From: Paenibacillus donghaensis
Lineage (GTDB): Bacteria; Bacillota; Bacilli; Paenibacillales; Paenibacillaceae
Length of the DNA: 64,000 nucleotides
Reading direction: 5' to 3'
NCBI RefSeq assembly: GCF_002192415.1
Contig: NZ_CP021780.1
Location: 8,122,001 to 8,186,000, forward strand
Every line of letters starts with the position of its first letter. Positions within the stretch are counted from its first letter, which is position 1. Both the position numbers and the translations under genes were made by a program. The notes beneath the pieces are model-generated. The model had not been told where the DNA came from. It did not search any database and saw nothing but the letters and a program-made list of their open reading frames with translations. This document shows, piece after piece, positions 1 through 64,000 of the stretch.

Positions 1-215
1 GTGCCGGTACGGCTGGTGGGCGTGAGAAAGCTCAAGAAGCTGAACGCAGAGGGGAAGCTGAAGGGCAGCACAAGCCGGATCAGCACCGCCAGCCACAAGA
101 CATAGGAGAATATCTTGGGTGCTTTGTTCAGAAACAGCCGGATAACCATCACGGCAGCAGCTACATAACTGGCGGTGATGGTCATGTTCAGGATGGCGGT
201 GAATCCCGCCGTCAT
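1..215 (-). CDS. M56-family BlaR1-like membrane sensor protease, N-terminal part (cut by window edge)
   Basis: Only the first 71 codons lie in the window. They read MTAGFTAILNM..., with hydrophobic stretches typical of the N-terminal membrane part of BlaR1/MecR1-type M56 metallopeptidases, including a KIFSYVLWLAVLIRLVLP-like segment. The ATG (215-213) overlaps the stop of the upstream BlaI-type repressor in an ATGA arrangement, so the two are translationally coupled. In this family the membrane protease senses a cell-wall signal and inactivates the partner repressor. The zinc-binding HExxH lies outside the window, so the family assignment rests on the N-terminus and on the BlaI neighbour. Confidence 0.8.
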   Translation of the reverse strand, partial: MTAGFTAILNMTITASYVAAAVMVIRLFLNKAPKIFSYVLWLAVLIRLVLPFSFPSAFSFLSFLTPTSRTG

Positions 216-571
216 TGGGTTGCCTCCTCAATGATGCGTTTCAGCTGTTCGGCTTCTTTGGCGGAAATTTTGTTTGTGCCCAGGAAAGCGGTTAGAAATT
301 GCGGCAATGATCCGTCAAAAGCCTTATCGATCAATGCTGCGCTCTCATACTTCTGTGCTTCCTCACGTTTAATAAGAGCAGTCACCACCGCATTCTGATT
401 CTGCAGAATACCACGGGCACAGAGTTTCCTCAGTACAGTGTAAGTCGTTGATTTCTTCCAGCCCAATTTCTCCAGAGACAGCTTAACCAGCTCGGTTGAA
501 TTGACAGGTTCGTGATCCCAGATCAAAGACACAAATTTATGTTCCGCATCAAATAGTTTATAAGATTCCAT
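212..571 (-). CDS. BlaI/MecI/CopY-family transcriptional repressor
   Basis: A 119-residue protein, the usual size for the family (about 120-130). The N-terminal winged helix carries the family pattern: LIWDHEPVNSTELVK, then LGWKKSTTYTVLRKLCARGIL. The C-terminal part, EEAQKYESAALIDKAFDGSLPQFL, matches the dimerisation region where the BlaR1 partner normally cleaves. It is the first gene of a two-gene operon with the M56 protease and overlaps it by 3-4 bases. Two palindromes just upstream of its start are likely its own operators, implying autoregulation. Which beta-lactamase or stress genes it controls cannot be told from this window. Confidence 0.93.
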   Translation of the reverse strand: MESYKLFDAEHKFVSLIWDHEPVNSTELVKLSLEKLGWKKSTTYTVLRKLCARGILQNQNAVVTALIKREEAQKYESAALIDKAFDGSLPQFLTAFLGTNKISAKEAEQLKRIIEEATQ

Positions 572-591
572 GAACTCGCCTCCTAATGAAA

Positions 592-639
592 GTTTATCGC
601 AATAAACCTCTAATTGATGTTGAGTTTACTACGGTAAAC
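592..639. promoter_or_regulatory. Two BlaI-type operator palindromes
   Basis: GTTTATCGCAATAAAC (592-607) and GTTTACTACGGTAAAC (624-639) are two 16-bp palindromes with GTTTA/TAAAC arms, 32 bp centre to centre (about three helical turns). They lie directly upstream of the blaI-type start at 571. BlaI/MecI-family repressors bind tandem dyads of this kind, so these are probably the autoregulatory operators. The half-site differs from the TACA/TGTA dyad of staphylococcal BlaI. Confidence 0.75.
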
Positions 640-726
640 CTGCTGTGTCAAGAAATAGCTAAGCTCTGAACGGCAAACTGGGAAATTAGGGTAAGAACTC
701 AAAGGATTGGTTAATGAGAAGAAGAG

Positions 727-912
727 TTGCTGAATAGTGAGGATTCCAATGTATCTGATGCTGTGAAAGAACGGCGGGAGAGCGGCGACTTCCCCTATGC
801 GCTTGAGAAATCAGGGAGGAAGAGTCTGCTTCTGTTTGATCAATATGAATTAGTACCTAAAGAAACCTTCATTAATGAGGAGGGAAAATATGGGATTAGC
901 AATGGAGAGTAA
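727..912 (+). CDS. Small hypothetical protein (61 aa)
   Basis: A short ORF from a TTG start with only a weak purine-rich stretch (GAGAAGAAG) before it. The product is charged, has no membrane segment and matches no family I recognise. It may be a gene remnant: it sits alone between the BlaI operators and a convergent acetyltransferase gene. The start is uncertain. Confidence 0.3.
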   Translation: MLNSEDSNVSDAVKERRESGDFPYALEKSGRKSLLLFDQYELVPKETFINEEGKYGISNGE

Positions 913-928
913 GGAGCATAAATGCTCC

Positions 929-1537
929 TTAGAACTCCACGCCCCGAACCTTAGAGTAAATCATCGTTGATCTTAAGCAGTCGTCCACATCCAGCTTATC
1001 ACCCCGGTGCACACCTTCCAGCGAGAACCCCGACGCTAACGCGACCCGGGCGCTTGGGTGGTTGCGGGAATCACAGCGGATTTCAATCCGGTTGGCCTGC
1101 AGCTCACGGATGGCATACTTCGTAATCGCCTCAACCGCCTCTGTGATGTAGCCTTGTCCAGCGCAAGAGCTGCGGACCCAATAGCCAATCTCAAACTTGC
1201 GGGTAGGCCAATCGATCCGGTGCAACCCGCTGCTGCCCACTAGCTTGCCAGTTTCTTTGCGAATCAGCAGCAGTCTAAGGTCGGAGCGTTCCAGGAACTG
1301 CAGCCGGGAGCGGCGGATGCTGATTTCGGAGGCTTCCTGTGTAGGAACGCTGCTTGCCCACGGCATCCATGGACGCAATTGCTCGATACTTTCTTGTACC
1401 GCCTCATTTACAGCAGCTCCATCTCCCCACAGTGGCGCGCGGATCAGCAGCCGTTTACTTTCAAATTGCTCAGGAATGGTTAACAAGATTGGCTCTATTT
1501 TACCAGTATCCACAGCGTTCAATCCCCCAATCTTCAT
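929..1537 (-). CDS. GNAT N-acetyltransferase (RimJ/RimL type)
   Basis: 202 residues. An N-terminal motif, ESKRLLIRAPLWGDGAAVNEAV, resembles the start of RimJ/RimL-like acetyltransferases. The acetyl-CoA loop appears as GYWVRSSCAGQGYITEAV, followed by LQANRIEIRCDSRNHPSARVALASGF, a typical motif B with the asparagine and SARVA helix. The predicted reaction is acetyl transfer from acetyl-CoA to an amino group; the substrate (ribosomal-protein N-terminus or small molecule) is not predictable. The ATG is preceded by GGAG at a suitable distance. The gene is transcribed alone, convergent with the small ORF at 727. Confidence 0.88.
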   Translation of the reverse strand: MKIGGLNAVDTGKIEPILLTIPEQFESKRLLIRAPLWGDGAAVNEAVQESIEQLRPWMPWASSVPTQEASEISIRRSRLQFLERSDLRLLLIRKETGKLVGSSGLHRIDWPTRKFEIGYWVRSSCAGQGYITEAVEAITKYAIRELQANRIEIRCDSRNHPSARVALASGFSLEGVHRGDKLDVDDCLRSTMIYSKVRGVEF

Positions 1538-1742
1538 TCGTTCTCCGTTGTCTCTACATTGCGGTTCATCAGATCACCTTTCAAATAGTAGGATAGGGTA
1601 ATTTTACCACAAGTTCAGATAGGAGCAATGCTGGATGGAGACTGGCAGGCAAGTCGAATACCCGTACCACGGAACGTGTATAGTAGCCAGAATAAGGGTA
1701 ATGAACATCAAGGATATTCCAAATCCCAGATGAGGTGATAAG

Positions 1743-2309
1743 ATGATTAGAGTTGGCAGATTTCCTTCCCAAGACGGGCGAAGTGTGGCTGAGTTGTTTG
1801 TATATGCCAGAAACAAAACCGTTTATCCTGATATCAAAATTATGCCGCTGGTCTGTCCGGCCTGCAGACGCCCGCTGGAGGGCTTGTATCTGCACGGAGG
1901 CTCCCGCTACGGGTTCGTGGGAAATCATACTTGTGATTACTGTGACGCGAAGTTCTCCATCACGGACAGTGATAATACCGTAGAGGAGCTGAGATTGTAT
2001 CACCTTCATCCGGAAACGAAGCTTGAGAGCAATCTGACCCTGAACTACACCAAGCTATACCGGTTGGAGCCAAAGGTCTGGGATGAGGTTCAAGTGCTTA
2101 CAGGTTACGACATTTATGCCGGCCCTGAGAGAATCCAGCTGGAGCAGGTGATGGATGATATCGAGACCATCAAGCTGGTGGATCTTACGTTCTACAGGCA
2201 GCAAGCGGAAGAGGAGATTAGCAAGATGCCGATTCCCGAGCTGCCGGACAGTATTGTGCGCTGGTTCGCGCTGCAGCGCAGTATGGGATTAGATCAAATA
2301 AAAGGGTAG
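1743..2309 (+). CDS. Hypothetical protein with a CxxC...CxxC zinc-ribbon-like N-terminus
   Basis: 188 residues, not recognised. Residues 39-66 hold VCPACRRPLEG and HTCDYCDAKFSI, two CxxC pairs about 20 residues apart, which suggests a structural zinc knuckle. The remainder is acidic and probably helical, with no signal peptide or membrane segment. The ATG at 1743 has GAGGTG eight bases upstream. It precedes two more unrecognised small genes in the same direction; gaps over 50 bp make a single operon uncertain. Confidence 0.6.
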   Translation: MIRVGRFPSQDGRSVAELFVYARNKTVYPDIKIMPLVCPACRRPLEGLYLHGGSRYGFVGNHTCDYCDAKFSITDSDNTVEELRLYHLHPETKLESNLTLNYTKLYRLEPKVWDEVQVLTGYDIYAGPERIQLEQVMDDIETIKLVDLTFYRQQAEEEISKMPIPELPDSIVRWFALQRSMGLDQIKG

Positions 2310-2458
2310 AAGTGCGGAGGCATCAAGAAATCTGCAGACAACAGCGGCCGGAAGTCCAAACATTCCCCGCAATTACGACCTGACCCAATATGAGAATCTA
2401 AAGTTCAACTTATATAGTATTCTTATAATTATATTATTCATTGGAAAGGATTGAAGAT

Positions 2459-3100
2459 ATGAGTTTAGTAGAAGAATATAAAGCAATGAGAAAAAAGCAA
2501 GTGGGGATACACATGGAGATTCTGGATGAATTTCTTGATGAGGACAAGCTGTTTAAATCCTGCAAGGTTATGGGGATCCTCAAGAATAATAGAGTGGTAT
2601 TAGAGGAAGAGCCGGAACAAGATTCCCTTTATGATTTTAACGTGTATGAGAAATGGGATGAAGGCGAAAGTGGGTTGTCTAAATATATCCGTAAACATGG
2701 TTATAGTGATGAGGCGGAAACCGAAAGATTGCTGCGGGCTATGGCTGATTCAGAGAGCGGTCTATACGAAGTAGTCGATACCGACAAGGAGAACTATATC
2801 ATTAAACTGAAGGCAATCTCTGACTCTGACAAAAGCATTCAGCTGATGGATCTTTCTTTAAGCCAGATGCTGGAGCCAGGCAAATTAATATTCGCGCGGC
2901 TCACGCACTTGGAGAACTTCAGTATGACCTCCGGTATCGCTTTTGTTTTTAGGGAGAACCATAGAGAATATCTCCTCCAGCGCAGCAAGAAACTAATCAA
3001 GAAAGCGGGAAGTGGCGATCCTTCAGCAGATAGATTTATTGCTTTCTTCTACCTGAATCGCTCGGATGGGATGAAGACAATGCTGCAATCAGTGGAATAA
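2459..3100 (+). CDS. Hypothetical protein (213 aa)
   Basis: Not recognised. I chose the ATG at 2459 because GGAAAGG lies nine bases upstream; the in-frame TTG at 2441 has no ribosome binding site and would sit inside that signal. The product is soluble, acidic and rich in Glu/Asp. Its middle (LYEVVDTDKENYIIKLKAI ... GKLIFARL) has the alternating pattern of a small beta domain. Such proteins in Bacilli are often uncharacterised cytosolic proteins; no function is proposed. Confidence 0.6.
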   Translation: MSLVEEYKAMRKKQVGIHMEILDEFLDEDKLFKSCKVMGILKNNRVVLEEEPEQDSLYDFNVYEKWDEGESGLSKYIRKHGYSDEAETERLLRAMADSESGLYEVVDTDKENYIIKLKAISDSDKSIQLMDLSLSQMLEPGKLIFARLTHLENFSMTSGIAFVFRENHREYLLQRSKKLIKKAGSGDPSADRFIAFFYLNRSDGMKTMLQSVE

Positions 3101-3155
3101 CGCCCATACACCGCCTTAATGGAACCGAAGAGAATAAAGACGAGGTGAGAAGGGA

Positions 3156-3338
3156 TTGACAAGGAAATCTGAGCTGGATGAATCGCAGCAAGCACAAATG
3201 CTCGACAAATTATTGGAGCAAAGCGACAGTCCGGTGTTCTTTGACTGGAAGGATTACCGGGATGAATTGCTTGCGATTTGCAGCGTATTTGCTGATAATG
3301 AGATATCTAGAGCTAAACTTGAAGCGAAACTACGCTAG
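3156..3338 (+). CDS. Small hypothetical protein (60 aa)
   Basis: TTG start with AGGTGAGAAGGGA just upstream, a good ribosome binding site. The product, DESQQAQMLDKLLEQSDSPVFFDWKDYRDELL..., is acidic and predicted helical. It follows the 213-residue gene by 55 bp and may be cotranscribed with it. No family recognised. An overlapping frame (3178-3390) lacks a comparable start signal and was not called. Confidence 0.45.
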   Translation: MTRKSELDESQQAQMLDKLLEQSDSPVFFDWKDYRDELLAICSVFADNEISRAKLEAKLR

Positions 3339-3427
3339 TATGGTGGGAAGTAACCAGTGCAGATTTAGGCGGATCAACCCGCTTGTATAGAAATATTAAC
3401 TGTTACTGTTTAGGCCTCCGTATGATA

Positions 3428-3640
3428 TTAGTTGCAAAAGTGCATCTAATTAGCCGATTTTTTCCGTTTTGGAGCAAATAGTTGCAAAAAGGCACTTAAT
3501 TCCGGCGTTTGAGCGTAGAAGACTTGATTTACTTGAAATTAGTTGCAATATCGCACTTAATCGCCTCCTGACAGTGGTTTCAGCTGAAATTAGTTGCACT
3601 TTCGCATCTATTTGCTCCGAACGTGCCAGGGCAACCTTCT
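3428..3640 (-). repeat. Four-palindrome intergenic array, TTGCA type, copy 1 (reverse orientation)
   Basis: Four 23-bp near-palindromes with arms TTAGTTGCA/TGCANCTAA start at 3428, 3478, 3539 and 3590 (spacing 50, 61, 51 bp). Linkers are also conserved: the reverse complement contains GTTGCCCTGG, TTCGGAG and CTCCAAAAC segments shared with the copies at 25992 and 61582. This accounts for most of the 560 bp gap between the genes at 3338 and 3897. No ORF is plausible here. Confidence 0.85.
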
Positions 3641-3690
3641 AAATCGTCGCTGGGATCTAAGTGTAACAATAATTCAATCATGATCAACGA

Positions 3691-3714
3691 AAGCCGCCTC
3701 ATGAGGCGGCTTTT
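3691..3714. terminator. Rho-independent terminator
   Basis: Hairpin AAGCCGCCTC / GAGGCGGCTT with a two-base loop, followed on the + strand by a short T run. It lies after the repeat array and about 350 bp past the nearest upstream gene, so it may insulate the permease gene rather than end a specific transcript. Confidence 0.6.
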
Positions 3715-3896
3715 ACGTGCCCGCTATGTCTAAAATTGTCTAATCCCCGGCTATTGTGTTTCCTAAATCATTCGCTTACAATTTTGTGGAGTAATTCTGC
3801 AATGCGTTAATGAATGTCACAGCAGGGCGGGATACTCACATATTATGATAGCTATGCAACAAAGAAAGAGATACATAAACAAAGGGGAGCGTTCTT

Positions 3897-5279
3897 TTGG
3901 AAACGAAGCAATTGACTAGAGGACTTAAGACACGGCATATCGAACTGATTGCACTCGGTGGCACCATTGGCGTCGGGCTGTTTATGGGTTCGGCAAGCAC
4001 GATCAAATGGGCAGGACCCTCCGTGCTGCTGGCGTATTTGCTGGCAGGAATCATTATGTTTTTTGTGATGCGGATGATGGGGGAGATGCTGATTCTGGAG
4101 CCGGTAACCGGCTCTTTTGCTACTTTTGCCCATAAGTACATTCATCCCTTGGCGGGATTCCTGACTGCCTGGAGTTATTGGTTTCTGTGGGTAACCGTAG
4201 GGATGGCGGAAGTTACGGCCATTGGCATCTATATGGGGTATTGGTTCCCCGACATTCCGCAGTGGCTGCCCGCCCTTATAGGGGTAGGTATTATTGCGGC
4301 GGCGAATCTGGCGGCGGTGAAGTTCTATGGAGAGTTCGAATTCTGGTTCGCCATGATTAAGGTGGTTGCCATCGGTGTGATGCTGGTGGTCGGCACGGGG
4401 ATGATTTTCTTCGGACTGGGCAATGGCGGTGAGCCGATTGGTCTGTCGAACCTGTACAGCCATGGCGGTTTTTTTGCCGGGGGACTGAAGGGCTTCCTGT
4501 TCGCACTCTGTATTGTAACGGCGGCCTATCAAGGGATTGAGCTGGTGGGTATTACAGCCGGGGAAGCCGAGAATCCCAGACATACGCTGCGCAAGGCGAT
4601 CAAAAACATCATCTGGCGTATCCTGGTCTTCTACGTAGGCGCGATCTTTGTGATTGTTACGATTTACCCTTGGAATGAAGTTGGCGAGAGCGGCAGTCCA
4701 TTCGTCATGACCTTTGCCAAGGTTGGTATCGTTGCGGCAGCAGGGATTATTAATTTCGTTGTGCTTACGGCGGCTATGTCCGGCTGCAACAGCGGAATCT
4801 ATAGTGCGGGACGGATGCTGTATACACTGGCGAAGAATGGACAAGCCCCGAAGTTTTTTGGCAAAATCTCGAAGAGCGGCGTTCCCAGAAACAGTATTCT
4901 TACTACCATCTCGCTGCTGTTAATCGGAGTGCTGTTTAATTACCTGATGCCGGACTCCAAGCTGTTCCTGTATATTTACAGTGCCAGTATTCTGCCGGGT
5001 ATGGTGCCATGGTTCGCGCTGGCATTCAGCCAGTTCAGATTCAGGGACCGGTGGAAGGATGAGATGAAGGACCACCCGTTCAAATCGTTGTTCTTCCCAG
5101 CCAGCAATTATATCGTAATTATTTTCTTATCGCTGGTGCTGGTGGGCATGTGGTTTAACCCGGATACGCATACGTCGCTGCTGGTGGGCATGACGTTTAT
5201 CGCCATTGTTATTGCCGGTTATTTCGCCTTCGGAATCGGGAAGCGGCAGCGGATTGAAGAAACAGAGGAAGTGCAGTAA
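3897..5279 (+). CDS. Amino-acid permease (APC superfamily, AAT family)
   Basis: 460 residues with about 12 hydrophobic segments. The N-terminus, [24 protein letters not shown], is the conserved first helix of AAT-family proton-driven amino-acid permeases (GGTIGxGLFxG). Downstream, [27 protein letters not shown] is the conserved consensus loop. Start is TTG at 3897, preceded by AAAGGGGAGCG. The gene is monocistronic: terminator-like hairpins lie before and after it. Substrate cannot be fixed from sequence; homologues transport Lys, Arg, Pro or aromatic amino acids. Confidence 0.9.
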
Positions 5280-5300
5280 GCTGAATGAACAGAGATACAG

Positions 5301-5343
5301 CCGAGCGAGCGTCAGGGGAATCCTGGGTTTGCTCGGTTTTTTC
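5301..5343 (+). terminator. Terminator after amino-acid permease
   Basis: CCGAGC (5301) pairs with GCTCGG (5331), with an extended imperfect stem and a TTTTTT tail. It lies 22 bp after the permease stop. Confidence 0.65.
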
Positions 5344-5480
5344 GAAATATAAGAAATTATATGTTCTACACTATTATTTATCCTTCTATTTTTCGCAGAA
5401 ACGGATGCCTGAAAGCGATACGTAGTATCGCTGCTTCGGAAGCATACGCTTTGCAGAGGACGGCGAAGCCGTTTCTTCTT
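5342..5480 (+). repeat. A/T-rich intergenic repeat, copy 1
   Basis: Begins ATATAAGAAATTATATG, then ATTTATCCTTCTATTT and TCGCAGAAACGG, ending in a GGACGGCGAAGCCGTTTC hairpin. The same block order recurs at 5484-5580 and at 19353-19460. This copy carries an extra internal palindrome (GCGATACGTAGTATCGC). Noncoding. Confidence 0.7.
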
Positions 5481-5483
5481 AAA

Positions 5484-5585
5484 AGATAAGAATTTATATG
5501 CTTCGCGCAATGAATTATCCTTATCTTTCTCGCTGAAACGCCCCGTCCTATAAAAGGACGGCGTAGCCGTTTCCACTTGTTCGGC
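5484..5585 (+). repeat. A/T-rich intergenic repeat, copy 2 (tandem with copy 1)
   Basis: Contains GATAAGAATTTATATG, AATTATCCTTATCTTTCTCG, then CCGTCCTATAAAAGGACGG and CGTTTCCACTTG. It matches the element at 19353-19460 most closely, including the closing CCGTCC...GGACGG hairpin. Together with copy 1 it fills the gap between the permease and the AraC-fusion gene. Confidence 0.7.
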
Positions 5586-5619
5586 GGAGAATGCAATGAC
5601 TAAGATAGGAGGGGATCTT

Positions 5620-6843
5620 ATGGCACACACCTATGGATTCATGACAAACCGCTCAACCATCCTCAGAAATCTTAAGGCGCAGCTGGAAAAGGGTCATCCC
5701 ATCATCGGCGTAGCGACAGGCACGGGGATTACGGCCAAGGTTGCGGCACAAGGCGGAGCGGATTTCATTATGGTATTGAATTCCGGCAAGTTCCGGCAGA
5801 TGGGCCGAAGCTCTTTGGCGGGATTCCTGCCGTTCTGCAACAGCAATGATATGGTGATGGAGTTTGCCTCGCGTGAGATTATTCCACTGGTGAAGCAGGT
5901 TCCGATTATTTTTGGACTGAATGCCACCGATCCGACGAAGGATATGACCACGTATATTCAGCAGATCCGCAGCAGAGGCTTCGCCGGGATCAACAACTAT
6001 CCGACAGTCGGACTGTTAAGCGGACAGTTCAGGGAAGCCCTGGAAGAGGAGGGCTCTTCCTATCTGCTGGAGGTCGAAGCGATCCGGACCGCCCATGAGC
6101 AGGGGCTGTTTACGCTTGCATTCGTATTTGATGAAAGGCAGGCAGAGCAGATGATCGGGGCTGGAGCGGATGTGATCTGTGTGCATCTCGGGCTGACGGA
6201 AGGCGGATTACTCGGTGCCCGCAAGGTGTTGTCTCTGGAGGCGGCCAAGGTTAGGGCGAAACGGATATTCGAGGTCTGCAACAGGCTGAAGCCGGAGCTG
6301 ATCAAGCTGGTATACGGCGGTCCGGTCAAAACTCCGGTGGATGTTCAATATATGTACAGCGGCAACACAGATCTGATGGGGTACATCGGCGGTTCTGCTT
6401 TTGAGCGGATTCCCTCCGAGAAGTCGATCACGGACATCACCAAGGCTTTTAAGAGCAAGGGCAAGCTGGATGAGGATGAGCTGATGGTCAAGATGCTGGA
6501 CGGTGTAACCAAACACTACGATTATGTGGATTTCGTCAAAGAATATGTGGCCCAGAATTATATGAACGAGGTATCCTTCACCGATCTGGCCGGGGTAGCG
6601 CATGTCTCGCGCAGCTATTTAAGTACCTTGTTCAAAAAACAGGTAGGCTGCAGCTTCCAGACCTACCTCATCCAATACCGCGTCGACCGGGCGGCCGAGC
6701 TGCTGGAGATCGGGAATCTCCGCTTGGCGGAGGTGGCTCCCCTGGTGGGCTACCCGGATTATGCCCAGTTCAGCAAAATGTTCAAAAAGTACAAGGGTTT
6801 CTCACCCAAACAGGTTAAATCGAACATAAACACAAAAACATAG
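5620..6843 (+). CDS. AraC-family regulator with an N-terminal PEP-hydrolase-family TIM-barrel domain
   Basis: 407 residues from ATG 5620 (TAGGAGG just upstream; the TTG at 5596 is not needed). Residues about 15-275 are a complete PEP-hydrolase-family TIM barrel (GVATGTGITAKVAAQGGADFI, LNSGKFRQMGRSSLAGFLP, NNYPTVGLLSGQFREALE, YGGPV). This domain is strongly similar along its length to the free-standing protein at 8148-8978. Residues about 305-400 are a standard AraC DNA-binding domain with two helix-turn-helix units (FTDLAGVAHVSRSYLSTLFKKQVG; LAEVAPLVGYPDYAQFSKMFKKYKGFSPKQ). It is probably a local activator in which an enzyme-like barrel acts as ligand sensor, controlling the Tm-1-like genes downstream. 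Confidence 0.88.
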   Translation: MAHTYGFMTNRSTILRNLKAQLEKGHPIIGVATGTGITAKVAAQGGADFIMVLNSGKFRQMGRSSLAGFLPFCNSNDMVMEFASREIIPLVKQVPIIFGLNATDPTKDMTTYIQQIRSRGFAGINNYPTVGLLSGQFREALEEEGSSYLLEVEAIRTAHEQGLFTLAFVFDERQAEQMIGAGADVICVHLGLTEGGLLGARKVLSLEAAKVRAKRIFEVCNRLKPELIKLVYGGPVKTPVDVQYMYSGNTDLMGYIGGSAFERIPSEKSITDITKAFKSKGKLDEDELMVKMLDGVTKHYDYVDFVKEYVAQNYMNEVSFTDLAGVAHVSRSYLSTLFKKQVGCSFQTYLIQYRVDRAAELLEIGNLRLAEVAPLVGYPDYAQFSKMFKKYKGFSPKQVKSNINTKT

Positions 6844-6847
6844 CACA

Positions 6848-6861
6848 TAAAAGCGTTTTCA
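6848..6861. promoter_or_regulatory. cre-like catabolite-control site
   Basis: TAAAAGCGTTTTCA matches the Gram-positive cre consensus TGNAANCGNTNNCA at every fixed position except the second. It lies four bases past the AraC-fusion stop and 62 bp before the Tm-1-like gene, suggesting CcpA control of the two downstream genes. Confidence 0.5.
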
Positions 6862-6923
6862 ATGCCGCTCTAAACCTCTATGCTTAACTTATCCGCAATT
6901 CAGAGACATGAGGAGGCTGAACC

Positions 6924-8132
6924 ATGAAGACCATTGCCATTGCCGGAACCTTTGATACCAAAGGGGAGGAATATCTCTATATCAAACAGCTGATCGAACA
7001 ATTGGGACTACAGGCATTTACGATTCATACCGGGGTGTTTGAGCCGGCGTTCACACCGGATGTGTCCAACCGGGAAGTGGCGGAAGCCGCCGGAATCGAC
7101 ATGAAGGTGCTTGCTGGCCGGAAGGACAGAGCGCTGGCAACGGAAGTGTTGTCCAAAGGGATGGAGCGGCTTGTGCCTGAACTGTATAAGCAAGGAAAGT
7201 TCGACGGCATTCTCTCCTTCGGTGGAACCGGCGGGACGTCGCTGGTGGCTCCGGCGATGCGCGCGCTGCCCATTGGCGTGCCCAAGGTGATGGTATCTAC
7301 TGTAGCCTCTGGCAATACCGCTCCCTATGTCGGTACCAGCGACATGGTGATGATCCCTTCTGTTGTGGATGTATCCGGGCTGAACTCCATTTCGACGAAA
7401 ATCTTCAGCAATGCCGTGTTTGCCATTGCCGGCATGGTTACTTTTGAGAACACACAGGTCATTGAGGAGAAGCCGCTGGTGGCTGCAACCATGTTCGGAG
7501 TAACCACTCCCTGTGTGACCGCGGCGCGCAAATACCTGGAAGAGCGCGGGTATGAGGTGCTGGTGTTCCATGCTACAGGCATAGGCGGGCAGTCGATGGA
7601 AGCGCTGATTGATGCCGGATTCATCCAGGGCGTGCTGGATCTGACCACTACGGAATGGGCCGACGAGCTGATCGGCGGTGTACTGGCTGCGGGCCCGCAC
7701 CGGCTGGAGGCGGCTTCAAGGAACCGGGTGCCCCAGGTGGTTTCGGTAGGCGCGCTGGATATGTGCAATTTCGGGCCGTATGACAGCGTGCCGGAATAAT
7801 TTGCGGGTCATAAGTTCTATCGTCATAACCCGACGGTAACCCTGATGCGGACCACGGTGGAAGAGAATGAGCAGATCGGCAAGAAGCTGGCCGAGAAGCT
7901 GAATATGGCCCGGGAGCGCACCGTCCTGATGCTGCCGCTGCAAGGCATCTCGGGTATTGATGTGGAGGGGGAAGCCTTCTATGGTCCGGAAGAGGACAAG
8001 ATGCTGTTCGATACTCTAAGAGCAGGCGTGGACCGGAGTGTAGTCGAGCTGATCGAAATGAACTGTGCGATTAATGATGTGGAGTTCGCGGAAGCCGCAG
8101 CCCAGAAATTAATTGACCTGATGGATCATTAA
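6924..8132 (+). pseudogene. Tm-1-like ATP-binding (UPF0261) protein, interrupted by an in-frame TAA
   Basis: Codons 1-291 (6924-7796) and 293-402 (7800-8129) lie in one frame, separated only by TAA at 7797-7799. The two parts join as ...ALDMCNFGPYDSVPE-[stop]-FAGHKFYRHNPTVTLMRTT..., a continuous UPF0261 sequence of about 402 residues, the normal family length. Motifs include AGTFDTKGEEY at the N-terminus and FGGTGGTSLVAPAMRALP in the nucleotide-binding region. The start ATG 6924 has GAGGAGG upstream. In tomato Tm-1 this domain is fused to a TIM barrel like the next gene. An expected Gln or Lys codon would become TAA by one substitution. A downstream ATG (7845) could restart only the C-terminal third. 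Confidence 0.85.
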
Positions 8133-8147
8133 GGAGGAGAGAATACG

Positions 8148-8978
8148 ATGAACAAACAGACAAGAACAGAAATCATGGCCAAGTTCAAGGAAGAGGTGGC
8201 TGGCGGCAAGATTCTGCTTGGCGTAGGTGCAGGTACAGGCATTACAGCCAAAAGCAGTGAAGCAGGCGGCGCCGATATGCTGATCGTCTACAATTCCGGC
8301 AGATACAGAATGGCGGGACGCGGCTCGCTGGCGGGACTGCTGTCTTATGGGGATGCTAATCAGATTGTGGTGGAGATGGGCTCTGAGGTGCTGCCGGTGG
8401 TGAAGCATACTCCGGTTCTGGCAGGCGTCTGCGGAACAGATCCGTTCCGGGTGATGGAGGTCTATCTGAAACAATTGAAGGAGCAGGGCTTCAACGGAGT
8501 GCAGAATTTCCCTACCGTCGGTCTGATTGACGGCGTGTTTCGGCAGAATCTTGAAGAGACGGGAATGGGATACGATCTGGAGGTAGAGATGATTCGCACG
8601 GCGCATGAGCTGGACCTGCTGACCACTCCCTACGTATTCGATGCCGAGCAGGCCAAAGCGATGGCAGAAGCCGGAGCAGACATTCTGGTGGCGCATATGG
8701 GACTTACGACCAAGGGTACCATCGGCGCGGTCACAGCGCTTACCCTGGATGATTGTGTGGAGCGGATCGAACAGATTATTGCCGCAGGCCGGGCGGTCAA
8801 CCCGGAGATTATGGTCATCTGCCACGGCGGGCCGATTGCCGAGCCGGAGGATGCCGCCTACGTGATTGCCCGGACTGACGGAATTGACGGTTTCTTCGGT
8901 GCCTCCAGCATCGAACGGTTCGCTGCCGAGAAGGGCATCCGCGAGCAGACGGTATCCTTTAAGTCGATTACGAAATAA
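8148..8978 (+). CDS. PEP-hydrolase-family TIM-barrel protein (Tm-1 C-terminal-domain type)
   Basis: 276 residues, essentially a single TIM-barrel domain: [77 protein letters not shown]. It starts 15 bp after the end of the Tm-1-like frame with AAGGAGGAG before its ATG, so the pair forms an operon. In plants and fungi the equivalents of these two proteins are fused. The enzymatic role is not established despite the family name. It is the paralogue of the barrel in the AraC fusion at 5620, suggesting that regulator and protein bind the same ligand. Confidence 0.88.
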
Positions 8979-8995
8979 ACAGGCTGCATTGGCAC

Positions 8996-9043
8996 AAGCC
9001 CACTCTGGAGGCCTTATCATTGGCGTACCTGGGTGGGCTTTAT
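8996..9043 (+). terminator. Possible terminator after the Tm-1-like operon
   Basis: AAGCCCA (8996) can pair with TGGGCTT (9034), with a long interrupted loop and only a short T-rich tail. A weak hairpin, but correctly placed 18 bp after the stop. Confidence 0.35.
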
Positions 9044-9107
9044 ATTTGCCTGTGAACGGTGAACGGCAGCGCTTCCGCTTCCAGCGGTCAACTCTCTTGA
9101 AATAAGG

Positions 9108-9130
9108 TATAATCTAGGCAAACGCTTACG
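9108..9130 (+). promoter_or_regulatory. -10 box overlapping a cre/LacI-like operator
   Basis: A consensus TATAAT (9108-9113) lies 34 bp before the GH94 start. No good -35 is visible at 16-18 bp. Directly after it, GGCAAACGCTTACG (9117-9130) matches 8 of 10 fixed cre positions and would cover the start site, as expected for repression by CcpA or another LacI-family regulator. Confidence 0.45.
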
Positions 9131-9146
9131 AAAGAGAGGGAAGACA

Positions 9147-11540
9147 ATGATCCGTGCAACAGAAGATCAGGAATATTATGAGTTAAGCAGCCCGACAGCG
9201 CTGCCGAAGGCCTCGGGGTTCCTGTGGAATGAGCAGATGATGGTCCATATGAATTGCCGGGGGTATGCGGTGGCGCAGTTTATGCAGCCGGAGCCGGCCA
9301 AATATTCCCATGCCCCTAATCTGGAAGCGAAGACATTCATGCAGCCGGAGCAGCCGTATTATGCCCATCATCCGGGGCGGTTTCTGTATGTGAAGGATGA
9401 AGAGAGCGGTGCGCTCTTCTCCGCGCCTTATGAACCGGTCCGTGTGCTGCCCGATCAATACACGTTCGCCATCGGCAAACATCAACTCGTCTGGAAGCTG
9501 GAGCATAACGGCATCGGCGTCGAGATGAGCCTCAGTCTGCCCAGAGTCGATGCCATGGAGCTGTGGCGGGTGAGGGTGACCAATCTTTCGGGGCAGAAGC
9601 GGAACCTCAGTATTTATCCCTATTTTACTGTAGGCTACATGTCCTGGATGAATCAATCGGGGGAATATAATGAAGCTCTGCAGGCGGTTGTATGCTCCTC
9701 GATCACGCCTTACCAGAAATATCAGGAATATGACAGAATCAAGCGGCTGAAGGACCGGACCTTCCTGCTCGCTGACCGCCAGCCGACCGCATGGGAAGTG
9801 AATAATGAAGCTTTCGAAGGAGAAGGCGGAATATCAGCCCCCTCGGCGATCCTGCAGGAACGGTTGTCCAAGGGAGAAGCACGCTATGAGACGCCTGTTG
9901 CTGTGCTGCAATACAGCCTCAGCCTGGAGCCGGGAGAGGAGCAGGAATACCGCTTTCTATTCGGACCGGCCAAGGATGAGCAGGAGATAACACGTGTTCG
10001 CCAAAGTTATTTCCTGGACAGGAATTCCGCCGGAGAAGATGGCTTCGTGCAAGCAGAACGCGAATACGCCGAATATATCCGTGAGGGCCGGGGCAGCATC
10101 GCGATCCACACGCCTGACCCGGATTTCGATAACTTCGTCAATCACTGGCTGCCGCGGCAGATGTATTATCACGGACAGACCAACCGGCTGACAACCGATC
10201 CGCAGACCCGCAACTATCTGCAGGATCAAATGGGCATGAGCTATATCAAACCGAAGATGGCCAGAGCGGCTTTTCTGACGGCCCTCAGTCAGCAGATTGT
10301 GAGCGGAGCTATGCCGGACGGGATTATTCTGCATGAGGAAGCCGAGCTGAAATATATCAATCAGGTTCCGCATACCGACCATTGTGTCTGGCTGCCGGTC
10401 TGCCTCAGTACCTATCTGGATGAAACGAATGACTATGGCATACTGGAGGAACTGGTGGTTTTTGCCGAGAGTGAAGAGGTTGCCTCTGTGCATGAGCATA
10501 TCAACCGGGCCATGGATTGGCTGCTTCAGGCTAGAGATGAGCGGGGGCTGAATTATATCGACCAAGGCGACTGGTGTGACCCAATGAATATGGTGGGTTA
10601 TAAAGGCAAGGGCGTCTCGGGCTGGCTGACGATTGCTTCTGCGTATGCCTTTATGATCTGGGCGGAGATCTGTGAGCGGAGCGGGCAGCTTCAGAACAGT
10701 GAGGAGTACCGGCTGGCCGCGCAGGAGACCAATGCTGTAATCAACGAATATCTGTGGGACGGCAACTGGTATGCACGCGGGATTACGGACGATAATGTGG
10801 TATTCGGGATCAGCGAAGATCAGGAAGGCCGCATCTATCTGAATCCCCAAGGGTGGTCGCTGCTAAGCGGGGCTGCCGATCTGGAGAAACAGCAGAAATT
10901 AATCCGAGCGGTGGAAGAACAGCTGGAAACCCCATATGGAGTAGAAAAGCTGGCGCCCGCCTACACCGCCATGCGCGAGGACGTTGGCAGAGTGACCCAA
11001 AAGCATCCAGGCACCGCAGAGAACGGTTCCGTCTACAATCATGCGGCTGCTTTTTACATCTACGCGCTGTATGCGGTGGGAGAGCGGGAGGACGCGTACC
11101 GTCTGCTGCGGAAGATGCTTCCGGGACCGGATCAGGAGGATATTCTCAGGCGCGGCCAGCTGCCGGTGTTCATCCCCAACTATTACCGCGGGGCCTATCG
11201 GCAGATCCCGCATACGGCGGGGCGGTCCAGCCATCTTTTTAATACAGGCACGGTTCCTTGGGTGTACCGCTGTCTGATCGACGGATTGTTTGGCCTGCAG
11301 GGCAATCGTGAGGGGCTTCAGGTTAAGCCGCAGCTTCCTGCGGACTGGCAGGAGGCCAGCGTCACACGTTGGTTCAGAGGTGTGGAGCTGCAGATTGAAA
11401 TGAAGCGGGAGGCAGGCGTATCTGCCACGCAAGTTTATGTGGATGGCCGACATTTGGTGGATGGGATCATCCGAGATTTGAATTCTGACGCCGGAGAAGT
11501 TAAAGTGATGGTCAAACTGCCGGTGGCGGAAATGGAATAG
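9147..11540 (+). CDS. GH94-type glycoside phosphorylase (cellobiose phosphorylase-like)
   Basis: 797 residues, the length of GH94 phosphorylases, with no signal peptide, so cytosolic. The N-terminal beta-sandwich (to about residue 270) includes VEMSLSLPRVDAMELWRVRVTNLSG. The alpha/alpha-barrel follows with TDPQTRNYLQDQMGM and RGLNYIDQGDWCDPMNMVG; the Asp in DWCDP (about residue 473) is at the position of the catalytic acid. HPGTAENGSVYNHAAAFYIYAL and RQIPHTAGRSSHLFNTGTVPW complete the phosphate and sugar site. The family cleaves beta-glucosidic bonds with phosphate to give a sugar-1-phosphate; the exact disaccharide is uncertain. A cre-like site overlaps its presumed start site. A GNAT gene follows after 19 bp. 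Confidence 0.85.
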   Translation: MIRATEDQEYYELSSPTALPKASGFLWNEQMMVHMNCRGYAVAQFMQPEPAKYSHAPNLEAKTFMQPEQPYYAHHPGRFLYVKDEESGALFSAPYEPVRVLPDQYTFAIGKHQLVWKLEHNGIGVEMSLSLPRVDAMELWRVRVTNLSGQKRNLSIYPYFTVGYMSWMNQSGEYNEALQAVVCSSITPYQKYQEYDRIKRLKDRTFLLADRQPTAWEVNNEAFEGEGGISAPSAILQERLSKGEARYETPVAVLQYSLSLEPGEEQEYRFLFGPAKDEQEITRVRQSYFLDRNSAGEDGFVQAEREYAEYIREGRGSIAIHTPDPDFDNFVNHWLPRQMYYHGQTNRLTTDPQTRNYLQDQMGMSYIKPKMARAAFLTALSQQIVSGAMPDGIILHEEAELKYINQVPHTDHCVWLPVCLSTYLDETNDYGILEELVVFAESEEVASVHEHINRAMDWLLQARDERGLNYIDQGDWCDPMNMVGYKGKGVSGWLTIASAYAFMIWAEICERSGQLQNSEEYRLAAQETNAVINEYLWDGNWYARGITDDNVVFGISEDQEGRIYLNPQGWSLLSGAADLEKQQKLIRAVEEQLETPYGVEKLAPAYTAMREDVGRVTQKHPGTAENGSVYNHAAAFYIYALYAVGEREDAYRLLRKMLPGPDQEDILRRGQLPVFIPNYYRGAYRQIPHTAGRSSHLFNTGTVPWVYRCLIDGLFGLQGNREGLQVKPQLPADWQEASVTRWFRGVELQIEMKREAGVSATQVYVDGRHLVDGIIRDLNSDAGEVKVMVKLPVAEME

Positions 11541-11559
11541 TTGGAGGAGACAACACAGC

Positions 11560-12132
11560 ATGAATGCAGAGTATAAGTTTGATGAGTTTCCCCGGTTTGA
11601 GCTGGAACGCGTCATTCTGCGCCGAGCAGAGGAAACCGACAGCGAGGATCTATATAAGCTATATTCCGATGAAGACGTTGTAAGATATATGCCATTTTCA
11701 CCGTTTGCTTCGATTCAGGAGGCGAAGGATGAAATGGGCTGGTATACGCGGATTTTTGCTGAGCGATCGGGCATGCGCTGGATGATTGAAGACAAGCAGT
11801 CCGGGCGGGTGATCGGAACCTGCGGGTTCCTGGAGAATGAGAAGGATCATAACCGCGCGGAGATCGGCTATGATCTGGCTACCGGGTTCTGGGGCCGGGG
11901 GATTATGGCTGAGGTGATCAACCGGGTGCTCGAATTCGGATTCGCGGCGCTGAAGCTGAACAGAATCGAAGCCAAGGTAGAGCCGGATAACCTGGCATCT
12001 GCCCGTCTGCTGGACAAGCTGGGTTTCGTCAAGGAAGGCGTCTTGAGGCAACATGAGTTTGAAAAAGGGAGATATGTCGATATCGCCGTCTACTCGATCC
12101 TGAGTAGAGAATATTCTCCCGCAGGCCGATAA
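11560..12132 (+). CDS. GNAT N-acetyltransferase (RimJ/RimL type)
   Basis: 190 residues; GGAGGAG precedes the ATG. FELERVILRRAEETDSEDLYKLYSDEDVVRYMPF is the classic Acetyltransf_3 opening. EIGYDLATGFWGRGIMAEVINRVLEFGF is motif A (acetyl-CoA binding), and LNRIEAKVEPDNLASARLLDKLGFVKEGVLR is motif B. It is probably cotranscribed with the GH94 gene and is followed by a strong terminator at 12156. Substrate unknown. Confidence 0.9.
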   Translation: MNAEYKFDEFPRFELERVILRRAEETDSEDLYKLYSDEDVVRYMPFSPFASIQEAKDEMGWYTRIFAERSGMRWMIEDKQSGRVIGTCGFLENEKDHNRAEIGYDLATGFWGRGIMAEVINRVLEFGFAALKLNRIEAKVEPDNLASARLLDKLGFVKEGVLRQHEFEKGRYVDIAVYSILSREYSPAGR

Positions 12133-12155
12133 GCCTGTATAGGTGGTATTTATTA

Positions 12156-12200
12156 AACCTGGATTCACCTGCGCTAGGCGTAGGTGAATCCAGGTTTTTT
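12156..12200 (+). terminator. Strong Rho-independent terminator
   Basis: A 15-bp perfect stem (AACCTGGATTCACCT / AGGTGAATCCAGGTT) followed by TTTTTT, 24 bp after the GNAT stop. It ends the GH94-GNAT transcript. Confidence 0.9.
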
Positions 12201-12248
12201 TGATGGAAGGATTGGGGGGCGGGTGGGTAGCCGCAGCGGCGAGGGCAT

Positions 12249-12455
12249 GCGAATAAAAATAAGGGATAAATCCCGTAAATTTAGCGAGTGGAGGCACATT
12301 CGAGTAAAAATAAGGGATAAATCCCTTAAATTCAGCGCGCTGGGCTACATTCGAGTAAAAGTAAGGGATAAATGTCATAAATTTAGCGAGTGGAGGCACA
12401 TCCGAGTAAAAATAAGGGAAATACCCCCTAAATTTAGCGCACCGGCCCACTCCCA
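12249..12455. repeat. Four 51-bp tandem units, each with a short palindrome
   Basis: The motif (G/A)ANTAAAANTAAGGG starts at 12251, 12302, 12353 and 12404, exactly 51 bp apart. Each unit contains an AAGGGAT-AA-ATCCCTT-type palindrome (best in unit 2) followed by TAAATTTAGCG. Because 51 is a multiple of three, an open frame runs through on both strands; I regard those frames as by-products. The array fills the gap between the GH94-GNAT terminator and the Wadjet operon. Confidence 0.85.
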
Positions 12456-12574
12456 GTAACATTCACCTGCGGTATAGTAGTTTTTTTGCTAGAATTAATA
12501 TATCTATGTTGTGTAAGAAAATTGGTATTTAATGGTCTATAATGAAAAGTGAAACGCGAGGGTTGGAAGCCACC

Positions 12575-13957
12575 ATGGACGAAGAAGTCATTGACTATAT
12601 TACTCACCATATTCTGAAGAACGGCGAGCAGCTGGAGGATATGGAGCGACATGGGGCCGAGTCCACAACAATCCAACTGGCTATCGTCAAGCGCACCGCC
12701 CGCACCTTGCGTAAGGTGGGCTTGATAACGGTTCGTCCAGACGCGCCGAGCGCCCAGGACAACGCCCACCCGGCTCCGCCGAGCGCCCAGGACAACGCCC
12801 ACCCGACTCCGCCGAGCGCAGAGGAAACCGTCTGCCCGGCTCCGCCGCTGCCGCTGCTGAAATGGACGCCCGGCAAACGGGCGCTGCTTCCTGAAGACGC
12901 GCAGACCTTCAGCTGGCTGCAGGCCGGCTGGGTTCTCAAGGAGCTGCGCTTCCGGCAGGATGGCAGAAGCGTCGCGCAGATCCATTACCGCATGGGCCCG
13001 CACCTGTTCAAGCATCTCCAGGCAGAGAAGACGCAGGCGGGGCTGGAAGAACAGCGGCAGCTGGAGGCATATCAGCAGAAGGCTGGCCTCGGACTTGCCG
13101 CACTGGAAGCTCCGCTTCAGAAGCCTTCCACCCTCTTGGCGGCAATCACAGACTATATCGCCGCCAGCAGGGAATGGACCCCTCGGGAGCTGGCCCAATC
13201 CGAGCTGTTTCCGCCGAACTGGAGTGTAGCCAAGCGGATCAGGTTTCTCCATTTCGTGCTGGCGCTCAGGATGATCTCCAACCAGCAGGAGCAGTTCGAC
13301 TGGAAAGAGATCGGCGCGCAATATTATGGCGTCATCGGAGGCTCCAAGGTGTTTGATGCCCATAAGGATGAATTCATTTCTTTACTCGAAGAATGGGGCG
13401 GCCAGCCGGCGGCAAGCTACGGGCTGGTTAGCCTGGGCCGGATTACGCCGCTGTATTTTGCCGGTAATCTGAACGGCACATGGTCAGGTTACCGGGCGGG
13501 GCCAGTCCACGCCCTGACCGATCTGTCGATTGCGGCGGATCATTACATTACCGATGCGACCACACTGTGGCTGGTAGAGAACCGTGCCATCCTGACCCGT
13601 GTGGCGGCTGAACGTGATTTTCTGCAGCAGACAAGCTCCTTGATCGCCTGTGTAGACGGACATCTGAGAAGCTCGCATAAGAACTTTATCCGGCAGTTGC
13701 TCGGCGGAAACGCCATTCGGCAGGTGCTGATCTGGACGGATTATGACACGGATGGCCTGTTAATCTCCGGTGAATTGGCTGAAGCAGCGCAGGGCTCCCC
13801 GGCCCGGCTGAAGTGGATCGGCCATGACCGCAAGGTCATGACCAGCTGGCCGCAATACCAGCGGTATATGCAGGTTCTTTTGCAGGAGAAGAAGCCGCTG
13901 GAGCAAGAGCAAATTGTAGGAGGTGCTGAGGATTGGAGACAGTGGATCAATCTTTAA
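12575..13957 (+). CDS. jetD: Wadjet defence protein JetD (TOPRIM nuclease subunit)
   Basis: 460 residues from ATG 12575. I prefer this start because GAGGG and GGAAG precede it, while ATG 12542 has no binding site and overlaps a TATAAT. Residues about 1-50 form a helical domain, then a Pro/Ala-rich linker with repeated PSAQDNAHP blocks (about 56-95). The C-terminal half is the DUF2220/TOPRIM nuclease: E335 in LVENRAIL and the acidic motif DYDTDG (389-394). JetD cuts circular DNA after loop extrusion by JetABC. It is the first gene of the operon; its end overlaps jetA by 25 bp. Subtype cannot be fixed by eye; the D-A-B-C order is not that of type I. Confidence 0.87.
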   Translation: MDEEVIDYITHHILKNGEQLEDMERHGAESTTIQLAIVKRTARTLRKVGLITVRPDAPSAQDNAHPAPPSAQDNAHPTPPSAEETVCPAPPLPLLKWTPGKRALLPEDAQTFSWLQAGWVLKELRFRQDGRSVAQIHYRMGPHLFKHLQAEKTQAGLEEQRQLEAYQQKAGLGLAALEAPLQKPSTLLAAITDYIAASREWTPRELAQSELFPPNWSVAKRIRFLHFVLALRMISNQQEQFDWKEIGAQYYGVIGGSKVFDAHKDEFISLLEEWGGQPAASYGLVSLGRITPLYFAGNLNGTWSGYRAGPVHALTDLSIAADHYITDATTLWLVENRAILTRVAAERDFLQQTSSLIACVDGHLRSSHKNFIRQLLGGNAIRQVLIWTDYDTDGLLISGELAEAAQGSPARLKWIGHDRKVMTSWPQYQRYMQVLLQEKKPLEQEQIVGGAEDWRQWINL

Positions 13958-15393
13958 TCTCCATTTTTAATAAAGACGAGTCGGCCCCGGAGCTGCTGCA
14001 GTCCATGAGGGATATCGCCTATTTGTCAGGTGTGCTGAGTGAGCTGGGCTCCCAGAATGCGTTCCAGACACCCTCTGAGATTCTGCGTTTTCTGCGGATT
14101 ATTCAGATGATTAATGAAGAGGCGCTTGGCCTCGATGAGCCGATTGAGAATGCCGACACGCTCTATTACCGTTACCGCAACCGTTACCGCGACCCCGAGC
14201 CGCCAACCCGCAAGAAGGTGGAGCAGATCATCAATGTGCTGGTCAAGTACAACTGGATTTCCAAGCAATCAAGGCAGCTGAAGATGCGTGATGTCGGCAA
14301 AAGAATGATGGATGCGCTCATCCGGCTGGCCAACGATTCACTCGCGTATTACATGCATGATGATATCGGCCGTTCGCTGTTTCAGGCCCGGCGCGATGCC
14401 GAGCTAAGTGAAGCCTATGATGATCATGGGATCTCAGGCGGCAACAAAATCGCCAGCATGATCCGCAACGTAGAGAATGCTATCCAGCTCATGAAGGAGC
14501 GGGAGCTGGAGATGCTGGCCGACCGCGGCGCGCTGCCGCAGCTGGAGATTATTCATCAACTGATGCAGGAGCTGGAGCTGAAGCTGGTGGAGCGGTTTCG
14601 CCAGTTCAGCACCCTGGAGGATAGTCTGGTGCTCAGTGATCTGATGCAGCAGGGCACGGCTGTGCTGGCCGAAGGCACGAACCTGAGTCTGGGTATGATC
14701 AATAAATATCTGAAATTCACTACCATGCAGCAGACGATGCTCACCTCTACGATCCATCCCGAGAAGGTCAGGGCATTCATCGTGCAGATGTTTGATCCTC
14801 CGCTGGAATCGGATATCCCCAATGCCCATCAGCTGCTGAGCTTCATGGAGCAGAATCAATATGAAGGCGAGGCGGCGGATGGCTTGTGGGTGCCCATTAA
14901 GTTCGCTGCGCCGCTGTCTGCCGAGGCCGTTGCGGAGTCCATAGATTATCTGGAGCATTATGAGCCCATCGTTGGCTTCATCCACGAAGAAGACGCCGAA
15001 CCTGAATATATAGAAGAAGAAATTGACCTGGAGCAGCTTGGCGAAGTCATGGGGGATTCGGAATGGCTGCTTACGAAATCGATGATCCAGACCGATGCGA
15101 TTGAAGCTTATATGGAAGCAGTGGAGGAAGCATCAATTGAGCAGGTAATGATCGAATCGACGTCGGCCGACTGGGCGGATGCGATTAATTCGCTAACCGC
15201 GATTGCGGCGCTGGTGGGCAATAAGAAGCTGGCTGTTGCCGAAGGCTCGGCGGATCAGGTTGCCGGAAGTCCTGTTTATGATAAAAAGTGGGAATGGGTC
15301 AGCAAAGAAGCAGGCAAAGAGCGCCTGCGCAAACGGAGTGGTTCTGCCATGGAAGAGGCAGAACCGGAAAAAGGGAGTGAAGAACATGACTGA
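13933..15393 (+). CDS. jetA: Wadjet defence protein JetA (MukF/kleisin-like subunit)
   Basis: 486 residues from TTG 13933 (GGAGGTGCTGAGGA upstream, within the end of jetD). The N-terminal half is predicted winged-helix (RKKVEQIINVLVKYNWISKQSRQLKMRDVGKRMMDAL), followed by long helices (ERELEMLADRGALPQLEIIHQLMQELELKLVERF). The C-terminus is acidic. These features and its place between jetD and jetB fit JetA, the kleisin-like bridge between JetB and the SMC-like JetC. Assignment is mainly by synteny and architecture, as kleisins are poorly conserved. Confidence 0.8.
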   Translation: METVDQSLISIFNKDESAPELLQSMRDIAYLSGVLSELGSQNAFQTPSEILRFLRIIQMINEEALGLDEPIENADTLYYRYRNRYRDPEPPTRKKVEQIINVLVKYNWISKQSRQLKMRDVGKRMMDALIRLANDSLAYYMHDDIGRSLFQARRDAELSEAYDDHGISGGNKIASMIRNVENAIQLMKERELEMLADRGALPQLEIIHQLMQELELKLVERFRQFSTLEDSLVLSDLMQQGTAVLAEGTNLSLGMINKYLKFTTMQQTMLTSTIHPEKVRAFIVQMFDPPLESDIPNAHQLLSFMEQNQYEGEAADGLWVPIKFAAPLSAEAVAESIDYLEHYEPIVGFIHEEDAEPEYIEEEIDLEQLGEVMGDSEWLLTKSMIQTDAIEAYMEAVEEASIEQVMIESTSADWADAINSLTAIAALVGNKKLAVAEGSADQVAGSPVYDKKWEWVSKEAGKERLRKRSGSAMEEAEPEKGSEEHD

Positions 15394-16060
15394 ACAGCAT
15401 ACAGACGCCAACATCAATCCTCTCCACGTCATGCAGTCCCTGAAAGGAATGCTGAGCGGGGACGAGGAGCTGGTCTTTATGAATATTCTATTCTCGTCTT
15501 CTGCGACGATACGTGCCGGCAATTTTGGCCTGTCCCGCAAGGAAGTCGAGAAGCAGCTGCGGATCGGGGAGCAGGATGAGCGTTTCTTTTCTTTTATACA
15601 ACGTGTGAACCAGGCCGTGAGCCGGTATTTCCAGATTATCTATGATGAGCGGCGCGACCAGGTGGTTGCCATGATGAGGGTGCCGTCCCGAACCGCCCGC
15701 AGTACACTGTCGAAGGAGAGCCTGGCGATATTGCTCTTTATGTTCTATCAGCAGGAGGTGCTGCAGCATGACTTCACGCTGTTCGATCAGCTGCTGGCTG
15801 CGTTCGGGCACGAGACCACCAAGGCGAATCAGCGGATGCTGCTGAACCTGGACCAGCTGCGGAAGATCGGGGCGCTTGAGGAATACGAGACCAACTCTCC
15901 GGAGAAGGCTTATCAACTGACCGCGATCGGCACCCATATGTTCTCGGACTCTTTTCTGCGGCGTACGGTTGAATTCAGCCAGTCCAATCAATTGAACAAG
16001 GAAGAAGTGCTGAAGTTCTTCAAACGGTACAATCTCTACCAGGAAGGAGCTGGCGAATAA
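15386..16060 (+). CDS. jetB: Wadjet defence protein JetB (MukE-like, DUF4194)
   Basis: 224 residues from ATG 15386 (AAGGGAGTGAAGAAC upstream), overlapping the jetA stop by 8 bp. The open frame extends further upstream inside jetA without a matching signal, so the internal ATG was chosen. The protein has the winged-helix pattern of MukE/DUF4194 proteins (FGLSRKEVEKQLRIGEQDERFFSFIQRVNQAVSRYFQIIYDERRDQVVAMM; LNLDQLRKIGALEEYETNSPEKAYQLTAIGTHMF). In the complex it binds the kleisin subunit. Confidence 0.82.
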   Translation: MTEQHTDANINPLHVMQSLKGMLSGDEELVFMNILFSSSATIRAGNFGLSRKEVEKQLRIGEQDERFFSFIQRVNQAVSRYFQIIYDERRDQVVAMMRVPSRTARSTLSKESLAILLFMFYQQEVLQHDFTLFDQLLAAFGHETTKANQRMLLNLDQLRKIGALEEYETNSPEKAYQLTAIGTHMFSDSFLRRTVEFSQSNQLNKEEVLKFFKRYNLYQEGAGE

Positions 16061-16062
16061 CG

Positions 16063-19000
16063 ATGATCCCCTGGAAAATGTGGTTCAGCGGCATCCGCGA
16101 CTACGCACCGACGTATATGGATCTGTCCGGACAGGAGGAGCATGTGCTGATTACCGGGCCCAACGGAGCAGGCAAATCGACTATCACCTATTGCATGGGA
16201 GCTGTGCTCTACTCCTCCAAGGTGGAGCTGGAGGGTCTGCGCTCCCGCAATCTGGCGGCCGATGAGCCGTGGAAGGCGCAGATTCGCCTGCTGTTCAAGA
16301 ACGGCGGCCGTCTGCGGATCGATGCACCCGATTATATTGAATTCTCCCTGCGGGTCCTTCAGGAGCCGGGACAACCCGTCAAGAAGGAGTTCGTAGTCTC
16401 TTCTGGCGATGACCCGGAGTCGTGGGACGGGCAGACCCGGTATACATCCGGTGACCGCCAGTATAATTTCACCTCCTACAAGCAGGACTTGCAGTACAAA
16501 TACAAGATTGACCCCGACCTCTTCTACCTGATCTGGTATCAGCAGGAGGTCAACCAGTTCGCCGTGATGCATCCCGAGGAACGGTTTCGGATCTTCGCGG
16601 AGATGCACGGGATTGATCAGGTACAGCGCAACTGGGAGGAGAGCCTGGAGAAGCTGAAGGATACCCAGGAGACCTTGCGCAGTGCCGAGATCAACGTAGC
16701 CAACAAGAAGCAGCTGGTCAAGATCAAGAAATCTGATCTGGAACGCTACGAGGATAACCGCAGGCGTCTGGTAGAGGGCGGGCAGCTGTATGCCAGGTCT
16801 TTGCTTCAGCTGGAGGCGTATTATAACCGGGAACAGGAGAGCCAGCAGCGGCTGATGGAGCAGCTGGATCTGGATCTGGAGCTGCAGCAGGAACAGATCG
16901 CTGAAGTGAAGCAGCAGGAGCATGAGTTGGGTATACAGCTGGAAGACACGAAGCAGCAGATTGAACAGCAGCGGTTGGAGCTGGGCGAAGTGGAGGAGCA
17001 GTTGCATGTGCTGGACCAGATCATCCAGGAGACCAAAACGGCCATAGCCGAGCTGGAGCTTGAACTACAGCAGGTGAACAAGGAGAAGGAGCGGATTACG
17101 CGCACCGATGCCGAGGTGGAACACGGACTGGAGACAGTAGCTGCCGAGCTTGCAGCGGCTGACCGTCAGCGTGCGGAGCTGCGATCCGTACTTGACCAGA
17201 GCCGTATTCAGGAGGAACAGCACCGAAGAACGATCTATAAGCTGGAGAATACCATTGAACAGGAATATGAGCAGGAGACTGTCCATCAGTCGCGGCTACG
17301 TGAATATAATGGCAGTTATGCGGTCCAGCAAGAGCTGGACAGGCTGGACCGTTCGCTCCAGCAGGCCAAGGATCACAAGCATGAGTATGTTAACAGCATT
17401 AAGCAGCTGCGTGAGGAGCTTGCCCGGCTGCAGGAGCAACGGGACTGGTCCAGCCGGCAGAGCGAATCCCTGGCTCTGCTCTCTTCGTCCCGGATCAAGG
17501 CTTACCCGCTCAGTGAGCTGGTAGAGCTGGACAGAAGCGCTCAGGCGAAGGAAGAAGAACGGTTTAATGCAATTAAATATACCGTATTCTTTGATGGGAT
17601 CCGCATGGTTCCGCCGAATGATCTCTATCACGTTCCGCTGCGCAAGGTGGTGCCCGAGCGCTCCGTGACGGAGCTGCCGGAGCTTCAGCTGCGAGTGAAG
17701 GAAGACGTGTCTGAGGACATGCTGCCCCATGCCATGAAAGCCCTATGGTGGGTGGGAGAGTTCTTCAAGGCCGTAGATCCGCGAATTGAAGACAGTGTGC
17801 TTGTGGATCGGATGGGGCTGCGCGGCCCGCAGGAGGCGGCCCGTTATATTCTGAGTGCCCGCGCATTGCTCGCCCGCAAGGATCAGATCTCCGAGCTGAT
17901 CGGCAGCCTGGCAGATAAGACGGCCGAACTGGAGGTGTCGATCCTGCGGGACACCAAACGTCTGCAGGAGCTGAATAGTGTAATCCAGCTGGTGCGTGAA
18001 GCAGAGGCATTCCGCACCAAGGAACATGAGCGGGTCAGCCGCAGGCTGAAGCTGAAGCAGGAGCAGACCGCGCTGGAGGAGTTGCTGAAGCAGATTCAGG
18101 CCCTGGAGGAATCCAGGGAAACCCTGCTGAAGCAACATCTGGAGCTTGAGCATCTGCAGCGTGCACTGCAGCGGGAAGCCGAATTCTACGTGCGGCTGGG
18201 ACAGCAGAAGGCGAAATACGAGGAGCTTGGGGGGAAGCAGCAGGAGCTGCAGAATCTTAAGGGCCAGGTCCGCAAGCTGCGGCAGCAGCGGGAGACTGGT
18301 GAAGAGGGGCTGAACCAGGCCGAGCGGCTGCTGCGGCGCCAGGAGCATGAGCTGCTGGAGAATGAATACCGGCTGGGACAGGAGCGGCGCAAGCTGGAGC
18401 AGATCGGAAACCAGCTGCAGACGGCGGCGGATGTGCTGGAGAATGCCCAGGGAGAGCGGGTAGGCTGTCTGAGGGAGATTGAGGATTTCCAGCAGCTCCA
18501 TGCCGCTCTATATAATGAAGCTGAGGCCGAGGCCGCAGCCGATGACCTGCCGCGCCTGTCTCTGCCGCAGATAAGGACAGCGCTGGATAAGGGCCAAACC
18601 GAGTTCAATAATGCGCGGAATGAGTCAGGCATTGATCCGGCTGCGCCTGATAACTACAAGGTCATTGAAGCGGAGTTTAGCCGCATTCAGGAGGATTACA
18701 AGCGGACGGAGATCCTCTTCGAGCAGAACCAGGAGCGGACACAGCAGCTGAAGGATCAGCTGGAGACGACGATTAATATGCGGGTGCTGGAGATTCTGCA
18801 GAACTTCCGGTCCTATATGAGCCTGTTTCAATTCGAAGGTGAAATTGATTGGGATTACCATGAAGACCGCCGGGGGCGGACACATTTCAATCTCTATATC
18901 AAAGCCCGTAAGGAAGGACATCGCGGAACACTGGAGGATGTGAGCCTCAAGGCACGAGGTGGCAGAGTAGGTAAGGGGGTATCCGGGGGCGAAGAATCAC

Positions 19001-19272
19001 TAAGCTCCCTGTTGTTTGCCCTCGCTCTGCTGCAGAATCTGCAGACGTCTCCCGGCTTTATTGTGCTGGATGAATTCGACAGCGCCTTGGACGAGCAGCG
19101 CAAGCTGAAGGTATTCGAGCTGTACGCCCGTGAGCTGAAACGCAAGCTGGTTATCCTCACGCCTAAATCGCATGAGAAGAGCTATCTGGATCGGTTCTCC
19201 AAGTCCTATGTCGTTCATCATGATCCAACGGTACCGCGCAGCAAGGTGGCAGGCTTAATCAAGAAAGGTTAG
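16063..19272 (+). CDS. jetC: Wadjet defence protein JetC (SMC/MukB-like ATPase)
   Basis: 1069 residues. Walker A GPNGAGKST is at residues 32-40. Long Gln/Glu/Leu-rich coiled coils (about 200-490 and 610-870) flank a less helical hinge-like middle. The signature SGGEES lies near 972 and Walker B FIVLDEFDSALDEQRK near 997, giving a full SMC-type head at both ends. It starts 2 bp after the jetB stop. JetC is the loop-extruding motor of Wadjet, which recognises small closed-circular DNA and activates JetD. All key ATPase motifs are intact, so the operon appears functional. A terminator follows at 19301. Confidence 0.9.
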   Translation: MIPWKMWFSGIRDYAPTYMDLSGQEEHVLITGPNGAGKSTITYCMGAVLYSSKVELEGLRSRNLAADEPWKAQIRLLFKNGGRLRIDAPDYIEFSLRVLQEPGQPVKKEFVVSSGDDPESWDGQTRYTSGDRQYNFTSYKQDLQYKYKIDPDLFYLIWYQQEVNQFAVMHPEERFRIFAEMHGIDQVQRNWEESLEKLKDTQETLRSAEINVANKKQLVKIKKSDLERYEDNRRRLVEGGQLYARSLLQLEAYYNREQESQQRLMEQLDLDLELQQEQIAEVKQQEHELGIQLEDTKQQIEQQRLELGEVEEQLHVLDQIIQETKTAIAELELELQQVNKEKERITRTDAEVEHGLETVAAELAAADRQRAELRSVLDQSRIQEEQHRRTIYKLENTIEQEYEQETVHQSRLREYNGSYAVQQELDRLDRSLQQAKDHKHEYVNSIKQLREELARLQEQRDWSSRQSESLALLSSSRIKAYPLSELVELDRSAQAKEEERFNAIKYTVFFDGIRMVPPNDLYHVPLRKVVPERSVTELPELQLRVKEDVSEDMLPHAMKALWWVGEFFKAVDPRIEDSVLVDRMGLRGPQEAARYILSARALLARKDQISELIGSLADKTAELEVSILRDTKRLQELNSVIQLVREAEAFRTKEHERVSRRLKLKQEQTALEELLKQIQALEESRETLLKQHLELEHLQRALQREAEFYVRLGQQKAKYEELGGKQQELQNLKGQVRKLRQQRETGEEGLNQAERLLRRQEHELLENEYRLGQERRKLEQIGNQLQTAADVLENAQGERVGCLREIEDFQQLHAALYNEAEAEAAADDLPRLSLPQIRTALDKGQTEFNNARNESGIDPAAPDNYKVIEAEFSRIQEDYKRTEILFEQNQERTQQLKDQLETTINMRVLEILQNFRSYMSLFQFEGEIDWDYHEDRRGRTHFNLYIKARKEGHRGTLEDVSLKARGGRVGKGVSGGEESLSSLLFALALLQNLQTSPGFIVLDEFDSALDEQRKLKVFELYARELKRKLVILTPKSHEKSYLDRFSKSYVVHHDPTVPRSKVAGLIKKG

Positions 19273-19300
19273 AGATTCATAGAATAATCAGCTAATAACG

Positions 19301-19352
19301 ACGCTTTTTTCTCAGGGTGTACTTCAGCCGGATGAGAGAAAAGCGTTTTTTT
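19301..19352 (+). terminator. Terminator after the Wadjet operon
   Basis: ACGCTTTTTTCTCA pairs with TGAGAGAAAAGCGT (one mismatch), followed by TTTTTT. It lies about 30 bp after the jetC stop. Confidence 0.8.
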
Positions 19353-19460
19353 ATGAAAATATAAGAAATTATATGTGCCACGCTATTAATTATCCTTCTA
19401 TTTCTCGCTGAACCTCTCCGTCCTTTTAAAAGGAAGGAGAAGTCGTTTCCACTTGTGTCA
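19353..19460 (+). repeat. A/T-rich intergenic repeat, copy 3
   Basis: ATATAAGAAATTATATG, AATTATCCTTCTATTTCTCG, then CCGTCCTTTTAAAAGGAAGG and CGTTTCCACTTG, in the same order as the copies at 5342 and 5484. It begins at the tail of the jetC terminator, as copy 1 begins at the tail of the permease terminator. Confidence 0.75.
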
Positions 19461-19503
19461 TTGATATGATATATTCAACCGGCCATAGGATGTCATATCA
19501 ATG
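19459..19503. promoter_or_regulatory. 11-bp perfect inverted repeat
   Basis: CATTGATATGA (19459-19469) and TCATATCAATG (19493-19503) are perfect inverted arms 23 bp apart, lying directly after the A/T-rich repeat. There is no T tail, so it is not an obvious terminator; it could be an operator pair or a remnant of a mobile element. The rest of the 650-bp gap to the oligopeptide operon shows only the promoter at 19631 and no ORF. Confidence 0.4.
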
Positions 19504-19630
19504 TTATTGGTAGAAAGTGTTCTGAAGTGTGTTGAGTCATAAAACCTAATCTGGAAGGATAATCAATATATATGGAGATTACTTTTAATTGAAGAATTTA
19601 ATGTAATGGAAATAAGAGCGAATAAAGTTA

Positions 19631-19659
19631 TTGACGTAAGAAATATTAACATGTAATAT
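19631..19659 (+). promoter_or_regulatory. Sigma-A-type promoter for the oligopeptide operon
   Basis: TTGACG (19631-19636), 17-bp spacer, TAATAT (19654-19659). It would give a leader of about 255 nt before the binding-protein gene. A second TTGACA at 19693 lacks a good -10 box. Confidence 0.55.
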
Positions 19660-19920
19660 AAACCATAATTTAGAGGCAAGGTTAAGCAAACATTGACATG
19701 AGGATTATGCTGAATCTTATTGACCTGCGGTCTATTTGTGTGGTGGGTGTTTTCAGAAAATGAGATTTCATATCTTCTGCAATGAGAGCTGCGAAGTGTC
19801 CTCCGTCTGCGGACAATGATCTGACAAGGACCCGTTTCAGCTCAGTTAAGCCTTGATTTCTAATCCAGTGTCAATGAAGCTCTCATTAGCCGTACTTAAA
19901 ATGAAGGAGGAGTAAATGGA

Positions 19921-21660
19921 ATGGCAAAAAAGAGAAAATGGTGGTCTGGTTTACTGGTCTTATCACTTGTAGGGGTTCTGTTCACGGGTTGCAGTACCAA
20001 TAACACTGCCAGCAATAACACTCCGGAAGCAACTACGGCTCCCGCAGAAAGTACAGCTCCGGAAGCTTCCGAAGCACCGGCCGATGGCCCGGTGGACGGC
20101 GGAACGCTGGTGCTCAGCACATTCTCTGATGTTGTTAATATCAATCCCCTGCTCGTTAATGATACTGCTTCAGGAGATATCGGTGAATTTGTCTATTCCA
20201 AGCTGTATAACATGGACCGTGAAGGTAATGTCGTTGCCGAGCCATGGTCACTGGCAGCTGAACTTCCTGAGATATCTGAGGATGGCTTGTCTTACACAGT
20301 GAAATTGAAAGAGAATGTCAAATGGAGTGACGGCAAGCCGGTCACTGCCGACGATATTGTGTATACGATTGAAACTGCCAAGAATCCGGAAACCGGATCA
20401 CCGCTTACCAGCGCCTATGATAAGGTGAAGACGGTGGAGAAGGTGGATGATCTCACTGCCAAAATCACGTTGTCCCAGGTTTATTCACCGTTCATCTATA
20501 AAGGCTTGGTTCAAGCGATTGTACCTGCGCACATCCTGAAGGATGTGAAACCGGCTGAAATGCTGACCAATACTTACGGTACAGATCCAGCGGCTACCGT
20601 TACCAACGGACCATGGAAGTGGAGCGCATGGAAACAGGGCGAAAGCCACACCATGGATGCCGATACAGCGTATTGGGGCGAAGTTAAACCTCATATCTCA
20701 CAGGTGATTTACAAAATCTATGCCGACCAGAATACAGAGGTTCAGGCTCTTCTGAAAGGCGACATCGACCATATCAGTGCCATTCCTGTGACCCAGGTAG
20801 AGGCGGTTAAAGCTAATGATACGATCGACATTATTCAGAAGCCTGGTGCTCAGTATGAATATGTGATGTTCAACTTCGATGGCAAGAACTTCCCGGATGG
20901 CTACGGATTGTTCTCAGGTCAGAAGACCAGACAGGCGATTGCGCATGCCCTCAACCGTCAAGGTATGGTAGACAATATTCTTAAGGGCGTTGGCGCTCTG
21001 ATGGACGCACCGTTCCTGCCGGATACATGGGCTGATCCGGGTGATGCAGCCGTGAACTATGATTACAATGCGGAAACTGCCAAGAAGCTGCTGGAGGAAG
21101 ATGGATGGGTACCTGACAGCAAGGATGGTATTCTGACTAAAGACGGCCACCGCTTCTCCTTCGAGCTGCAATACAATGCGGGCAACAGCCGCCGCGAGCA
21201 GGTGGCTACTGTTATCCAGTCTAATCTGAAGGATGTAGGTATTGAAGTCAAGCCTAAGGCGATTGACTTCGCAGCCTGGATCGACCAGAACGTTACACCG
21301 GGCAAGTTCCAGGCATTGCTGCTGGCATGGTCCCTGAGCGACCCGGACCCAGATTCCGAGAGTGTATTCTCTTCCAAGTACTTCCCGCCAGCTGGCCAGA
21401 ACAGCGGCTGGTATAAGAATGAGAAGCTGGATCAGCTGTGGGTAGATGGCTACTCTACCGTTGACCAGGCAGAACGCAAGGAAATCTACAAAGAAGTAGG
21501 TAAAGAAATCTCTACCGATCTGCCTTATGTATTTCTCTATCAATATGGGCAGGCTATCGGTACCGGGCCTAGAGTAAATTGGGCAGAGGAAGATGCGCCA
21601 GAGCCTTCACTCGGCTATGGACAATACTTCCATGCTATCAAATGGTGGGTAACTGACTAA
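19921..21660 (+). CDS. Oligopeptide ABC transporter substrate-binding lipoprotein (SBP_bac_5)
   Basis: 579 residues. KKRKWWSGLLVLSLVGVLFTGC is a lipoprotein signal with lipobox FTGC (Cys near 24), followed by a Thr/Ala/Pro-rich tether. The body matches the family 5 binding-protein fold: NPLLVNDTASGDIGEFVYSKLY, DGLSYTVKLKENVKWSDGKPVTADDIVYT and KARQ-type helices such as KTRQAIAHALNRQGMV. AAGGAGGAG precedes the start. First gene of a five-gene importer operon; it captures peptides or related ligands outside the membrane. Ligand specificity (di-, oligopeptide or nickel-type) is not readable. Confidence 0.9.
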   Translation: MAKKRKWWSGLLVLSLVGVLFTGCSTNNTASNNTPEATTAPAESTAPEASEAPADGPVDGGTLVLSTFSDVVNINPLLVNDTASGDIGEFVYSKLYNMDREGNVVAEPWSLAAELPEISEDGLSYTVKLKENVKWSDGKPVTADDIVYTIETAKNPETGSPLTSAYDKVKTVEKVDDLTAKITLSQVYSPFIYKGLVQAIVPAHILKDVKPAEMLTNTYGTDPAATVTNGPWKWSAWKQGESHTMDADTAYWGEVKPHISQVIYKIYADQNTEVQALLKGDIDHISAIPVTQVEAVKANDTIDIIQKPGAQYEYVMFNFDGKNFPDGYGLFSGQKTRQAIAHALNRQGMVDNILKGVGALMDAPFLPDTWADPGDAAVNYDYNAETAKKLLEEDGWVPDSKDGILTKDGHRFSFELQYNAGNSRREQVATVIQSNLKDVGIEVKPKAIDFAAWIDQNVTPGKFQALLLAWSLSDPDPDSESVFSSKYFPPAGQNSGWYKNEKLDQLWVDGYSTVDQAERKEIYKEVGKEISTDLPYVFLYQYGQAIGTGPRVNWAEEDAPEPSLGYGQYFHAIKWWVTD

Positions 21661-21792
21661 CTAATGCAGGCAGAAGAACACAGCTAATAGAATCACGGAA
21701 GGGGAAAGAGAATTCTCTTTCCTCTTCTCCGTTTGTTTGGAGGGGCTCCCCTTCCGAATTCTATACCTTACCTATCTCTAGGAGGACCGTTG

Positions 21793-22764
21793 ATGACAGA
21801 ATATCTGATCCGTCGAATACTACAATCGGTATTGGTAATCTTCCTGATTACCATACTTACCTTCCTGCTTATCCATGCCGCGCCGGGGGGGCCAACTCAG
21901 GTCATGCTGGCACCAGGGCTGTCGCCGGAGATTTTTGCCCAGCAAGCGAAGAATCTGGGACTGGATCAACCGATACCTATGCAATATGTGCGCTGGATTG
22001 GGGATTTGCTGCAAGGAGATTTGGGTTATACGTTCAAGAATCATCTGCCAGTGGCTGACCTGCTGCTGCCGCGGATCGGCAATACTTTTATCCTGATGGG
22101 AGCGGCTTGGCTGGTGTCGCTGCTGATTGCCATTCCTTGGGGGATTTATAACAGTACCAAGGTGTATGGATTATCAGACCAGAGTGCATCGTTTATTTCT
22201 TATCTCGGGTTCGCGATGCCAACGTTCTGGTTCGGGATTCTGCTCCAGCAATGGTTCTCGCTGAAGCTGAACTGGTTCCCTCTGTCCGACATGTATTCCA
22301 GGGGCCAGGAAGGCAATGTGAAGGATTTATTCATGCATCTGGTTTTGCCTGTAACGGTGCTTTCGCTTGGTTTTCTTGCTTCTTATATGAAATACGCACG
22401 GGCAAGCATGCTTGAAGTGCTGGATCAGGATTATATCCGTACCGCACGCGCCAAAGGTGTCAAAGAACGCAGAGTGGTCTTTCACCACGCACTGCGCAAT
22501 GCCCTAATTCCCATTATAACGATACTTGGCCTGGATCTTCCGATCCTGGTAGCAGGTGCCGCCTTGACCGAAAGTGTCTTTAACTGGCCCGGAATGGGCC
22601 GTTGGTTCGTGGAAATGGCCAGAGCGCGCGAATATTCGGCACTGATGGCAGTTACCATTGTTACGGCCGTTATGGTCGTTATCGGCAATCTGCTTGCTGA
22701 TATTCTGTATGCTGTAGCAGATCCACGGGTGAAGCTTGGCAAGCAAGGAGGGAAAGCGGCATGA
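21793..22764 (+). CDS. Oligopeptide ABC transporter permease (OppB/DppB type)
   Basis: 323 residues from ATG 21793 (CTAGGAGGACC upstream; the earlier in-frame start at 21733 lacks a signal). It opens with MTEYLIRRILQSVLVIFLITILTFLLIHAAPGGP, the DppB hallmark. The cytoplasmic coupling motif is EVLDQDYIRTARAKGVKERRVVFHHALRNALIPI. About six membrane segments. The stop overlaps the next permease start (ATGA). It forms the membrane channel with the next gene. Confidence 0.92.
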   Translation: MTEYLIRRILQSVLVIFLITILTFLLIHAAPGGPTQVMLAPGLSPEIFAQQAKNLGLDQPIPMQYVRWIGDLLQGDLGYTFKNHLPVADLLLPRIGNTFILMGAAWLVSLLIAIPWGIYNSTKVYGLSDQSASFISYLGFAMPTFWFGILLQQWFSLKLNWFPLSDMYSRGQEGNVKDLFMHLVLPVTVLSLGFLASYMKYARASMLEVLDQDYIRTARAKGVKERRVVFHHALRNALIPIITILGLDLPILVAGAALTESVFNWPGMGRWFVEMARAREYSALMAVTIVTAVMVVIGNLLADILYAVADPRVKLGKQGGKAA

Positions 22765-23789
22765 GTACCGATCAAACACAACTCTCTTCTGGGCCAGGCT
22801 CCCCATCGGCCGGACCGCGGGGAACCGATCCTATACCTGCCCATGATCCGCAGATCCCGGTCAATGATTCTAAGCGCCCTCCGGGTTCGTCGGGTCCGTG
22901 GCGGCTGCTGTGGAAGAAGTTCTCACGTAATCCTTATGCCATGACAGGACTTGTAGTGCTGCTCATTTTCATAGGACTTGCCATATTTGCTCCACTCATT
23001 ACTAAACATGATCCAGCTGCGATTGATCTGATGGCAGCTAATTTGAAGCCAGGTTCAGCCGGGCACCCGCTGGGTACCGATGAGCTGGGTGGGGATATTC
23101 TCAGCCGCTTGCTGTACAGTGCCCGGATTTCGCTGCTGATCGGATTCACGGTCGCTTTGGCTTCGGTAGTGATTGGATCGGTTGTTGGAGCGATTTCCGG
23201 CTACTTCGGCGGATGGGTCGATACCATCTTTATGCGTATTGTTGATGTGATGAATTCAGTGCCTACACTGTTCCTTAATATTCTGATGATGGCTATTTTT
23301 GGTTCACAGATCAAATACATGATTCTTATTATGGCGATTACCAGTTGGATGAGTATCGCCCGGCTGGTGCGGGGGAACTTCCTGCAGCTGCGGGAGATGC
23401 AGTATGTGGAGGCAGCCCGTGCAATTGGAGTGTCCAGTTGGGGCATTATCTTCCGCCATCTGCTGCGCAATGCCAGCTTTCCGATTATCGTCAATGCAAC
23501 CCTGATGGTCGGTGGGGCGATTCTCAGTGAATCGGCACTGTCCTATCTCGGTCTTGGCATCCAGGCTCCGGCCACGAGCTGGGGGCTGATGCTCAGTAAC
23601 GCCCAGCAATTCATGCTGGTAGATCCTAAACAGGCCTTGTATCCTGGCCTATGCATCCTGCTCGTCGTGCTGGCGGTTAACTTTATCGGCGACGGCATCC
23701 GCGATGCGCTTGATCCCAGACAGCAAGTCACCAAATCCCGGAGGAGGCTGGACCAATGGCGCAAAAACTACTCGAAGTCCGGAAACTAA
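22761..23789 (+). CDS. Oligopeptide ABC transporter permease (OppC/DppC type)
   Basis: 342 residues. An unusually long Pro/Gly/Ser-rich cytoplasmic N-terminus (about residues 1-45) precedes FSRNPYAMTGLVVLLIFIGLAIFAPLI, the usual DppC opening. HPLGTDELGGDILSRLLYSARISLLIGF and the coupling loop QYVEAARAIGVSSWGIIFRHLLRN are characteristic. Starts in a 4-bp overlap with the OppB-like gene and overlaps the ATPase gene by 34 bp, so the operon is tightly coupled. Confidence 0.92.
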   Translation: MSTDQTQLSSGPGSPSAGPRGTDPIPAHDPQIPVNDSKRPPGSSGPWRLLWKKFSRNPYAMTGLVVLLIFIGLAIFAPLITKHDPAAIDLMAANLKPGSAGHPLGTDELGGDILSRLLYSARISLLIGFTVALASVVIGSVVGAISGYFGGWVDTIFMRIVDVMNSVPTLFLNILMMAIFGSQIKYMILIMAITSWMSIARLVRGNFLQLREMQYVEAARAIGVSSWGIIFRHLLRNASFPIIVNATLMVGGAILSESALSYLGLGIQAPATSWGLMLSNAQQFMLVDPKQALYPGLCILLVVLAVNFIGDGIRDALDPRQQVTKSRRRLDQWRKNYSKSGN

Positions 23790-24772
23790 CCACTGGCTTT
23801 GTGACAGAGAAGGGGCTGCTTAAAGCCACTGACCGCATCTCGATTGCAGTAGATAAAGGACAGACCGTGTGTCTGGTAGGAGAGTCCGGCAGCGGCAAAA
23901 GTGTAACCTCGCTTGCGATTATGCGCCTGATTGATTATGCAGGCGGCATGATCCTGGAAGGCGAAATTGATTTCCATGGGGAGGATCTGGCCGCCAAGAA
24001 TCAGGAGCAGATGCGTGAGATCCGCGGCAACCGGATCGCGATGATCTTTCAGGACCCGATGTCCTCGCTTAATCCGGTCTTTACCGTTGGGGAGCAGATT
24101 GCCGAGAGCCTGCAGCTGCATCAGAATAAAAGTGCTGCCGAAGCAATGAAATCGGCCGTGGAGCTGCTGAAGCTGGTGGGTATTCCGGCCCCGGAGATCC
24201 GCGCCAAGCAATATCCGCATGAGCTGTCCGGCGGGATGTGCCAGCGTGTGGTCATTGCGATTGCCCTGGCTTGTAATCCCGAGCTGCTGATTGCCGATGA
24301 GCCTACAACCGCGCTTGATGTTACCGTACAGGCGCAGATTCTCGATCTGCTGCGCAAGCTGCAGGCCGAGCTGGGTATGTCCATCCTGCTGATTACTCAT
24401 GACATGGGCGTAGCGGCAGAGATTGCGGACCGCATTGCCGTGATGTATGCCGGAGCTATCGTGGAAGAAGGAACGGTTGAGGAGATCTTCGACCATCCGA
24501 GCCATCCGTACACGGTAGGGCTGCTGCAGTCGATCCCGGGCTTCGAAGGAGGCCGGGGCGGGGAATTGTATACGATCAAAGGAACAATTCCGCCGATTGG
24601 CCAGCTGCCGTCCGGCTGCCGGTTCCATCCCCGTTGTCCACAGGCGATGGAGGTCTGCCGGCAGCAGGAGCCGCCGGATTTCATGATCTCTAGTGATCAT
24701 CGCACCGCCTGCTGGCTGTTCGAGGACAGACCCGCTGACGCTGATAAGAAGGACGGGGTGAGACAAGCATGA
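23756..24772 (+). CDS. Oligopeptide ABC transporter ATP-binding protein (OppD type)
   Basis: 338 residues. Walker A GESGSGKS (about 43-50), Q-loop [18 protein letters not shown], signature [10 protein letters not shown], Walker [14 protein letters not shown]-loop ITHD. The C-terminal oligo_HPY tail has the Cys cluster [15 protein letters not shown] found in this subfamily. GGAGG lies just upstream of ATG 23756, within the end of the permease gene. Confidence 0.93.
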
Positions 24773-25797
24773 GCAGTGAACTAGCTGGCAAACAGACTGC
24801 CGATATGGAAGATACACCGGAAATGCTGTTGGAAGTTAAGAATATTAAGAAATATTTCCCGATTCACAAGGGATTGCTTAACCGCACTGTCGGCCAGGTC
24901 AAAGCGGTGGATGATGTTACCTTGTCGATCCGCAAAGGCGAAACCTTCGGCCTAGTTGGCGAATCCGGCTGCGGCAAATCGACCTTCGGCCGGGTTCTGC
25001 TCCGGCTGCAAAGTGCAACCGGCGGAGAAGTGCTGTTCAAGGGCCAGGATATTCATTCCCTGGGCACCAAGGAGCTGCGCAAGCTGCGTGAAGAGATGCA
25101 GATTATATTCCAGGACCCGTTCGGCTCGCTGAACCCGCGGTTTCTGGTCAAGGATATCATCGGAGAACCGCTGCGTATTCACCGCAAGATGTCACCCCGG
25201 GAGGTTGAAGCCCGAGTTGTCGAGCTGATGGAGCTGGTCGGCCTGGACGCCAGCCGGAGAAACCGCTACCCGCATGAATTCTCGGGCGGGCAGCGCCAGC
25301 GCATCGGGATTGCCCGTGCGATTGCGCTCAATCCGCAGTTTATCGTTGCCGATGAAGCGGTATCCGCACTTGATGTGTCTGTCCAGTCCCAGGTAATCAA
25401 CCTGCTGATGAAGCTGCAGAAGGAGCTGGGACTGACCTTTCTGTTCATTGCCCACGGCCTCAATATCGTCCGCCATATCTCGGACCGCGTAGGGGTGATG
25501 TATCTCGGCAAGCTGGTGGAGGTAGCGGAGACCGAGGAATTATTCGCCCTTCCGCTGCATCCCTATACAGCAGCCTTGCTGTCGGCGATTCCGAAGCCGA
25601 CGCCAAGACGCAAGCAGGACCGGATCGTGCTCCAAGGGGATGTCCCTTCTCCAGCCAATCCGCCGTCCGGCTGCCGGTTTCACACCCGCTGCCCGATTGC
25701 CCAAGACCGCTGCCGCCAGCAGGAGCCTTTGCTGGAGGAAGCCTTGCCTGGCCGCAGCGTAGCCTGCCATTTCCCTCTGCTGCCTCCGCAGCAATAA
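24769..25797 (+). CDS. Oligopeptide ABC transporter ATP-binding protein (OppF type)
   Basis: 342 residues. Starts in an ATGA overlap with the OppD-like gene. Walker [11 protein letters not shown]-loop [12 protein letters not shown], signature [11 protein letters not shown], Walker [13 protein letters not shown] and H-loop IAHG (His present). C-terminal [15 protein letters not shown] cluster. Last gene of the operon; a terminator lies 13 bp downstream. Confidence 0.93.
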
Positions 25798-25809
25798 GCT
25801 GCACTTGAA

Positions 25810-25843
25810 GAAGGAGCCTGCATATTCCCGCAGGCTTCTTTTT
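25810..25843 (+). terminator. Terminator of the oligopeptide operon
   Basis: AAGGAGCCTGC / GCAGGCTTCTT stem with a 7-base loop and a T5 tail, immediately after the OppF-like stop. Confidence 0.85.
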
Positions 25844-25849
25844 AGGTTA

Positions 25850-25951
25850 TATAAGATGAACTTAAGAATGGAGTCGTGGAGTTGTCAGAAAGCGTGATCA
25901 TAGGGCTTCCTGGCAACTCCGTATGTAACATTCTTAAGTTCACGTTCTATA
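25850..25951. repeat. Hairpin element with CTTAAG arms, copy 1
   Basis: About 102 bp bounded by inverted arms GAACTTAAGAATG (left) and CATTCTTAAGTTC (right) within longer TATA-ended arms. Inside, GGAGTTGTCAG pairs with CTGGCAACTCC, so the whole element can fold into one long stem. A second copy lies at 26224. No ORF; it may be a MITE-like element or specify a structured RNA. Confidence 0.7.
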
Positions 25952-25991
25952 ACTATTAGTTACTGCTTAGGATTTAGCCAGGATTTAGAGT

Positions 25992-26200
25992 GTTGCCCTG
26001 GAACCTTCGGAGTAATTAGATGCGAAACTGCAACTAATCTCCGCCGAAATACCCATTTCAGGATAATAAGTGCATATCTGCAACTAAATTCAAGTAAAGC
26101 AAGCTTATTACGCTCAAAATCCTAAATTAGGTGCGTTTTCGCACTTATTTCCTCCAAAACAGAAAAAAACGGCGAAATAGATGCAGTTTCGCAACTAATT
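25992..26200 (+). repeat. Four-palindrome intergenic array, TTGCA type, copy 2
   Basis: Near-palindromes with TTAGNTGC/GCANCTAA-type arms start at 26016, 26066, 26127 and 26177 (spacing 50, 61, 50 bp). Leading GTTGCCCTGG and internal CTCCAAAAC linkers match copies 1 and 3. The array is bracketed by the two CTTAAG hairpin elements. No gene in this stretch. Confidence 0.85.
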
Positions 26201-26223
26201 CTTTGGACTGGAGATATGAGACT

Positions 26224-26327
26224 CTATAAGATGAACTTAAGAATGAAACGGTGGAGTTGTCAGAATGCCTGGTGCATAGGGCTACCCGGACCACTCGAAT
26301 ATAACATTCTTAAGTTCACGTTCTATC
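26224..26327. repeat. Hairpin element with CTTAAG arms, copy 2
   Basis: Same terminal arms as the copy at 25850 (GAACTTAAGAATG / CATTCTTAAGTTC) and the shared core GTGGAGTTGTCAGAA and CATAGGGCT. The inner arms differ from copy 1 but still pair (GAGTTGTC with GACCACTC, one mismatch), which suggests the fold is maintained. Confidence 0.7.
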
Positions 26328-26440
26328 TCATGGAACTGAATCTGAAGTGTTCTTATCCTACGGAGTCCTAAGTAGTAACAACTATTAAGCATTATAAACC
26401 TTTTGCAGCGGCTTCCTCTGTTAATTGCTTCAAGGGTAGA

Positions 26441-26710
26441 TTGATGCGGCTGATCCAGAGTGAGCAGGAAACCGACGGGGAATTGGCGAAGACACTTAGA
26501 TGCTACATCAACCATAATCATAATCAGAAGGCCACCACCCGCGAGCTTCATATCCACCGCAGCACTCTGATTTACCGGATGAATAAGATAGAACAGCAAA
26601 TAAATTTGAAGGCGGAGGATTTCCATGAAAAAGCAAGATCAAATTCTGTCCGCTGTATTTCTGCTCATTATGAGTGCAGCCGGAATCTACTGGGCGGTCG
26701 CAAACACTAG
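26441..26710 (+). pseudogene. Remnant of a PucR/CdaR-family regulator (C-terminal helix-turn-helix)
   Basis: Only about 55 residues are recognisable: DGELAKTLRCYINHNHNQKATTRELHIHRSTLIYRMNKIEQQI. This is the PucR C-terminal HTH pattern (TLxxYLxxNxNxxxTAxxLxIHRxTLxYRLxKIE). The sensory part is missing upstream, where repeats begin, and after the HTH the frame runs into the start of the next gene without the usual family ending. Most likely a decayed regulator. Confidence 0.6.
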
Positions 26711-28001
26711 CTGGACCCTTGCCGGTACGACTGCCGCTGCAGCCTGCTTCGGGATATTCGTCTGGCTGGGGGTGCGGACGATTCCGGTGCTCACAGCCTA
26801 TATTGCAGGCGCCGATCCAGCGGACAAGCTGCCGGAGGGACATGCGGCAGGCACCCGTGAACGAACCTGGCTGACAATCATCCTCTGGATGCTGGGCACC
26901 CGTGCGCTGCTGTTCTTGATCGCCTATGGACTGATGGTCATACATAACGGAAGTGCAGGCAGTCTTCTAGCTACGGTAAGAGAGACCTGGCATCTGACAG
27001 GAATTGATACCCAGTCCTATCTGGGCATTGCCGAGCATGGGTACGTGACAGAAGGAGATTCCAGATTCCATATCGTATTTCTGCCCTTGTTCCCGAAACT
27101 GATTCAATTTGTGCAACTGTTTACCGGGGATTATCTTTCTGCCGGTTTCGCGGTATCCAACCTTTGTGCCATAGCTGCTGCGCTGGTTGCCTATGAACTG
27201 GCACTGCTCGACATGACCCGTAAAGACGCGCTGCGGGTGGTCAAATATATTTTTATTTTCCCGTCCGCGTTCTTCTTCGTCATTCCGATGACGGAGTCCT
27301 TATTTCTGGTGCTGTCTCTAATGAGTATTTATTTCGTGCGCAGACACAAATGGCTGCTCGCTTGCCTGTGCGCCGCATTGGCCGGGTATACACGTTCGCC
27401 GGGGATTCTGCTGGCTGTACCGATTGCCGTGGAAATGGCCCGGGTCCTGGCGGTAAGTTATAGACAGACCACCCGCCGTGAATGGACTCGCAAGGCTGCT
27501 ATTGCGGTCGCCTGTCTTGCTGTGGCTCCGCTTGGCTTGCTAGCCTATCTCTATGTCAATTATGCGGTGACCGGCAATCCGTTCCAGTTCAGTATTTACC
27601 AGAGAGAGCATTGGTTCCAGCGGATGTACCTGTTCTGGGATACGGCGCGCTACCAGACCGATTATGTAGTAAAGGCGTTTCGGGAAGGGGACAGCCGCAG
27701 CCTACTCGGACTATGGCTGCCCAATGTGCTGATGATTGTCAGCACATTGCTGCTCATCTGCCGCAGCGCCAGAAAGCTGCATCCGTCCTACACCGCCTAT
27801 TTTATCGTCTATTTCGCCTATGTTGTGGGACCGACCTGGCTGCTGTCCGCACCGCGGTATTTTGCTGTGGCGTTCCCGCTGGCTTTTGCCGCTGTGCTCG
27901 TTACCAAGGACAGGGCCAAGGATGCTGCGCTTACTGTAATTTATCTTATCGGCGGTTTGCTGTACCTTGCCTTGTTCGTCTGGGGGTATCCGATCTACTG
28001 A
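26625..28001 (+). CDS. Mannosyltransferase-family integral membrane protein (PIG-V/GPI mannosyltransferase-like)
   Basis: 458 residues with about ten hydrophobic segments. WHLTGIDTQSYLGIAEHGY, with its acidic first-loop residue, and RFHIVFLPLFPKLIQFVQ match the conserved luminal loop of bacterial PIG-V-like mannosyltransferases, which use polyprenyl-linked sugars on the outer membrane face. FIFPSAFFFVIPMTESLFLVLS and AALAGYTRSPGILLAVP are also typical. ATG 26625 has GGCGGAGGA upstream and overlaps the PucR remnant. Acceptor unknown. Confidence 0.8.
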   Translation: MKKQDQILSAVFLLIMSAAGIYWAVANTSWTLAGTTAAAACFGIFVWLGVRTIPVLTAYIAGADPADKLPEGHAAGTRERTWLTIILWMLGTRALLFLIAYGLMVIHNGSAGSLLATVRETWHLTGIDTQSYLGIAEHGYVTEGDSRFHIVFLPLFPKLIQFVQLFTGDYLSAGFAVSNLCAIAAALVAYELALLDMTRKDALRVVKYIFIFPSAFFFVIPMTESLFLVLSLMSIYFVRRHKWLLACLCAALAGYTRSPGILLAVPIAVEMARVLAVSYRQTTRREWTRKAAIAVACLAVAPLGLLAYLYVNYAVTGNPFQFSIYQREHWFQRMYLFWDTARYQTDYVVKAFREGDSRSLLGLWLPNVLMIVSTLLLICRSARKLHPSYTAYFIVYFAYVVGPTWLLSAPRYFAVAFPLAFAAVLVTKDRAKDAALTVIYLIGGLLYLALFVWGYPIY

Positions 28002-28029
28002 GGCCACTCAGGTTGTAGACTGACGATTG

Positions 28030-28060
28030 TCATTAAGCTAACGGGCAGTTTAATTCCAAT
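28030..28060. repeat. CTAACG-type short repeat, copy a
   Basis: TCATTAAGCTAACGGGCAGT (28030-28049), continuing TTAATTCCAAT. The same 20 bases recur exactly at 34806-34825. Located 29 bp after the mannosyltransferase stop, at the left edge of the accessory zone. Confidence 0.75.
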
Positions 28061-28207
28061 ACATGGTAAAATAACTTATCGATCCCATTTAGGTGGTGAG
28101 TAGTATGATCCTTCTATGGTTTCATTAGAAAGTAATTACGGATTTAGGAATAAGTTAATATCTAAACGATACATATATGCAAGTATTCAAATAAGGAGAA
28201 TATTACA

Positions 28208-28978
28208 TTGATATTACTCAGAACAAAAAGGATCAAAATAATCGGCTTTTCTACCATTCTGATATTCGCTCTCGTTTTACTGTTCTTATATTTGATTTAT
28301 GCTAAGCAAACAAATGCTGTATTAGTCAACTACTCAAATATGAAACAAATTGCTCATAATGTATACGTTGAACCTGAAATCAATGAGAGTGAAAAAGCAG
28401 GACTAATCAATTATGTTCAAACATCTACTGTAAAAATTAATGCACTTTTTGGTCAAAAAGAATCGACCCCTGTTTTAATCTATGCAAAATCAAAAAAGGC
28501 TTTAGAAAATTACGCAGATTCAGATATTGGACAAACTTATTATTATCCGTGGAATAACTACATTGTTATCGGACCAAGTGGTTATAACGAAAACGTTATT
28601 GCTCATGAATTTACACATGCAGAATTAAGGAAGAGGCTCAGAAACAGCAGTAAGGTGCCAATATGGTTTGATGAGGGTTTAGCCGCTATGGTTGATGGTC
28701 GATTTCCCGATAATGAAATGATTTGGAACATCCAAACTAATGACGGCAAAGAATCAATAAATTTTAATCTTTTGGACTCCCACTCTGCATTTCAGTCTAA
28801 TGCTAAAAGTCATATAAATTATGAACTGGCGTGTTATGAGGTTTCGAGGTGGTATGGGATTGTTAGTACACCTGGTTTATTAAAACTAATTGATTCTTTA
28901 AATAAAGGTGGAGATTTTAATGATGTTTATAAAGGGATCGAAAGTAATTTGAATAATGAAGCTAACGGGAAATACTAG
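28208..28978 (+). CDS. Membrane-anchored gluzincin-type metallopeptidase
   Basis: 256 residues from TTG 28208 (AAGGAG upstream). One N-terminal membrane segment (about 10-31), then an extracellular domain. H133-E134-x-x-H137 (HEFTH) followed by E156 in WFDEGLAAM gives HExxH-(18)-E, the gluzincin zinc site of peptidase-MA-like proteins. The gene is visibly AT-rich compared with the backbone, and its stop codon sits inside a CTAACG-type motif (AAGCTAACGGGAAATACTAG), suggesting acquisition as a single-gene unit. Substrate unknown. Confidence 0.75.
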   Translation: MILLRTKRIKIIGFSTILIFALVLLFLYLIYAKQTNAVLVNYSNMKQIAHNVYVEPEINESEKAGLINYVQTSTVKINALFGQKESTPVLIYAKSKKALENYADSDIGQTYYYPWNNYIVIGPSGYNENVIAHEFTHAELRKRLRNSSKVPIWFDEGLAAMVDGRFPDNEMIWNIQTNDGKESINFNLLDSHSAFQSNAKSHINYELACYEVSRWYGIVSTPGLLKLIDSLNKGGDFNDVYKGIESNLNNEANGKY

Positions 28979-29046
28979 TTAAATCAAGTTTAAAACCTTC
29001 TACTAGAAGCAAACTAGGATTAATTGCTCTATTAGGAGGTTTTATT

Positions 29047-29928
29047 ATGAATTTAAGTGAACTTTGGCTTCAATATGAAGCAGACAAAAGAATTCAAGGG
29101 TTTAGCCCAAACACATTGCGAGCGTATGCTTTGCAACTCAGGATGCTGGTTATGGACCTCGGAGATATAGATATCTCTGGGATCACGCTGAATCTCCTGA
29201 AGGAATACTTAGCGAAGCAGTCTGAGCGCTTGAAGCCGAGCAGCTTAGGACACCGCATCCGTTTTGTGCGATCCTTATTCCGATTTGCATATGAAGAAGC
29301 CTACTTATCTAGTAATCCTTCGCTCAAACTGCGTGAACCTAAAATAGATAAACGAATTCCTAAGTTTTTGATGGAGGAAGATGTCATTCATCTGAAGATA
29401 TCATGTCAGACCTTAAGGGAAAGAGGATTGCTAGAGTTTCTATATTGCACAGGGTGTCGTATTGGCGAAGTTGAGAAGTTAAACATTGAGGATTTAAATT
29501 GGGAAAATTGCTCTGCCATTGTAAACGGGAAAGGGTCAAAGCAGAGAGAAATTTACTTCACCACGGAATGCAAAGTATGGTTGAAGAAGTACTTAGACAG
29601 CCGCGAGGACTCGTGTAATGCCTTATTTGTAACAGAAACAAATCCAGTGAAGTGAATGGCCATCCCAACGCTCAGGTGGGCAGTAAAGCGGTTAGCAGAA
29701 CGCGGAACGGTTAAGGCAAATGTGTATCCCCATCGTTTTTGTCATACCTATGCCTGCCAACTTCTTGATAACGGGGCACCTTTAGATTTTATCCAAGGCA
29801 TGCTAGGGCATGAAAAAGCATCAACCACACAAATCTATGCTCAACTACGCGGGGAACGACGGAGAGAACTCTATCGCCGATTTTTGTACATATCTACTAA
29901 AATTCCGGAAGGAGAGTTCGAATTATGA
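29047..29928 (+). pseudogene. Tyrosine recombinase (XerC/D-like), inactivated
   Basis: One frame of 293 codons interrupted by TGA at 29653-29655. Before it: SAM-like N-domain (WLQYEADKRIQGFSPNTLRAY), catalytic Arg in CTGCRIGEVEKL and the beta-hairpin Lys in GKGSKQR. After it: HRFCHTYACQLL, GHEKASTTQIYAQL. The HxxR box reads HRFC, so the second catalytic Arg is Cys, while the later His and the nucleophile Tyr remain. AGGAGG precedes the ATG. Both lesions are explained by single substitutions. The 3' end overlaps the serine-hydrolase start by 4 bp. Confidence 0.88.
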
Positions 29929-32060
29929 AAAGTCGATGGATAATGGGAGTTGTGCTATCTTCGTGTCTGCTGCTAACCTCCTGCGACGACAACAAAGCAC
30001 CGGCAGAGACGCAGAACATAGCAGGGGCGCTGAATACATCTGAGCCAACGGCAGTAATGGACTCACCTTCGAACGAGGCTAAGATAACCTACGAATTAAC
30101 CATGAAAGCTGCAAATGAGAAAGCCGATCTCCTCACGAAAGCTTACGATACGAACAGCGTGCAATACGCCCTTATCGATCATGGCAACATCGTCATATCC
30201 GGCCAATCCGGCAAGAATGATGAGCAGGGACAGAGGCCGCTCACGAAAGACATGATGTATGGGATCGGTTCGACGAGTAAAATGTTTACCACGGTTGCCG
30301 TTATGCAGTTGGTCGATCAAGGGAAAATCGATCTGGATACGCCGATCGTCCAGTATATCCCCGAGTTTACGATGAAGGATGAACGCTACAAACAGATTAC
30401 TCCGCGCATGCTGCTCAATCATTCTTCCGGGCTGAAGGGATCCTCGTTTACGAACGCCGGTTTATTCGAAGATAACGACACCTATGCCCACGACACACTG
30501 CTGAAGCAACTGGCCGGTCAGACCTTAAAGGCGGCCCCGGGCGCTTATTCGGTTTATTGCAATGACGGATTTACGCTGGCCCAGATTCTGATCGAGCGGG
30601 TCAGCGGCATGGACTTTACCCCTTATATCCATCGATATATTACGGAACCTCTGGGTATGGTCAATACGAAGACGCCGCTCGATTCTCCGGACGAAGCGAA
30701 GATGGCGGGACTCTATTATCCTACATATGCAGGACAACTTCCGGGCGAGACGATCAACGTGATCGGAGCTGGGGGCATTTATTCCACGGCGGAAGATTTG
30801 GCTCGATTCTCGCAAGTTTTCACGGGGGAAGCGGAAGAAGTCTTGTCCGGTAAATCGGCTGCGGCCATGGCGCAAGACGAGTACAAGACGCCTTTGTGGC
30901 CTGACGATGCGGACAACTCATTCGAATACGGTCTCGGCTGGGACAGCGTCAATCTGTATCCCTTCAGCGAATACGGGATGAAGGCGCTGACCAAAGGCGG
31001 GGACACGTCTTTCTATCACGCGTCGCTCGTTGTGCTTCCCGAACAGGACATGGCGGCAGCTGTTGTCACTTCCGGCGGGAACGGCACGTATGATCAGCTT
31101 CTGGCGAATGAAATCCTGCTTCAGGCGCTGAAAGAGAAAGGGACAATTACTGAATTCAAGCCTGAAAAGTCATACGGCGCGCCGGTAAAATCTGATATAC
31201 CGGAGTCCATGCTGCAGTATTCGGGAATCTATGGCGCAACCGGTACAACGATGAACATCAAAATATCCGAAGACGGCGTAATGTCCATCACTTCGGAGCT
31301 GTCGCCTGATAATCCGGTCCAAACCTTCGAATATTCGGCGGACGGCATGTTCCATAGTTCGGATGGAAATTCGCTGATCAGCTTCGTGACGGAGGAGAAC
31401 GGCCGTATCTACTTATGGCTTCGTCAATACACTTTAGTGCCGGGTCTTGGGCAGATTGCTATGTCTGTATATAATGCCGAGAAGCTCCAGCCCCAAGATA
31501 TTCCGGCTGAGACCAAGGAAGCATGGATGCAGCGCGACGGGAAGAAGTATTATCTGCTGACTGAGAAGTATACGTCGATTTCTTATTTGAAAAAGGTAAC
31601 CACCAACTTGAATGTGTCGAAACAATTGCCGGGGTATGTGTTGGATAAGCGAATAACCGGCCCGAATTCAGCCGTCTCCGAATTGCAAATTCCGGGATTG
31701 AACGGGCGGGATCTCTCAGATCTTATGTTCTTTACACATGACGGCGTTGAGTACCTGAGTATGGGTGGAATCATCTTAGTGAACGAGGACGCCGTGAAGC
31801 CTATGTACGTCGCTAAGAAGTCAACCGTTACGATTCAGCCCGACGGCTACGCCAAGTGGTATACGATAAGCGACAAAGACGGGGGCAAGACTATTAAGGT
31901 GAGCATGTCCCCGAACGCTTCCTTCGCTGTTTATGATGCCAAGGAAACATGCATCTACTTCAGTGTCATCGGAGGCAAGGATCAGGTCGAACTGCCCGCA
32001 GGAGGATCCATAGTTTTCGCCGGAGATGCCGGCACGAAGTTCGAGATTTCCGCTCAGTAA
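29925..32060 (+). CDS. Serine hydrolase lipoprotein (class C beta-lactamase/PBP4*-like)
   Basis: 711 residues. Lipoprotein signal VVLSSCLLLTSC with lipobox LTSC, then a low-complexity tether. Catalytic domain about 55-410: S116-x-x-K119 (GSTSKMF), Y211-x-N213 (YCNDGF) and a KGG box (TKGGDTSFYHASLVV). About 300 further C-terminal residues form a beta-rich region I do not recognise. GGAAGGAGAG precedes ATG 29925, inside the recombinase 3' end. Codon use is closer to the backbone than in the AT-rich neighbours. It is likely a cell-surface peptidase or esterase acting on D-amino-acid peptides or cell-wall material; a true beta-lactamase role is unproven. Confidence 0.85.
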   Translation: MKSRWIMGVVLSSCLLLTSCDDNKAPAETQNIAGALNTSEPTAVMDSPSNEAKITYELTMKAANEKADLLTKAYDTNSVQYALIDHGNIVISGQSGKNDEQGQRPLTKDMMYGIGSTSKMFTTVAVMQLVDQGKIDLDTPIVQYIPEFTMKDERYKQITPRMLLNHSSGLKGSSFTNAGLFEDNDTYAHDTLLKQLAGQTLKAAPGAYSVYCNDGFTLAQILIERVSGMDFTPYIHRYITEPLGMVNTKTPLDSPDEAKMAGLYYPTYAGQLPGETINVIGAGGIYSTAEDLARFSQVFTGEAEEVLSGKSAAAMAQDEYKTPLWPDDADNSFEYGLGWDSVNLYPFSEYGMKALTKGGDTSFYHASLVVLPEQDMAAAVVTSGGNGTYDQLLANEILLQALKEKGTITEFKPEKSYGAPVKSDIPESMLQYSGIYGATGTTMNIKISEDGVMSITSELSPDNPVQTFEYSADGMFHSSDGNSLISFVTEENGRIYLWLRQYTLVPGLGQIAMSVYNAEKLQPQDIPAETKEAWMQRDGKKYYLLTEKYTSISYLKKVTTNLNVSKQLPGYVLDKRITGPNSAVSELQIPGLNGRDLSDLMFFTHDGVEYLSMGGIILVNEDAVKPMYVAKKSTVTIQPDGYAKWYTISDKDGGKTIKVSMSPNASFAVYDAKETCIYFSVIGGKDQVELPAGGSIVFAGDAGTKFEISAQ

Positions 32061-32131
32061 CTTGATTCATTCCAATAGGTGAACTTTCAACTAACGGAGA
32101 AGTATGACAAGTTCTGTATAAGCACTACATA

Positions 32132-34749
32132 GTGCGAAAAACAGGGGATTCAAAGTCTCATAGAATCCTAACTTTACAACCGAGGATGGGAATGACGGAA
32201 CCATGTATCCCGAAACCATCCCACCAATACTCCTGCATGCGTCATGACTGACAGGTTATGGGGTTTGAAGTACAGGTAGATTCGGCAGAACAAAGGCTAG
32301 AGCCATTCGAATAGAAAAGGTATGCTGACGGATATGCCGCGTGGCTGAAAAGCTGGATATGGTGAGAATGTTCATAGAAAAGAACTGACGAACTTCCGAA
32401 TGTACAGGTCTATAGTTAGAGCATAAGGAAACTTATGTACCATCCTACGATGGGGTGAGTGGCGTAAAGTAAAAATTTTCCCTATGAAATACGCTATGCC
32501 AAACTAAGGAGGCATCCTGCTCACAGGCCCAGAGGAAGCACCTAAGTCCAGAACAAAAAAAAAAAAAAAAGGCTAGGTTGTAAGGGACTTGGAAAGCAAG
32601 GCACGTCGCAACAAGGGCTGTTACCCAAGACGGTTGCAATAAGGCACGGGCCGAAATGCATTAAGCTTTGTGAGGGCAGGGGCACGACTGATGAATCTCC
32701 TGTAATGGGAGTGGAAGAACAGCCCCAAGTCTAACAGATAAGAACGATCATTTTCCAAACGTGAATTGCGCCGGTCGGGTAAGAATGTGGGAACATCACC
32801 TCAAAAGGATTGATGCCACAGTGCAAGCTTTGCGAAATTGGGAGTACTACGGCATGACGGAACCTTTCACAGATTTGCACGAAAGAGCTGGCAATCATGA
32901 ATCTTTCTCGCATCTCTACGATCTAATCACATCTAGAGAAAATATTCGGCTGGCTTATCGAACAATGAAATCGAATAAAGGATCAAAGACGCCAGGAACA
33001 GATGGAAAAACCATCACAGACATTGAAAAATCGTCCGAAGATGAACTAGTAAGTGAAATCCAAAACAATCTAAAATGGTATCGCCCTAAGAAAGTCAGAC
33101 GGGAATTTATAGAAAAAGACAACGGAAAATGGCGACCGCTCGGCATTCCTTGTATACTGGATCGAATCATTCAGCAATGCTTCAAGCAAGTGCTTGAACC
33201 CATAGCTGAGGCTCATTTCTACAAACATAGTTATGGTTTCAGACCACTACGGTCTACACACCACGCGATGGCAAGAATACAATTTCTTGTGAATCGGGCA
33301 CAAATGCACTATGTGGTAGATATCGACATCATGGGGTTCTTCGACAATGTGAATCACACGTTGCTATTGAAGCAGCTATGGAACATGGGGATTCAGGATA
33401 GAAAGGTGTTAGCGTGCATCTCCAAGATGCTGAAAGCAGAAATCGATGGATAAGGTATACCTACAAAGGGTGTACCTCAAGGGGGTCTGTTGTCGACATT
33501 ACTTTCAAATGTCGTCCTCAATGACTTGGATCATTGGGTGGCTGGTCAATGGGAATTCTTCCCCCTGACTCAACCTCACAAGACAAGAAGTGGTGAATTG
33601 TATACGAAAAATCGCACTTCCCTCAAAGAAGGATATATGGTGCGTTACGCCGATGACTTCAAAATCATCTGTCGAGACTACAAGACTGCCTACAAGTGGT
33701 ATCATGCTGTCGTTTCCTATTTAAAATATCGTCTGAAACTGGAAGTTTCGCCAGAGAAATCGCAAATTGTAAATTTACGAAAGCGAGAATCTGAATTTCT
33801 AGGATTCACGATCCGAGCGAATGTAAAGGGTGAAAAGAGAGTAGCGCATACAGGCATTAGAAATAACAAAAAGCAGAAGATCAAGATGGAAGCCAAAAAG
33901 CGCATTCAGAAGTTGAGATCGTCTCCAATTGCCCTAAATGCAGCACTCTTTAATAGCTTTGTTTTGGGAATCCACAACTACTTCAGTCGGGCAACCCATG
34001 TCAGTGTTGAGTTCTCACGTCTTGCCTATGACCTGCGAGCCTTCATGTATAATCGTCTGAAACAAATCGGGAAATACGAACATCCTACTAACCCGCCACC
34101 AACATACAACAAATTCTACAGCAGGGGTTACAGAACGTTCAAAGTAGCAGGTGTATACTTATATCCTCTTGCCAACGTGAAAACAAAGAACACGATGAAC
34201 TTCAGTCAAAGTCTTTCACTTTATACAACGGCAGGAAGAGAACAAATATACAAAAAGCTTCGTCCGGATATACGTCAAGAAATACTTTCTTTGATGGAAT
34301 CCAGCATCCCGAGCCAGAGTGTGGAGTATATGGATAATCGTATAAGTCGGTACAGTATGAAGATGGGGAAATGCGAAATCACAGGGATGTATCTTTTCGC
34401 ATCAGACGTCTACTGTCACCACTATATGCCATTATATCTCGGTGGAAGCGACAAATTCAACAATCTGCGCATTCTCCACAAAGAGGTATATGAGCTTATC
34501 CACCATACTCACAAAGAGACGATCGAAGTACTCATAAATAGACGGGGTATCACTGACTTGATGAAAATCAAAATCAATCAGTACCGTAATAAATACGGAC
34601 TAGAACCAGTCTAACCTTCCCAAATCTATGAGTAACGAGGAACTTATGATCTAGTACATTTTGTTAGAGGGAACGCGGAGTGCGGGGAAACTCGCACGCT
34701 CCGTGTGGAGCAGGGGAAAAGCTGGAGATCGTATCAAAGGCTTACCTAT
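32132..34749 (+). mobile_element. Group II intron (degenerate)
   Basis: The 5' boundary GTGCG (32132) fits the GUGYG consensus. A reverse transcriptase/HNH ORF occupies the domain IV position. Near the 3' end, GCGGAGTGCGGGGAAACTCG and the following CACGCTCCGTG fold as a domain-V-like hairpin (about 34673-34710), followed by a domain-VI-like stem and a CTAT/TAC end near 34745-34749. The 3' boundary is approximate. The 5' part (32132-32760) holds no other gene and includes an A17 run at 32553. The ORF carries an in-frame stop, so the copy is probably not autonomous. It inserted between the serine hydrolase and the alpha/beta hydrolase, interrupting no recognised gene. Confidence 0.8.
32761..34614 (+). 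pseudogene. Group II intron reverse transcriptase/maturase with HNH domain, in-frame TAA
   Basis: One frame, split at 33451-33453 by TAA between ISKMLKAEIDG and GIPTKGVPQGGLLSTLLSN, two adjoining RT blocks. RT features: KWRPLGIPCILDRIIQQ, YGFRPLRSTHHA, DIMGFFDNV, VPQGG and the catalytic YADD. Then a maturase X region and a C-terminal HNH endonuclease (CEITGMYLFASDVYCHHYMPLYLGGSDKFNNL). The expected residue at the stop is commonly Glu in relatives, so GAA to TAA is the simplest explanation. The GTG start at 32761 is uncertain. Confidence 0.85.
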
Positions 34750-34805
34750 TGCTACCGATAGCGTAGAAAACACATTTGAGGCCGCCGCGGACCAATCGGG
34801 CGATC

Positions 34806-34830
34806 TCATTAAGCTAACGGGCAGTATAGC
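34806..34830. repeat. CTAACG-type short repeat, copy b
   Basis: TCATTAAGCTAACGGGCAGT (34806-34825), identical over 20 bases to copy a at 28030. It lies between the group II intron end and the alpha/beta hydrolase gene. The two copies bound a 6.8 kb stretch with the protease, recombinase, serine hydrolase and intron. Confidence 0.75.
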
Positions 34831-34894
34831 TCTTGCAGGAATGCTGGCATTTCAACTAGAATTTGTTATCAACAAATTAGTCAAGAGGTGGAAA

Positions 34895-35761
34895 ATGGAG
34901 TCTGACATTATTAATTTATCAACCAAGCTTCGTAATAACAGAAAAGTTTCGTATAAAATTTTCGGTAATGAAAATGAGAATACAATCGTCTATTTTCATG
35001 GATTCGGTTCTTCAGCTAGCACATTTCCTCCGGACGTTGATATATTCAATAAGTACCATATCCGTTTTATTGCTATGAACCGATCTGGGTACGGTGAATC
35101 CGAATTATCAAGAAAATGCTCCCTAGAAGATGTGGCAGATGATACGGATGAATTACTCGCTTCTCTAGGGGTCAAAAATGTAGCGGTGCTTGGATATTCA
35201 GCTGGAGGATTATACGGTCAAATATTCGCGGATAAATACCCTAACAAAGTGAGCTCACTTAATTTAGTTAGCAGCGCAATACCTCTTAGCAGAAAGACTT
35301 CGAAATATCTTCCAAATAATTGGAATATCATAAGAATTTTGAATAGCCATATGCCGGTTTTGTCTAAAATGTTTTTTCAAAGGTTCAGTAAAAAGTTAAA
35401 TGGAAATTTGCAAGCCACACTACAAGAATCTATTGATCAAATGGTTGATGCTGATAGAAAAATTGCACTTGATCCGATTATGGGGGAGATTATTACTAAA
35501 GGTGCGCTGGAGGCCTACCACAATCAAGGAATCGCTGTATACTATGATGCAGTTGCGTTATGCGGAATTTATCCTGAATTTGCACCGTACAGTACCAAGG
35601 TGAATATTTGGCAAGGCGGAAAGGATAAGGTATGGACGCCTGCGACTTCGCAGTACCTGCGAAGCAAATACGTTAACTGTACGTATACCACATTTAATGA
35701 AGAAGGACACTTACTTTATCTATCTAAATGGGAAGAGATCATTAAAGCAATGTTCAACTAA
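34895..35761 (+). CDS. Alpha/beta hydrolase
   Basis: 288 residues from ATG 34895 (AGAGGTGG upstream). The open frame extends back to 34661, through intron and repeat sequence, which I exclude. Oxyanion loop YFHGFGSSAST, nucleophile S102 in GYSAGG, acid D244 in GGKDKVW, His272 in EEGHLLYL: a complete catalytic triad. No signal peptide. AT-rich relative to the backbone; its stop codon falls inside a CTAACG-type repeat. Probably an esterase or C-C hydrolase of unknown substrate, acquired horizontally. Confidence 0.85.
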   Translation: MESDIINLSTKLRNNRKVSYKIFGNENENTIVYFHGFGSSASTFPPDVDIFNKYHIRFIAMNRSGYGESELSRKCSLEDVADDTDELLASLGVKNVAVLGYSAGGLYGQIFADKYPNKVSSLNLVSSAIPLSRKTSKYLPNNWNIIRILNSHMPVLSKMFFQRFSKKLNGNLQATLQESIDQMVDADRKIALDPIMGEIITKGALEAYHNQGIAVYYDAVALCGIYPEFAPYSTKVNIWQGGKDKVWTPATSQYLRSKYVNCTYTTFNEEGHLLYLSKWEEIIKAMFN

Positions 35762-35783
35762 CGAGAAACATTAGTTCAATAAA
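35754..35783. repeat. CTAACG-type short repeat, copy c, overlapping a stop codon
   Basis: AACTAACGAGAAACATTAGTT has perfect 6-bp inverted arms (AACTAA / TTAGTT), followed by CAATAA. The hydrolase stop TAA lies within the left arm. It resembles the sequence at the protease stop (28966). Confidence 0.55.
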
Positions 35784-35825
35784 CCAACGGCAGCCAAGGA
35801 CGTTATTTTTCCAAGGATACATCCC

Positions 35826-36062
35826 CTAGAATATATGCTCTTTATGGTCTTTGATCTCCTGTACAAGGCGAAGCGCTTCAGCCTCAGGCAAATGATCGAT
35901 TTTAATGTTATAGATGGATGTTCCACCATGCTGTCCCTTTTTAGGGCGTATAATCGTGTAATGTGGGAACTGCTCTGTCTTCATGTGTTCAGATTTCCCC
36001 AAAATGTCCAAATAAAAAGTACTGCCTTCTTCGATATGTCGTCTTATTGTTAACTGATCCAT
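35826..36062 (-). CDS. Small hypothetical protein (78 aa)
   Basis: I chose the third possible ATG (36062) because AAAGGATG precedes it. The product is MDQLTIRRHIEEGSTFY... with a polar beta-then-helix pattern (KGQHGGTSIYNIKIDHLPEAEALRLVQEIKDHKEH). No family recognised. Convergent with the alpha/beta hydrolase. Confidence 0.5.
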   Translation of the reverse strand: MDQLTIRRHIEEGSTFYLDILGKSEHMKTEQFPHYTIIRPKKGQHGGTSIYNIKIDHLPEAEALRLVQEIKDHKEHIF

Positions 36063-36254
36063 ATCCATCATCCTTTGCATGATTTTTTAGAAAAAGTATG
36101 TATTTGCTTGTTTCCTCCAATTATACTGAAGATGAAATCAAAAAGCCTTAACAATTCGTGCTGTTTTTGAGGTTGTCTATCAGATTCCGGATTCAGAAGG
36201 CATATATGAGGTAACCAGGAGATGAATGCGCGTGCGAGTAAGCAGGATGGATTG

Positions 36255-36510
36255 GGGTGGAAAGCCTGAGACAGAATGATAGACTTCATCATATTCAGCA
36301 TACCGTTGATTATATTGAGGAACATAGATATTTAAAGCCTTGACTGGCAAGGGCATCATGGAGTATGCACGTGCGAGCCGGATTATCCAGCCGGAACATT
36401 ATGATGCGGCGATGCCATCGGTGAGTCTGAGCGAATCTATTCATTGGATAATGGAGCTACACGATGTCATCCGCGATGCGAAGCATAAGAGAATAGCAGA
36501 TCCTTTATAG
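36255..36510 (+). pseudogene. Gene debris, possibly an AraC-type regulator remnant
   Basis: One frame reads LHHIQHTVDYIEEHRYL before a stop; another begins at ATG 36358 and gives MEYARASRIIQPEHYDAAMPSVSL...(50 aa). The first piece resembles the start of an AraC DNA-binding domain (YIEEHL...), and TGKGIMEYARASR could be the second half after an internal deletion. The wider gap (36062-36666) otherwise holds only short broken frames and a CTAACT-type motif at 36522. Low-confidence interpretation. Confidence 0.3.
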
Positions 36511-36665
36511 GAGTTAATGTTTAAGCTAACTGGGAACGATAGTCGAACGAACCAGGAGCAGATTGCCGATTGGCAGCAAATATATGATCCTAATTGTGAA
36601 TTTACATGGTAAAATATGTCGTGAAACTGTTTTCCAACAAATAATTGATTCGGGGGAGAGGGCAA

Positions 36666-37040
36666 ATGTTAGTACCACAACTATATTTGAATGGTGCTTG
36701 TTCTGAAGCTATCGAACTTTATAAAAAGGCATTTAAGTCTGAGATAGATTCAATTATGTACGACTCTGAGAAAGAACCTGGAAAATTTGTTATTCATGCC
36801 GAAATGCACATTCTTGGAACAAGGTTAATGCTTAGTGATTCTGGTGGAACTAATGAGTCATCCGTAGATTCCACTATGGAAATTGTCGCCGTATTTGAAA
36901 ATAAAGAAGTTTTAAGAGAGGCATACCAAGTAATAAATGATGGCAGCGAAACAATTATCCCAATGGGTCCAATATTCTTCAGTGATTGTTTAGTCTCATT
37001 TGTTGATAAGTTTGGCGTTCGATGGTGTTTCATGGTATAA
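36666..37040 (+). CDS. VOC/PhnB-like glyoxalase-fold protein
   Basis: 124 residues from ATG 36666 (GGGGGAGAGG upstream; the frame opens at 36645). LVPQLYLNGACSEAIELYKKAFKSEIDSIM is the PhnB-like opening, HAEMHILGTRLMLSDSGG the second strand set, and SFVDKFGVRWCFMV the closing strand. The family contains metal-binding dioxygenase-like and resistance proteins; no activity can be assigned. AT-rich, single gene, next to other accessory genes. Confidence 0.8.
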   Translation: MLVPQLYLNGACSEAIELYKKAFKSEIDSIMYDSEKEPGKFVIHAEMHILGTRLMLSDSGGTNESSVDSTMEIVAVFENKEVLREAYQVINDGSETIIPMGPIFFSDCLVSFVDKFGVRWCFMV

Positions 37041-37044
37041 GCGT

Positions 37045-37344
37045 TCAGGGGCACGCCTGCAGATCTTTTTTTAAATAGTAATGGGTATATATCAGCCTGC
37101 TTCCGTATCCGCCATGGCGCAGCGGCTCATCCACATACAGATAGTGAATCTCCATCCAGTTCCAGCAGATTTCACTCAGCAATCCCCCGCTAATCTGACC
37201 ATCAGTCTGCTTTAAATAGAGGTTCGTCTCCTGATATCTACCCTGCAGCTTCTCCGGGAAATGCGCCCAGTTATACTCGCTTATTCTGCCTCTGATATAA
37301 TGTTTGCCAGCTTCCTCGTTGTCTCTTACCAGCTGCAGCTCCAT
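37045..37344 (-). pseudogene. Truncated GNAT acetyltransferase
   Basis: 99 residues. The N-terminal two thirds look like a GNAT of the RGRISEYNWAHF... type, up to the acetyl-CoA loop VDEPLRHGGYGSRLI. Then the sequence turns into YTHYYLKKDLQACP and stops, so the C-terminal motif B (about 45-50 residues) is missing. The 3' end abuts the VOC gene, suggesting loss by insertion of the accessory block. GGAG precedes the ATG. Confidence 0.65.
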
Positions 37345-37466
37345 GAGTGATCGACTCCTTTGGTTTCTGTACTAAATTTAACCACATTCTTCCTTAACTT
37401 CAGTGGTAAAAATTGATTTATACTTATTCATTAACGGACGCTTCACGGCAACAGGAGGAACATACG

Positions 37467-38123
37467 ATGATGGAAATAGAATTTGAGAATCAGCTGCTTC
37501 ACGTCCATGTCCATTATGGACACGGCAGGAAAATTACGCTTCATATAGACGCCATAGGTCTGGTCACAGTCAAAGCGCCGATTGGCACCAGTGAAGAGGT
37601 GATTCAGAGTGCAGTCCGGCAGCATGGCCGCTGGATTATGGAGAGCAAGCAGGCGGTTGCCGAGGCACACCAAGCGCCGCAGGCGAAGGAATATCAGGAG
37701 GAAGGCAAATTTCTGCACCTGGGCCGGGAATATCTGCTGCAGGAGCTGATTTCAACCGCAGACTTGAATGAGGAACAGCTGAAGCAGGAGTTGAAGAAGT
37801 TTTATTTTGCCAGCTGCCGGAAGGTTGTAGGACAACGGATAATCCCCTACCAGCAGCAACTGAGAGTGAAGCCCAGAAGCATCGAAATCGTAGAATCCCG
37901 CACCAAATGGGGCAGCTGCAGCTCGGACAAGAAGCTTACCTTCAATTACCGGCTAGCCATGGCACCGCTGGAAGTGATTGATTATGTGATCGTTCATGAG
38001 CTGTGCCATCTGTTGCATATGAACCATGACCGCTCTTTCTGGAGGAGGTTGGGCAGCGTGATGCCGGATTACAAAGCCAAGGAGGCGTTTCTGGCCAGAA
38101 ATGGACAGGCGATGACGTTATGA
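37467..38123 (+). CDS. YgjP-like M48-related metallopeptidase (DUF45)
   Basis: 218 residues from ATG 37467 (GGAGGAAC upstream). ESRTKWGSCSSDKKLTFNYRLAMAPLEVIDYVIVHELCHLLHMNHDRSFW is the diagnostic YgjP/SprT-like block, with zinc ligands H177-E178-x-x-H181 and a third His in NHDRSFW. Cytosolic, no signal peptide. The family often neighbours restriction or repair genes, but here it stands alone and is followed by a terminator. Confidence 0.88.
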   Translation: MMEIEFENQLLHVHVHYGHGRKITLHIDAIGLVTVKAPIGTSEEVIQSAVRQHGRWIMESKQAVAEAHQAPQAKEYQEEGKFLHLGREYLLQELISTADLNEEQLKQELKKFYFASCRKVVGQRIIPYQQQLRVKPRSIEIVESRTKWGSCSSDKKLTFNYRLAMAPLEVIDYVIVHELCHLLHMNHDRSFWRRLGSVMPDYKAKEAFLARNGQAMTL

Positions 38124-38189
38124 AGCCTGGGCGTGTTCCTTAACCGAATTATTACATATCAAGTATAAATGGTAGGCAGTCAAAAGCAG

Positions 38190-38222
38190 ACCCCGGTTCC
38201 TTATGGAGCCGGGGTTTCTTTG
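38190..38222 (+). terminator. Terminator
   Basis: CCCCGGTTCC / GGAGCCGGGG stem with a short loop and T-rich tail, 67 bp after the metallopeptidase stop. Confidence 0.75.
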
Positions 38223-38351
38223 AATTATAAAGGTCTTTTTGTCATTAAAGGTCGAATTTCCAAATGCAATCGCTAGCAACCGCTTTCCTTTCGTTGTAAA
38301 ATGAATGAAAACATCAGTATACCAATGACAGCGATACAAGGGAGCATATGC

Positions 38352-40088
38352 ATGGAGAGGTTCTTGTTCAGTAAAAAGTATATTCCGTTCACATACAAGA
38401 TGATGATTCCGTATCTCATTCTTGTATTGTTGACAGACATACTGGTTGGTTATATAGCTTATACGATGCTTGTTCAGTCCAGAACCGAGATGGCGGAAAC
38501 GAATGTCCGGACAGCTTTGAAGCAGACAAGGAACAACATCGAATACCAGACGGATGAAATCAAACGAATGACCAATTCGCTGTTTCTCAATACGACCTTT
38601 CAGAATGCGCTTCAGTTTAGTGGGGAGCCTCTGGAGAATATGCTCAAAATGAGAGACGATATCGTTCCCTACATGAAGGCTCCTCTGCAATTGTATGGAA
38701 ATAAGCTGAGACTGGCGATCTATACCATCAATGAGACGATGTTTGAAATTACCGGCGATGATATGGCAGTGCCCATCGATAGAAGCGATTATTATGTTCT
38801 TCCTTATCGGGATATAGAAAATATTGAATGGTTTAAGTCAATCCTCAAGTATAACCAGGACAGCCTATGGCTCCAAGCGGATACCGATCGTGAACTGGAC
38901 AACATTTCGTATGTGCGCAAGCTCGTTTCTTCAAACGCAGCTTCGGCCATTATCGGTTATATTCGCGTAACGGCGAGAATTGACGAGCTTTTTGGCAATT
39001 TCAATACTTTTCCGATTGAACAGGGGATAGATCTTCGTTTGGTTGATAGGACTCAAGGGCTGACTATATATGAACAGGGTGTAGTGGATGAACATGCGGA
39101 GCAAGGCTCTTACTTGATCATTAGCGAAGATATTCCGATACCGGGCTATGCCATCGAGGCACGGGTACCGCACACGTATTTGAACAAAGACGCGAGCAGA
39201 ATGCGGAAGGTGATTGGCGCCGTTTGTTCCATCAGCTTTTTGGTTATGGCTGTTATCGGCTTTCTGGTTGCCCGCATATCCGGCAAGAAAATTAAACGGA
39301 TCGTATATTTGGTCCGGTCGTTTCAGGAAGGGAATTTTCACAAGAGAATTGGGTTTGCGGGGAACGATGAATTTGTCTACATTGCTAATAGCTTTAATCA
39401 AATGGCTACGAGCATCCAGGAACTGATCCGGAACGTCTACGTGCAAGGCATTGAGAAAAAGCAAGCGGAGCTGGATGTGCTGCAAGCCCAAATCAGTCCG
39501 CATTTCTTGTATAACACGCTGTCGACCATTGGAAGTTTGGCTAATTTAGGGGAAGTCGAGAAGGTTACGAAGATGGTACAAGAGCTATCCAAATTCTATC
39601 GGCTCACGTTGAACGGAGGACAGGTTTATATCTCTATTGAAGATGAGTTGGAGCAGGTGAGGATGTATCTGGAAATCCAGAGAGTGAAATATGCGGATAC
39701 CTTTGAAGTTTATTATGATATAGATCCGGAAATTTTACAGATACCCATCATTAAGCTGATTTTGCAGCCGTTTGTGGAGAATATATTCAAGCACGCCTGG
39801 TTCGGGGAGACGATTGCGATCCGTATTACTGGAAAGCGGCTTGGCGACCGCGTTGAACTTAAGGTCATTGACAATGGGATCGGTATGCGGGCAGATACAC
39901 TTAGAAAAATGCGGACGAGCTCGTTCCAGTCCGACGGCTATGGTCTGAGAAACGTAGAAGAACGAATCAAACTGAGATACGGCAATGATTTCGGTATTCA
40001 GATCGGCAGCTATTATGGAGCGGGAACGACAGTTCAAATTATCTTGCCGGTTGATAATGCGGAAATTCGGGAAGTTATGGGAGAGTAG
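38352..40088 (+). CDS. Sensor histidine kinase, YesM type
   Basis: 578 residues from ATG 38352 (AAGGGAGC upstream). Membrane segment 1 near 15-40, a large extracellular sensor domain, segment 2 near 290-315, HAMP (RISGKKIKRIVYLVRSFQEGNFHKRI), then the His_kinase domain with phospho-acceptor ISPHFLYNTLSTIGSL. The ATPase part has NIFKHAW, DNGIGM and GYGLRNVEERIKL. It overlaps neither neighbour but is followed 7 bp later by its response regulator. The pair most likely controls the sugar ABC importer at 41821-45280, as in other Bacilli. Confidence 0.92.
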   Translation: MERFLFSKKYIPFTYKMMIPYLILVLLTDILVGYIAYTMLVQSRTEMAETNVRTALKQTRNNIEYQTDEIKRMTNSLFLNTTFQNALQFSGEPLENMLKMRDDIVPYMKAPLQLYGNKLRLAIYTINETMFEITGDDMAVPIDRSDYYVLPYRDIENIEWFKSILKYNQDSLWLQADTDRELDNISYVRKLVSSNAASAIIGYIRVTARIDELFGNFNTFPIEQGIDLRLVDRTQGLTIYEQGVVDEHAEQGSYLIISEDIPIPGYAIEARVPHTYLNKDASRMRKVIGAVCSISFLVMAVIGFLVARISGKKIKRIVYLVRSFQEGNFHKRIGFAGNDEFVYIANSFNQMATSIQELIRNVYVQGIEKKQAELDVLQAQISPHFLYNTLSTIGSLANLGEVEKVTKMVQELSKFYRLTLNGGQVYISIEDELEQVRMYLEIQRVKYADTFEVYYDIDPEILQIPIIKLILQPFVENIFKHAWFGETIAIRITGKRLGDRVELKVIDNGIGMRADTLRKMRTSSFQSDGYGLRNVEERIKLRYGNDFGIQIGSYYGAGTTVQIILPVDNAEIREVMGE

Positions 40089-40095
40089 GAGATTT

Positions 40096-41676
40096 ATGGA
40101 AATGGAAATCAGCGTTCTACTGGTGGATGACGAAGTAGTCGATTTGGAATGGCTCAGACGGCGTGTGGCCGGCAGCGAGCATTTGCCTTTGCATAGCGTT
40201 AGAACGGCAACGAGCGGGTTTGCCGCTTTAAAAATGATGGAACAGGATCGGATCGACATCATTCTCTCCGATATCCGCATGCCGATTATGTCGGGAGTAG
40301 AATTTATCCGGAAAGCGAAGGAGGTTAACCCTGAGGTCCATATCGTTTTCATTAGCGGACATCAGGATTTCAACTATGCCAAAGAGGCGATTCAATTGAA
40401 CGCATCCGGTTATTTGCTTAAGCCCGTCGATGACGACGAGCTAAACAATATGCTGAGTGGACTCTGCGCCAAGATTGAGAAAGAAAGGAAGCAGCATATT
40501 TCCTTATCAGAAACACTGACGCTTGTAAATCAGGAACTGCTGCTGCGCTGGTTTAACGAGTCCGCTCCGGGGCAGGTCGAAACGCACATTCACAACTTTC
40601 TTATGCCTTACTTACAAGGCGCGTCAGCGGTTGCCATCATCGAGATCGACGACATGGCCTGGAAAATCCAGACATGGTCGGAAGAACAGCGGAGTTTATG
40701 GAGCAGCAGCGCAAATCAGTTCATCCGGAAGTTCGCTCAAGATTACAACTTAGGCATGGTCATCACGACCTATGACTATCACTTTGTTATATTGGCTGCG
40801 GTGCAGGAGCAATACTTTACGGCCTTGATGGAAGAGCTGATTCGGGCGTTCTATCAGGAATTTTCCTTATCCATTACGATTGGAAGAGGGATGTACACAA
40901 CCAAACTCGACAAGCTGCATGAATCCTATCGGCAGGCTCAGGCAGCTTTAAGCATTAAATGGATTGTCGGGAAGAATAGGCTCATTCAAGATGCCTCAGA
41001 ATGGCACCCGAAGGAAAAAATTGCTTCGGATTTAGAGAATATTGTTGACCGGATGCTTAAAGCTATGCTCGACTATGACCTTACAACTATTGACGATTGC
41101 TTGCTGCAGCTGTTTGCCGGGGACAGCCCGCTCTCTCAAAAAAACGACATTTACGATATCATTATCCGGATCACCTCCAAGCTTCATTCGGATCTGCGGC
41201 AAATGAACGAGCATTTGTATGAGATTTTGAATTGGGATTCTCATCATCCTTTTGTGCTGTTTCAGTTCGAAACGGTGCATGATATCCTTTCGTGGCTGAG
41301 AAGAAGGTTCTTTGAACTGTCGGAGCTGCTTTATTTGAAGCGGCAAAGACAAAAGCGGAAGATAATCGATGAAATTACTGAATATGTGAAAGAAAGATTG
41401 GATCAAAAAATAACGCTGAACGAAGTTGCCGCTCATTTTGATTTTACGCCTAACTATCTTGGTCATCTGTTCAAGGTCGAAACCAACAGTCTATTCAGCG
41501 ATTTTCTGGGTGAATTGCGCATGAAAAGGGTATGCGAACTGCTCGGAGATCCGACTAAGAAAGTATATGAAATTGCGGAACAAGCCGGATATAAAAATAT
41601 TATTTATTTCAATAGGCAGTTCAAACAGTATATGGGCATGTCGCCCGGCGAGTACCGGAAGAGAAACAAAATCTGA
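40096..41676 (+). CDS. Response regulator with AraC-type output, YesN type
   Basis: 526 residues from ATG 40096 (AGTAGGAG upstream). Receiver domain 1-125: acidic pocket VDDEVVD, phospho-Asp in IILSDIRMP, conserved Lys in YLLKPVDDDE. A long linker of about 270 residues, as in YesN relatives, leads to the C-terminal AraC domain (ITLNEVAAHFDFTPNYLGHLFKVET; VYEIAEQAGYKNIIYFNRQFKQYMGMSPGEYRKR). A terminator follows within 10 bp. Confidence 0.93.
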   Translation: MEMEISVLLVDDEVVDLEWLRRRVAGSEHLPLHSVRTATSGFAALKMMEQDRIDIILSDIRMPIMSGVEFIRKAKEVNPEVHIVFISGHQDFNYAKEAIQLNASGYLLKPVDDDELNNMLSGLCAKIEKERKQHISLSETLTLVNQELLLRWFNESAPGQVETHIHNFLMPYLQGASAVAIIEIDDMAWKIQTWSEEQRSLWSSSANQFIRKFAQDYNLGMVITTYDYHFVILAAVQEQYFTALMEELIRAFYQEFSLSITIGRGMYTTKLDKLHESYRQAQAALSIKWIVGKNRLIQDASEWHPKEKIASDLENIVDRMLKAMLDYDLTTIDDCLLQLFAGDSPLSQKNDIYDIIIRITSKLHSDLRQMNEHLYEILNWDSHHPFVLFQFETVHDILSWLRRRFFELSELLYLKRQRQKRKIIDEITEYVKERLDQKITLNEVAAHFDFTPNYLGHLFKVETNSLFSDFLGELRMKRVCELLGDPTKKVYEIAEQAGYKNIIYFNRQFKQYMGMSPGEYRKRNKI

Positions 41677-41682
41677 ATCGAT

Positions 41683-41719
41683 AGGCTCATGTTCTTAACG
41701 GAACATGGGCTTTTTTTTT
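41683..41719 (+). terminator. Terminator after the YesM/YesN-type pair
   Basis: GCTCATGTTC / GAACATGGGC stem, TTAACG loop region and a T9 tail. Confidence 0.85.
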
Positions 41720-41784
41720 GCAAATCGTTGAATTAGTATTATGTTTAGTTGTTTCGCTGAATATTTTCACAACACCCATCCCAT

Positions 41785-41790
41785 TATAAT
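41785..41790 (+). promoter_or_regulatory. -10 box of the sugar ABC importer operon
   Basis: A perfect TATAAT, 31 bp before the first permease gene. The hexamer 17 bp upstream (TATTTT) is a poor -35, which fits activation by the adjacent AraC-type response regulator. Confidence 0.45.
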
Positions 41791-41820
41791 GAAAGATATA
41801 GAGAAGAGAGGGGTGCAAAG

Positions 41821-42741
41821 ATGAAAGTGCATACATTTTGGAGTGATTTGAAAAATTATAGGGTTCTCCTATTGATGCTGCTACCCGCAGTTGCATTTTT
41901 TGTACTGTTTGCTTATATCCCGATGGCGGGTATCATTATCGCCTTCAAAAAATACGATTACGCAGGCGGTATTTTTGGAAGTGCTTGGAACGGGCTGGAC
42001 AACTTCCGCTTTTTCTTTGAATCGGGTGATGCCTGGCGGGTAACACGAAATACAGCCTTGTACAACATTGCGTTTATCGTCGTGAATAACGTTTTGCAAA
42101 TTTTTACCGCGATTATGTTGTTTGAGGTCGGTGGCAAATGGTTCCGGAAAATTACTCAATCAGCGCTGTTTCTTCCTTACTTTATTTCATGGGTCGTTGT
42201 TGGCGCGATTGCCTATAACTTGCTCAACTATGATATCGGTACTGTGAATGCTCTGCTTAGAGGCATCGGACTCCAGCCTATCGATATTTACAATACTCCT
42301 TCCTACTGGCCATATATTCTGGTTCTCGTCTCCGCATGGAAAAGTCTCGGATACGGAACGGTGATGTACTTGGCCGCAATTTCGGGCATAGATACCGAGA
42401 TGTACGAAGCGGCTGAAATCGATGGTGCCAACATTTTTCAGCGGATATTGAAAGTGACGATTCCAAATCTTTATCCGACAATTATTATACTGGTACTGCT
42501 GGCGGTCGGAAACATATTCCGTGGTGATTTCGGGATGTTCTATAACATGGTCGGCAACAATGGTTTGTTGTTCTCTTCGACAGACGTTATCGACACTTTC
42601 GTGTTCAGGTCGTTGATTACTTCGAATGACATAGGCATGTCGGCTGCGGCTGGCGTTTTCCAATCCGTACTCGGATTCGTGACGATCATGACTGTGAACT
42701 ACGCTGTCCGTAAATACGATAAAGACCGCGCCCTATTCTAA
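41821..42741 (+). CDS. Sugar ABC transporter permease (LplB/YtcP-cluster type)
   Basis: 306 residues with six membrane segments. YRVLLLMLLPAVAFFVLFAYIPMAGIIIAFKKYDY is the typical LplB opening. The coupling loop is AAISGIDTEMYEAAEIDGANIFQRILKVTIPNLYPTI. GAGAGGGG precedes the ATG. First gene of a permease-permease-binding protein operon; no ATPase is encoded here, so it probably uses a shared MsmX-type ATPase. Confidence 0.92.
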   Translation: MKVHTFWSDLKNYRVLLLMLLPAVAFFVLFAYIPMAGIIIAFKKYDYAGGIFGSAWNGLDNFRFFFESGDAWRVTRNTALYNIAFIVVNNVLQIFTAIMLFEVGGKWFRKITQSALFLPYFISWVVVGAIAYNLLNYDIGTVNALLRGIGLQPIDIYNTPSYWPYILVLVSAWKSLGYGTVMYLAAISGIDTEMYEAAEIDGANIFQRILKVTIPNLYPTIIILVLLAVGNIFRGDFGMFYNMVGNNGLLFSSTDVIDTFVFRSLITSNDIGMSAAAGVFQSVLGFVTIMTVNYAVRKYDKDRALF

Positions 42742-42781
42742 CGGCCTAAGGAGTCTAGTTATTTATAATGGAGGTAACGAT

Positions 42782-43663
42782 ATGAAGCAGCTCGATCGTA
42801 AAATATTCTCAGCTATTGGTTACGTATCCCTGATTTTTCTCGCGGTTTTATGTATCATTCCCTTTGTACTTGTTGTATCCTCGTCCCTTACGGATGAGAA
42901 TACAATCTTAACGGAAGGTTATCAATTTATCCCAACTGCATTCTCCACGGAAGCCTACAGCATTTTGTTTAAGTTTCCCCAGCAGATGATACATGCCTAC
43001 TTGGTAACTATAGGTGTTACGATAACTGGTACGCTGCTTGGCTTGTTTCTGATTTCGATGACCGCTTATGCGCTGTCCAGAAAAGATTTTAAGTGGCGCA
43101 ATAAATTTTCGTTCTTCTTCTTCTTTACGACGTTGTTTAATGGCGGACTGGTTCCGTGGTATCTGCTTATTGTCAATTACCTGGATATGAGAGATACACC
43201 TATGGCCTTGGTGCTTCCAATGCTGCTCAACGTCTTCTACATCATTGTTATGAAGTCGTTCATGGGCAGCATTCCAGAAGCGATTGTAGAATCGGCCAAA
43301 ATTGATGGCGCAGGCGATTTCAAAATTTATCTTCGCCTAATCCTGCCACTCTCCAAGCCGGCTTTAGCTACAATCGGACTGTTCCTTGCACTTGCCTATT
43401 GGAACGACTGGTACCATGCTCTGCTATTTGTATCCAACGAAGACCTGATGCCGCTCCAATATTATTTGTACAAAATGCTTGGCAATATGGACGGCATGCG
43501 AAAAGCTATGATGGGTGCAGGGGCAGTCGTAACCACATCGATTCCGACCGAGAGCCTGAAGATGGCAATGACGGTTGTGGCAACCGGACCCATTCTGCTG
43601 GTCTATCCCTTCATTCAGAAATACTTCGTTCAGGGTTTGACGATTGGCGCCGTGAAAGGATGA
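42782..43663 (+). CDS. Carbohydrate ABC transporter permease (LplC/YtcP type)
   Basis: 293 residues, six membrane segments. FIPTAFSTEAYSILFKFPQQMIHAYLVTIGVTITGT and the coupling loop GSIPEAIVESAKIDGAGDFKIYLRLILPLSKPALATI are family hallmarks, as is the ending YPFIQKYFVQGLTIGAVKG. GGAGGT precedes the ATG. Partner of the preceding permease. Confidence 0.93.
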   Translation: MKQLDRKIFSAIGYVSLIFLAVLCIIPFVLVVSSSLTDENTILTEGYQFIPTAFSTEAYSILFKFPQQMIHAYLVTIGVTITGTLLGLFLISMTAYALSRKDFKWRNKFSFFFFFTTLFNGGLVPWYLLIVNYLDMRDTPMALVLPMLLNVFYIIVMKSFMGSIPEAIVESAKIDGAGDFKIYLRLILPLSKPALATIGLFLALAYWNDWYHALLFVSNEDLMPLQYYLYKMLGNMDGMRKAMMGAGAVVTTSIPTESLKMAMTVVATGPILLVYPFIQKYFVQGLTIGAVKG

Positions 43664-43717
43664 GCCCGGGGAAACCCGGTTTATCAATACATTTAAATAC
43701 AAGGGGGAAGGCTTGAA

Positions 43718-45280
43718 ATGTTAAAGAAAAATAGATTGATTATGATGGCTCTCGTTTTAACCTTCGTAATGATTATGAGTGGATGCGGCGGCAAAAATAA
43801 TGCCAATGCACCTGCTGAGGCTACAAACAATGCATCAGAGTCAGGAAGCACCTCCTCAGATACCGGCGACACCTCCAAAGAAGTGAATCTGAAAATGATT
43901 TTTGTTGGGCCTAAACCTGTAGACTATGATACCGTTTTTGCTGAGATTAACAAAAAACTGAAAGAAAAAATCAATGCGACGGTCGAAAGCGAATTCCTGG
44001 ACTGGTCTGACTGGGCTCAAAAATATCCACTGAAGCTGGCAGCGAATGAAAATTTTGACTTGATCTATTCGGCAAACTGGACCGGCTACAATGATCAGGC
44101 GCTGAAAGGCGGATTTTTGGAAATAACTGATGAGATGATTACCAAATATATGCCGCAAACTAAAGCGGCTATGTCGCAAGTGAGCTGGGATCAAGCAAAA
44201 GTAAACGGAAAACTGTACATGATTCCACAAAATAGAGGGGAATCCGTCGAAAAGCTGATTCTGTATCGTGAAGATTTGCGTAAGAAACACAATCTTCCTG
44301 AGATCAACAGCCCAGAAACGTATGCCACTTATTTGAAAGGCATAGCTCAGAATGAGAAAGGCGTGTCGCCTTTCACTCCGGAAACAGGAGATTGGAAATT
44401 TCATAATCTGGACCGCGTATTGCTGAAGCAGCAAACCGAGTGGAATATGTTTGATTTTGACCTTCCGTTTGCTTTTAAATTGACAGATGAAAAAGGGCAA
44501 GTATTTAACGTATATGAAACGCAAGAATTCAAAGATCTACTCGTTTATTACAAAGATCTCGCCAATAACAATGCATGGTCAAAAAACGTTCTTAATAGCA
44601 AAAACGATCATCAGGCAGACTTTAAAGCAGGCAAATCAGCATCGATTACGCACAACAACGGAACACTTGGATCACTGATGACTTTGATGAAACAGGAGAA
44701 TTCTCCTTATGAAGTAGCACTGGCGGACATCAACCAAGGCAAGAAGAAATCGGTGGCTATTTCTACACAGAACGGTACGTCGATCCATGCGACTTCCAAG
44801 AATGCGGAGCGCTCCTTGATGCTTATCGATCTGATGCAAAACGACAAAGAACTACACGACCTGATGATGTACGGCCTTAGCGGTGTACATTATGAACCGG
44901 TTGGCGACGACAAATTTAAAGCAACTGAAAAAAATGTGAACTTTACCGGCTTCTCGAACTGGAACTTCAACTCGCCACTCAACCGCGACAATGAAGCATT
45001 CCCGCAAGAAGTTACCGATCTGATTAACGGCTGGGAAGCAAACGGCGAAGTCTACCACTACCCACTTGAAACGTTTGTATTCGACAACAGCAAAGTGAAA
45101 ACGCAAATTGCTAACGTTGGCAATGTAATGCTCCGCTATGCGATTCCGCTGGAGTACGGCGTAATTGAAGATATCGACAAAGGCATTGTAGATCTGAACA
45201 AGCAACTGGATTCGGCTGGAATTGATGCCATTCAAACCGAAATGCAAGCTCAAATCGATGCTTTCTTGGCGAAGAAGTAA
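43718..45280 (+). CDS. Extracellular solute-binding lipoprotein of the sugar ABC importer
   Basis: 520 residues. Lipobox MSGC after MMALVLTFVMI, then an Asn/Ala/Ser tether. The body fits the large (about 500 aa) family 1-type binding proteins associated with LplB/LplC permeases: FAEINKKLKEKINATVESEFLDWSDWAQKYPLKLAANENFDLIYSANW. It probably binds an oligosaccharide derived from plant polysaccharides. GGGGGAAGG precedes the ATG, and a terminator ends the operon. Confidence 0.9.
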   Translation: MLKKNRLIMMALVLTFVMIMSGCGGKNNANAPAEATNNASESGSTSSDTGDTSKEVNLKMIFVGPKPVDYDTVFAEINKKLKEKINATVESEFLDWSDWAQKYPLKLAANENFDLIYSANWTGYNDQALKGGFLEITDEMITKYMPQTKAAMSQVSWDQAKVNGKLYMIPQNRGESVEKLILYREDLRKKHNLPEINSPETYATYLKGIAQNEKGVSPFTPETGDWKFHNLDRVLLKQQTEWNMFDFDLPFAFKLTDEKGQVFNVYETQEFKDLLVYYKDLANNNAWSKNVLNSKNDHQADFKAGKSASITHNNGTLGSLMTLMKQENSPYEVALADINQGKKKSVAISTQNGTSIHATSKNAERSLMLIDLMQNDKELHDLMMYGLSGVHYEPVGDDKFKATEKNVNFTGFSNWNFNSPLNRDNEAFPQEVTDLINGWEANGEVYHYPLETFVFDNSKVKTQIANVGNVMLRYAIPLEYGVIEDIDKGIVDLNKQLDSAGIDAIQTEMQAQIDAFLAKK

Positions 45281-45300
45281 TTATAGCCATCACTCCCGAA

Positions 45301-45346
45301 AAGAGAGACATTCTCCTCAATATAAATGAGGAGTTGTCTCTTTTTT
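45301..45346 (+). terminator. Terminator of the sugar ABC importer operon
   Basis: AAGAGAGACA...CTCCTCA pairs with TGAGGAG...TGTCTCTT, ending in T6; it lies 20 bp after the binding-protein stop. Confidence 0.85.
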
Positions 45347-45405
45347 GTGCTGGGCGAATATCCCATAGGCCTCCTTCTACAAGCGTGGCACTCCGCAAAC
45401 AATGG

Positions 45406-45411
45406 TATAAT
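45406..45411 (+). promoter_or_regulatory. Extended -10 promoter
   Basis: TGGTATAAT gives a consensus TATAAT (45406-45411) with the extended TGn motif. About 47 bp upstream of a candidate small ORF at 45458 that has a strong ribosome binding site. Confidence 0.4.
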
Positions 45412-45457
45412 ATAGCAAGTGTGATTTATGATATATTCCGCTGCGGAGGTGTAGAAT

Positions 45458-45568
45458 ATTGACGAAATCCATAACTCTGCGGAGTTGGAAGGCATGAGGG
45501 TGCGCTGCAGAGCCGCCTTGGAGGATTATGACGGGTTCTCGCGGATTATTCCGAAGTGGTACAGCTAA
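45458..45568 (+). CDS. Candidate 36-aa ORF with a non-standard ATT start
   Basis: GGAGGTG, six bases, then ATT GAC GAA ATC..., open to TAA at 45566. The product would be (M)DEIHNSAELEGMRVRCRAALEDYDGFSRIIPKWYS. The overlapping TTG frame gives only 12 codons, and the internal ATG (45494) has no binding site. It may instead be a remnant of a longer gene. Confidence 0.25.
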   Translation: MDEIHNSAELEGMRVRCRAALEDYDGFSRIIPKWYS

Positions 45569-45969
45569 CGCTGCAGCGCATTCACCCATTGATCAGGATG
45601 ATTGACCGACCAGGCAGCCACTTCTTCCACGTTATCCGCTGTGTAGGTGACCCGGAGCAATCTGGAGCCGGCTCTGCCCAGCTTGCCGAGGTGGGTCCGG
45701 GGAGTATCCACCTTAATCATGCTGCTGAGCGGGATGATTATCTTGCGGGCAGGCACATACATCTCGAAGATCAAGGCTTCAGCAGTTAACACCAGGTAGC
45801 CGTTGCCGCGGATTTGCGCAGGTCCGCTGGAAGCGAGACCGTAGAAGTTGGAGAGCGCATCCGACAGGATAAGCGGACTGTCTTTCAGTTTTCTTTTGAT
45901 GGAGAGGAATCTGAGAACGGCTATAAGCAGCATAGCTGCCAGAACAACAAGAATAAGGACTGTGGTAAT
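45565..45969 (-). CDS. Hypothetical membrane-anchored protein with PH-like domain, probable ATT start
   Basis: The ATG at 45933 would cut a membrane helix in half. In-frame upstream codons from ATT 45969 add ITTVLILVVLAA, completing an N-terminal helix, with AAAGGAG nine bases before the ATT and a stop just upstream. No ATG, GTG or TTG is available. Residues after the helix (GYLVLTAEALIFEMYVPARKIIIPLSSMIKVDTPRTHLGK) resemble a bacterial PH-like/GRAM fold. Function unknown. Confidence 0.55.
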   Translation of the reverse strand: MTTVLILVVLAAMLLIAVLRFLSIKRKLKDSPLILSDALSNFYGLASSGPAQIRGNGYLVLTAEALIFEMYVPARKIIIPLSSMIKVDTPRTHLGKLGRAGSRLLRVTYTADNVEEVAAWSVNHPDQWVNALQR

Positions 45970-46181
45970 CGGGATCAGCTCCTTTTAACAGATGGTAATT
46001 TATTCAATTATATCGAGCAAGCCAGCGGCAGGTAAATGAAAAATATCATTATTTGTCTCAATACGTTGAAATGAAGCATGACAGTACGGTAATATTGGGT
46101 TATCGGTTCTAAGGCCCGTCCTGAAGTGTTGAATGAATTGATCGTGGATGAACATAGATCGAACAGAGAAGGGAATTGTGT

Positions 46182-46625
46182 ATGTTGAACGAAGAAACAG
46201 CAGTAAATGAATTGCCGGAGAATTACGAGGAACTGAAGCGGGAGGCCAACCGTTCGGGAGACTGGAGAGCGCGCCTGGCTGCGGTTGAAGCCCTGGGGGA
46301 GACCAAACACGCGAAGATCATTGATATCCTTACACGGCTGATGAACAGTGATCCCGTATATACCGTACAAGAGGCGGCTTATCGCAAGCTTGCGGCGTTT
46401 GGCGAAGAGGTGAAGGCCCCATCCAAGAACAAGCCGGAGCTGGTCAAGGGTGTATCGAAGATTCTGATCCGTATCAAGAAGAGTCTGCCGAAGGACCATT
46501 CCTATGAAGACTTCAAAGAGAAGCTGCAGAAGATGCGCGTGGATATCTACGATGCTTATGAAGGCGAGAAGGGTGCGGACTTCGACACCTGGCTGATGAA
46601 GATGTGGAGTGCAGAGAAGAAGTAG
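46182..46625 (+). CDS. HEAT-repeat-containing small protein
   Basis: 147 residues from ATG 46182 (GAAGGGA upstream; an in-frame TTG lies 6 bp earlier). DWRARLAAVEALGETKHAKIIDILTRLMNSDPVYTVQEAAYRKLAAFGEEV forms two HEAT-type helical pairs; the C-terminus is charged and helical. HEAT repeats are protein-protein adaptors; partner unknown. Confidence 0.75.
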   Translation: MLNEETAVNELPENYEELKREANRSGDWRARLAAVEALGETKHAKIIDILTRLMNSDPVYTVQEAAYRKLAAFGEEVKAPSKNKPELVKGVSKILIRIKKSLPKDHSYEDFKEKLQKMRVDIYDAYEGEKGADFDTWLMKMWSAEKK

Positions 46626-46763
46626 AGAACACCAGTCTGTAAGCCTTAACGCTTAAACTGTCTATCTATAGGGCTGTCCGGCAGGTCATGAAGATGGCGG
46701 CAGGACAGTTTTTGTTGTACGCTGATGGAAGATAACCAGTTCCTGCAAGGAAGGAGAGATAGG

Positions 46764-47303
46764 ATGAGTGAAGCTGTGTTCAGTGAACCTCTGAAGATAT
46801 ATTTGTCCAAAAGCAAGCTGTGGCTAATGGTTTTGGGTTCGCTCATTTTTGTAGCGCTGGGCGTGTGGCTGATCAAACTGTATGTCCGCGGAGCTGTAAC
46901 TTTTCTCCATGCCGGACTGGGTGTAATAAGTATCCTTTTTTTCGGAGCGTGCCTGCTCTTTGTTGTGGTGAAGCTGTTCGACCGTGCGCCGGCCGTGATT
47001 CTGGATCAGCGGGGGATTACCGATCAGTCATCTTTTGCCGCGGGAGGCTTCATCGGCTGGGATGACATTGAGGATATTCAGCTGTACCAGCTGTCAGGCC
47101 AGACCATGATCGGCATCCAACTGAAGGATCCGGCGCTCTATCTTAAGCAGCAGTATGGGTCCAAGGGTCGGCTGATGAGAATCAACCAGGGCATGGTTCA
47201 GTCACCGGTGAATATTGCCCAGACTTCGCTGAATCTGCCGCTGGCACTGCTCTATGAGGAGATAATGCTCCGCTGGGAGCTACATCAATCAGTGAAACCA
47301 TAA
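46764..47303 (+). CDS. STM3941-like membrane protein
   Basis: 179 residues from ATG 46764 (AAGGAAGGAGAG upstream; the frame opens at 46725). FSEPLKIYLSKSKLWLMVLGSLIFVALGVWLI and a second helix near 45-65 form a two-helix N-terminus. AVILDQRGITDQSSFAAGGFIGWDDIEDIQLYQLSGQTMIGIQLKDP is a PH-like cytosolic domain typical of this uncharacterised family. Confidence 0.75.
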   Translation: MSEAVFSEPLKIYLSKSKLWLMVLGSLIFVALGVWLIKLYVRGAVTFLHAGLGVISILFFGACLLFVVVKLFDRAPAVILDQRGITDQSSFAAGGFIGWDDIEDIQLYQLSGQTMIGIQLKDPALYLKQQYGSKGRLMRINQGMVQSPVNIAQTSLNLPLALLYEEIMLRWELHQSVKP

Positions 47304-47332
47304 TAACTATGCAAAATGTAAAGGATGACGAT

Positions 47333-47917
47333 ATGCCAACTCAAGAGTTAAAGCCGCAGTTTGAACAATACCTGCAGCTGTCTGCCGGGCTGCGGCCGGA
47401 GTATCCGGGCAGTCTGGGGGCAGGGAATTTAGATGCAATCAGGGAGGCTGTTGGTTCTTCGACTGAACTTCCGGCGCTGCTGGAGGCCGTATATAGTCTG
47501 GTTTCGGGAACGGGAAGTGAGGAGGAAGAACCCAGTCTGGTCGAATTCATTCCGGGATACCGGCTGATCCATGTCGGTGAATACGCGGAGCAGATACAGG
47601 TGTTGGCAGGTATTCTGGAGGACAAAGGTTACAACGGCGGCGGCACCGTGCTCCCGCTCCTGACCAACTATGGCAGTGACTTCATCTGCTACTTCCGTTC
47701 TGCGGACGGCGAGGAGCGGGTGTGCGATTTGCTCCATGACTTCGGCGACCTCGCAGTCATGTATGACTCCCCTGCAAAGTTCCTGGAGACCTTGTGTGAA
47801 TTCTACAAGCAGGAGGTCTATTTCCTTGATGAAGACGGATACCTCGACTGCGATCTGGTCCTTGAAGGGGAAGTGGGCGCGGCATTCAACCCTGCTGCGA
47901 CTTATTGGGCGGAGTAG
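47333..47917 (+). CDS. SMI1/KNR4 (SUKH)-family protein
   Basis: 194 residues from ATG 47333 (AAAGGATG upstream). IPGYRLIHVGEYAEQIQVLAGILEDKGY, LLTNYGSDFICYFRSADGEERVCDLLHDFGDLAVMYDSPAKFLETLCEFYKQEVYFLDEDG fit the SUKH fold. Many SUKH proteins are immunity proteins to nuclease toxins; no toxin gene is visible nearby, so an orphan immunity or regulatory role is possible. It follows the STM3941-like gene by 29 bp, probably one transcript. Confidence 0.75.
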   Translation: MPTQELKPQFEQYLQLSAGLRPEYPGSLGAGNLDAIREAVGSSTELPALLEAVYSLVSGTGSEEEEPSLVEFIPGYRLIHVGEYAEQIQVLAGILEDKGYNGGGTVLPLLTNYGSDFICYFRSADGEERVCDLLHDFGDLAVMYDSPAKFLETLCEFYKQEVYFLDEDGYLDCDLVLEGEVGAAFNPAATYWAE

Positions 47918-47959
47918 GTAACGGGTCAGGCTGAGATAATAGCTGTCGGTCAAAAAGTA

Positions 47960-47985
47960 GAGGCAGCCCTGGGGGCTGCCTCTTT
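47960..47985 (+). terminator. Terminator
   Basis: GAGGCAGCC / GGCTGCCTC stem with a short loop, followed by TTTA. Ends the STM3941/SUKH transcript. Confidence 0.7.
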
Positions 47986-48098
47986 AGGTTGGAGTAGTTA
48001 ATTGAACAATGTGGCTTTGTAGATTGATGTAGCTGTGGTGCTCGCTGGAGCCATTCCACGCGAGCTTCTGAGCGGCGGAGCGTCAGGTCCTGCGGACT

Positions 48099-48283
48099 AA
48101 CTGTATTTCGTACAGCTATTTCAGGTGGAATCACCGCCAAAATGACTTTAGTTGTATTTCGTACAGTTATTATTGGCCTAAACACTGTTTTGGGCTTAAA
48201 CGGCAACTTTTAGATGTACGAAATACAGTTATCTCTCTCTGAACGGCCAAATGTGTTGTTTTAATTGTACGAAATACAGTTAC
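48099..48283. repeat. Four-palindrome intergenic array, GTATTTCGTAC type
   Basis: GTATTTCGTAC at 48103 and 48154, and its reverse complement GTACGAAATAC at 48216 and 48267, each within an AACTGTATTTCGTACAGTTAT-like palindrome. Spacing is 51, 62, 51 bp: nearly the spacing of the TTGCA arrays although the unit sequence is unrelated. No gene in this stretch. Confidence 0.85.
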
Positions 48284-48290
48284 AGTAACC

Positions 48291-48345
48291 TGTGACCCTG
48301 TGACCCTGTGACCCTGTGACCCTGTGACTATGTGACCCTGTGACC
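48291..48345. repeat. 8-bp tandem repeat (TGTGACCC)
   Basis: Seven near-perfect copies of TGTGACCC, one altered to TGTGACTA, directly after the four-palindrome array and 50 bp from the 3' end of the acyl-CoA synthetase gene. Confidence 0.9.
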
Positions 48346-48395
48346 AGCGATAAGCCGCCCGGCGACTAGAGGTTTCCTACTGTGCGAGCATCCAC

Positions 48396-49988
48396 TTAGG
48401 ATTCCCGCGCGGCGCGGTTCTCCTGCTCGCGCAGCTCGACTCTGCGGATTTTGCCGGAGGCTGTTTTCGGCAGATCGGCGATGAAATCGATTTTGCGCGG
48501 ATATTTGTAAGGAGCTGTCCACTCTTTCACATGGTTCTGCAGCTCTTTGGCCAGCTTAGGGGTACCTTCAACCTCATCCTTAAGCACGACAAAAGCCTTG
48601 ACGATGTGGCCGCGAATTTCATCCGGGCTGGCAACAACGGCACATTCCTTGACCGAAGCATGCTTCATCAGCGCTTCTTCCACTTCAAACGGTCCAATGG
48701 TATAGCCGGAGCTGATGATAATATCGTCGCCGCGCCCCTCGAACCAGAAGTAGCCGTCCTCATCCTTGCTTGCACGGTCGCCGGTAACGAAGAAGTCCCC
48801 GTGCGAGCAGTTGGCTTTGCGCTCAGGGTCTTTGTAATAAGTATGGAATAGGGCCGGCATGCTCAGGTGCACGGCAATATCACCGACGATTCCCGGAGCC
48901 AGCGGCAGGCCTTCATCGTCCACCACCTCAACCAGACCGGGGGCGATCGATTTGCCCATCGAGCCAATGCGGATCGGCATATCCTTGAGCGTTCCGATAA
49001 TCAGCGTGCTCTCCGTCTGGCCGTAGCCGTCGCGGATCGTCAGGTCGAAGTGGCGCTGGAAGGTGTTGATGACCTCCTGGTTAAGCGGTTCGCCGGCGGA
49101 TACCGCGCAGCGCAGCCGGGACAGGTCGTAATGCGGCAAGCCTTCTGTTTTGGCCATAAGACGGTATTCGGTAGGCGTGCAGCAGAGGACCTGGATGCCA
49201 TGATCCTGCAGCAGCTGCAAATAACGTTTCGGATGAAAAGCTCCGTTATACACGAAGCCGGTAGCTCCGTTTCCAAGCACGGTCAGGAAAGGACTCCAGA
49301 TCCATTTCTGCCAGCCGGGTGCGGCGGTTGCCCAGACGGTATCCGATTCACGGATATCCAGCCACTGGGATGAAACGATCCGCAGGTGGGCATAAGCCCA
49401 GCCATGGCTGTGAACCACTGCCTTCGGGTTGCCCGTAGTGCCGGAGGTATAAGCCAGGATGGCGATATCGTCACGGCGTGTCTGCACGGAGGTGAAGTGA
49501 TCCGGCTGCCTTGCCATCAGCTCCTCCAGATCGAGCCAGCCTTCCGAAACGGGCTGATCTTCGGCAACAGCGATACGGAAATCCAGCGATGGCAGATCAT
49601 CATCGATTCTCTCCACCTCATGGGCAATCTTGGACCAGGCAATGACCGCCCGCGCCTCCGAGTGGCGCAGCCGGTAAGCCAGGTCTTTGGCACGCAGCAT
49701 CTCCGAGGAGGGGATAATTGCCAGTCCCAGCTTCAGGCAAGCGATGTAGATGGCGTAGGTAATAATTCTGCGTGGTACCATGACGAGCACCTTATCGCCC
49801 TGGCGAAGGCCAAGGGCCGCGAGCCCTCCGGCCAGCCGGTTGGCCTGCTGCAATAAGCCCCCGTAGCTGATCAGCTCGCACTGATCCTTGTCGTCCACAA
49901 ACTTAAGCGCAGTCTTCTCTGAAGGATGCTGCTCCATTTCCGAGACAAGATTGTAATATTCAGGTGCAATCCATTGCTGATTGTCCAT
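48396..49988 (-). CDS. AMP-forming acyl-CoA synthetase (acetyl/medium-chain type)
   Basis: 530 residues, a full-length ANL-superfamily enzyme. AMP-binding motifs: AYTSGTTGNPKAVVHSHGW (P-loop), DGYGQTESTLIIG (A5) and GDRASKDEDGYFWFEGRGDDIIISSGYTIGPFEVEEAL (A7-A8). The catalytic Lys is in LPKTASGKIRRVEL. It activates a carboxylic acid as acyl-AMP and then acyl-CoA; chain length is not readable, but the best likeness is to AcsM/YtcI-like enzymes. AGGAGAGG precedes the ATG. Monocistronic on the minus strand, with an operator-like inverted repeat upstream. Confidence 0.88.
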   Translation of the reverse strand: MDNQQWIAPEYYNLVSEMEQHPSEKTALKFVDDKDQCELISYGGLLQQANRLAGGLAALGLRQGDKVLVMVPRRIITYAIYIACLKLGLAIIPSSEMLRAKDLAYRLRHSEARAVIAWSKIAHEVERIDDDLPSLDFRIAVAEDQPVSEGWLDLEELMARQPDHFTSVQTRRDDIAILAYTSGTTGNPKAVVHSHGWAYAHLRIVSSQWLDIRESDTVWATAAPGWQKWIWSPFLTVLGNGATGFVYNGAFHPKRYLQLLQDHGIQVLCCTPTEYRLMAKTEGLPHYDLSRLRCAVSAGEPLNQEVINTFQRHFDLTIRDGYGQTESTLIIGTLKDMPIRIGSMGKSIAPGLVEVVDDEGLPLAPGIVGDIAVHLSMPALFHTYYKDPERKANCSHGDFFVTGDRASKDEDGYFWFEGRGDDIIISSGYTIGPFEVEEALMKHASVKECAVVASPDEIRGHIVKAFVVLKDEVEGTPKLAKELQNHVKEWTAPYKYPRKIDFIADLPKTASGKIRRVELREQENRAARES

Positions 49989-50033
49989 AATGAACCTCTC
50001 CTATATTCACAAGTTGATGTTGCTGATTAGCTT

Positions 50034-50074
50034 AGTATATGTATTCAAGCCTAAAAGAAAAGGGCTTGAATACA
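50034..50074 (-). promoter_or_regulatory. Operator-like inverted repeat at the acyl-CoA synthetase promoter
   Basis: TGTATTCAAGCC (50040-50051) and GGCTTGAATACA (50063-50074) are perfect 12-bp arms 11 bp apart. On the minus strand a TATACT -10 box directly follows the repeat and touches its inner arm, so a bound repressor would block transcription. No T tail follows. Confidence 0.55.
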
Positions 50075-50175
50075 CCTTCTAGTATAGCATGTTATCCTAG
50101 TACCAGATACTAAGACGTGCCCTCCGATTGGAGAATCTTCTGTGACTATATTAGCAGAAGTTCAGTTAGGTGCAA

Positions 50176-52659
50176 TCAATCCACGCGCCCAATACTCTCG
50201 ACAATGTTCATTTTCTTCATAGAGGCTACCGGAGGCCAGGCCGCGAGCAGGCAGAGCAGAAGAGCAAACAGCGACGCCATGAATAGGGGTCCGATCGGTG
50301 GCTGCCAGCTCTCAACTTGGTCATTGCTGGACATCACCAGTGCGGAGCAGATCATGCCAAGCGGCAGTCCGAATAGAAGGGCGCGCAGGCCATACTGCAG
50401 ACTTTCGAGAATCACCATTCCATTCAGCTGTGCACTGCTCATGCCAATGGCGCGCAGGGTGCCAAGCTCTGACCGGCGGGCATGCAGGCTGGTTACTGTA
50501 GTATTGATAATATTAAGCGAGCCAATTAGTGATACCAGCAGAATCATCCCATAGCCCAGGCCTTTGATGGCGTTCAGGCTTTTCTCCAGATCAGCCTTGG
50601 TGTCTTCGAAGGTGGATAAGGTGCAGCCTGCTGTGTTGCTGGCGATCTGTTCCAGCATCTGATGAATCTTTTGGTCCTGCTCAGACGTTATGGATGGGTT
50701 CAGAAAAATATCCGCATAGTTCACCGCTGCGGCCGGCAGGAGCTTCCTCAGCTGATCCTCATGCATCAGCAGGGTGTAGCCCAACTGAGTGGCATAGCGG
50801 TGAATCGCTATATTGTCGACCGTACCGGCAATTTGGAAGGAATGCTCCAGAAAGGGCAAAGACTCTCCGATAGCCGGCGGTGCCCACTGCGGCGAGAACC
50901 TGTAGTTGACTTCCTTATCCCACACCAGTGCCAGCGGCTGCTCCCGCATCTGCTGCAGTGTAGGGGCAGAGCTGCCCACTTCGTCCAACATCAACTGCAG
51001 GGTGGCATCATCATAACCAATGGCCTCGAAGGTATGTTCGACCGAATAGGCTTGTGATGCCTCATCCGTCTGCAGCTCTGCTGCCTTGTGCGCATCGATA
51101 TCATAAGGCTGTGCTGCCTCCATGGCCGTTCTCACGCGCTCCACTCCGGGCATGGCGCGTACAGCCGCCAGGTCCTGATCTGTCAGGCCTTCAAGGGTAG
51201 TAAGCGAATAGGCACTGTCCATAGAGTCGGCAAGGATCTCCGTCATGTTAAAGGACTGTAGGAAAGATTGCAGGGTAACGTAGGTGATCACCATCATCGT
51301 CAGAGAAATCACCGTAACCGCTGTACGTCCGCGGTTGCGTGAGAGGTTCAGTCTGGCGGTCTGCCAGAGGATGTGCCGCGCAGGTCTGCGTCTTCTGCTG
51401 GGTCTGGTACGTGTAACCCCGCTGCCGACCAGCCCGGTAATGGCTGTGACAGGCGGCACTCTGGAGGCCATACGCGCCGGAAGCCAGGCTGACAGCAGCG
51501 TAGCGGCAAGTCCCAATCCTGCCGCACCCGCGAGCTGCCGCCAAGGGATTCGCACACTCCCGCGTACGACTTCCACGGCTTCATCAAGAGAGGATACGCC
51601 AAGTACCTCGGGATTAATAAGGCTGCCGACACTGCTGACCACTCCACGGGAGGACAGGATGCCAAGCAGCAGTCCGAGTGGAATGCCAAAGGCACAGAGC
51701 AGGAGCGCTTCCAGCACAACCAGCTTGCGAATCTGAGCAGGGGTGGCTCCGATCGCACGCAGGGTGCCGAATTGGCGGGTGCGCTGAACGACGGATACCT
51801 GAAATATATTATAAATGACCAGGCACGCCGCCAACAGGATCAAGCCGCCGACAATGATGCCGCTAAAGCCCAAGCCTCCAATCCCTGAAGCTTCGGATTC
51901 CCGCCCTTCATATCCGAGAGCCGACAGCAGCCGGCTGTTCTCATCGACCTGCCACTCGGCCAGATGCAGCTTGGCAGCAAGGTCCTCTTCTGCCTGCACG
52001 GGGTCAACACCGGAGGTAAACCTTACAAAAGCACCGACCCTACTAGGCAGCTCCGGGAAGCTGCCCGGACCCACGCAACCGACGCCATAGCGTCCCCCCA
52101 CTGTGGCAGGGTGATTCTTCGCTACCCCGGTTAAGGTGAACAGTTTCTCTTCGATCCCTGCTGGAGTGAAGCTGCCGTCCTCCTGCATCAAGTTGATGGC
52201 AACAGGCAGAGTAATCTGGGTGTCTTCAGTGAAGGATACACCCAAATAGCCTAGGCTCTGCTCATCCAGCATAATCTCATTCGCAGCGGTGGGATAACGC
52301 CCCTGGAGCAGTTGGAAGCCCAGCAGCTCTATCGCATCGATATTCTGTTCCTCCAGGTTAATCGGGAAATTCTCGTCAGGGATATCTGTGCTGCCGACAA
52401 CCTTGCTGAACCCCATTCGCTGTATCCGGCCATCTGCCCGCAGCGTCTCCAGCTGCTCTGGTGTCAAGCCCTTGAAGTGGACATGCTGCTGTCCCAACAG
52501 GGTTTCAGCCTGTATGATCTGGGACTGCTTCAAGGCATCCGAGAGGATGGCGAGTACACTGACCAAGGCCACAGACAGGGCTATGGCAATCACGGTTAGC
52601 ACGGTCAGCAGCCGCTGGCGTTTCAAGAACCGCAGGCTTACTCCACGGTAATGTCTCAT
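50176..52659 (-). CDS. ABC transporter permease with two FtsX-like domains (MacB-like)
   Basis: 827 residues. An N-terminal helix after SLRFLKRQRLLTVLTVIAIALSVALVSVLAILSDAL, an extracellular domain, then three helices with VSVVQRTRQFGTLRAIGATPAQIRKLVV (FtsX motif). A second module begins TARLNLSRNRGRTAVTVISLTMMVITYV and ends with SLHARRSELGTLRAIGMSSAQLNGMVILESLQYGL. The duplicated FtsX layout suits export or mechanotransmission of peptide antibiotics or lipoproteins. It overlaps the ATPase gene by 4 bp and belongs to the operon starting at 55378. Confidence 0.9.
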   Translation of the reverse strand: MRHYRGVSLRFLKRQRLLTVLTVIAIALSVALVSVLAILSDALKQSQIIQAETLLGQQHVHFKGLTPEQLETLRADGRIQRMGFSKVVGSTDIPDENFPINLEEQNIDAIELLGFQLLQGRYPTAANEIMLDEQSLGYLGVSFTEDTQITLPVAINLMQEDGSFTPAGIEEKLFTLTGVAKNHPATVGGRYGVGCVGPGSFPELPSRVGAFVRFTSGVDPVQAEEDLAAKLHLAEWQVDENSRLLSALGYEGRESEASGIGGLGFSGIIVGGLILLAACLVIYNIFQVSVVQRTRQFGTLRAIGATPAQIRKLVVLEALLLCAFGIPLGLLLGILSSRGVVSSVGSLINPEVLGVSSLDEAVEVVRGSVRIPWRQLAGAAGLGLAATLLSAWLPARMASRVPPVTAITGLVGSGVTRTRPSRRRRPARHILWQTARLNLSRNRGRTAVTVISLTMMVITYVTLQSFLQSFNMTEILADSMDSAYSLTTLEGLTDQDLAAVRAMPGVERVRTAMEAAQPYDIDAHKAAELQTDEASQAYSVEHTFEAIGYDDATLQLMLDEVGSSAPTLQQMREQPLALVWDKEVNYRFSPQWAPPAIGESLPFLEHSFQIAGTVDNIAIHRYATQLGYTLLMHEDQLRKLLPAAAVNYADIFLNPSITSEQDQKIHQMLEQIASNTAGCTLSTFEDTKADLEKSLNAIKGLGYGMILLVSLIGSLNIINTTVTSLHARRSELGTLRAIGMSSAQLNGMVILESLQYGLRALLFGLPLGMICSALVMSSNDQVESWQPPIGPLFMASLFALLLCLLAAWPPVASMKKMNIVESIGRVD

Positions 52660-53333
52660 TGCGCGTCCTCCTCCAGCAGCCTTCCGTCCACCACGGAGAT
52701 CCGCCGTCCGGCCTGGCAGGCGATCTGCGGATCATGGGTGATCATCACCAGCGTGTTGCCCAACTCGGCCACCGACTGCTTGAGCAAGGCCAGCACCTCA
52801 TTCCCGGTAACGGTATCGAGGTTGCCGGTCGGCTCGTCCGCGAATACGATGCGCGGGCGGTTGATCAGCGCCCTGGCAATCGCCACCCGCTGCTGCTGTC
52901 CGCCGGAGAGCTGGCCCGGCAGGTGGCTGAGCCGTTCGGCAATGCCCAGCATCTGCGTCAGCTGGTCCAGCCAACCCGGGTCTACCTTGCGCCCGTCGAG
53001 CAGCAGCGGCATCAGGATATTCTCCGCTGCGGTCAGCACAGGCACCAGGTTGAAGGATTGGAACACGAACCCGAACGTGCGGCGGCGGAACACCGCCAGC
53101 TCCTTCTCCGGCAGCTTGTACAGATCCTTGCCTTCGGCCAGCACCCGTCCGCTGCTGGGAGCATCCAGTCCGCCCAGCAGATGCAGCAGGGTTGATTTGC
53201 CGCTGCCGCTAGGACCGGTGAACACAACAAATTGCCCTGCTTCAATCTCAATATTGACCTCATGCAGGGCTGTGACCTTGGCTTCACCGGCGCCATAGGT
53301 CCGGGTTAATTGTTCGCAAGCTAATACTGACAT
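52656..53333 (-). CDS. ABC transporter ATP-binding protein (MacB/LolD type)
   Basis: 225 residues from ATG 53333; the earlier frame start (53375) has no signal. Walker A GPSGSGKST, Q-loop FQSFNLVPVLTAAENILMPLL, signature LSGGQQQRVAIARAL, Walker B IVFADEPTGNLD, H-loop ITHD. Its GGAGG (53345-53341) lies within a perfect 13-bp hairpin (53338-53368), so translation may be conditional. Third gene of the operon after the two-component pair. Confidence 0.93.
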   Translation of the reverse strand: MSVLACEQLTRTYGAGEAKVTALHEVNIEIEAGQFVVFTGPSGSGKSTLLHLLGGLDAPSSGRVLAEGKDLYKLPEKELAVFRRRTFGFVFQSFNLVPVLTAAENILMPLLLDGRKVDPGWLDQLTQMLGIAERLSHLPGQLSGGQQQRVAIARALINRPRIVFADEPTGNLDTVTGNEVLALLKQSVAELGNTLVMITHDPQIACQAGRRISVVDGRLLEEDAQ

Positions 53334-53337
53334 TAGA

Positions 53338-53368
53338 AATCCTCCTTGAAATGAATTCAAGGAGGATT
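53338..53368 (-). promoter_or_regulatory. Hairpin masking the ribosome binding site of the ABC ATPase gene
   Basis: AATCCTCCTTGAA and TTCAAGGAGGATT are perfect 13-bp arms with a 5-base loop. On the transcribed minus strand the downstream arm contains the GGAGG of the ATPase gene and the upstream arm is an exact anti-Shine-Dalgarno. It lies in the 48-bp gap between the kinase stop (53382) and the ATPase start (53333). No T run follows, so translation control is more likely than termination. Confidence 0.7.
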
Positions 53369-53381
53369 GTATCAACGATTT

Positions 53382-54710
53382 CTATAGTTTCTGTATACTC
53401 GCAACATTTGCTATACCGTCCGCTGCGCAAGGCAGGCGCAGCACAGCCTCGGCTCCGGCGACCCGGCCATCTGCCAGCCGGTTGGCGAGCCCCAGGCTGC
53501 CGCCGTGGCGGACGGCCAGACTGCGGGCGATGCTGAGACCAAGCCCCAGCCCCGCGCCGCTGCGCGAATCATCGCCGCGGTAGAAGGGCTCGAACGCGCG
53601 CTGCAGCGCCGCCGCGTCCAGACCCGGCCCGTCATCGCTGAGCGTGATGACGAGCTCCGCCTGCTCCCGCCGCAGGGTAATCCGAACCTGTGAGGCGGCA
53701 TAATGCAGCGCATTAGCCGTCAGGTTCGTCAGGATGCGGCTGACCAGCGCGGCATCCCAGTGCACGGTGGTCTCCGCGGGAGGCTCCACCGTGAGCTGCT
53801 TGCCGGCCAGTCCGGCCAGCAGCGACGCCTCGGACCGCAGCCGGTCCGCGTAGGCACTCAGGCTGAGCGGAGACACGCTCAGCTTCCACTGCTCCAGGCT
53901 GCGCAGCTCGCGCAGCCCGTCCAGATAGCGCTCGATGCGGATAATGTTATCCTGCATCAGCAGGGCATGCTGCTTGACCTTGGCTGGTTCAAGCGTATCG
54001 CGGTCCGCCTGCAGCTCCAGCATGCCGGCGAAGCCCTTGAGCACGGTCAGCGGCGTGCGCAGATCGTGGGCGAAGGCCTGAACCAGCTGCGCCTGGGCGG
54101 CCTGGGCATCCCACAGCTCATGGAATGTATCATTCAGCTGGCCGCGCATCTGCTCGAAGCCTTGACACAGCTGGCCAAGCTCATCGCGGCTGTGGTACTC
54201 GACCTTGAAATCCAGATCCTGTTGGCGGATGTGGGCCATACCTTCACTGAGCAGACTCAGCGGCTTGTGCAGCTTCCAGCGGTAGAACATCCAGATTATG
54301 ACCAGCACGGACAGCAGACTTAAGGCAAACATCGGAATGTGGGCATAGCGGTTGACCAAGCGGTATTTCCAGCTGTTTCCGTTCACTTGCCGCTTATGCA
54401 GCTCGAACATACCTGTGACGGGACTGCCGTCCCAGGTGATGAAGGCCACATCCTCATCCTGCACAACTTCCCCGGGCTGGGCCGGAACAACGGGGAAATA
54501 GCGGTCATTATAAGCCTCCAGCAGCTTCTCGGACTGAATCATAATCTGTACCGGGAGCAGTACAGAGAGAATGATCAGCAGCAGCAGCCATATTTTTAGT
54601 GAAATTGTGCGTCCTCTGAGGAGTGTGCGCAGTCCCTTGAAGCGTGTCCTCCCTGTAGCCCGGGTCGCAGGTGAGGAGGAGGTTGATCTCTCTGTACCGC
54701 TCAGCGCCAT
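53382..54710 (-). CDS. Sensor histidine kinase (OmpR-partner type)
   Basis: 442 residues. Helices near 33-57 and 130-150 bracket a short extracellular domain of about 75 residues. HAMP follows (KLHKPLSLLSEGMAHIRQQDLDFKV). HisKA: FAHDLRTPLTVLKGFAGML with the phospho-His. ATPase boxes: NLTANALHYA (N), DDGPGLD (G1), GAGLGLGLSIARSLAVRHGG (G2). Its start overlaps the response regulator by 10 bp. The small sensor domain suits a detector of peptide or envelope stress linked to the ABC transporter downstream. Confidence 0.92.
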   Translation of the reverse strand: MALSGTERSTSSSPATRATGRTRFKGLRTLLRGRTISLKIWLLLLIILSVLLPVQIMIQSEKLLEAYNDRYFPVVPAQPGEVVQDEDVAFITWDGSPVTGMFELHKRQVNGNSWKYRLVNRYAHIPMFALSLLSVLVIIWMFYRWKLHKPLSLLSEGMAHIRQQDLDFKVEYHSRDELGQLCQGFEQMRGQLNDTFHELWDAQAAQAQLVQAFAHDLRTPLTVLKGFAGMLELQADRDTLEPAKVKQHALLMQDNIIRIERYLDGLRELRSLEQWKLSVSPLSLSAYADRLRSEASLLAGLAGKQLTVEPPAETTVHWDAALVSRILTNLTANALHYAASQVRITLRREQAELVITLSDDGPGLDAAALQRAFEPFYRGDDSRSGAGLGLGLSIARSLAVRHGGSLGLANRLADGRVAGAEAVLRLPCAADGIANVASIQKL

Positions 54711-55378
54711 CGGTAACCCACCCCCCAGACGGTCTCGACATGCGATTCCTCTTCAATCTGGGCCAGCTTGCCCCGCAGCCGTTTCACATGTTCCGTTACC
54801 GCCTGCGGGTCGCCCGCGGCATCGTAGCCCCAGACCCGCTCATAGATCCGCTCCCGTGAGAAGACCTGGCCTGCATGCAGCGACAGCAGCTCCAGCACCT
54901 CATATTCCTTGCGGGCGAGCGGCAGCTCTGCCGTCCCGCAGCCGACCAGCCGGGCGGCGTAATCGATCCACATCTTGCCGCAATATACCCGGCTGCTGTG
55001 GCTGGTCTTCCGGCGTTCCCGGCGCAGATGGGCCGAGATGCGTGCTGCCAGCTCTGAGATATTGAATGGCTTCAGGATATAATCATCCCCGCCCAGTGAC
55101 AGGCCCAGCACATGATCGGCCTCCTCGACCCTGGCCGTCAGAAAAAGAATCGGGCAGCCTACCCGATCCCGGATCTCCCGGCACACGGAGAAGCCATCCA
55201 TACCCGGCATCATCACATCGAGCAGAATCAGATCCGGACCCGGCTTCCGGTCAGCCAGCAGCAGTGCCGCCCGGCCGTCTCCGGCTGTCCACACCTCGTA
55301 GCCCTCCTCCAGGAGAAATTCCTGCAGCATAGTCACAATATCCTGTTCATCATCTACGATAAGTATCGTTTCCTTCAT
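54701..55378 (-). CDS. OmpR/PhoB-family response regulator
   Basis: 225 residues from ATG 55378 (GGAGGCAT upstream; a longer frame from 55408 lacks a signal). Receiver: VDDEQDI, phospho-Asp in LILLDVMMPGMDG, Lys in YILKPFN. The winged-helix effector domain, LPLARKEYEVLELLSLHAGQVFSRERIYERVWG, ends VETVWGVGYRW. First gene of a four-gene operon (regulator, kinase, ATPase, permease). Confidence 0.94.
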   Translation of the reverse strand: MKETILIVDDEQDIVTMLQEFLLEEGYEVWTAGDGRAALLLADRKPGPDLILLDVMMPGMDGFSVCREIRDRVGCPILFLTARVEEADHVLGLSLGGDDYILKPFNISELAARISAHLRRERRKTSHSSRVYCGKMWIDYAARLVGCGTAELPLARKEYEVLELLSLHAGQVFSRERIYERVWGYDAAGDPQAVTEHVKRLRGKLAQIEEESHVETVWGVGYRWR

Positions 55379-55564
55379 TATATGCCTCCCGCTAATCCCC
55401 AGGATCATCTGATCATTTCCTCTTAAGGCTATCAGAGACTTCTATACAAAGGATAAACGGCGGCCCGATCTTCCGCTATAACAAATAGCCGTAGACCGGA
55501 ATTCATCTGTTAGAATAAGAACAGACTAGAAGTGGAATAAACCGCTAGAAAGAGGGCAGTCCCG

Positions 55565-56077
55565 ATGAACCGTACAACCTTTGAACAAATATTCGCTATT
55601 ATGCAGCGATCTTTTCCAGACAATGAATACAGAACCTTTGAAGGCCAGCTGGCCTTATTGAATAACCCGCATTACCGGCTGATCACAGATACGGACCAGT
55701 CTGGTACAATCATTGCTTTCCTGGCCTGCTGGGAGTTTCCGAAGTTCCGGTTTGTGGAGCATCTTGCCGTGGACCCGGATATCCGGGGCGGCGGCATCGG
55801 CAAGCAGCTGATGCTTACCTATATGAAGCAATCGGACAAGCCTGTGCTGCTGGAGGTAGAGCCGCCGCTGCAGGAAATGGCGCAACGCCGGGTGGGTTTC
55901 TATGAGCGGCTGGGCTTCCATCTGAATCCGTATCCTTATGTGCAGCCTCCGCTGCGCGAGGGACAGGCCGAGCTGCCGCTGTGCATCATGACCAGCCCGC
56001 AGCCTGTAGAGGAGCAGGAGTTTCTCCGCTTCCGCGAGGTGCTGTACCGGGAGGTCTATCGGACGGTATCAGCTTAG
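55565..56077 (+). CDS. GNAT N-acetyltransferase
   Basis: 170 residues. FVEHLAVDPDIRGGGIGKQLMLTYMKQ is the acetyl-CoA-binding motif A, and PPLQEMAQRRVGFYERLGFHLNPYPYVQPPLREGQ the substrate-side motif B. GAAAGAGGGCAG precedes the ATG. Divergent from the two-component operon; acceptor unknown. Confidence 0.9.
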   Translation: MNRTTFEQIFAIMQRSFPDNEYRTFEGQLALLNNPHYRLITDTDQSGTIIAFLACWEFPKFRFVEHLAVDPDIRGGGIGKQLMLTYMKQSDKPVLLEVEPPLQEMAQRRVGFYERLGFHLNPYPYVQPPLREGQAELPLCIMTSPQPVEEQEFLRFREVLYREVYRTVSA

Positions 56078-56126
56078 TTAGCTTTCTTGTCACTACTTAG
56101 ATCCAATTAAATGGCCTGCCACTGGA

Positions 56127-57056
56127 TCATCCGATCCGCTGCCCCCTGACGCTCTGCCGCCGCCGTAGATTGGTGCCCACCACCCCAAGGATAATCAGCA
56201 CGGAGCCAATGACATGATAGATGGTAACTTCTTCCCCAAGCACCAGTGCTCCGGCGGCGATGGAGACGATGGTGGAGAGGTTGGTGAATACGCTCATGGC
56301 TGAGGCTTCGATTTTGGACAAAATATAGTTGGAGGTCAAGGTAGTAACCAGCGAAGCGGCTATGCCCAGATAGAGGCAGGAGTAGATAAACGTCCGGCTG
56401 GCCAGCGGCTTGAAGAAATCTCCCAACGTGCCTTGTACCACATGACCTGAAAGAGAGATCAGCAGAAAGGTGACGAAGCCGACAGTCATCATCAGATAGC
56501 CGATTTCGGCAGGGGTGAATGCTTTGGAGAGGGAACGGGCCAGCACGCTATATCCGGCAAAAGCAACAGTGGTCAGGAACAGCAGCAGAATACCGCTCAG
56601 ATTCGACAGCTGCAGGCCGCCGCCTTTCATGATGAAGATAAACACGACACCAAAAACCGACAGGAAAATACATAACTTCTGTGCAAGGGTGGTACGTTCC
56701 TTCAGAAACACAGAAGCGATGATCATCGTTACAACGGGCGTGAACGAATACAGAATCCCGCCTTCGGCGGAAGTGGCCAGCCGGAGTCCGAACACCTGCA
56801 GAGTAAAGAATCCCAGCGGGTACATCGTGGCCAGCAGCAGCGCCCGGCCGATCGGTTTGCCGCGATAATCAACCTTGATCCAGCCGCAGACAACCGGCAC
56901 CGTCATGATGACAAAAGAGGCGATGAAGCGGTAGGTTAGTGTATCCAGGGGACTGGCCTCGGCCAGCGCCATTTTGGTAAATAGAAATGAAAATCCGATA
57001 ATCACCGCATTCATTACGGCAAAAGCGTAAGCGAGCTTAAGTCCTGTGGATCGCAT
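56127..57056 (-). CDS. DMT-family (EamA) transporter
   Basis: 309 residues from ATG 57056 (GAGAGGAAG upstream). Ten hydrophobic helices in two EamA repeats: LAYAFAVMNAVIIGFSFLFTKMALAEASPLDTLTYRFIASF and GILLLFLTTVAFAGYSVLARSLSKAFTPAEIGYLMM; the ending is ALVLGEEVTIYHVIGSVLIILGVVGTNLRRR. It probably exports a metabolite. Divergent from a MocR-type regulator with an operator palindrome between them. Confidence 0.9.
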   Translation of the reverse strand: MRSTGLKLAYAFAVMNAVIIGFSFLFTKMALAEASPLDTLTYRFIASFVIMTVPVVCGWIKVDYRGKPIGRALLLATMYPLGFFTLQVFGLRLATSAEGGILYSFTPVVTMIIASVFLKERTTLAQKLCIFLSVFGVVFIFIMKGGGLQLSNLSGILLLFLTTVAFAGYSVLARSLSKAFTPAEIGYLMMTVGFVTFLLISLSGHVVQGTLGDFFKPLASRTFIYSCLYLGIAASLVTTLTSNYILSKIEASAMSVFTNLSTIVSIAAGALVLGEEVTIYHVIGSVLIILGVVGTNLRRRQSVRGQRIG

Positions 57057-57124
57057 ATATTCATCTTCCTCTCTGGGTTGTTGATTCAAATGTAATGTAA
57101 TTCAGCAAGAGCAACAATCACTGT

Positions 57125-57153
57125 TTGACCCAACTGTACCGATACAGTTTAGA
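57125..57153 (+). promoter_or_regulatory. Promoter with embedded operator palindrome between EamA and MocR genes
   Basis: AACTGTA-CCGA-TACAGTT (57132-57149) is a perfect 18-bp dyad. It lies inside the spacer between TTGACC (57125-57130) and a weak -10 TTTAGA (57148-57153). It is 30 bp before the MocR ATG and 75 bp from the EamA start, so the MocR protein may control both directions. Confidence 0.55.
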
Positions 57154-57182
57154 TTGAGGAATGACCTGTCAGGAGGTTTCTT

Positions 57183-58532
57183 ATGAAAAAGTACGTGCTG
57201 ATTCTAGCCGATCTGGAGCAGCATATCCGCGAAGGACGGTATGCACCGGGTCAAAAACTGCCGTCCGTCCGCAGCACCGCTTCAGTCTATGGCTGCAGTA
57301 TTAGCACGGTTCTGCGCGCTTATGATGAGCTGGAGCAGAAGCATTTAATCTATTCCATTCCGCAGAGCGGCTATTACACCGTTGTGCAGCCTGGAGATAA
57401 GCAGGGAGAGGGAGGGGATGCCCCAGGCACCGTTGATCTCACCTCCGCATCGCCGGATCTGAATGTGTTCCCTTATTTGGACTTTCAGCACTGCCTGAAC
57501 CAGGCGATCGATACCTACAAATATCATCTGTTCACCTACGGCGATACGCAGGGGCTGGAGCGTCTGCGGCGGACGCTGGTTCCCCACTTAGCGGGTGATC
57601 AGGTGTTCGCCAAAGCGGAGCGAATAATGATTACGTCGGGTGTTCAGCAGGCGCTGGAGATTCTGGCCAGAATGCCGTTCCCGAACGGCAGGAAGATCAT
57701 CTTGGTGGAGCAGCCGGGTTACGATATTTATCAGCGTTATCTGGAGACGGAAGGCGCGGAGGTTAGGGGGATCAGCCGCTCGGCGGAGGGGATTGATCTA
57801 GTGGAGCTGGAGCGCAACTTCCGCAGCGGGGAGATCAAGCTGTTCTATACGATGCCGCGCTGCCAGAATCCGCTCGGAACCTCATACTCTGTGCAGGAAC
57901 GGAAGGCGATTGCTGCCTTGGCCGGCAAATATGATGTCTACATCGCCGAAGATGATTACATGGCTGACCTGGGGTTTGATCCAGGCAGTGATCCCATTTA
58001 TGCCTACGACCGTTCTGCCCATACGATTTATCTCAAAAGCTTCTCCAAAATCATTTTCCCTGGCCTGCGCCTGGGCGCTGCCGTAGTTCCTGAAGCCCTG
58101 CTGGATACCTTCCGCGCCTACAAAAAATATACAGACACCTCGCTGCTGTCCCAGGCGGCACTGGAAATCTATATCCAGAGTGGGATGTATGAGCGCCATA
58201 AATATACGATCAGCAGGCTGTACACCGAGCGGATGGCTTTGCTGAACCAGGCGCTGGAGCACTTCAATACGGAGCAGTTGATCGAAGCGCCGAAGGTTGC
58301 GAGGGGAGTATATACCCATTGGAAGCTGCCCTTGTCAGTTAATATGGACCGTCTGGTCAAACGGCTGGCGGCGCGGAATATCCTTGTGCTGTCAGGTAAG
58401 GGCTTCTATCTGAGCGGCTATGAAGGAGCGGAGAAGTTCCTGCGCATCAGCATCTCACGGGCGCACCCGGAGCAGATTGAAGCTGCTGTCCAGGCGATTG
58501 CCCAGGAAGTGAAGCTGGCGAACCGTTGGTAG
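57183..58532 (+). CDS. MocR-type regulator (GntR HTH fused to an aminotransferase fold)
   Basis: 449 residues. GntR winged helix 1-70 (ILADLEQHIREGRYAPGQKLPSVRSTASVYGCSISTVLRAYDELEQKHLI). The remainder is a fold-type I PLP domain: ITSGVQQALEILARM, YTMPRCQNPLGTSYS, IAEDDYMADLGF and the PLP Lys in IYLKSFSKIIFPGLRLGAAV. Such proteins sense PLP or amino-acid metabolites. AGGAGG precedes the ATG. Divergent to the EamA transporter, its probable target. Confidence 0.92.
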   Translation: MKKYVLILADLEQHIREGRYAPGQKLPSVRSTASVYGCSISTVLRAYDELEQKHLIYSIPQSGYYTVVQPGDKQGEGGDAPGTVDLTSASPDLNVFPYLDFQHCLNQAIDTYKYHLFTYGDTQGLERLRRTLVPHLAGDQVFAKAERIMITSGVQQALEILARMPFPNGRKIILVEQPGYDIYQRYLETEGAEVRGISRSAEGIDLVELERNFRSGEIKLFYTMPRCQNPLGTSYSVQERKAIAALAGKYDVYIAEDDYMADLGFDPGSDPIYAYDRSAHTIYLKSFSKIIFPGLRLGAAVVPEALLDTFRAYKKYTDTSLLSQAALEIYIQSGMYERHKYTISRLYTERMALLNQALEHFNTEQLIEAPKVARGVYTHWKLPLSVNMDRLVKRLAARNILVLSGKGFYLSGYEGAEKFLRISISRAHPEQIEAAVQAIAQEVKLANRW

Positions 58533-58665
58533 ACAACGCGCTGAATGAGGGCGGCAGCAATGGAGACACTTCTTTACAATGCGGATACAAGTTGGAAACA
58601 AGTTCTTGGTTTAATAAGACTACAGCAAGTCACACACAACACATACAACCAAGGAGACGATAATA

Positions 58666-59382
58666 ATGAAAAGTAAAAAAATGATCATAGCCACAATGGT
58701 ATTCGGGATGGCTGTAACCGGCTCGGCAGGAGTGTACGCAGGTACGAATATGCAGAAGATCAGTGCCTTCCTTAATCACAGCATCGGGTTCAAGGTAAAC
58801 GGATCGGCTTACAAGCCGGTTGATAATAAGGGCAATGCCATGGCGGCCATTACCTATAAAGACACCACCTATCTTCCGGTGCGCGCAATGGCTGACGCCT
58901 TGAAGATTCCGGTGACCTTTGATCCGGCAACCAATCAGGTAGTGCTTGGCACGGGAGCAGGCACGACAGCTCCGGGCAATGGCTCCTCGATATCACTGGC
59001 TGCGGTAACTTACACCCATGCACAAAAAGAAGCGATTACCAAGGCTTTTGCCGAATTTGATGGCTTCGAAACGGCCTATGCCCCATATCAGATGATCAGC
59101 GGAGATGTTTTTCAGAAGGTGGCTGGATCGGGTGATGGCGTAACCTTCCTGTTCAATCACATGAGAGTCAACATCTCGCCCCGGGATTATGCCTACGACT
59201 ACAAGGGAGATATGGTTAAGCTGTCCAATGGCACAGAGGCGAAATGGTACACACCATCCGACGAAGCGCTGCTGACCTTTAAGCTGGACGACCGTTATGT
59301 AACCTTGAGTTCTCCTGACCACACCCTCAGCAAAGCACAGCTGGAAAAGGCTGCTGCCCAGGTGGCAAAGCTCAATAAATAA
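58666..59382 (+). CDS. Secreted stalk-domain (copper amine oxidase N-terminal-like) protein
   Basis: 238 residues. A signal peptide ends near SAGVYAG. The stalk domain (about 40-100) includes IGFKVNGSAYKPVDNKGNAMAAITYKDTTYLPVRAMADALKIPVTFDPATNQVVLG. A Gly/Thr/Ser linker then leads to an unrecognised C-terminal domain ending in helices. AAGGAGACG precedes the ATG. The domain is frequent in Paenibacillus surface proteins; no enzymatic role is implied. Confidence 0.88.
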   Translation: MKSKKMIIATMVFGMAVTGSAGVYAGTNMQKISAFLNHSIGFKVNGSAYKPVDNKGNAMAAITYKDTTYLPVRAMADALKIPVTFDPATNQVVLGTGAGTTAPGNGSSISLAAVTYTHAQKEAITKAFAEFDGFETAYAPYQMISGDVFQKVAGSGDGVTFLFNHMRVNISPRDYAYDYKGDMVKLSNGTEAKWYTPSDEALLTFKLDDRYVTLSSPDHTLSKAQLEKAAAQVAKLNK

Positions 59383-59437
59383 ACGTTTGTGCCGTATGAC
59401 CACAATTTAATGTGATGAAGCTTTAATCGTATGAATT

Positions 59438-59470
59438 AGCCCGGCAGGGGGATGGAGCTGCCGGGCTTTT
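59438..59470 (+). terminator. Terminator
   Basis: AGCCCGGCAG / CTGCCGGGCT perfect 10-bp stem, 10-base loop, TTTT tail; about 55 bp after the stalk-domain gene. Confidence 0.8.
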
Positions 59471-59551
59471 GCGCGTCTGGGCAGCAAACTTGGCGAGAGG
59501 TATGCTTTTTGGCATTGACAGTAATTCACATCGGGAGCACAATGCATTTAG

Positions 59552-59568
59552 GTAAACTCAGAGTTTAC
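59552..59568. promoter_or_regulatory. TetR-type operator palindrome
   Basis: GTAAACTC-A-GAGTTTAC, a perfect 17-bp dyad, 51 bp before the TetR start. A further half-site-like CAAACTCTGAG lies just downstream (about 59585). Probably the autoregulatory site. Confidence 0.7.
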
Positions 59569-59618
59569 TTACTTGTATGGATCAAACTCTGAGCAGCAAA
59601 TAACGTGAGGTGATGGGT

Positions 59619-60305
59619 ATGGCGCGCGTGATGCAACGTGAGCAGGAGAAAGCGATCCGCAGAAGCCGGATTATTGAGGCGGCAGAAGGAGTTTTTTTCG
59701 GCACAAGCTATATTGGCGCTACGATGGAGGATATCGCCAAGGCTGCGTCCATCAGCAAAAGGACTCTGTATATCTATTTCAACAGTAAGGAGCAGCTCTA
59801 TTTCGAGATTATGATCCGTGGCTACAGACAGCTGCTCTCCATGCTGGAGGAGGACCTGCAGCAGATGGGGCCCGGAAGCGGCGCAATGGATAAGCTGGCG
59901 GGACTGGGACGGCTGCTGTATGAGTTCAGCCGCTGCTCACCCGAATATTACAGGGCGATTATGGAGTACGAAACGGCTGAAATGGATTTTAATCAAGGCA
60001 TTGAGGATGCTGCACGTGAGGAATGTTATGCTCTCGGCGAGCAGCTGAACAGGCATTTAACCGAGACCTTGCTTCAGGGAATCCAGGAGGGCGTACTGCG
60101 AAACGATCTGGATGTGGTGCAGACAGCGCTTGTACTCTGGGCTTCCCTTATCGGGGTGCTGAACACAGTGCGCCTGAAAGAGAATTACATTACTCATATC
60201 CATGGAGTCGCGGCGGATGAACTGGTGTCTTCTGCTATTGAGCTGATGATGCAATCGATCCGTGTGCAGGAGAGGAGGATTCTTGATGAAGAGGAAGGGG
60301 CGTAG
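59619..60305 (+). CDS. TetR-family transcriptional regulator
   Basis: 228 residues from ATG 59619: GAGGTG is correctly spaced for this codon and too close for the two earlier in-frame starts. The HTH is RRSRIIEAAEGVFFGTSYIGATMEDIAKAASISKRTLYIYFNSKEQLYFEI. The helical ligand domain (70-220) is unclassified. Its 3' end overlaps the downstream oxidoreductase gene by 20 bp, so the two form one operon behind the operator at 59552. Confidence 0.93.
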   Translation: MARVMQREQEKAIRRSRIIEAAEGVFFGTSYIGATMEDIAKAASISKRTLYIYFNSKEQLYFEIMIRGYRQLLSMLEEDLQQMGPGSGAMDKLAGLGRLLYEFSRCSPEYYRAIMEYETAEMDFNQGIEDAAREECYALGEQLNRHLTETLLQGIQEGVLRNDLDVVQTALVLWASLIGVLNTVRLKENYITHIHGVAADELVSSAIELMMQSIRVQERRILDEEEGA

Positions 60306-61485
60306 GAGAGCAGTGTTTATCGCTTTAGCAGGCATATTGACGCTGTTGCTGACAGCAGTTGCGGTATTGCTGGTGGTCAGCGGTGTGTTTGCCAAGCCGC
60401 ATTATTTGCAGCCCTGGGAGCAGGGCTATGCGCAGCGATTTACCGACCCCAGGGTGGAGTTAGCCGCACATGGTTTGCTGGCTGCCAGCGGGCATAACAT
60501 GCAGCCTTGGGTCATCAGGCTGGATGAGCAGAACCCGATGTCTTTTGAATTATTCGCGGACAGTCAGCGGTTAACGCCGGGAGCCGATCCCTACGCCCGA
60601 CAGCTGATGATTTCTCAAGGTACTTTTCTGGAGTATGTCAGCATTGCCGGTGAGCAGCTGGGTTATGGCGCTGAGGTGGAGCTGTTTCCTGAAGGTGAAT
60701 ATGAGGAGAAGAATCTTGCGGATAGTCTGGACATGAAGCCCGTAGCCCGGATTACCCTGACGAAACAGGCACCTGTCGCTAGTAGGCTGTATCCGTATCT
60801 GTTCCGGCCGGACACCAACAGAGGCGCTTACCGGGAGGAGCCTTTGACCGGTGAACAGCTGCGGCAGCTGCAGAACCTGAATGAGAGCAAGGATATGACC
60901 GTATCCGTGACCCAGGATGGGCCGGATCTGGAGCGGATCAAGGAATATACCAGCAAGGCTGCAGTAGTTGAAGCGGGAGTAGAGCGGGTGATGCAGGAGA
61001 CGGAAACAATCTTCCGGTCCAATGAAGCCCAGAAGAACAAATACCGGTACGGCTTCTCCGTTGAAGGGCAGGGAACCGCCGGAATCAAGCGCCACTTGCT
61101 GCAGGGTCTGGTTACGCTGTTCCCTTCCTTGAACCGTGGAGAGGCGGCGGCGAAGCAATACATCACCTCAGCCGAAGCCTCGATAGGCAACTCTCCGGCT
61201 TTTGCGATGATCGTCACGGCCGACAATAGCCGCGTGAGTCAGGTGCGAAGCGGGATGCTCTACAGCCGTCTGACGCTGGAGGCGCACCGCCTCGGCCTTG
61301 CGCTCCAGCCGCTAAGCCAGGCGCTGGAGGAATATGATGAGATGAAACAGGTGTACAGCAGCATCCATCACAGCTATGCAGCTTCAGGCGGGACCATCCA
61401 GATGCTGGCCCGTGTAGGTGCTCCCCTGAAGGAAGCGCCTTTAAGCATGAGGCGTAATGTAATGGAGCTCGTGCCCGCAGAGTGA
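60286..61485 (+). CDS. Acg-family nitroreductase-like membrane-anchored protein
   Basis: 399 residues from ATG 60286 (GGAGAGGAGGA upstream). An N-terminal membrane helix (about 8-32) is followed by LAAHGLLAASGHNMQPWVIRL, the Acg/nitroreductase signature for FMN contact. Later blocks PYLFRPDTNRGAYREEPL and GMLYSRLTLEAHRLGLALQPLSQAL are typical of the Acg group. The family binds flavin; some members sequester it rather than reduce nitro groups. Likely TetR-controlled. The membrane anchor is unusual for a nitroreductase fold. Confidence 0.8.
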   Translation: MKRKGRRRAVFIALAGILTLLLTAVAVLLVVSGVFAKPHYLQPWEQGYAQRFTDPRVELAAHGLLAASGHNMQPWVIRLDEQNPMSFELFADSQRLTPGADPYARQLMISQGTFLEYVSIAGEQLGYGAEVELFPEGEYEEKNLADSLDMKPVARITLTKQAPVASRLYPYLFRPDTNRGAYREEPLTGEQLRQLQNLNESKDMTVSVTQDGPDLERIKEYTSKAAVVEAGVERVMQETETIFRSNEAQKNKYRYGFSVEGQGTAGIKRHLLQGLVTLFPSLNRGEAAAKQYITSAEASIGNSPAFAMIVTADNSRVSQVRSGMLYSRLTLEAHRLGLALQPLSQALEEYDEMKQVYSSIHHSYAASGGTIQMLARVGAPLKEAPLSMRRNVMELVPAE

Positions 61486-61500
61486 CCGTTTGGCAGAGGG

Positions 61501-61542
61501 GCCGCAACAGCCGGGGAATGGCTGCTGCGGCATCTTTTTTTT
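61501..61542 (+). terminator. Terminator of the TetR/Acg operon
   Basis: GCCGCAACAGCC / GGCTGCTGCGGC stem (one mismatch), a 7-base loop and a long T tail, 16 bp after the stop. Confidence 0.88.
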
Positions 61543-61581
61543 AAAGTGAATGAGATGATCCTTTATCCTTCTATTTAGAAT

Positions 61582-61791
61582 ATTGCTCTGGAACGTTCAG
61601 AGTAAATTAGATGCAGAACTGCAACTAATTTCAGTCGAATCGTGAGAAATCAGGTGATTAAGTGCGATAATGCAACTAATTCTGAGTAAATCGAGATTAT
61701 TATGTTCAAAAGCCGAAATTAGATGCATTTCTGCACTTATTTCCTCCAAAACGGAGAAAAAACACCATTTAGATGCATATTCGCAACTAAA
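61582..61791 (+). repeat. Four-palindrome intergenic array, TTGCA type, copy 3
   Basis: Palindromic units start at 61607, 61658, 61719 and 61769 (spacing 51, 61, 50 bp), with leading ATTGCTCTGG and internal CTCCAAAAC linkers shared with the copies at 3428 and 25992. The remaining gap to 62204 holds a 15-bp tandem repeat (62061) and otherwise no recognisable feature. Confidence 0.85.
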
Positions 61792-62060
61792 TCATAGATG
61801 CGAACTTGTGATAATAGCACCTGAGCACACTTCTCTTTTATCTCACCAACCAGAGACCTAAATAGTTTCTACCTGAGTCTTCGATGACTCTTCATATTGT
61901 AGGCTTAAGTAGTGTCTGCAGATTATCTTTAGTTTATCATTGATATCTTTAATTTTGCTGCTATTTGAAAGCGGATTTATGGAGTAGATTAGTATAAACC
62001 CAAAAAGACGGGAGGAGGCGGGTAACCACAATTTGAATGCGCTTGCATTAATTGGTGATC

Positions 62061-62135
62061 GTTGCTTTAGATGATGTTGCATTAGATGATGTTGCTTTAG
62101 ATGATGTTGCTTTAGATGACATTGCTGAAGATGCT
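62061..62135 (+). repeat. 15-bp tandem repeat (GTTGCTTTAGATGAT)
   Basis: Five contiguous 15-bp units, the last two diverged. The frame TTG GTG ATC GTT GCT... is open and would read VALDD repeated four times, then AEDAAAAGRL and a stop at about 62150. I see no ribosome binding site and treat it as a simple repeat. Confidence 0.8.
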
Positions 62136-62203
62136 GCTGCCGCCGGAAGACTATGAGCTCTGCCTAAGGACACCACCAAATGAGTATAAGATGAGGAGAA
62201 TGG

Positions 62204-64000
62204 ATGATGCGTAATCTAACCCCCAGCAAGTCACTCCCCAAACTGACATCGGCTGTGCTAGTGTTTGCTTTACTTGTTTCAGGTCTGCCCGCGACGGTTG
62301 AGGCCGGGGACACCTGGCCTTTTCAGGGAGACAGCGCCCATGGTGTTAACCAACCAAGTGTACATGGCTACACCAGCAACCATATTGCGGAGTGGAGCCC
62401 TGAACGCGACCCGGATGCACAGCTTCTGAGGTCACGGGTGCCTTTGCAGCAGCGGATCACCCCTTTTGCCGCCACGCAGGCTAATCCTGCCCTCAATCCG
62501 GAGGTGCAGATGATTACGGTGGCCGGTGACTACGGGAATGCTTTTATTGACAATGCCCCGTATACGAACAAATTTGCCCAATACCATTTCAACTTCTGGC
62601 AATACATCGATTATTATTCGTATTGGCATGGAACGGCGACCGCGTACACTCCCCCGGAATATTATGATGAACTGGCACAGAAGGATTGGCAGCAGAAATG
62701 GTTCGAATTCGGCATGCTCAACATCCCCAACCCAACCTACACCGATGCTGCGCATAAGAATGGCGTGAAGTCTCTGGCCGGCATTTTCTTCTCCAATAAT
62801 GACCGTGGGCAGCAGACCTACAAGCAGATGATCGTAAAGAATGAGAATGGAGAATTTCCAGTAGCCTTGAAGCTGATTGAAATGGCGCGTTATTTTGGCT
62901 ATGATGGCTATTTCGTCAATCAGGAGGAGGTAGGGCCTAACGTAGCCGTAGCCGATATCCCGGACTATATCGAATTTATGAAGACGCTGCAAAAGGGCGG
63001 CCTGTATGTGCAATGGTATGATTCTCTGGATACCTCCACCGGTGCGAACACGTTCGCAAGAACGTTTAATGATCGGAACAGTTCATTTCTGGTTGATCAG
63101 CAGACCAAGGAGCAGGTCTCCAATTCCTACTTCTTCGATTATGGTGCGGGCGATACACAGATCAGCAATGCAGAGACGTACCTGAACCAGCTGAATGCGA
63201 ATCTGGGCACCGACTATAGCCTGTATGAAACCGGGTTTGCCGGGCTTGAGGCAGGACGCGACAGATTCAAGAAAGTGAACGGTACCGCGCTTAACAATAA
63301 ATTGAGCAACGGCTTGCCGCGGCTGAGCCTGGCTACACTCGGGGCGGACTTCGTGCATGCCGGACTGGACGAGGACATGAATCTTCCCTGGCCCAGTACG
63401 CGCAGAACAGACAATGACTACCAATGGATGACGAATCTGCGTGAGCAGCTATGGTGGTCCGGCCCCCAGGTCGATCCCAAGAATACGGCCGTATCAGCGA
63501 ATAATACTGTATCTGATGTGTACGCCGACAACCGTTATTGGCCGGGGATTGCTTCTGTCATTACAGAACGTTCGGTGATCAAGGACACCCATTTCTATAC
63601 GGATTTCAATACCGGCCACGGACTGTCCTATTATGTGAACGGCATGGAATCGAATCCTGCGGAATGGTCCAATCTGAGTCTGCAGGATGTTCCTGTGACC
63701 TGGCAGTGGTGGCAGGATACCAACGGCAGCAAGCTTACGGTGGATTATGATTATGGAACTGAATACAATCTTGCCGCAACGGACCGTTATGATTATCAGC
63801 AGCTGGGCGGATATAACGGAGGTAGCTCACTGGTTGTGAACGGGACACTGGATGCAGAGAACTTCCTGCGGCTGTATAAGACAGATCTGGATATCAATGC
63901 AGCTTCGAAGCTCTCGGTCACTTACAACAAGCCCTCTGCCGATGACTCGTCTGTAATGTATGCCGGATTGATTCTGGCGGACAACCCGGACGAGGTGGTC
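62204..64000 (+). CDS. Secreted GH85 endo-beta-N-acetylglucosaminidase (3' end beyond window)
   Basis: 598 codons are present with no stop before the edge. ATG 62204 (GAGGAG upstream; a second ATG directly follows). A signal peptide (LTSAVLVFALLVSGLPATVEA) precedes the mature enzyme. HFNFWQYIDYYSYWHG and PNPTYTDAAHKNGVKSLAGIFF are GH85 hallmarks, and FGYDGYFVNQEEVG carries the catalytic N239-x-E241 pair used for substrate-assisted catalysis. VQWYDSLDTSTG and WPSTRRTDNDYQW follow. The enzyme cleaves the chitobiose core of N-glycans and may transglycosylate. A beta-rich accessory region starts near residue 530. Confidence 0.9.
   Translation, partial: MMRNLTPSKSLPKLTSAVLVFALLVSGLPATVEAGDTWPFQGDSAHGVNQPSVHGYTSNHIAEWSPERDPDAQLLRSRVPLQQRITPFAATQANPALNPEVQMITVAGDYGNAFIDNAPYTNKFAQYHFNFWQYIDYYSYWHGTATAYTPPEYYDELAQKDWQQKWFEFGMLNIPNPTYTDAAHKNGVKSLAGIFFSNNDRGQQTYKQMIVKNENGEFPVALKLIEMARYFGYDGYFVNQEEVGPNVAVADIPDYIEFMKTLQKGGLYVQWYDSLDTSTGANTFARTFNDRNSSFLVDQQTKEQVSNSYFFDYGAGDTQISNAETYLNQLNANLGTDYSLYETGFAGLEAGRDRFKKVNGTALNNKLSNGLPRLSLATLGADFVHAGLDEDMNLPWPSTRRTDNDYQWMTNLREQLWWSGPQVDPKNTAVSANNTVSDVYADNRYWPGIASVITERSVIKDTHFYTDFNTGHGLSYYVNGMESNPAEWSNLSLQDVPVTWQWWQDTNGSKLTVDYDYGTEYNLAATDRYDYQQLGGYNGGSSLVVNGTLDAENFLRLYKTDLDINAASKLSVTYNKPSADDSSVMYAGLILADNPDEVV

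Follow-up and report, generated by a model that had tools for sequence, protein, structure and literature searches.

Intergenic arrays of four dyads with a common spacing and several unit sequences in Paenibacillus donghaensis and related genomes

DNA-wrapping operators of multimeric regulators, e.g. those of the Lrp/AsnC octamers, arrange a series of dimer sites in phase with the helix along bent DNA and belong to single genes. MITEs are non-coding, dispersed and two-fold at their ends. BIME/REP repeats are short dispersed intergenic palindromes in regular groups, with several classes per genus, and REPs are described as targets of IS elements in the accessible part of PMC1525189. For E. coli gyrase, the accessible part of PMC6379681 gives a motif of 130 bp with a phased 10-bp variation in G/C. 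The full text of PMC3733652 contains neither of the words Paenibacillus and Firmicutes, and PMC2817692 does not contain Paenibacillus. No account of the four-dyad elements described below was found among the open-access papers reached by the searches, where their unit words turned up in three unrelated papers only.

The window analyzed here is a stretch of 64,000 nucleotides of the P. donghaensis chromosome, at 8122001-8186000 of a single contig of 8.54 Mb. The array at 48098-48282 of this window belongs to a family of non-coding copies of about 185 bases, numerous and scattered in Paenibacillus-type chromosomes, which are exact in geometry and differ in sequence by class and species. We rate the arrays as a dispersed intergenic repeat, a known kind of element, in a new form.

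The array at 48098-48282 and the unit classes of its genome

The 11-mer GTATTTCGTAC was found exactly at 48103 and 48154 on the + strand and at 48216 and 48267 on the − strand. The spacing is therefore 51/62/51 and units 3 and 4 are inverted, just as the first-pass annotation had described four units of which the second pair is the inverse of the first. The array consists of four imperfect 21-bp dyads with separators of 30, 41 and 30 bp. Read on the + strand, these are dyad 1 (class B, forward, + strand, 48098-48118), TAACTGTATTTCGTACAGCTA; dyad 2 (forward, + strand, 48149-48169), TAGTTGTATTTCGTACAGTTA; dyad 3 (reverse orientation, − strand, 48211-48231), TAGATGTACGAAATACAGTTA; and dyad 4 (reverse orientation, − strand, 48262-48282), TAATTGTACGAAATACAGTTA. 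Between them lie spacer 1 (30 bp, 48119-48148), with the A/T patches about every 10 bp of class B spacers, the central spacer (41 bp, 48170-48210), with phased A/T patches and the two-fold axis of the layout near 48190, and spacer 3 (30 bp, 48232-48261). Class B homology among the copies of the window's genome typically stops at the positions matching 48098 and 48282. The array is flanked by one ORF that ends at 47917 and by a convergent one that ends at 48396; from its motifs, the latter looks acyl-CoA synthetase-like. An 11-bp inverted repeat at 47959-47983 (+ strand) looks by eye like a terminator of the upstream gene, with the array beyond it, and an 8-bp tandem repeat, (CCTGTGAC)n, at 48289-48345 (+ strand) directly adjoins the array. 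Of 37 arrays, 9 had a short tandem repeat no more than 350 bp away, compared with 294 of 3000 background noncoding places, which makes such repeats about 2.5 times as frequent beside arrays.

Genome-wide, 12 + 19 exact matches to GTATTTCGTAC were counted, against 1 + 2 for the reversed control. In 864 kb, a four-unit motif scan returned 25 matches of class A, a few of them partial or overlapping, and 3 of class B; in shuffled sequence, about half of 864 kb, it returned none. Chance is therefore ruled out for the array. At the 20 other loci of the window's genome (G000) carrying the 11-mer, the array layout was seen in 16 (15 with four dyads, 1 with three), and in 4 the word stood alone. An oriented four-unit scan of the 11-mer loci and the 864 kb yielded 18 class B arrays including that of the window, two of these being the same locus counted twice. 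The statistics on this genome were drawn from 864 kb out of its 8.54 Mb, together with targeted loci. The window array had no match in plasmids and phages; a class B pair was present in three viral contigs.

The window also contains class A (TTGCA) four-dyad arrays at 3428-3611 (+ strand, 50/61/51), 26016-26198 (+ strand, 50/61/50) and 61607-61790 (− strand, 51/61/50), the second within a 421-bp TIR element (25959-26379) flanked by an 8-bp target duplication, AACTATTA. The spacings 50/61/51 and 51/61/50 represent a single asymmetric class A element in two orientations (9 + 9 copies, alignable in one orientation). A related tandem array at 12254-12436 (+ strand) has four dyads (AAGGGATAAATCCC) in a single direction at a constant 51 bp. 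Near-perfect dyads of further classes with a 51-bp period were seen there and at L161 (about 15600-16250), L149 (12345) and L221 (2190-2850), where L221 alternates spacings of 51 and about 60 bp and the others are tandem at 51/51/51. Such periodic arrays are apparently a sister layout of the four-dyad arrays.

Sequence-blind detection distinguished at least five unit classes in the window's genome, mostly at 50-51/61-62/50-51. Over all genomes compared, the unit words are TTAGTTGC.. (A), TAACTGTATTTCGTACA.. (B), TA.CGGAC.. (C), CCTGCAAA.. (D) and TTAGGGAA.. (E). The sequence-blind scan of 864 kb, which scores similarity among the four units only and had a shuffled maximum of 69, so that most matches below 76 are noise, found classes A, B, C, D and E-like (TATAGGGAA..) together with tandem classes. 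Several class C arrays of G000 have left-pair cores that differ from the right-pair cores. The class B unit had been called unrelated in sequence to the TTGCA unit, which is slightly too strong: by eye, both units have TA-R-N-TG half-sites (TTAGWTGC and TARNTGYA), with differing cores and spacers.

Spacing and spacer phasing across classes and genomes

In motif scans that admitted solely outer spacings of 49-52 and middle spacings of 60-63, class A was at 50/61/51 in either orientation in 42 of 51 arrays, class B at 51/62/51 in 36 of 44, class C at 50/62/50 in 40 of 52, class E at 51/62/51 in 6 of 7 and class D at 51/61/50 in 4 of 6. The total length, bounded by the same scans, was 162 bp in 42 of 51 class A, 164 bp in 36 of 44 class B and 162 bp in 41 of 52 class C arrays; for class A the case for a controlled length is weak, as the right flank up to the TIR is near-constant too (42-44 bp in 29 of 30), while the left flank varies from 13 to 172 bp. 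Autocorrelation of palindrome spacing on strict dyads was too insensitive. A sequence-blind scan across five genomes allowed wider ranges (outer 44-61, middle 52-77) and had a shuffled maximum of 73; matches scoring below the cut-off of 80, arrays cut at the ends of fetched stretches and exact duplicates were dropped. It can be seen that 64 of the 95 matches still fell at 49-52/60-63/49-52. The other 31 comprised 9 tandem arrays at about 51/51/51 and a remainder that included simple repeats, overlaps and class C arrays whose centre was misplaced because of weak palindromy. The commonest dyad-centre spacings were 51/62/51 (16), 51/61/50 (13) and 50/62/50 (11), followed by 50/61/51 (9), tandem 51/51/51 (6) and 50/61/50 (5). 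The proposal that the layout is kept and the unit sequence is not was thus supported: copies of classes A, B, C, D and E elsewhere keep near-identical spacing of the 50/61/50 type.

In relatives, with overlaps and simple repeats included, the wider-range sequence-blind scan gave 34 matches for G001 and 9 for G003 (400 kb each), and 6 for G007 and 1 for G012 (200 kb each). Outside the family, G092 has class B-like arrays with 51-bp spacing, and in 40 kb of G019 arrays of 51-bp pairs with a middle of about 62 were registered by hand. A class B-like array of P. kobensis (locus L010, about 598-795) was registered by hand at 51/74/52, so that its centre is longer by about one helical turn.

The distribution of the classes was followed with pair patterns. 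These derive from the classes seen here and would miss others elsewhere, and their strand counts are not independent, since a single array may yield a forward and a reverse match. Among 31 same-genus genomes, the class A pattern had 219 + 217 matches in G000, one in G174 and zero in the other 29, i.e. class A is nearly private to the window's genome. Class C was found in 20 of the 31 (maximum 157 + 160, in G001), class B in 16 (maximum 86 + 90, in G003) and class E only in G001 (27 + 29) and G007 (23 + 21). Reversed-pattern controls gave zero in all 31, and at least 9 genomes, e.g. G002, G004, G005, G006 and G008, had no match to any of the four patterns. In a draw of 149 genomes from the order, class B pairs were present in 42, including all 17 same-genus ones, with controls non-zero only in G090 and G112. 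Pairs of GTATTTCGTAC 49-53 bp apart were found in ten stretches of the genome collection, six of them Paenibacillus records. Each class has its own consensus within a genome, and the sets of classes differ among genomes.

Mean pairwise identity among 17 class B arrays was 82% in the dyads, 42% in the spacers and 26% in the flanks, the shuffled-spacer expectation being 26%. In the spacers of these arrays, A/T dinucleotides peaked about every 10 bp (65-100% of copies at peaks, 0-20% in troughs). In the flanks they ranged from 0 to 47% without waves over 29 positions per side, the patches ending at the outer dyads. The best A/T period in class B was 10.0, equalled by none of 1000 rotations; a weaker peak at 8.5 may stem from dyad masking. 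Similar A/T profiles were obtained with classes A, B, C, D and E (n = 41, 36, 40, 4 and 6); the profiles of A, D and E owe something to common descent. All 30 between-class correlations of spacer profiles were positive (r 0.37-0.86), and 0 to 7 of 23 or 33 rotations reached the in-phase correlation because the profile is periodic. Phased spacers are what bending or wrapping round a protein complex predicts, and wrapping itself is inferred from them.

We consider it about two-thirds probable that the four-dyad array is an intergenic, non-coding element, some 185 bp long and present in dispersed copies, that acts as double-stranded DNA. In this reading the DNA would be bent, with a sequence-specific protein bound to it as about four dimers, and the classes would be specificity variants. 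Each dyad would be the site of one protein dimer. The spacing 51/62/51 puts the dyads about 5, 6 and 5 helical turns apart and therefore on roughly one face of the helix. The A/T patches at each turn may ease bending or wrapping, so that four dimers could assemble into a compact two-fold complex. The unit classes would match proteins, probably related, that differ in recognition specificity, and each species has its own set. The complex may serve the host, e.g. by marking a domain boundary or managing supercoils where genes converge, or it may serve the element alone.

Genomic position, dispersal and the TIR element

It had also been proposed that the recognition sequence of the element has switched. 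At the locus of the window array, G003 has an array of another class (unit TAGCGGGAATTTTGCCCACTA) at exactly 51/62/51; in G001, G007, G009, G011, G012 and G018 the intergenic region is short and array-free, and in G015 it holds an inserted gene, with no array recognized by eye. At the locus of the class A array at 61607, G003 shares the downstream gene only and has a class C array. In a 400-kb stretch, 7 of 17 G000 arrays lay in intervals syntenic with G001, where G001 had an array of another class in 2, a short interval without array in 4 and one of 1.4 kb without array in 1. This mixed presence and absence indicates that arrays come and go. Arrays of G001 were found in 2 of the 7 intervals with a G000 array versus 3 of 41 without, which is not above chance (Fisher p = 0.15). 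Conserved position with a class switch was rejected on this overlap, and the proposed switch was not borne out despite the other-class arrays in matching intervals, although in-place switching is possible. The paralogous DNA-binding family that had been suggested to match the classes was not found among neighbour gene families or in a profile search with PF01797 only; apart from large families that are common anyway and duplicated copies of a single locus, no neighbour gene family recurred.

A different reading takes the array as a MITE-like module, in which the dyad pair on each side holds the transposase sites of an inverted end, the layout is the geometry of a transpososome, and a transposase acting in trans spreads the copies. 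An FFRR order is indeed what two inverted ends, each with a pair of sites, would give. Homology extended past the outer dyads by a median of 0 bp in class B of G000 (98 pairs, quartiles 0-2) and in class C of G001 (86 pairs, quartiles −2 to 2), and by 3 bp in class B of G001 (12 pairs); thus the homologous unit of the B copies and of the G001 C copies is the array. For A, C of G000, D and E the medians were longer, at 10, 11.5, 20 and 7 bp, and the TIR element accounts for part of this. Four G092 copies that lie at unrelated places and are 88-93% identical over their six pairs have 186-195 bp in common, with 224 bp in one of the pairs. This shared length is close to that of an array, which indicates that the dispersing unit there is close to the array itself. 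On the other hand, no clear target duplication was detected at the ends of the arrays in three sets of 22, 27 and 22; the best of 704 length/offset combinations per set reached z 3.3-4.6 at odd offsets, with an identity of 0.31-0.45 versus 0.24-0.26 expected. The outer dyads are mutually inverted, but the entire array consists of inverted dyads, and two ends need no fixed 62-bp centre.

In G000 there is in addition a TIR element, GTTACTACTTAGG...CCTAAGTAGTAAC, with 8-bp target duplications, of which that at 25959-26379 of the window is an example. The terminus GTTACTACTTAGG had 532 genome-wide matches at up to 1 mismatch against 20 for the control (27 against 4 in 864 kb). Elements of 248-427 bp carry arrays of class A, C or E-like, a point in favour of the MITE-like module. 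Exactly at a class A dyad centre were 7 of 14 duplication-flanked TIR pairs, with 1 more doubtful, a share biased upward because loci L071-L100 were chosen as the best class A matches; in the unbiased 864 kb it was 0 of 4. No copy of the TIR element was present in 1.2 Mb from four array-bearing relatives, and no partner gene was found. The sole kilobase-scale TIR pair with a duplication in the sequence examined, at L131 (2.2 kb, 1 mismatch in the duplication, IS110-like transposase by eye), was rejected as an autonomous partner: L131 1828-4049 is probably a class C element that received an insertion. Taken together, these points make the MITE-like module the less likely reading.

In G092 an insertion breaks the L227 array near a dyad (by eye), from where L227 and L229 share 881 bp at 99.5%, possibly another dyad-directed insertion. 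Upstream of the class A arrays of L083, L089, L094, L096 and L098 a further dispersed repeat was noticed by eye, its ends resembling ATAGAACGTGAACTTAAGAATG...CATTCTTAAGTTCATCTTATA. A separate non-coding repeat of about 95 bp (L040 12753-12848) has more than 12 matches in G003 and a few in G001, and no Rfam match.

Topoisomerase, RNA and REP readings, and the meaning of the arrays

The arrays might instead be sites of DNA gyrase or another topoisomerase, since the phased A/T pattern would suit gyrase wrapping, as with E. coli BIME-2. As described in the accessible part of PMC6379681, the 130-bp gyrase motif of E. coli has in common with the arrays a phased 10-bp G/C variation over more than 100 bp. 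The arrays are intergenic, and among 75 placed at a gene-context score cut of 82 (27 overlapping a predicted ORF and 4 at ends excluded), 35 lay between convergent, 30 between tandem and 10 between divergent genes, against 65/88/46 for background long intergenic regions by crude ORF calling. However, gyrase leaves unexplained the four sequence-specific dyads, the class words and the period kept through the centre, and unlike the gyrase motif the arrays have four specific dyads, about 185 bp and class-specific words. We therefore regard this explanation as unlikely.

A structured non-coding RNA, or an attenuator built from long inverted repeats, is far less probable. Mismatches between dyad arms are of the type expected from two independent half-sites, e.g. 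the T.T mismatch of class A unit 1, TTAGTTGC/GCATCTAA. Where testable, there was no covariation within dyads. For the variable arm pairs of class B units 1-4, the paired fractions were 0.455, 0.432, 0.462 and 0.439 versus 0.433, 0.440, 0.492 and 0.433 in shuffles, and for class A unit 2 the value was 0.321 versus 0.353, units 1, 3 and 4 having no variable pairs. Class C arms paired at 0.39-0.45 over all positions; they had only 1 or 2 variable pairs, with values close to the shuffles in all units but unit 4 (0.423 versus 0.318, 20 of 500). The hairpin/RNA model was rejected because class B dyads lack internal covariation. In its favour, the whole-array folding energy had z of about −5 on either strand, but an inverted array would give likewise. 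Complementarity of units 1 and 4 exceeded that of shuffles in B (0 of 500 reached it) and A (1 of 500), as did that of 1 and 3 in B (4 of 500) and of 2 and 3 in C (9 of 500), whereas that of 2 and 3 in A and B did not. We read the long-range excess mostly as similarity of the units within an array, although part of it is also what a long-range fold would produce. Unlike left and right cores in several G000 class C arrays also argue against RNA, and neither a rigid length nor a 10-bp phase is a feature of RNA. Rfam covariance models at gathering cut-offs gave no match in the two stretches searched, window 47800-48500 and L040 12000-13400 (which holds a class A array).

Least credible is a REP/BIME-type repeat mobilized by RAYT (Y1) transposases: the arrays are extragenic, palindromic, multi-copy and of several classes per genome, and a PF01797 search found Y1 proteins in 5 of 8 genomes including G000 (5 matches), but there was no match in array-rich G001, on which ground this candidate was rejected, nor in G012 or G004, the class consensuses have by eye no GTAG or CGTC tag beside the palindrome, B dyads lack covariation, and C arms are only 39-45% paired.

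The likeness to BIME/REP elements nevertheless extends to insertion: REPs are IS targets, according to the accessible part of PMC1525189, and some TIR elements likewise sit in array dyad centres. The arrays differ from BIME/REP in being untagged, in their fixed FFRR order and spacing, in their phased spacers and in the lack of dyad covariation where testable. They resemble MITEs in being non-coding, dispersed and two-fold at the ends, and some G000 copies lie inside a true TIR element; they differ in having no clear target duplication and one internal layout across sequence classes. Like the Lrp/AsnC-type wrapping operators, the arrays would combine several dimer sites in helical phase, here predicted ones, with bent DNA. 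In contrast to those operators of single genes, they are many dispersed copies in several sequence classes.

The preferred reading, DNA bound by about four dimers, can tentatively be taken further. The arrays may form a family of DNA elements defined by geometry, a nucleosome-like platform of 185 bp with four dimer sites on a helically phased, bendable scaffold, whose recognition words diversify with a family of wrapping proteins and give species-private sets of many chromosomal particles. The phasing of A/T gives a direct physical prediction, namely bending and binding on one face. Dispersed bacterial repeats are usually recognized by sequence, whereas these arrays are best recognized by geometry, with classes that vary among genomes, as though the same type of protein-DNA assembly had been built anew around different recognition words. 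If bound by protein, the arrays would constitute an abundant nucleoprotein structure of a large bacterial order. They would also offer a natural experiment on a multi-site complex that swaps its recognition word and keeps its shape.
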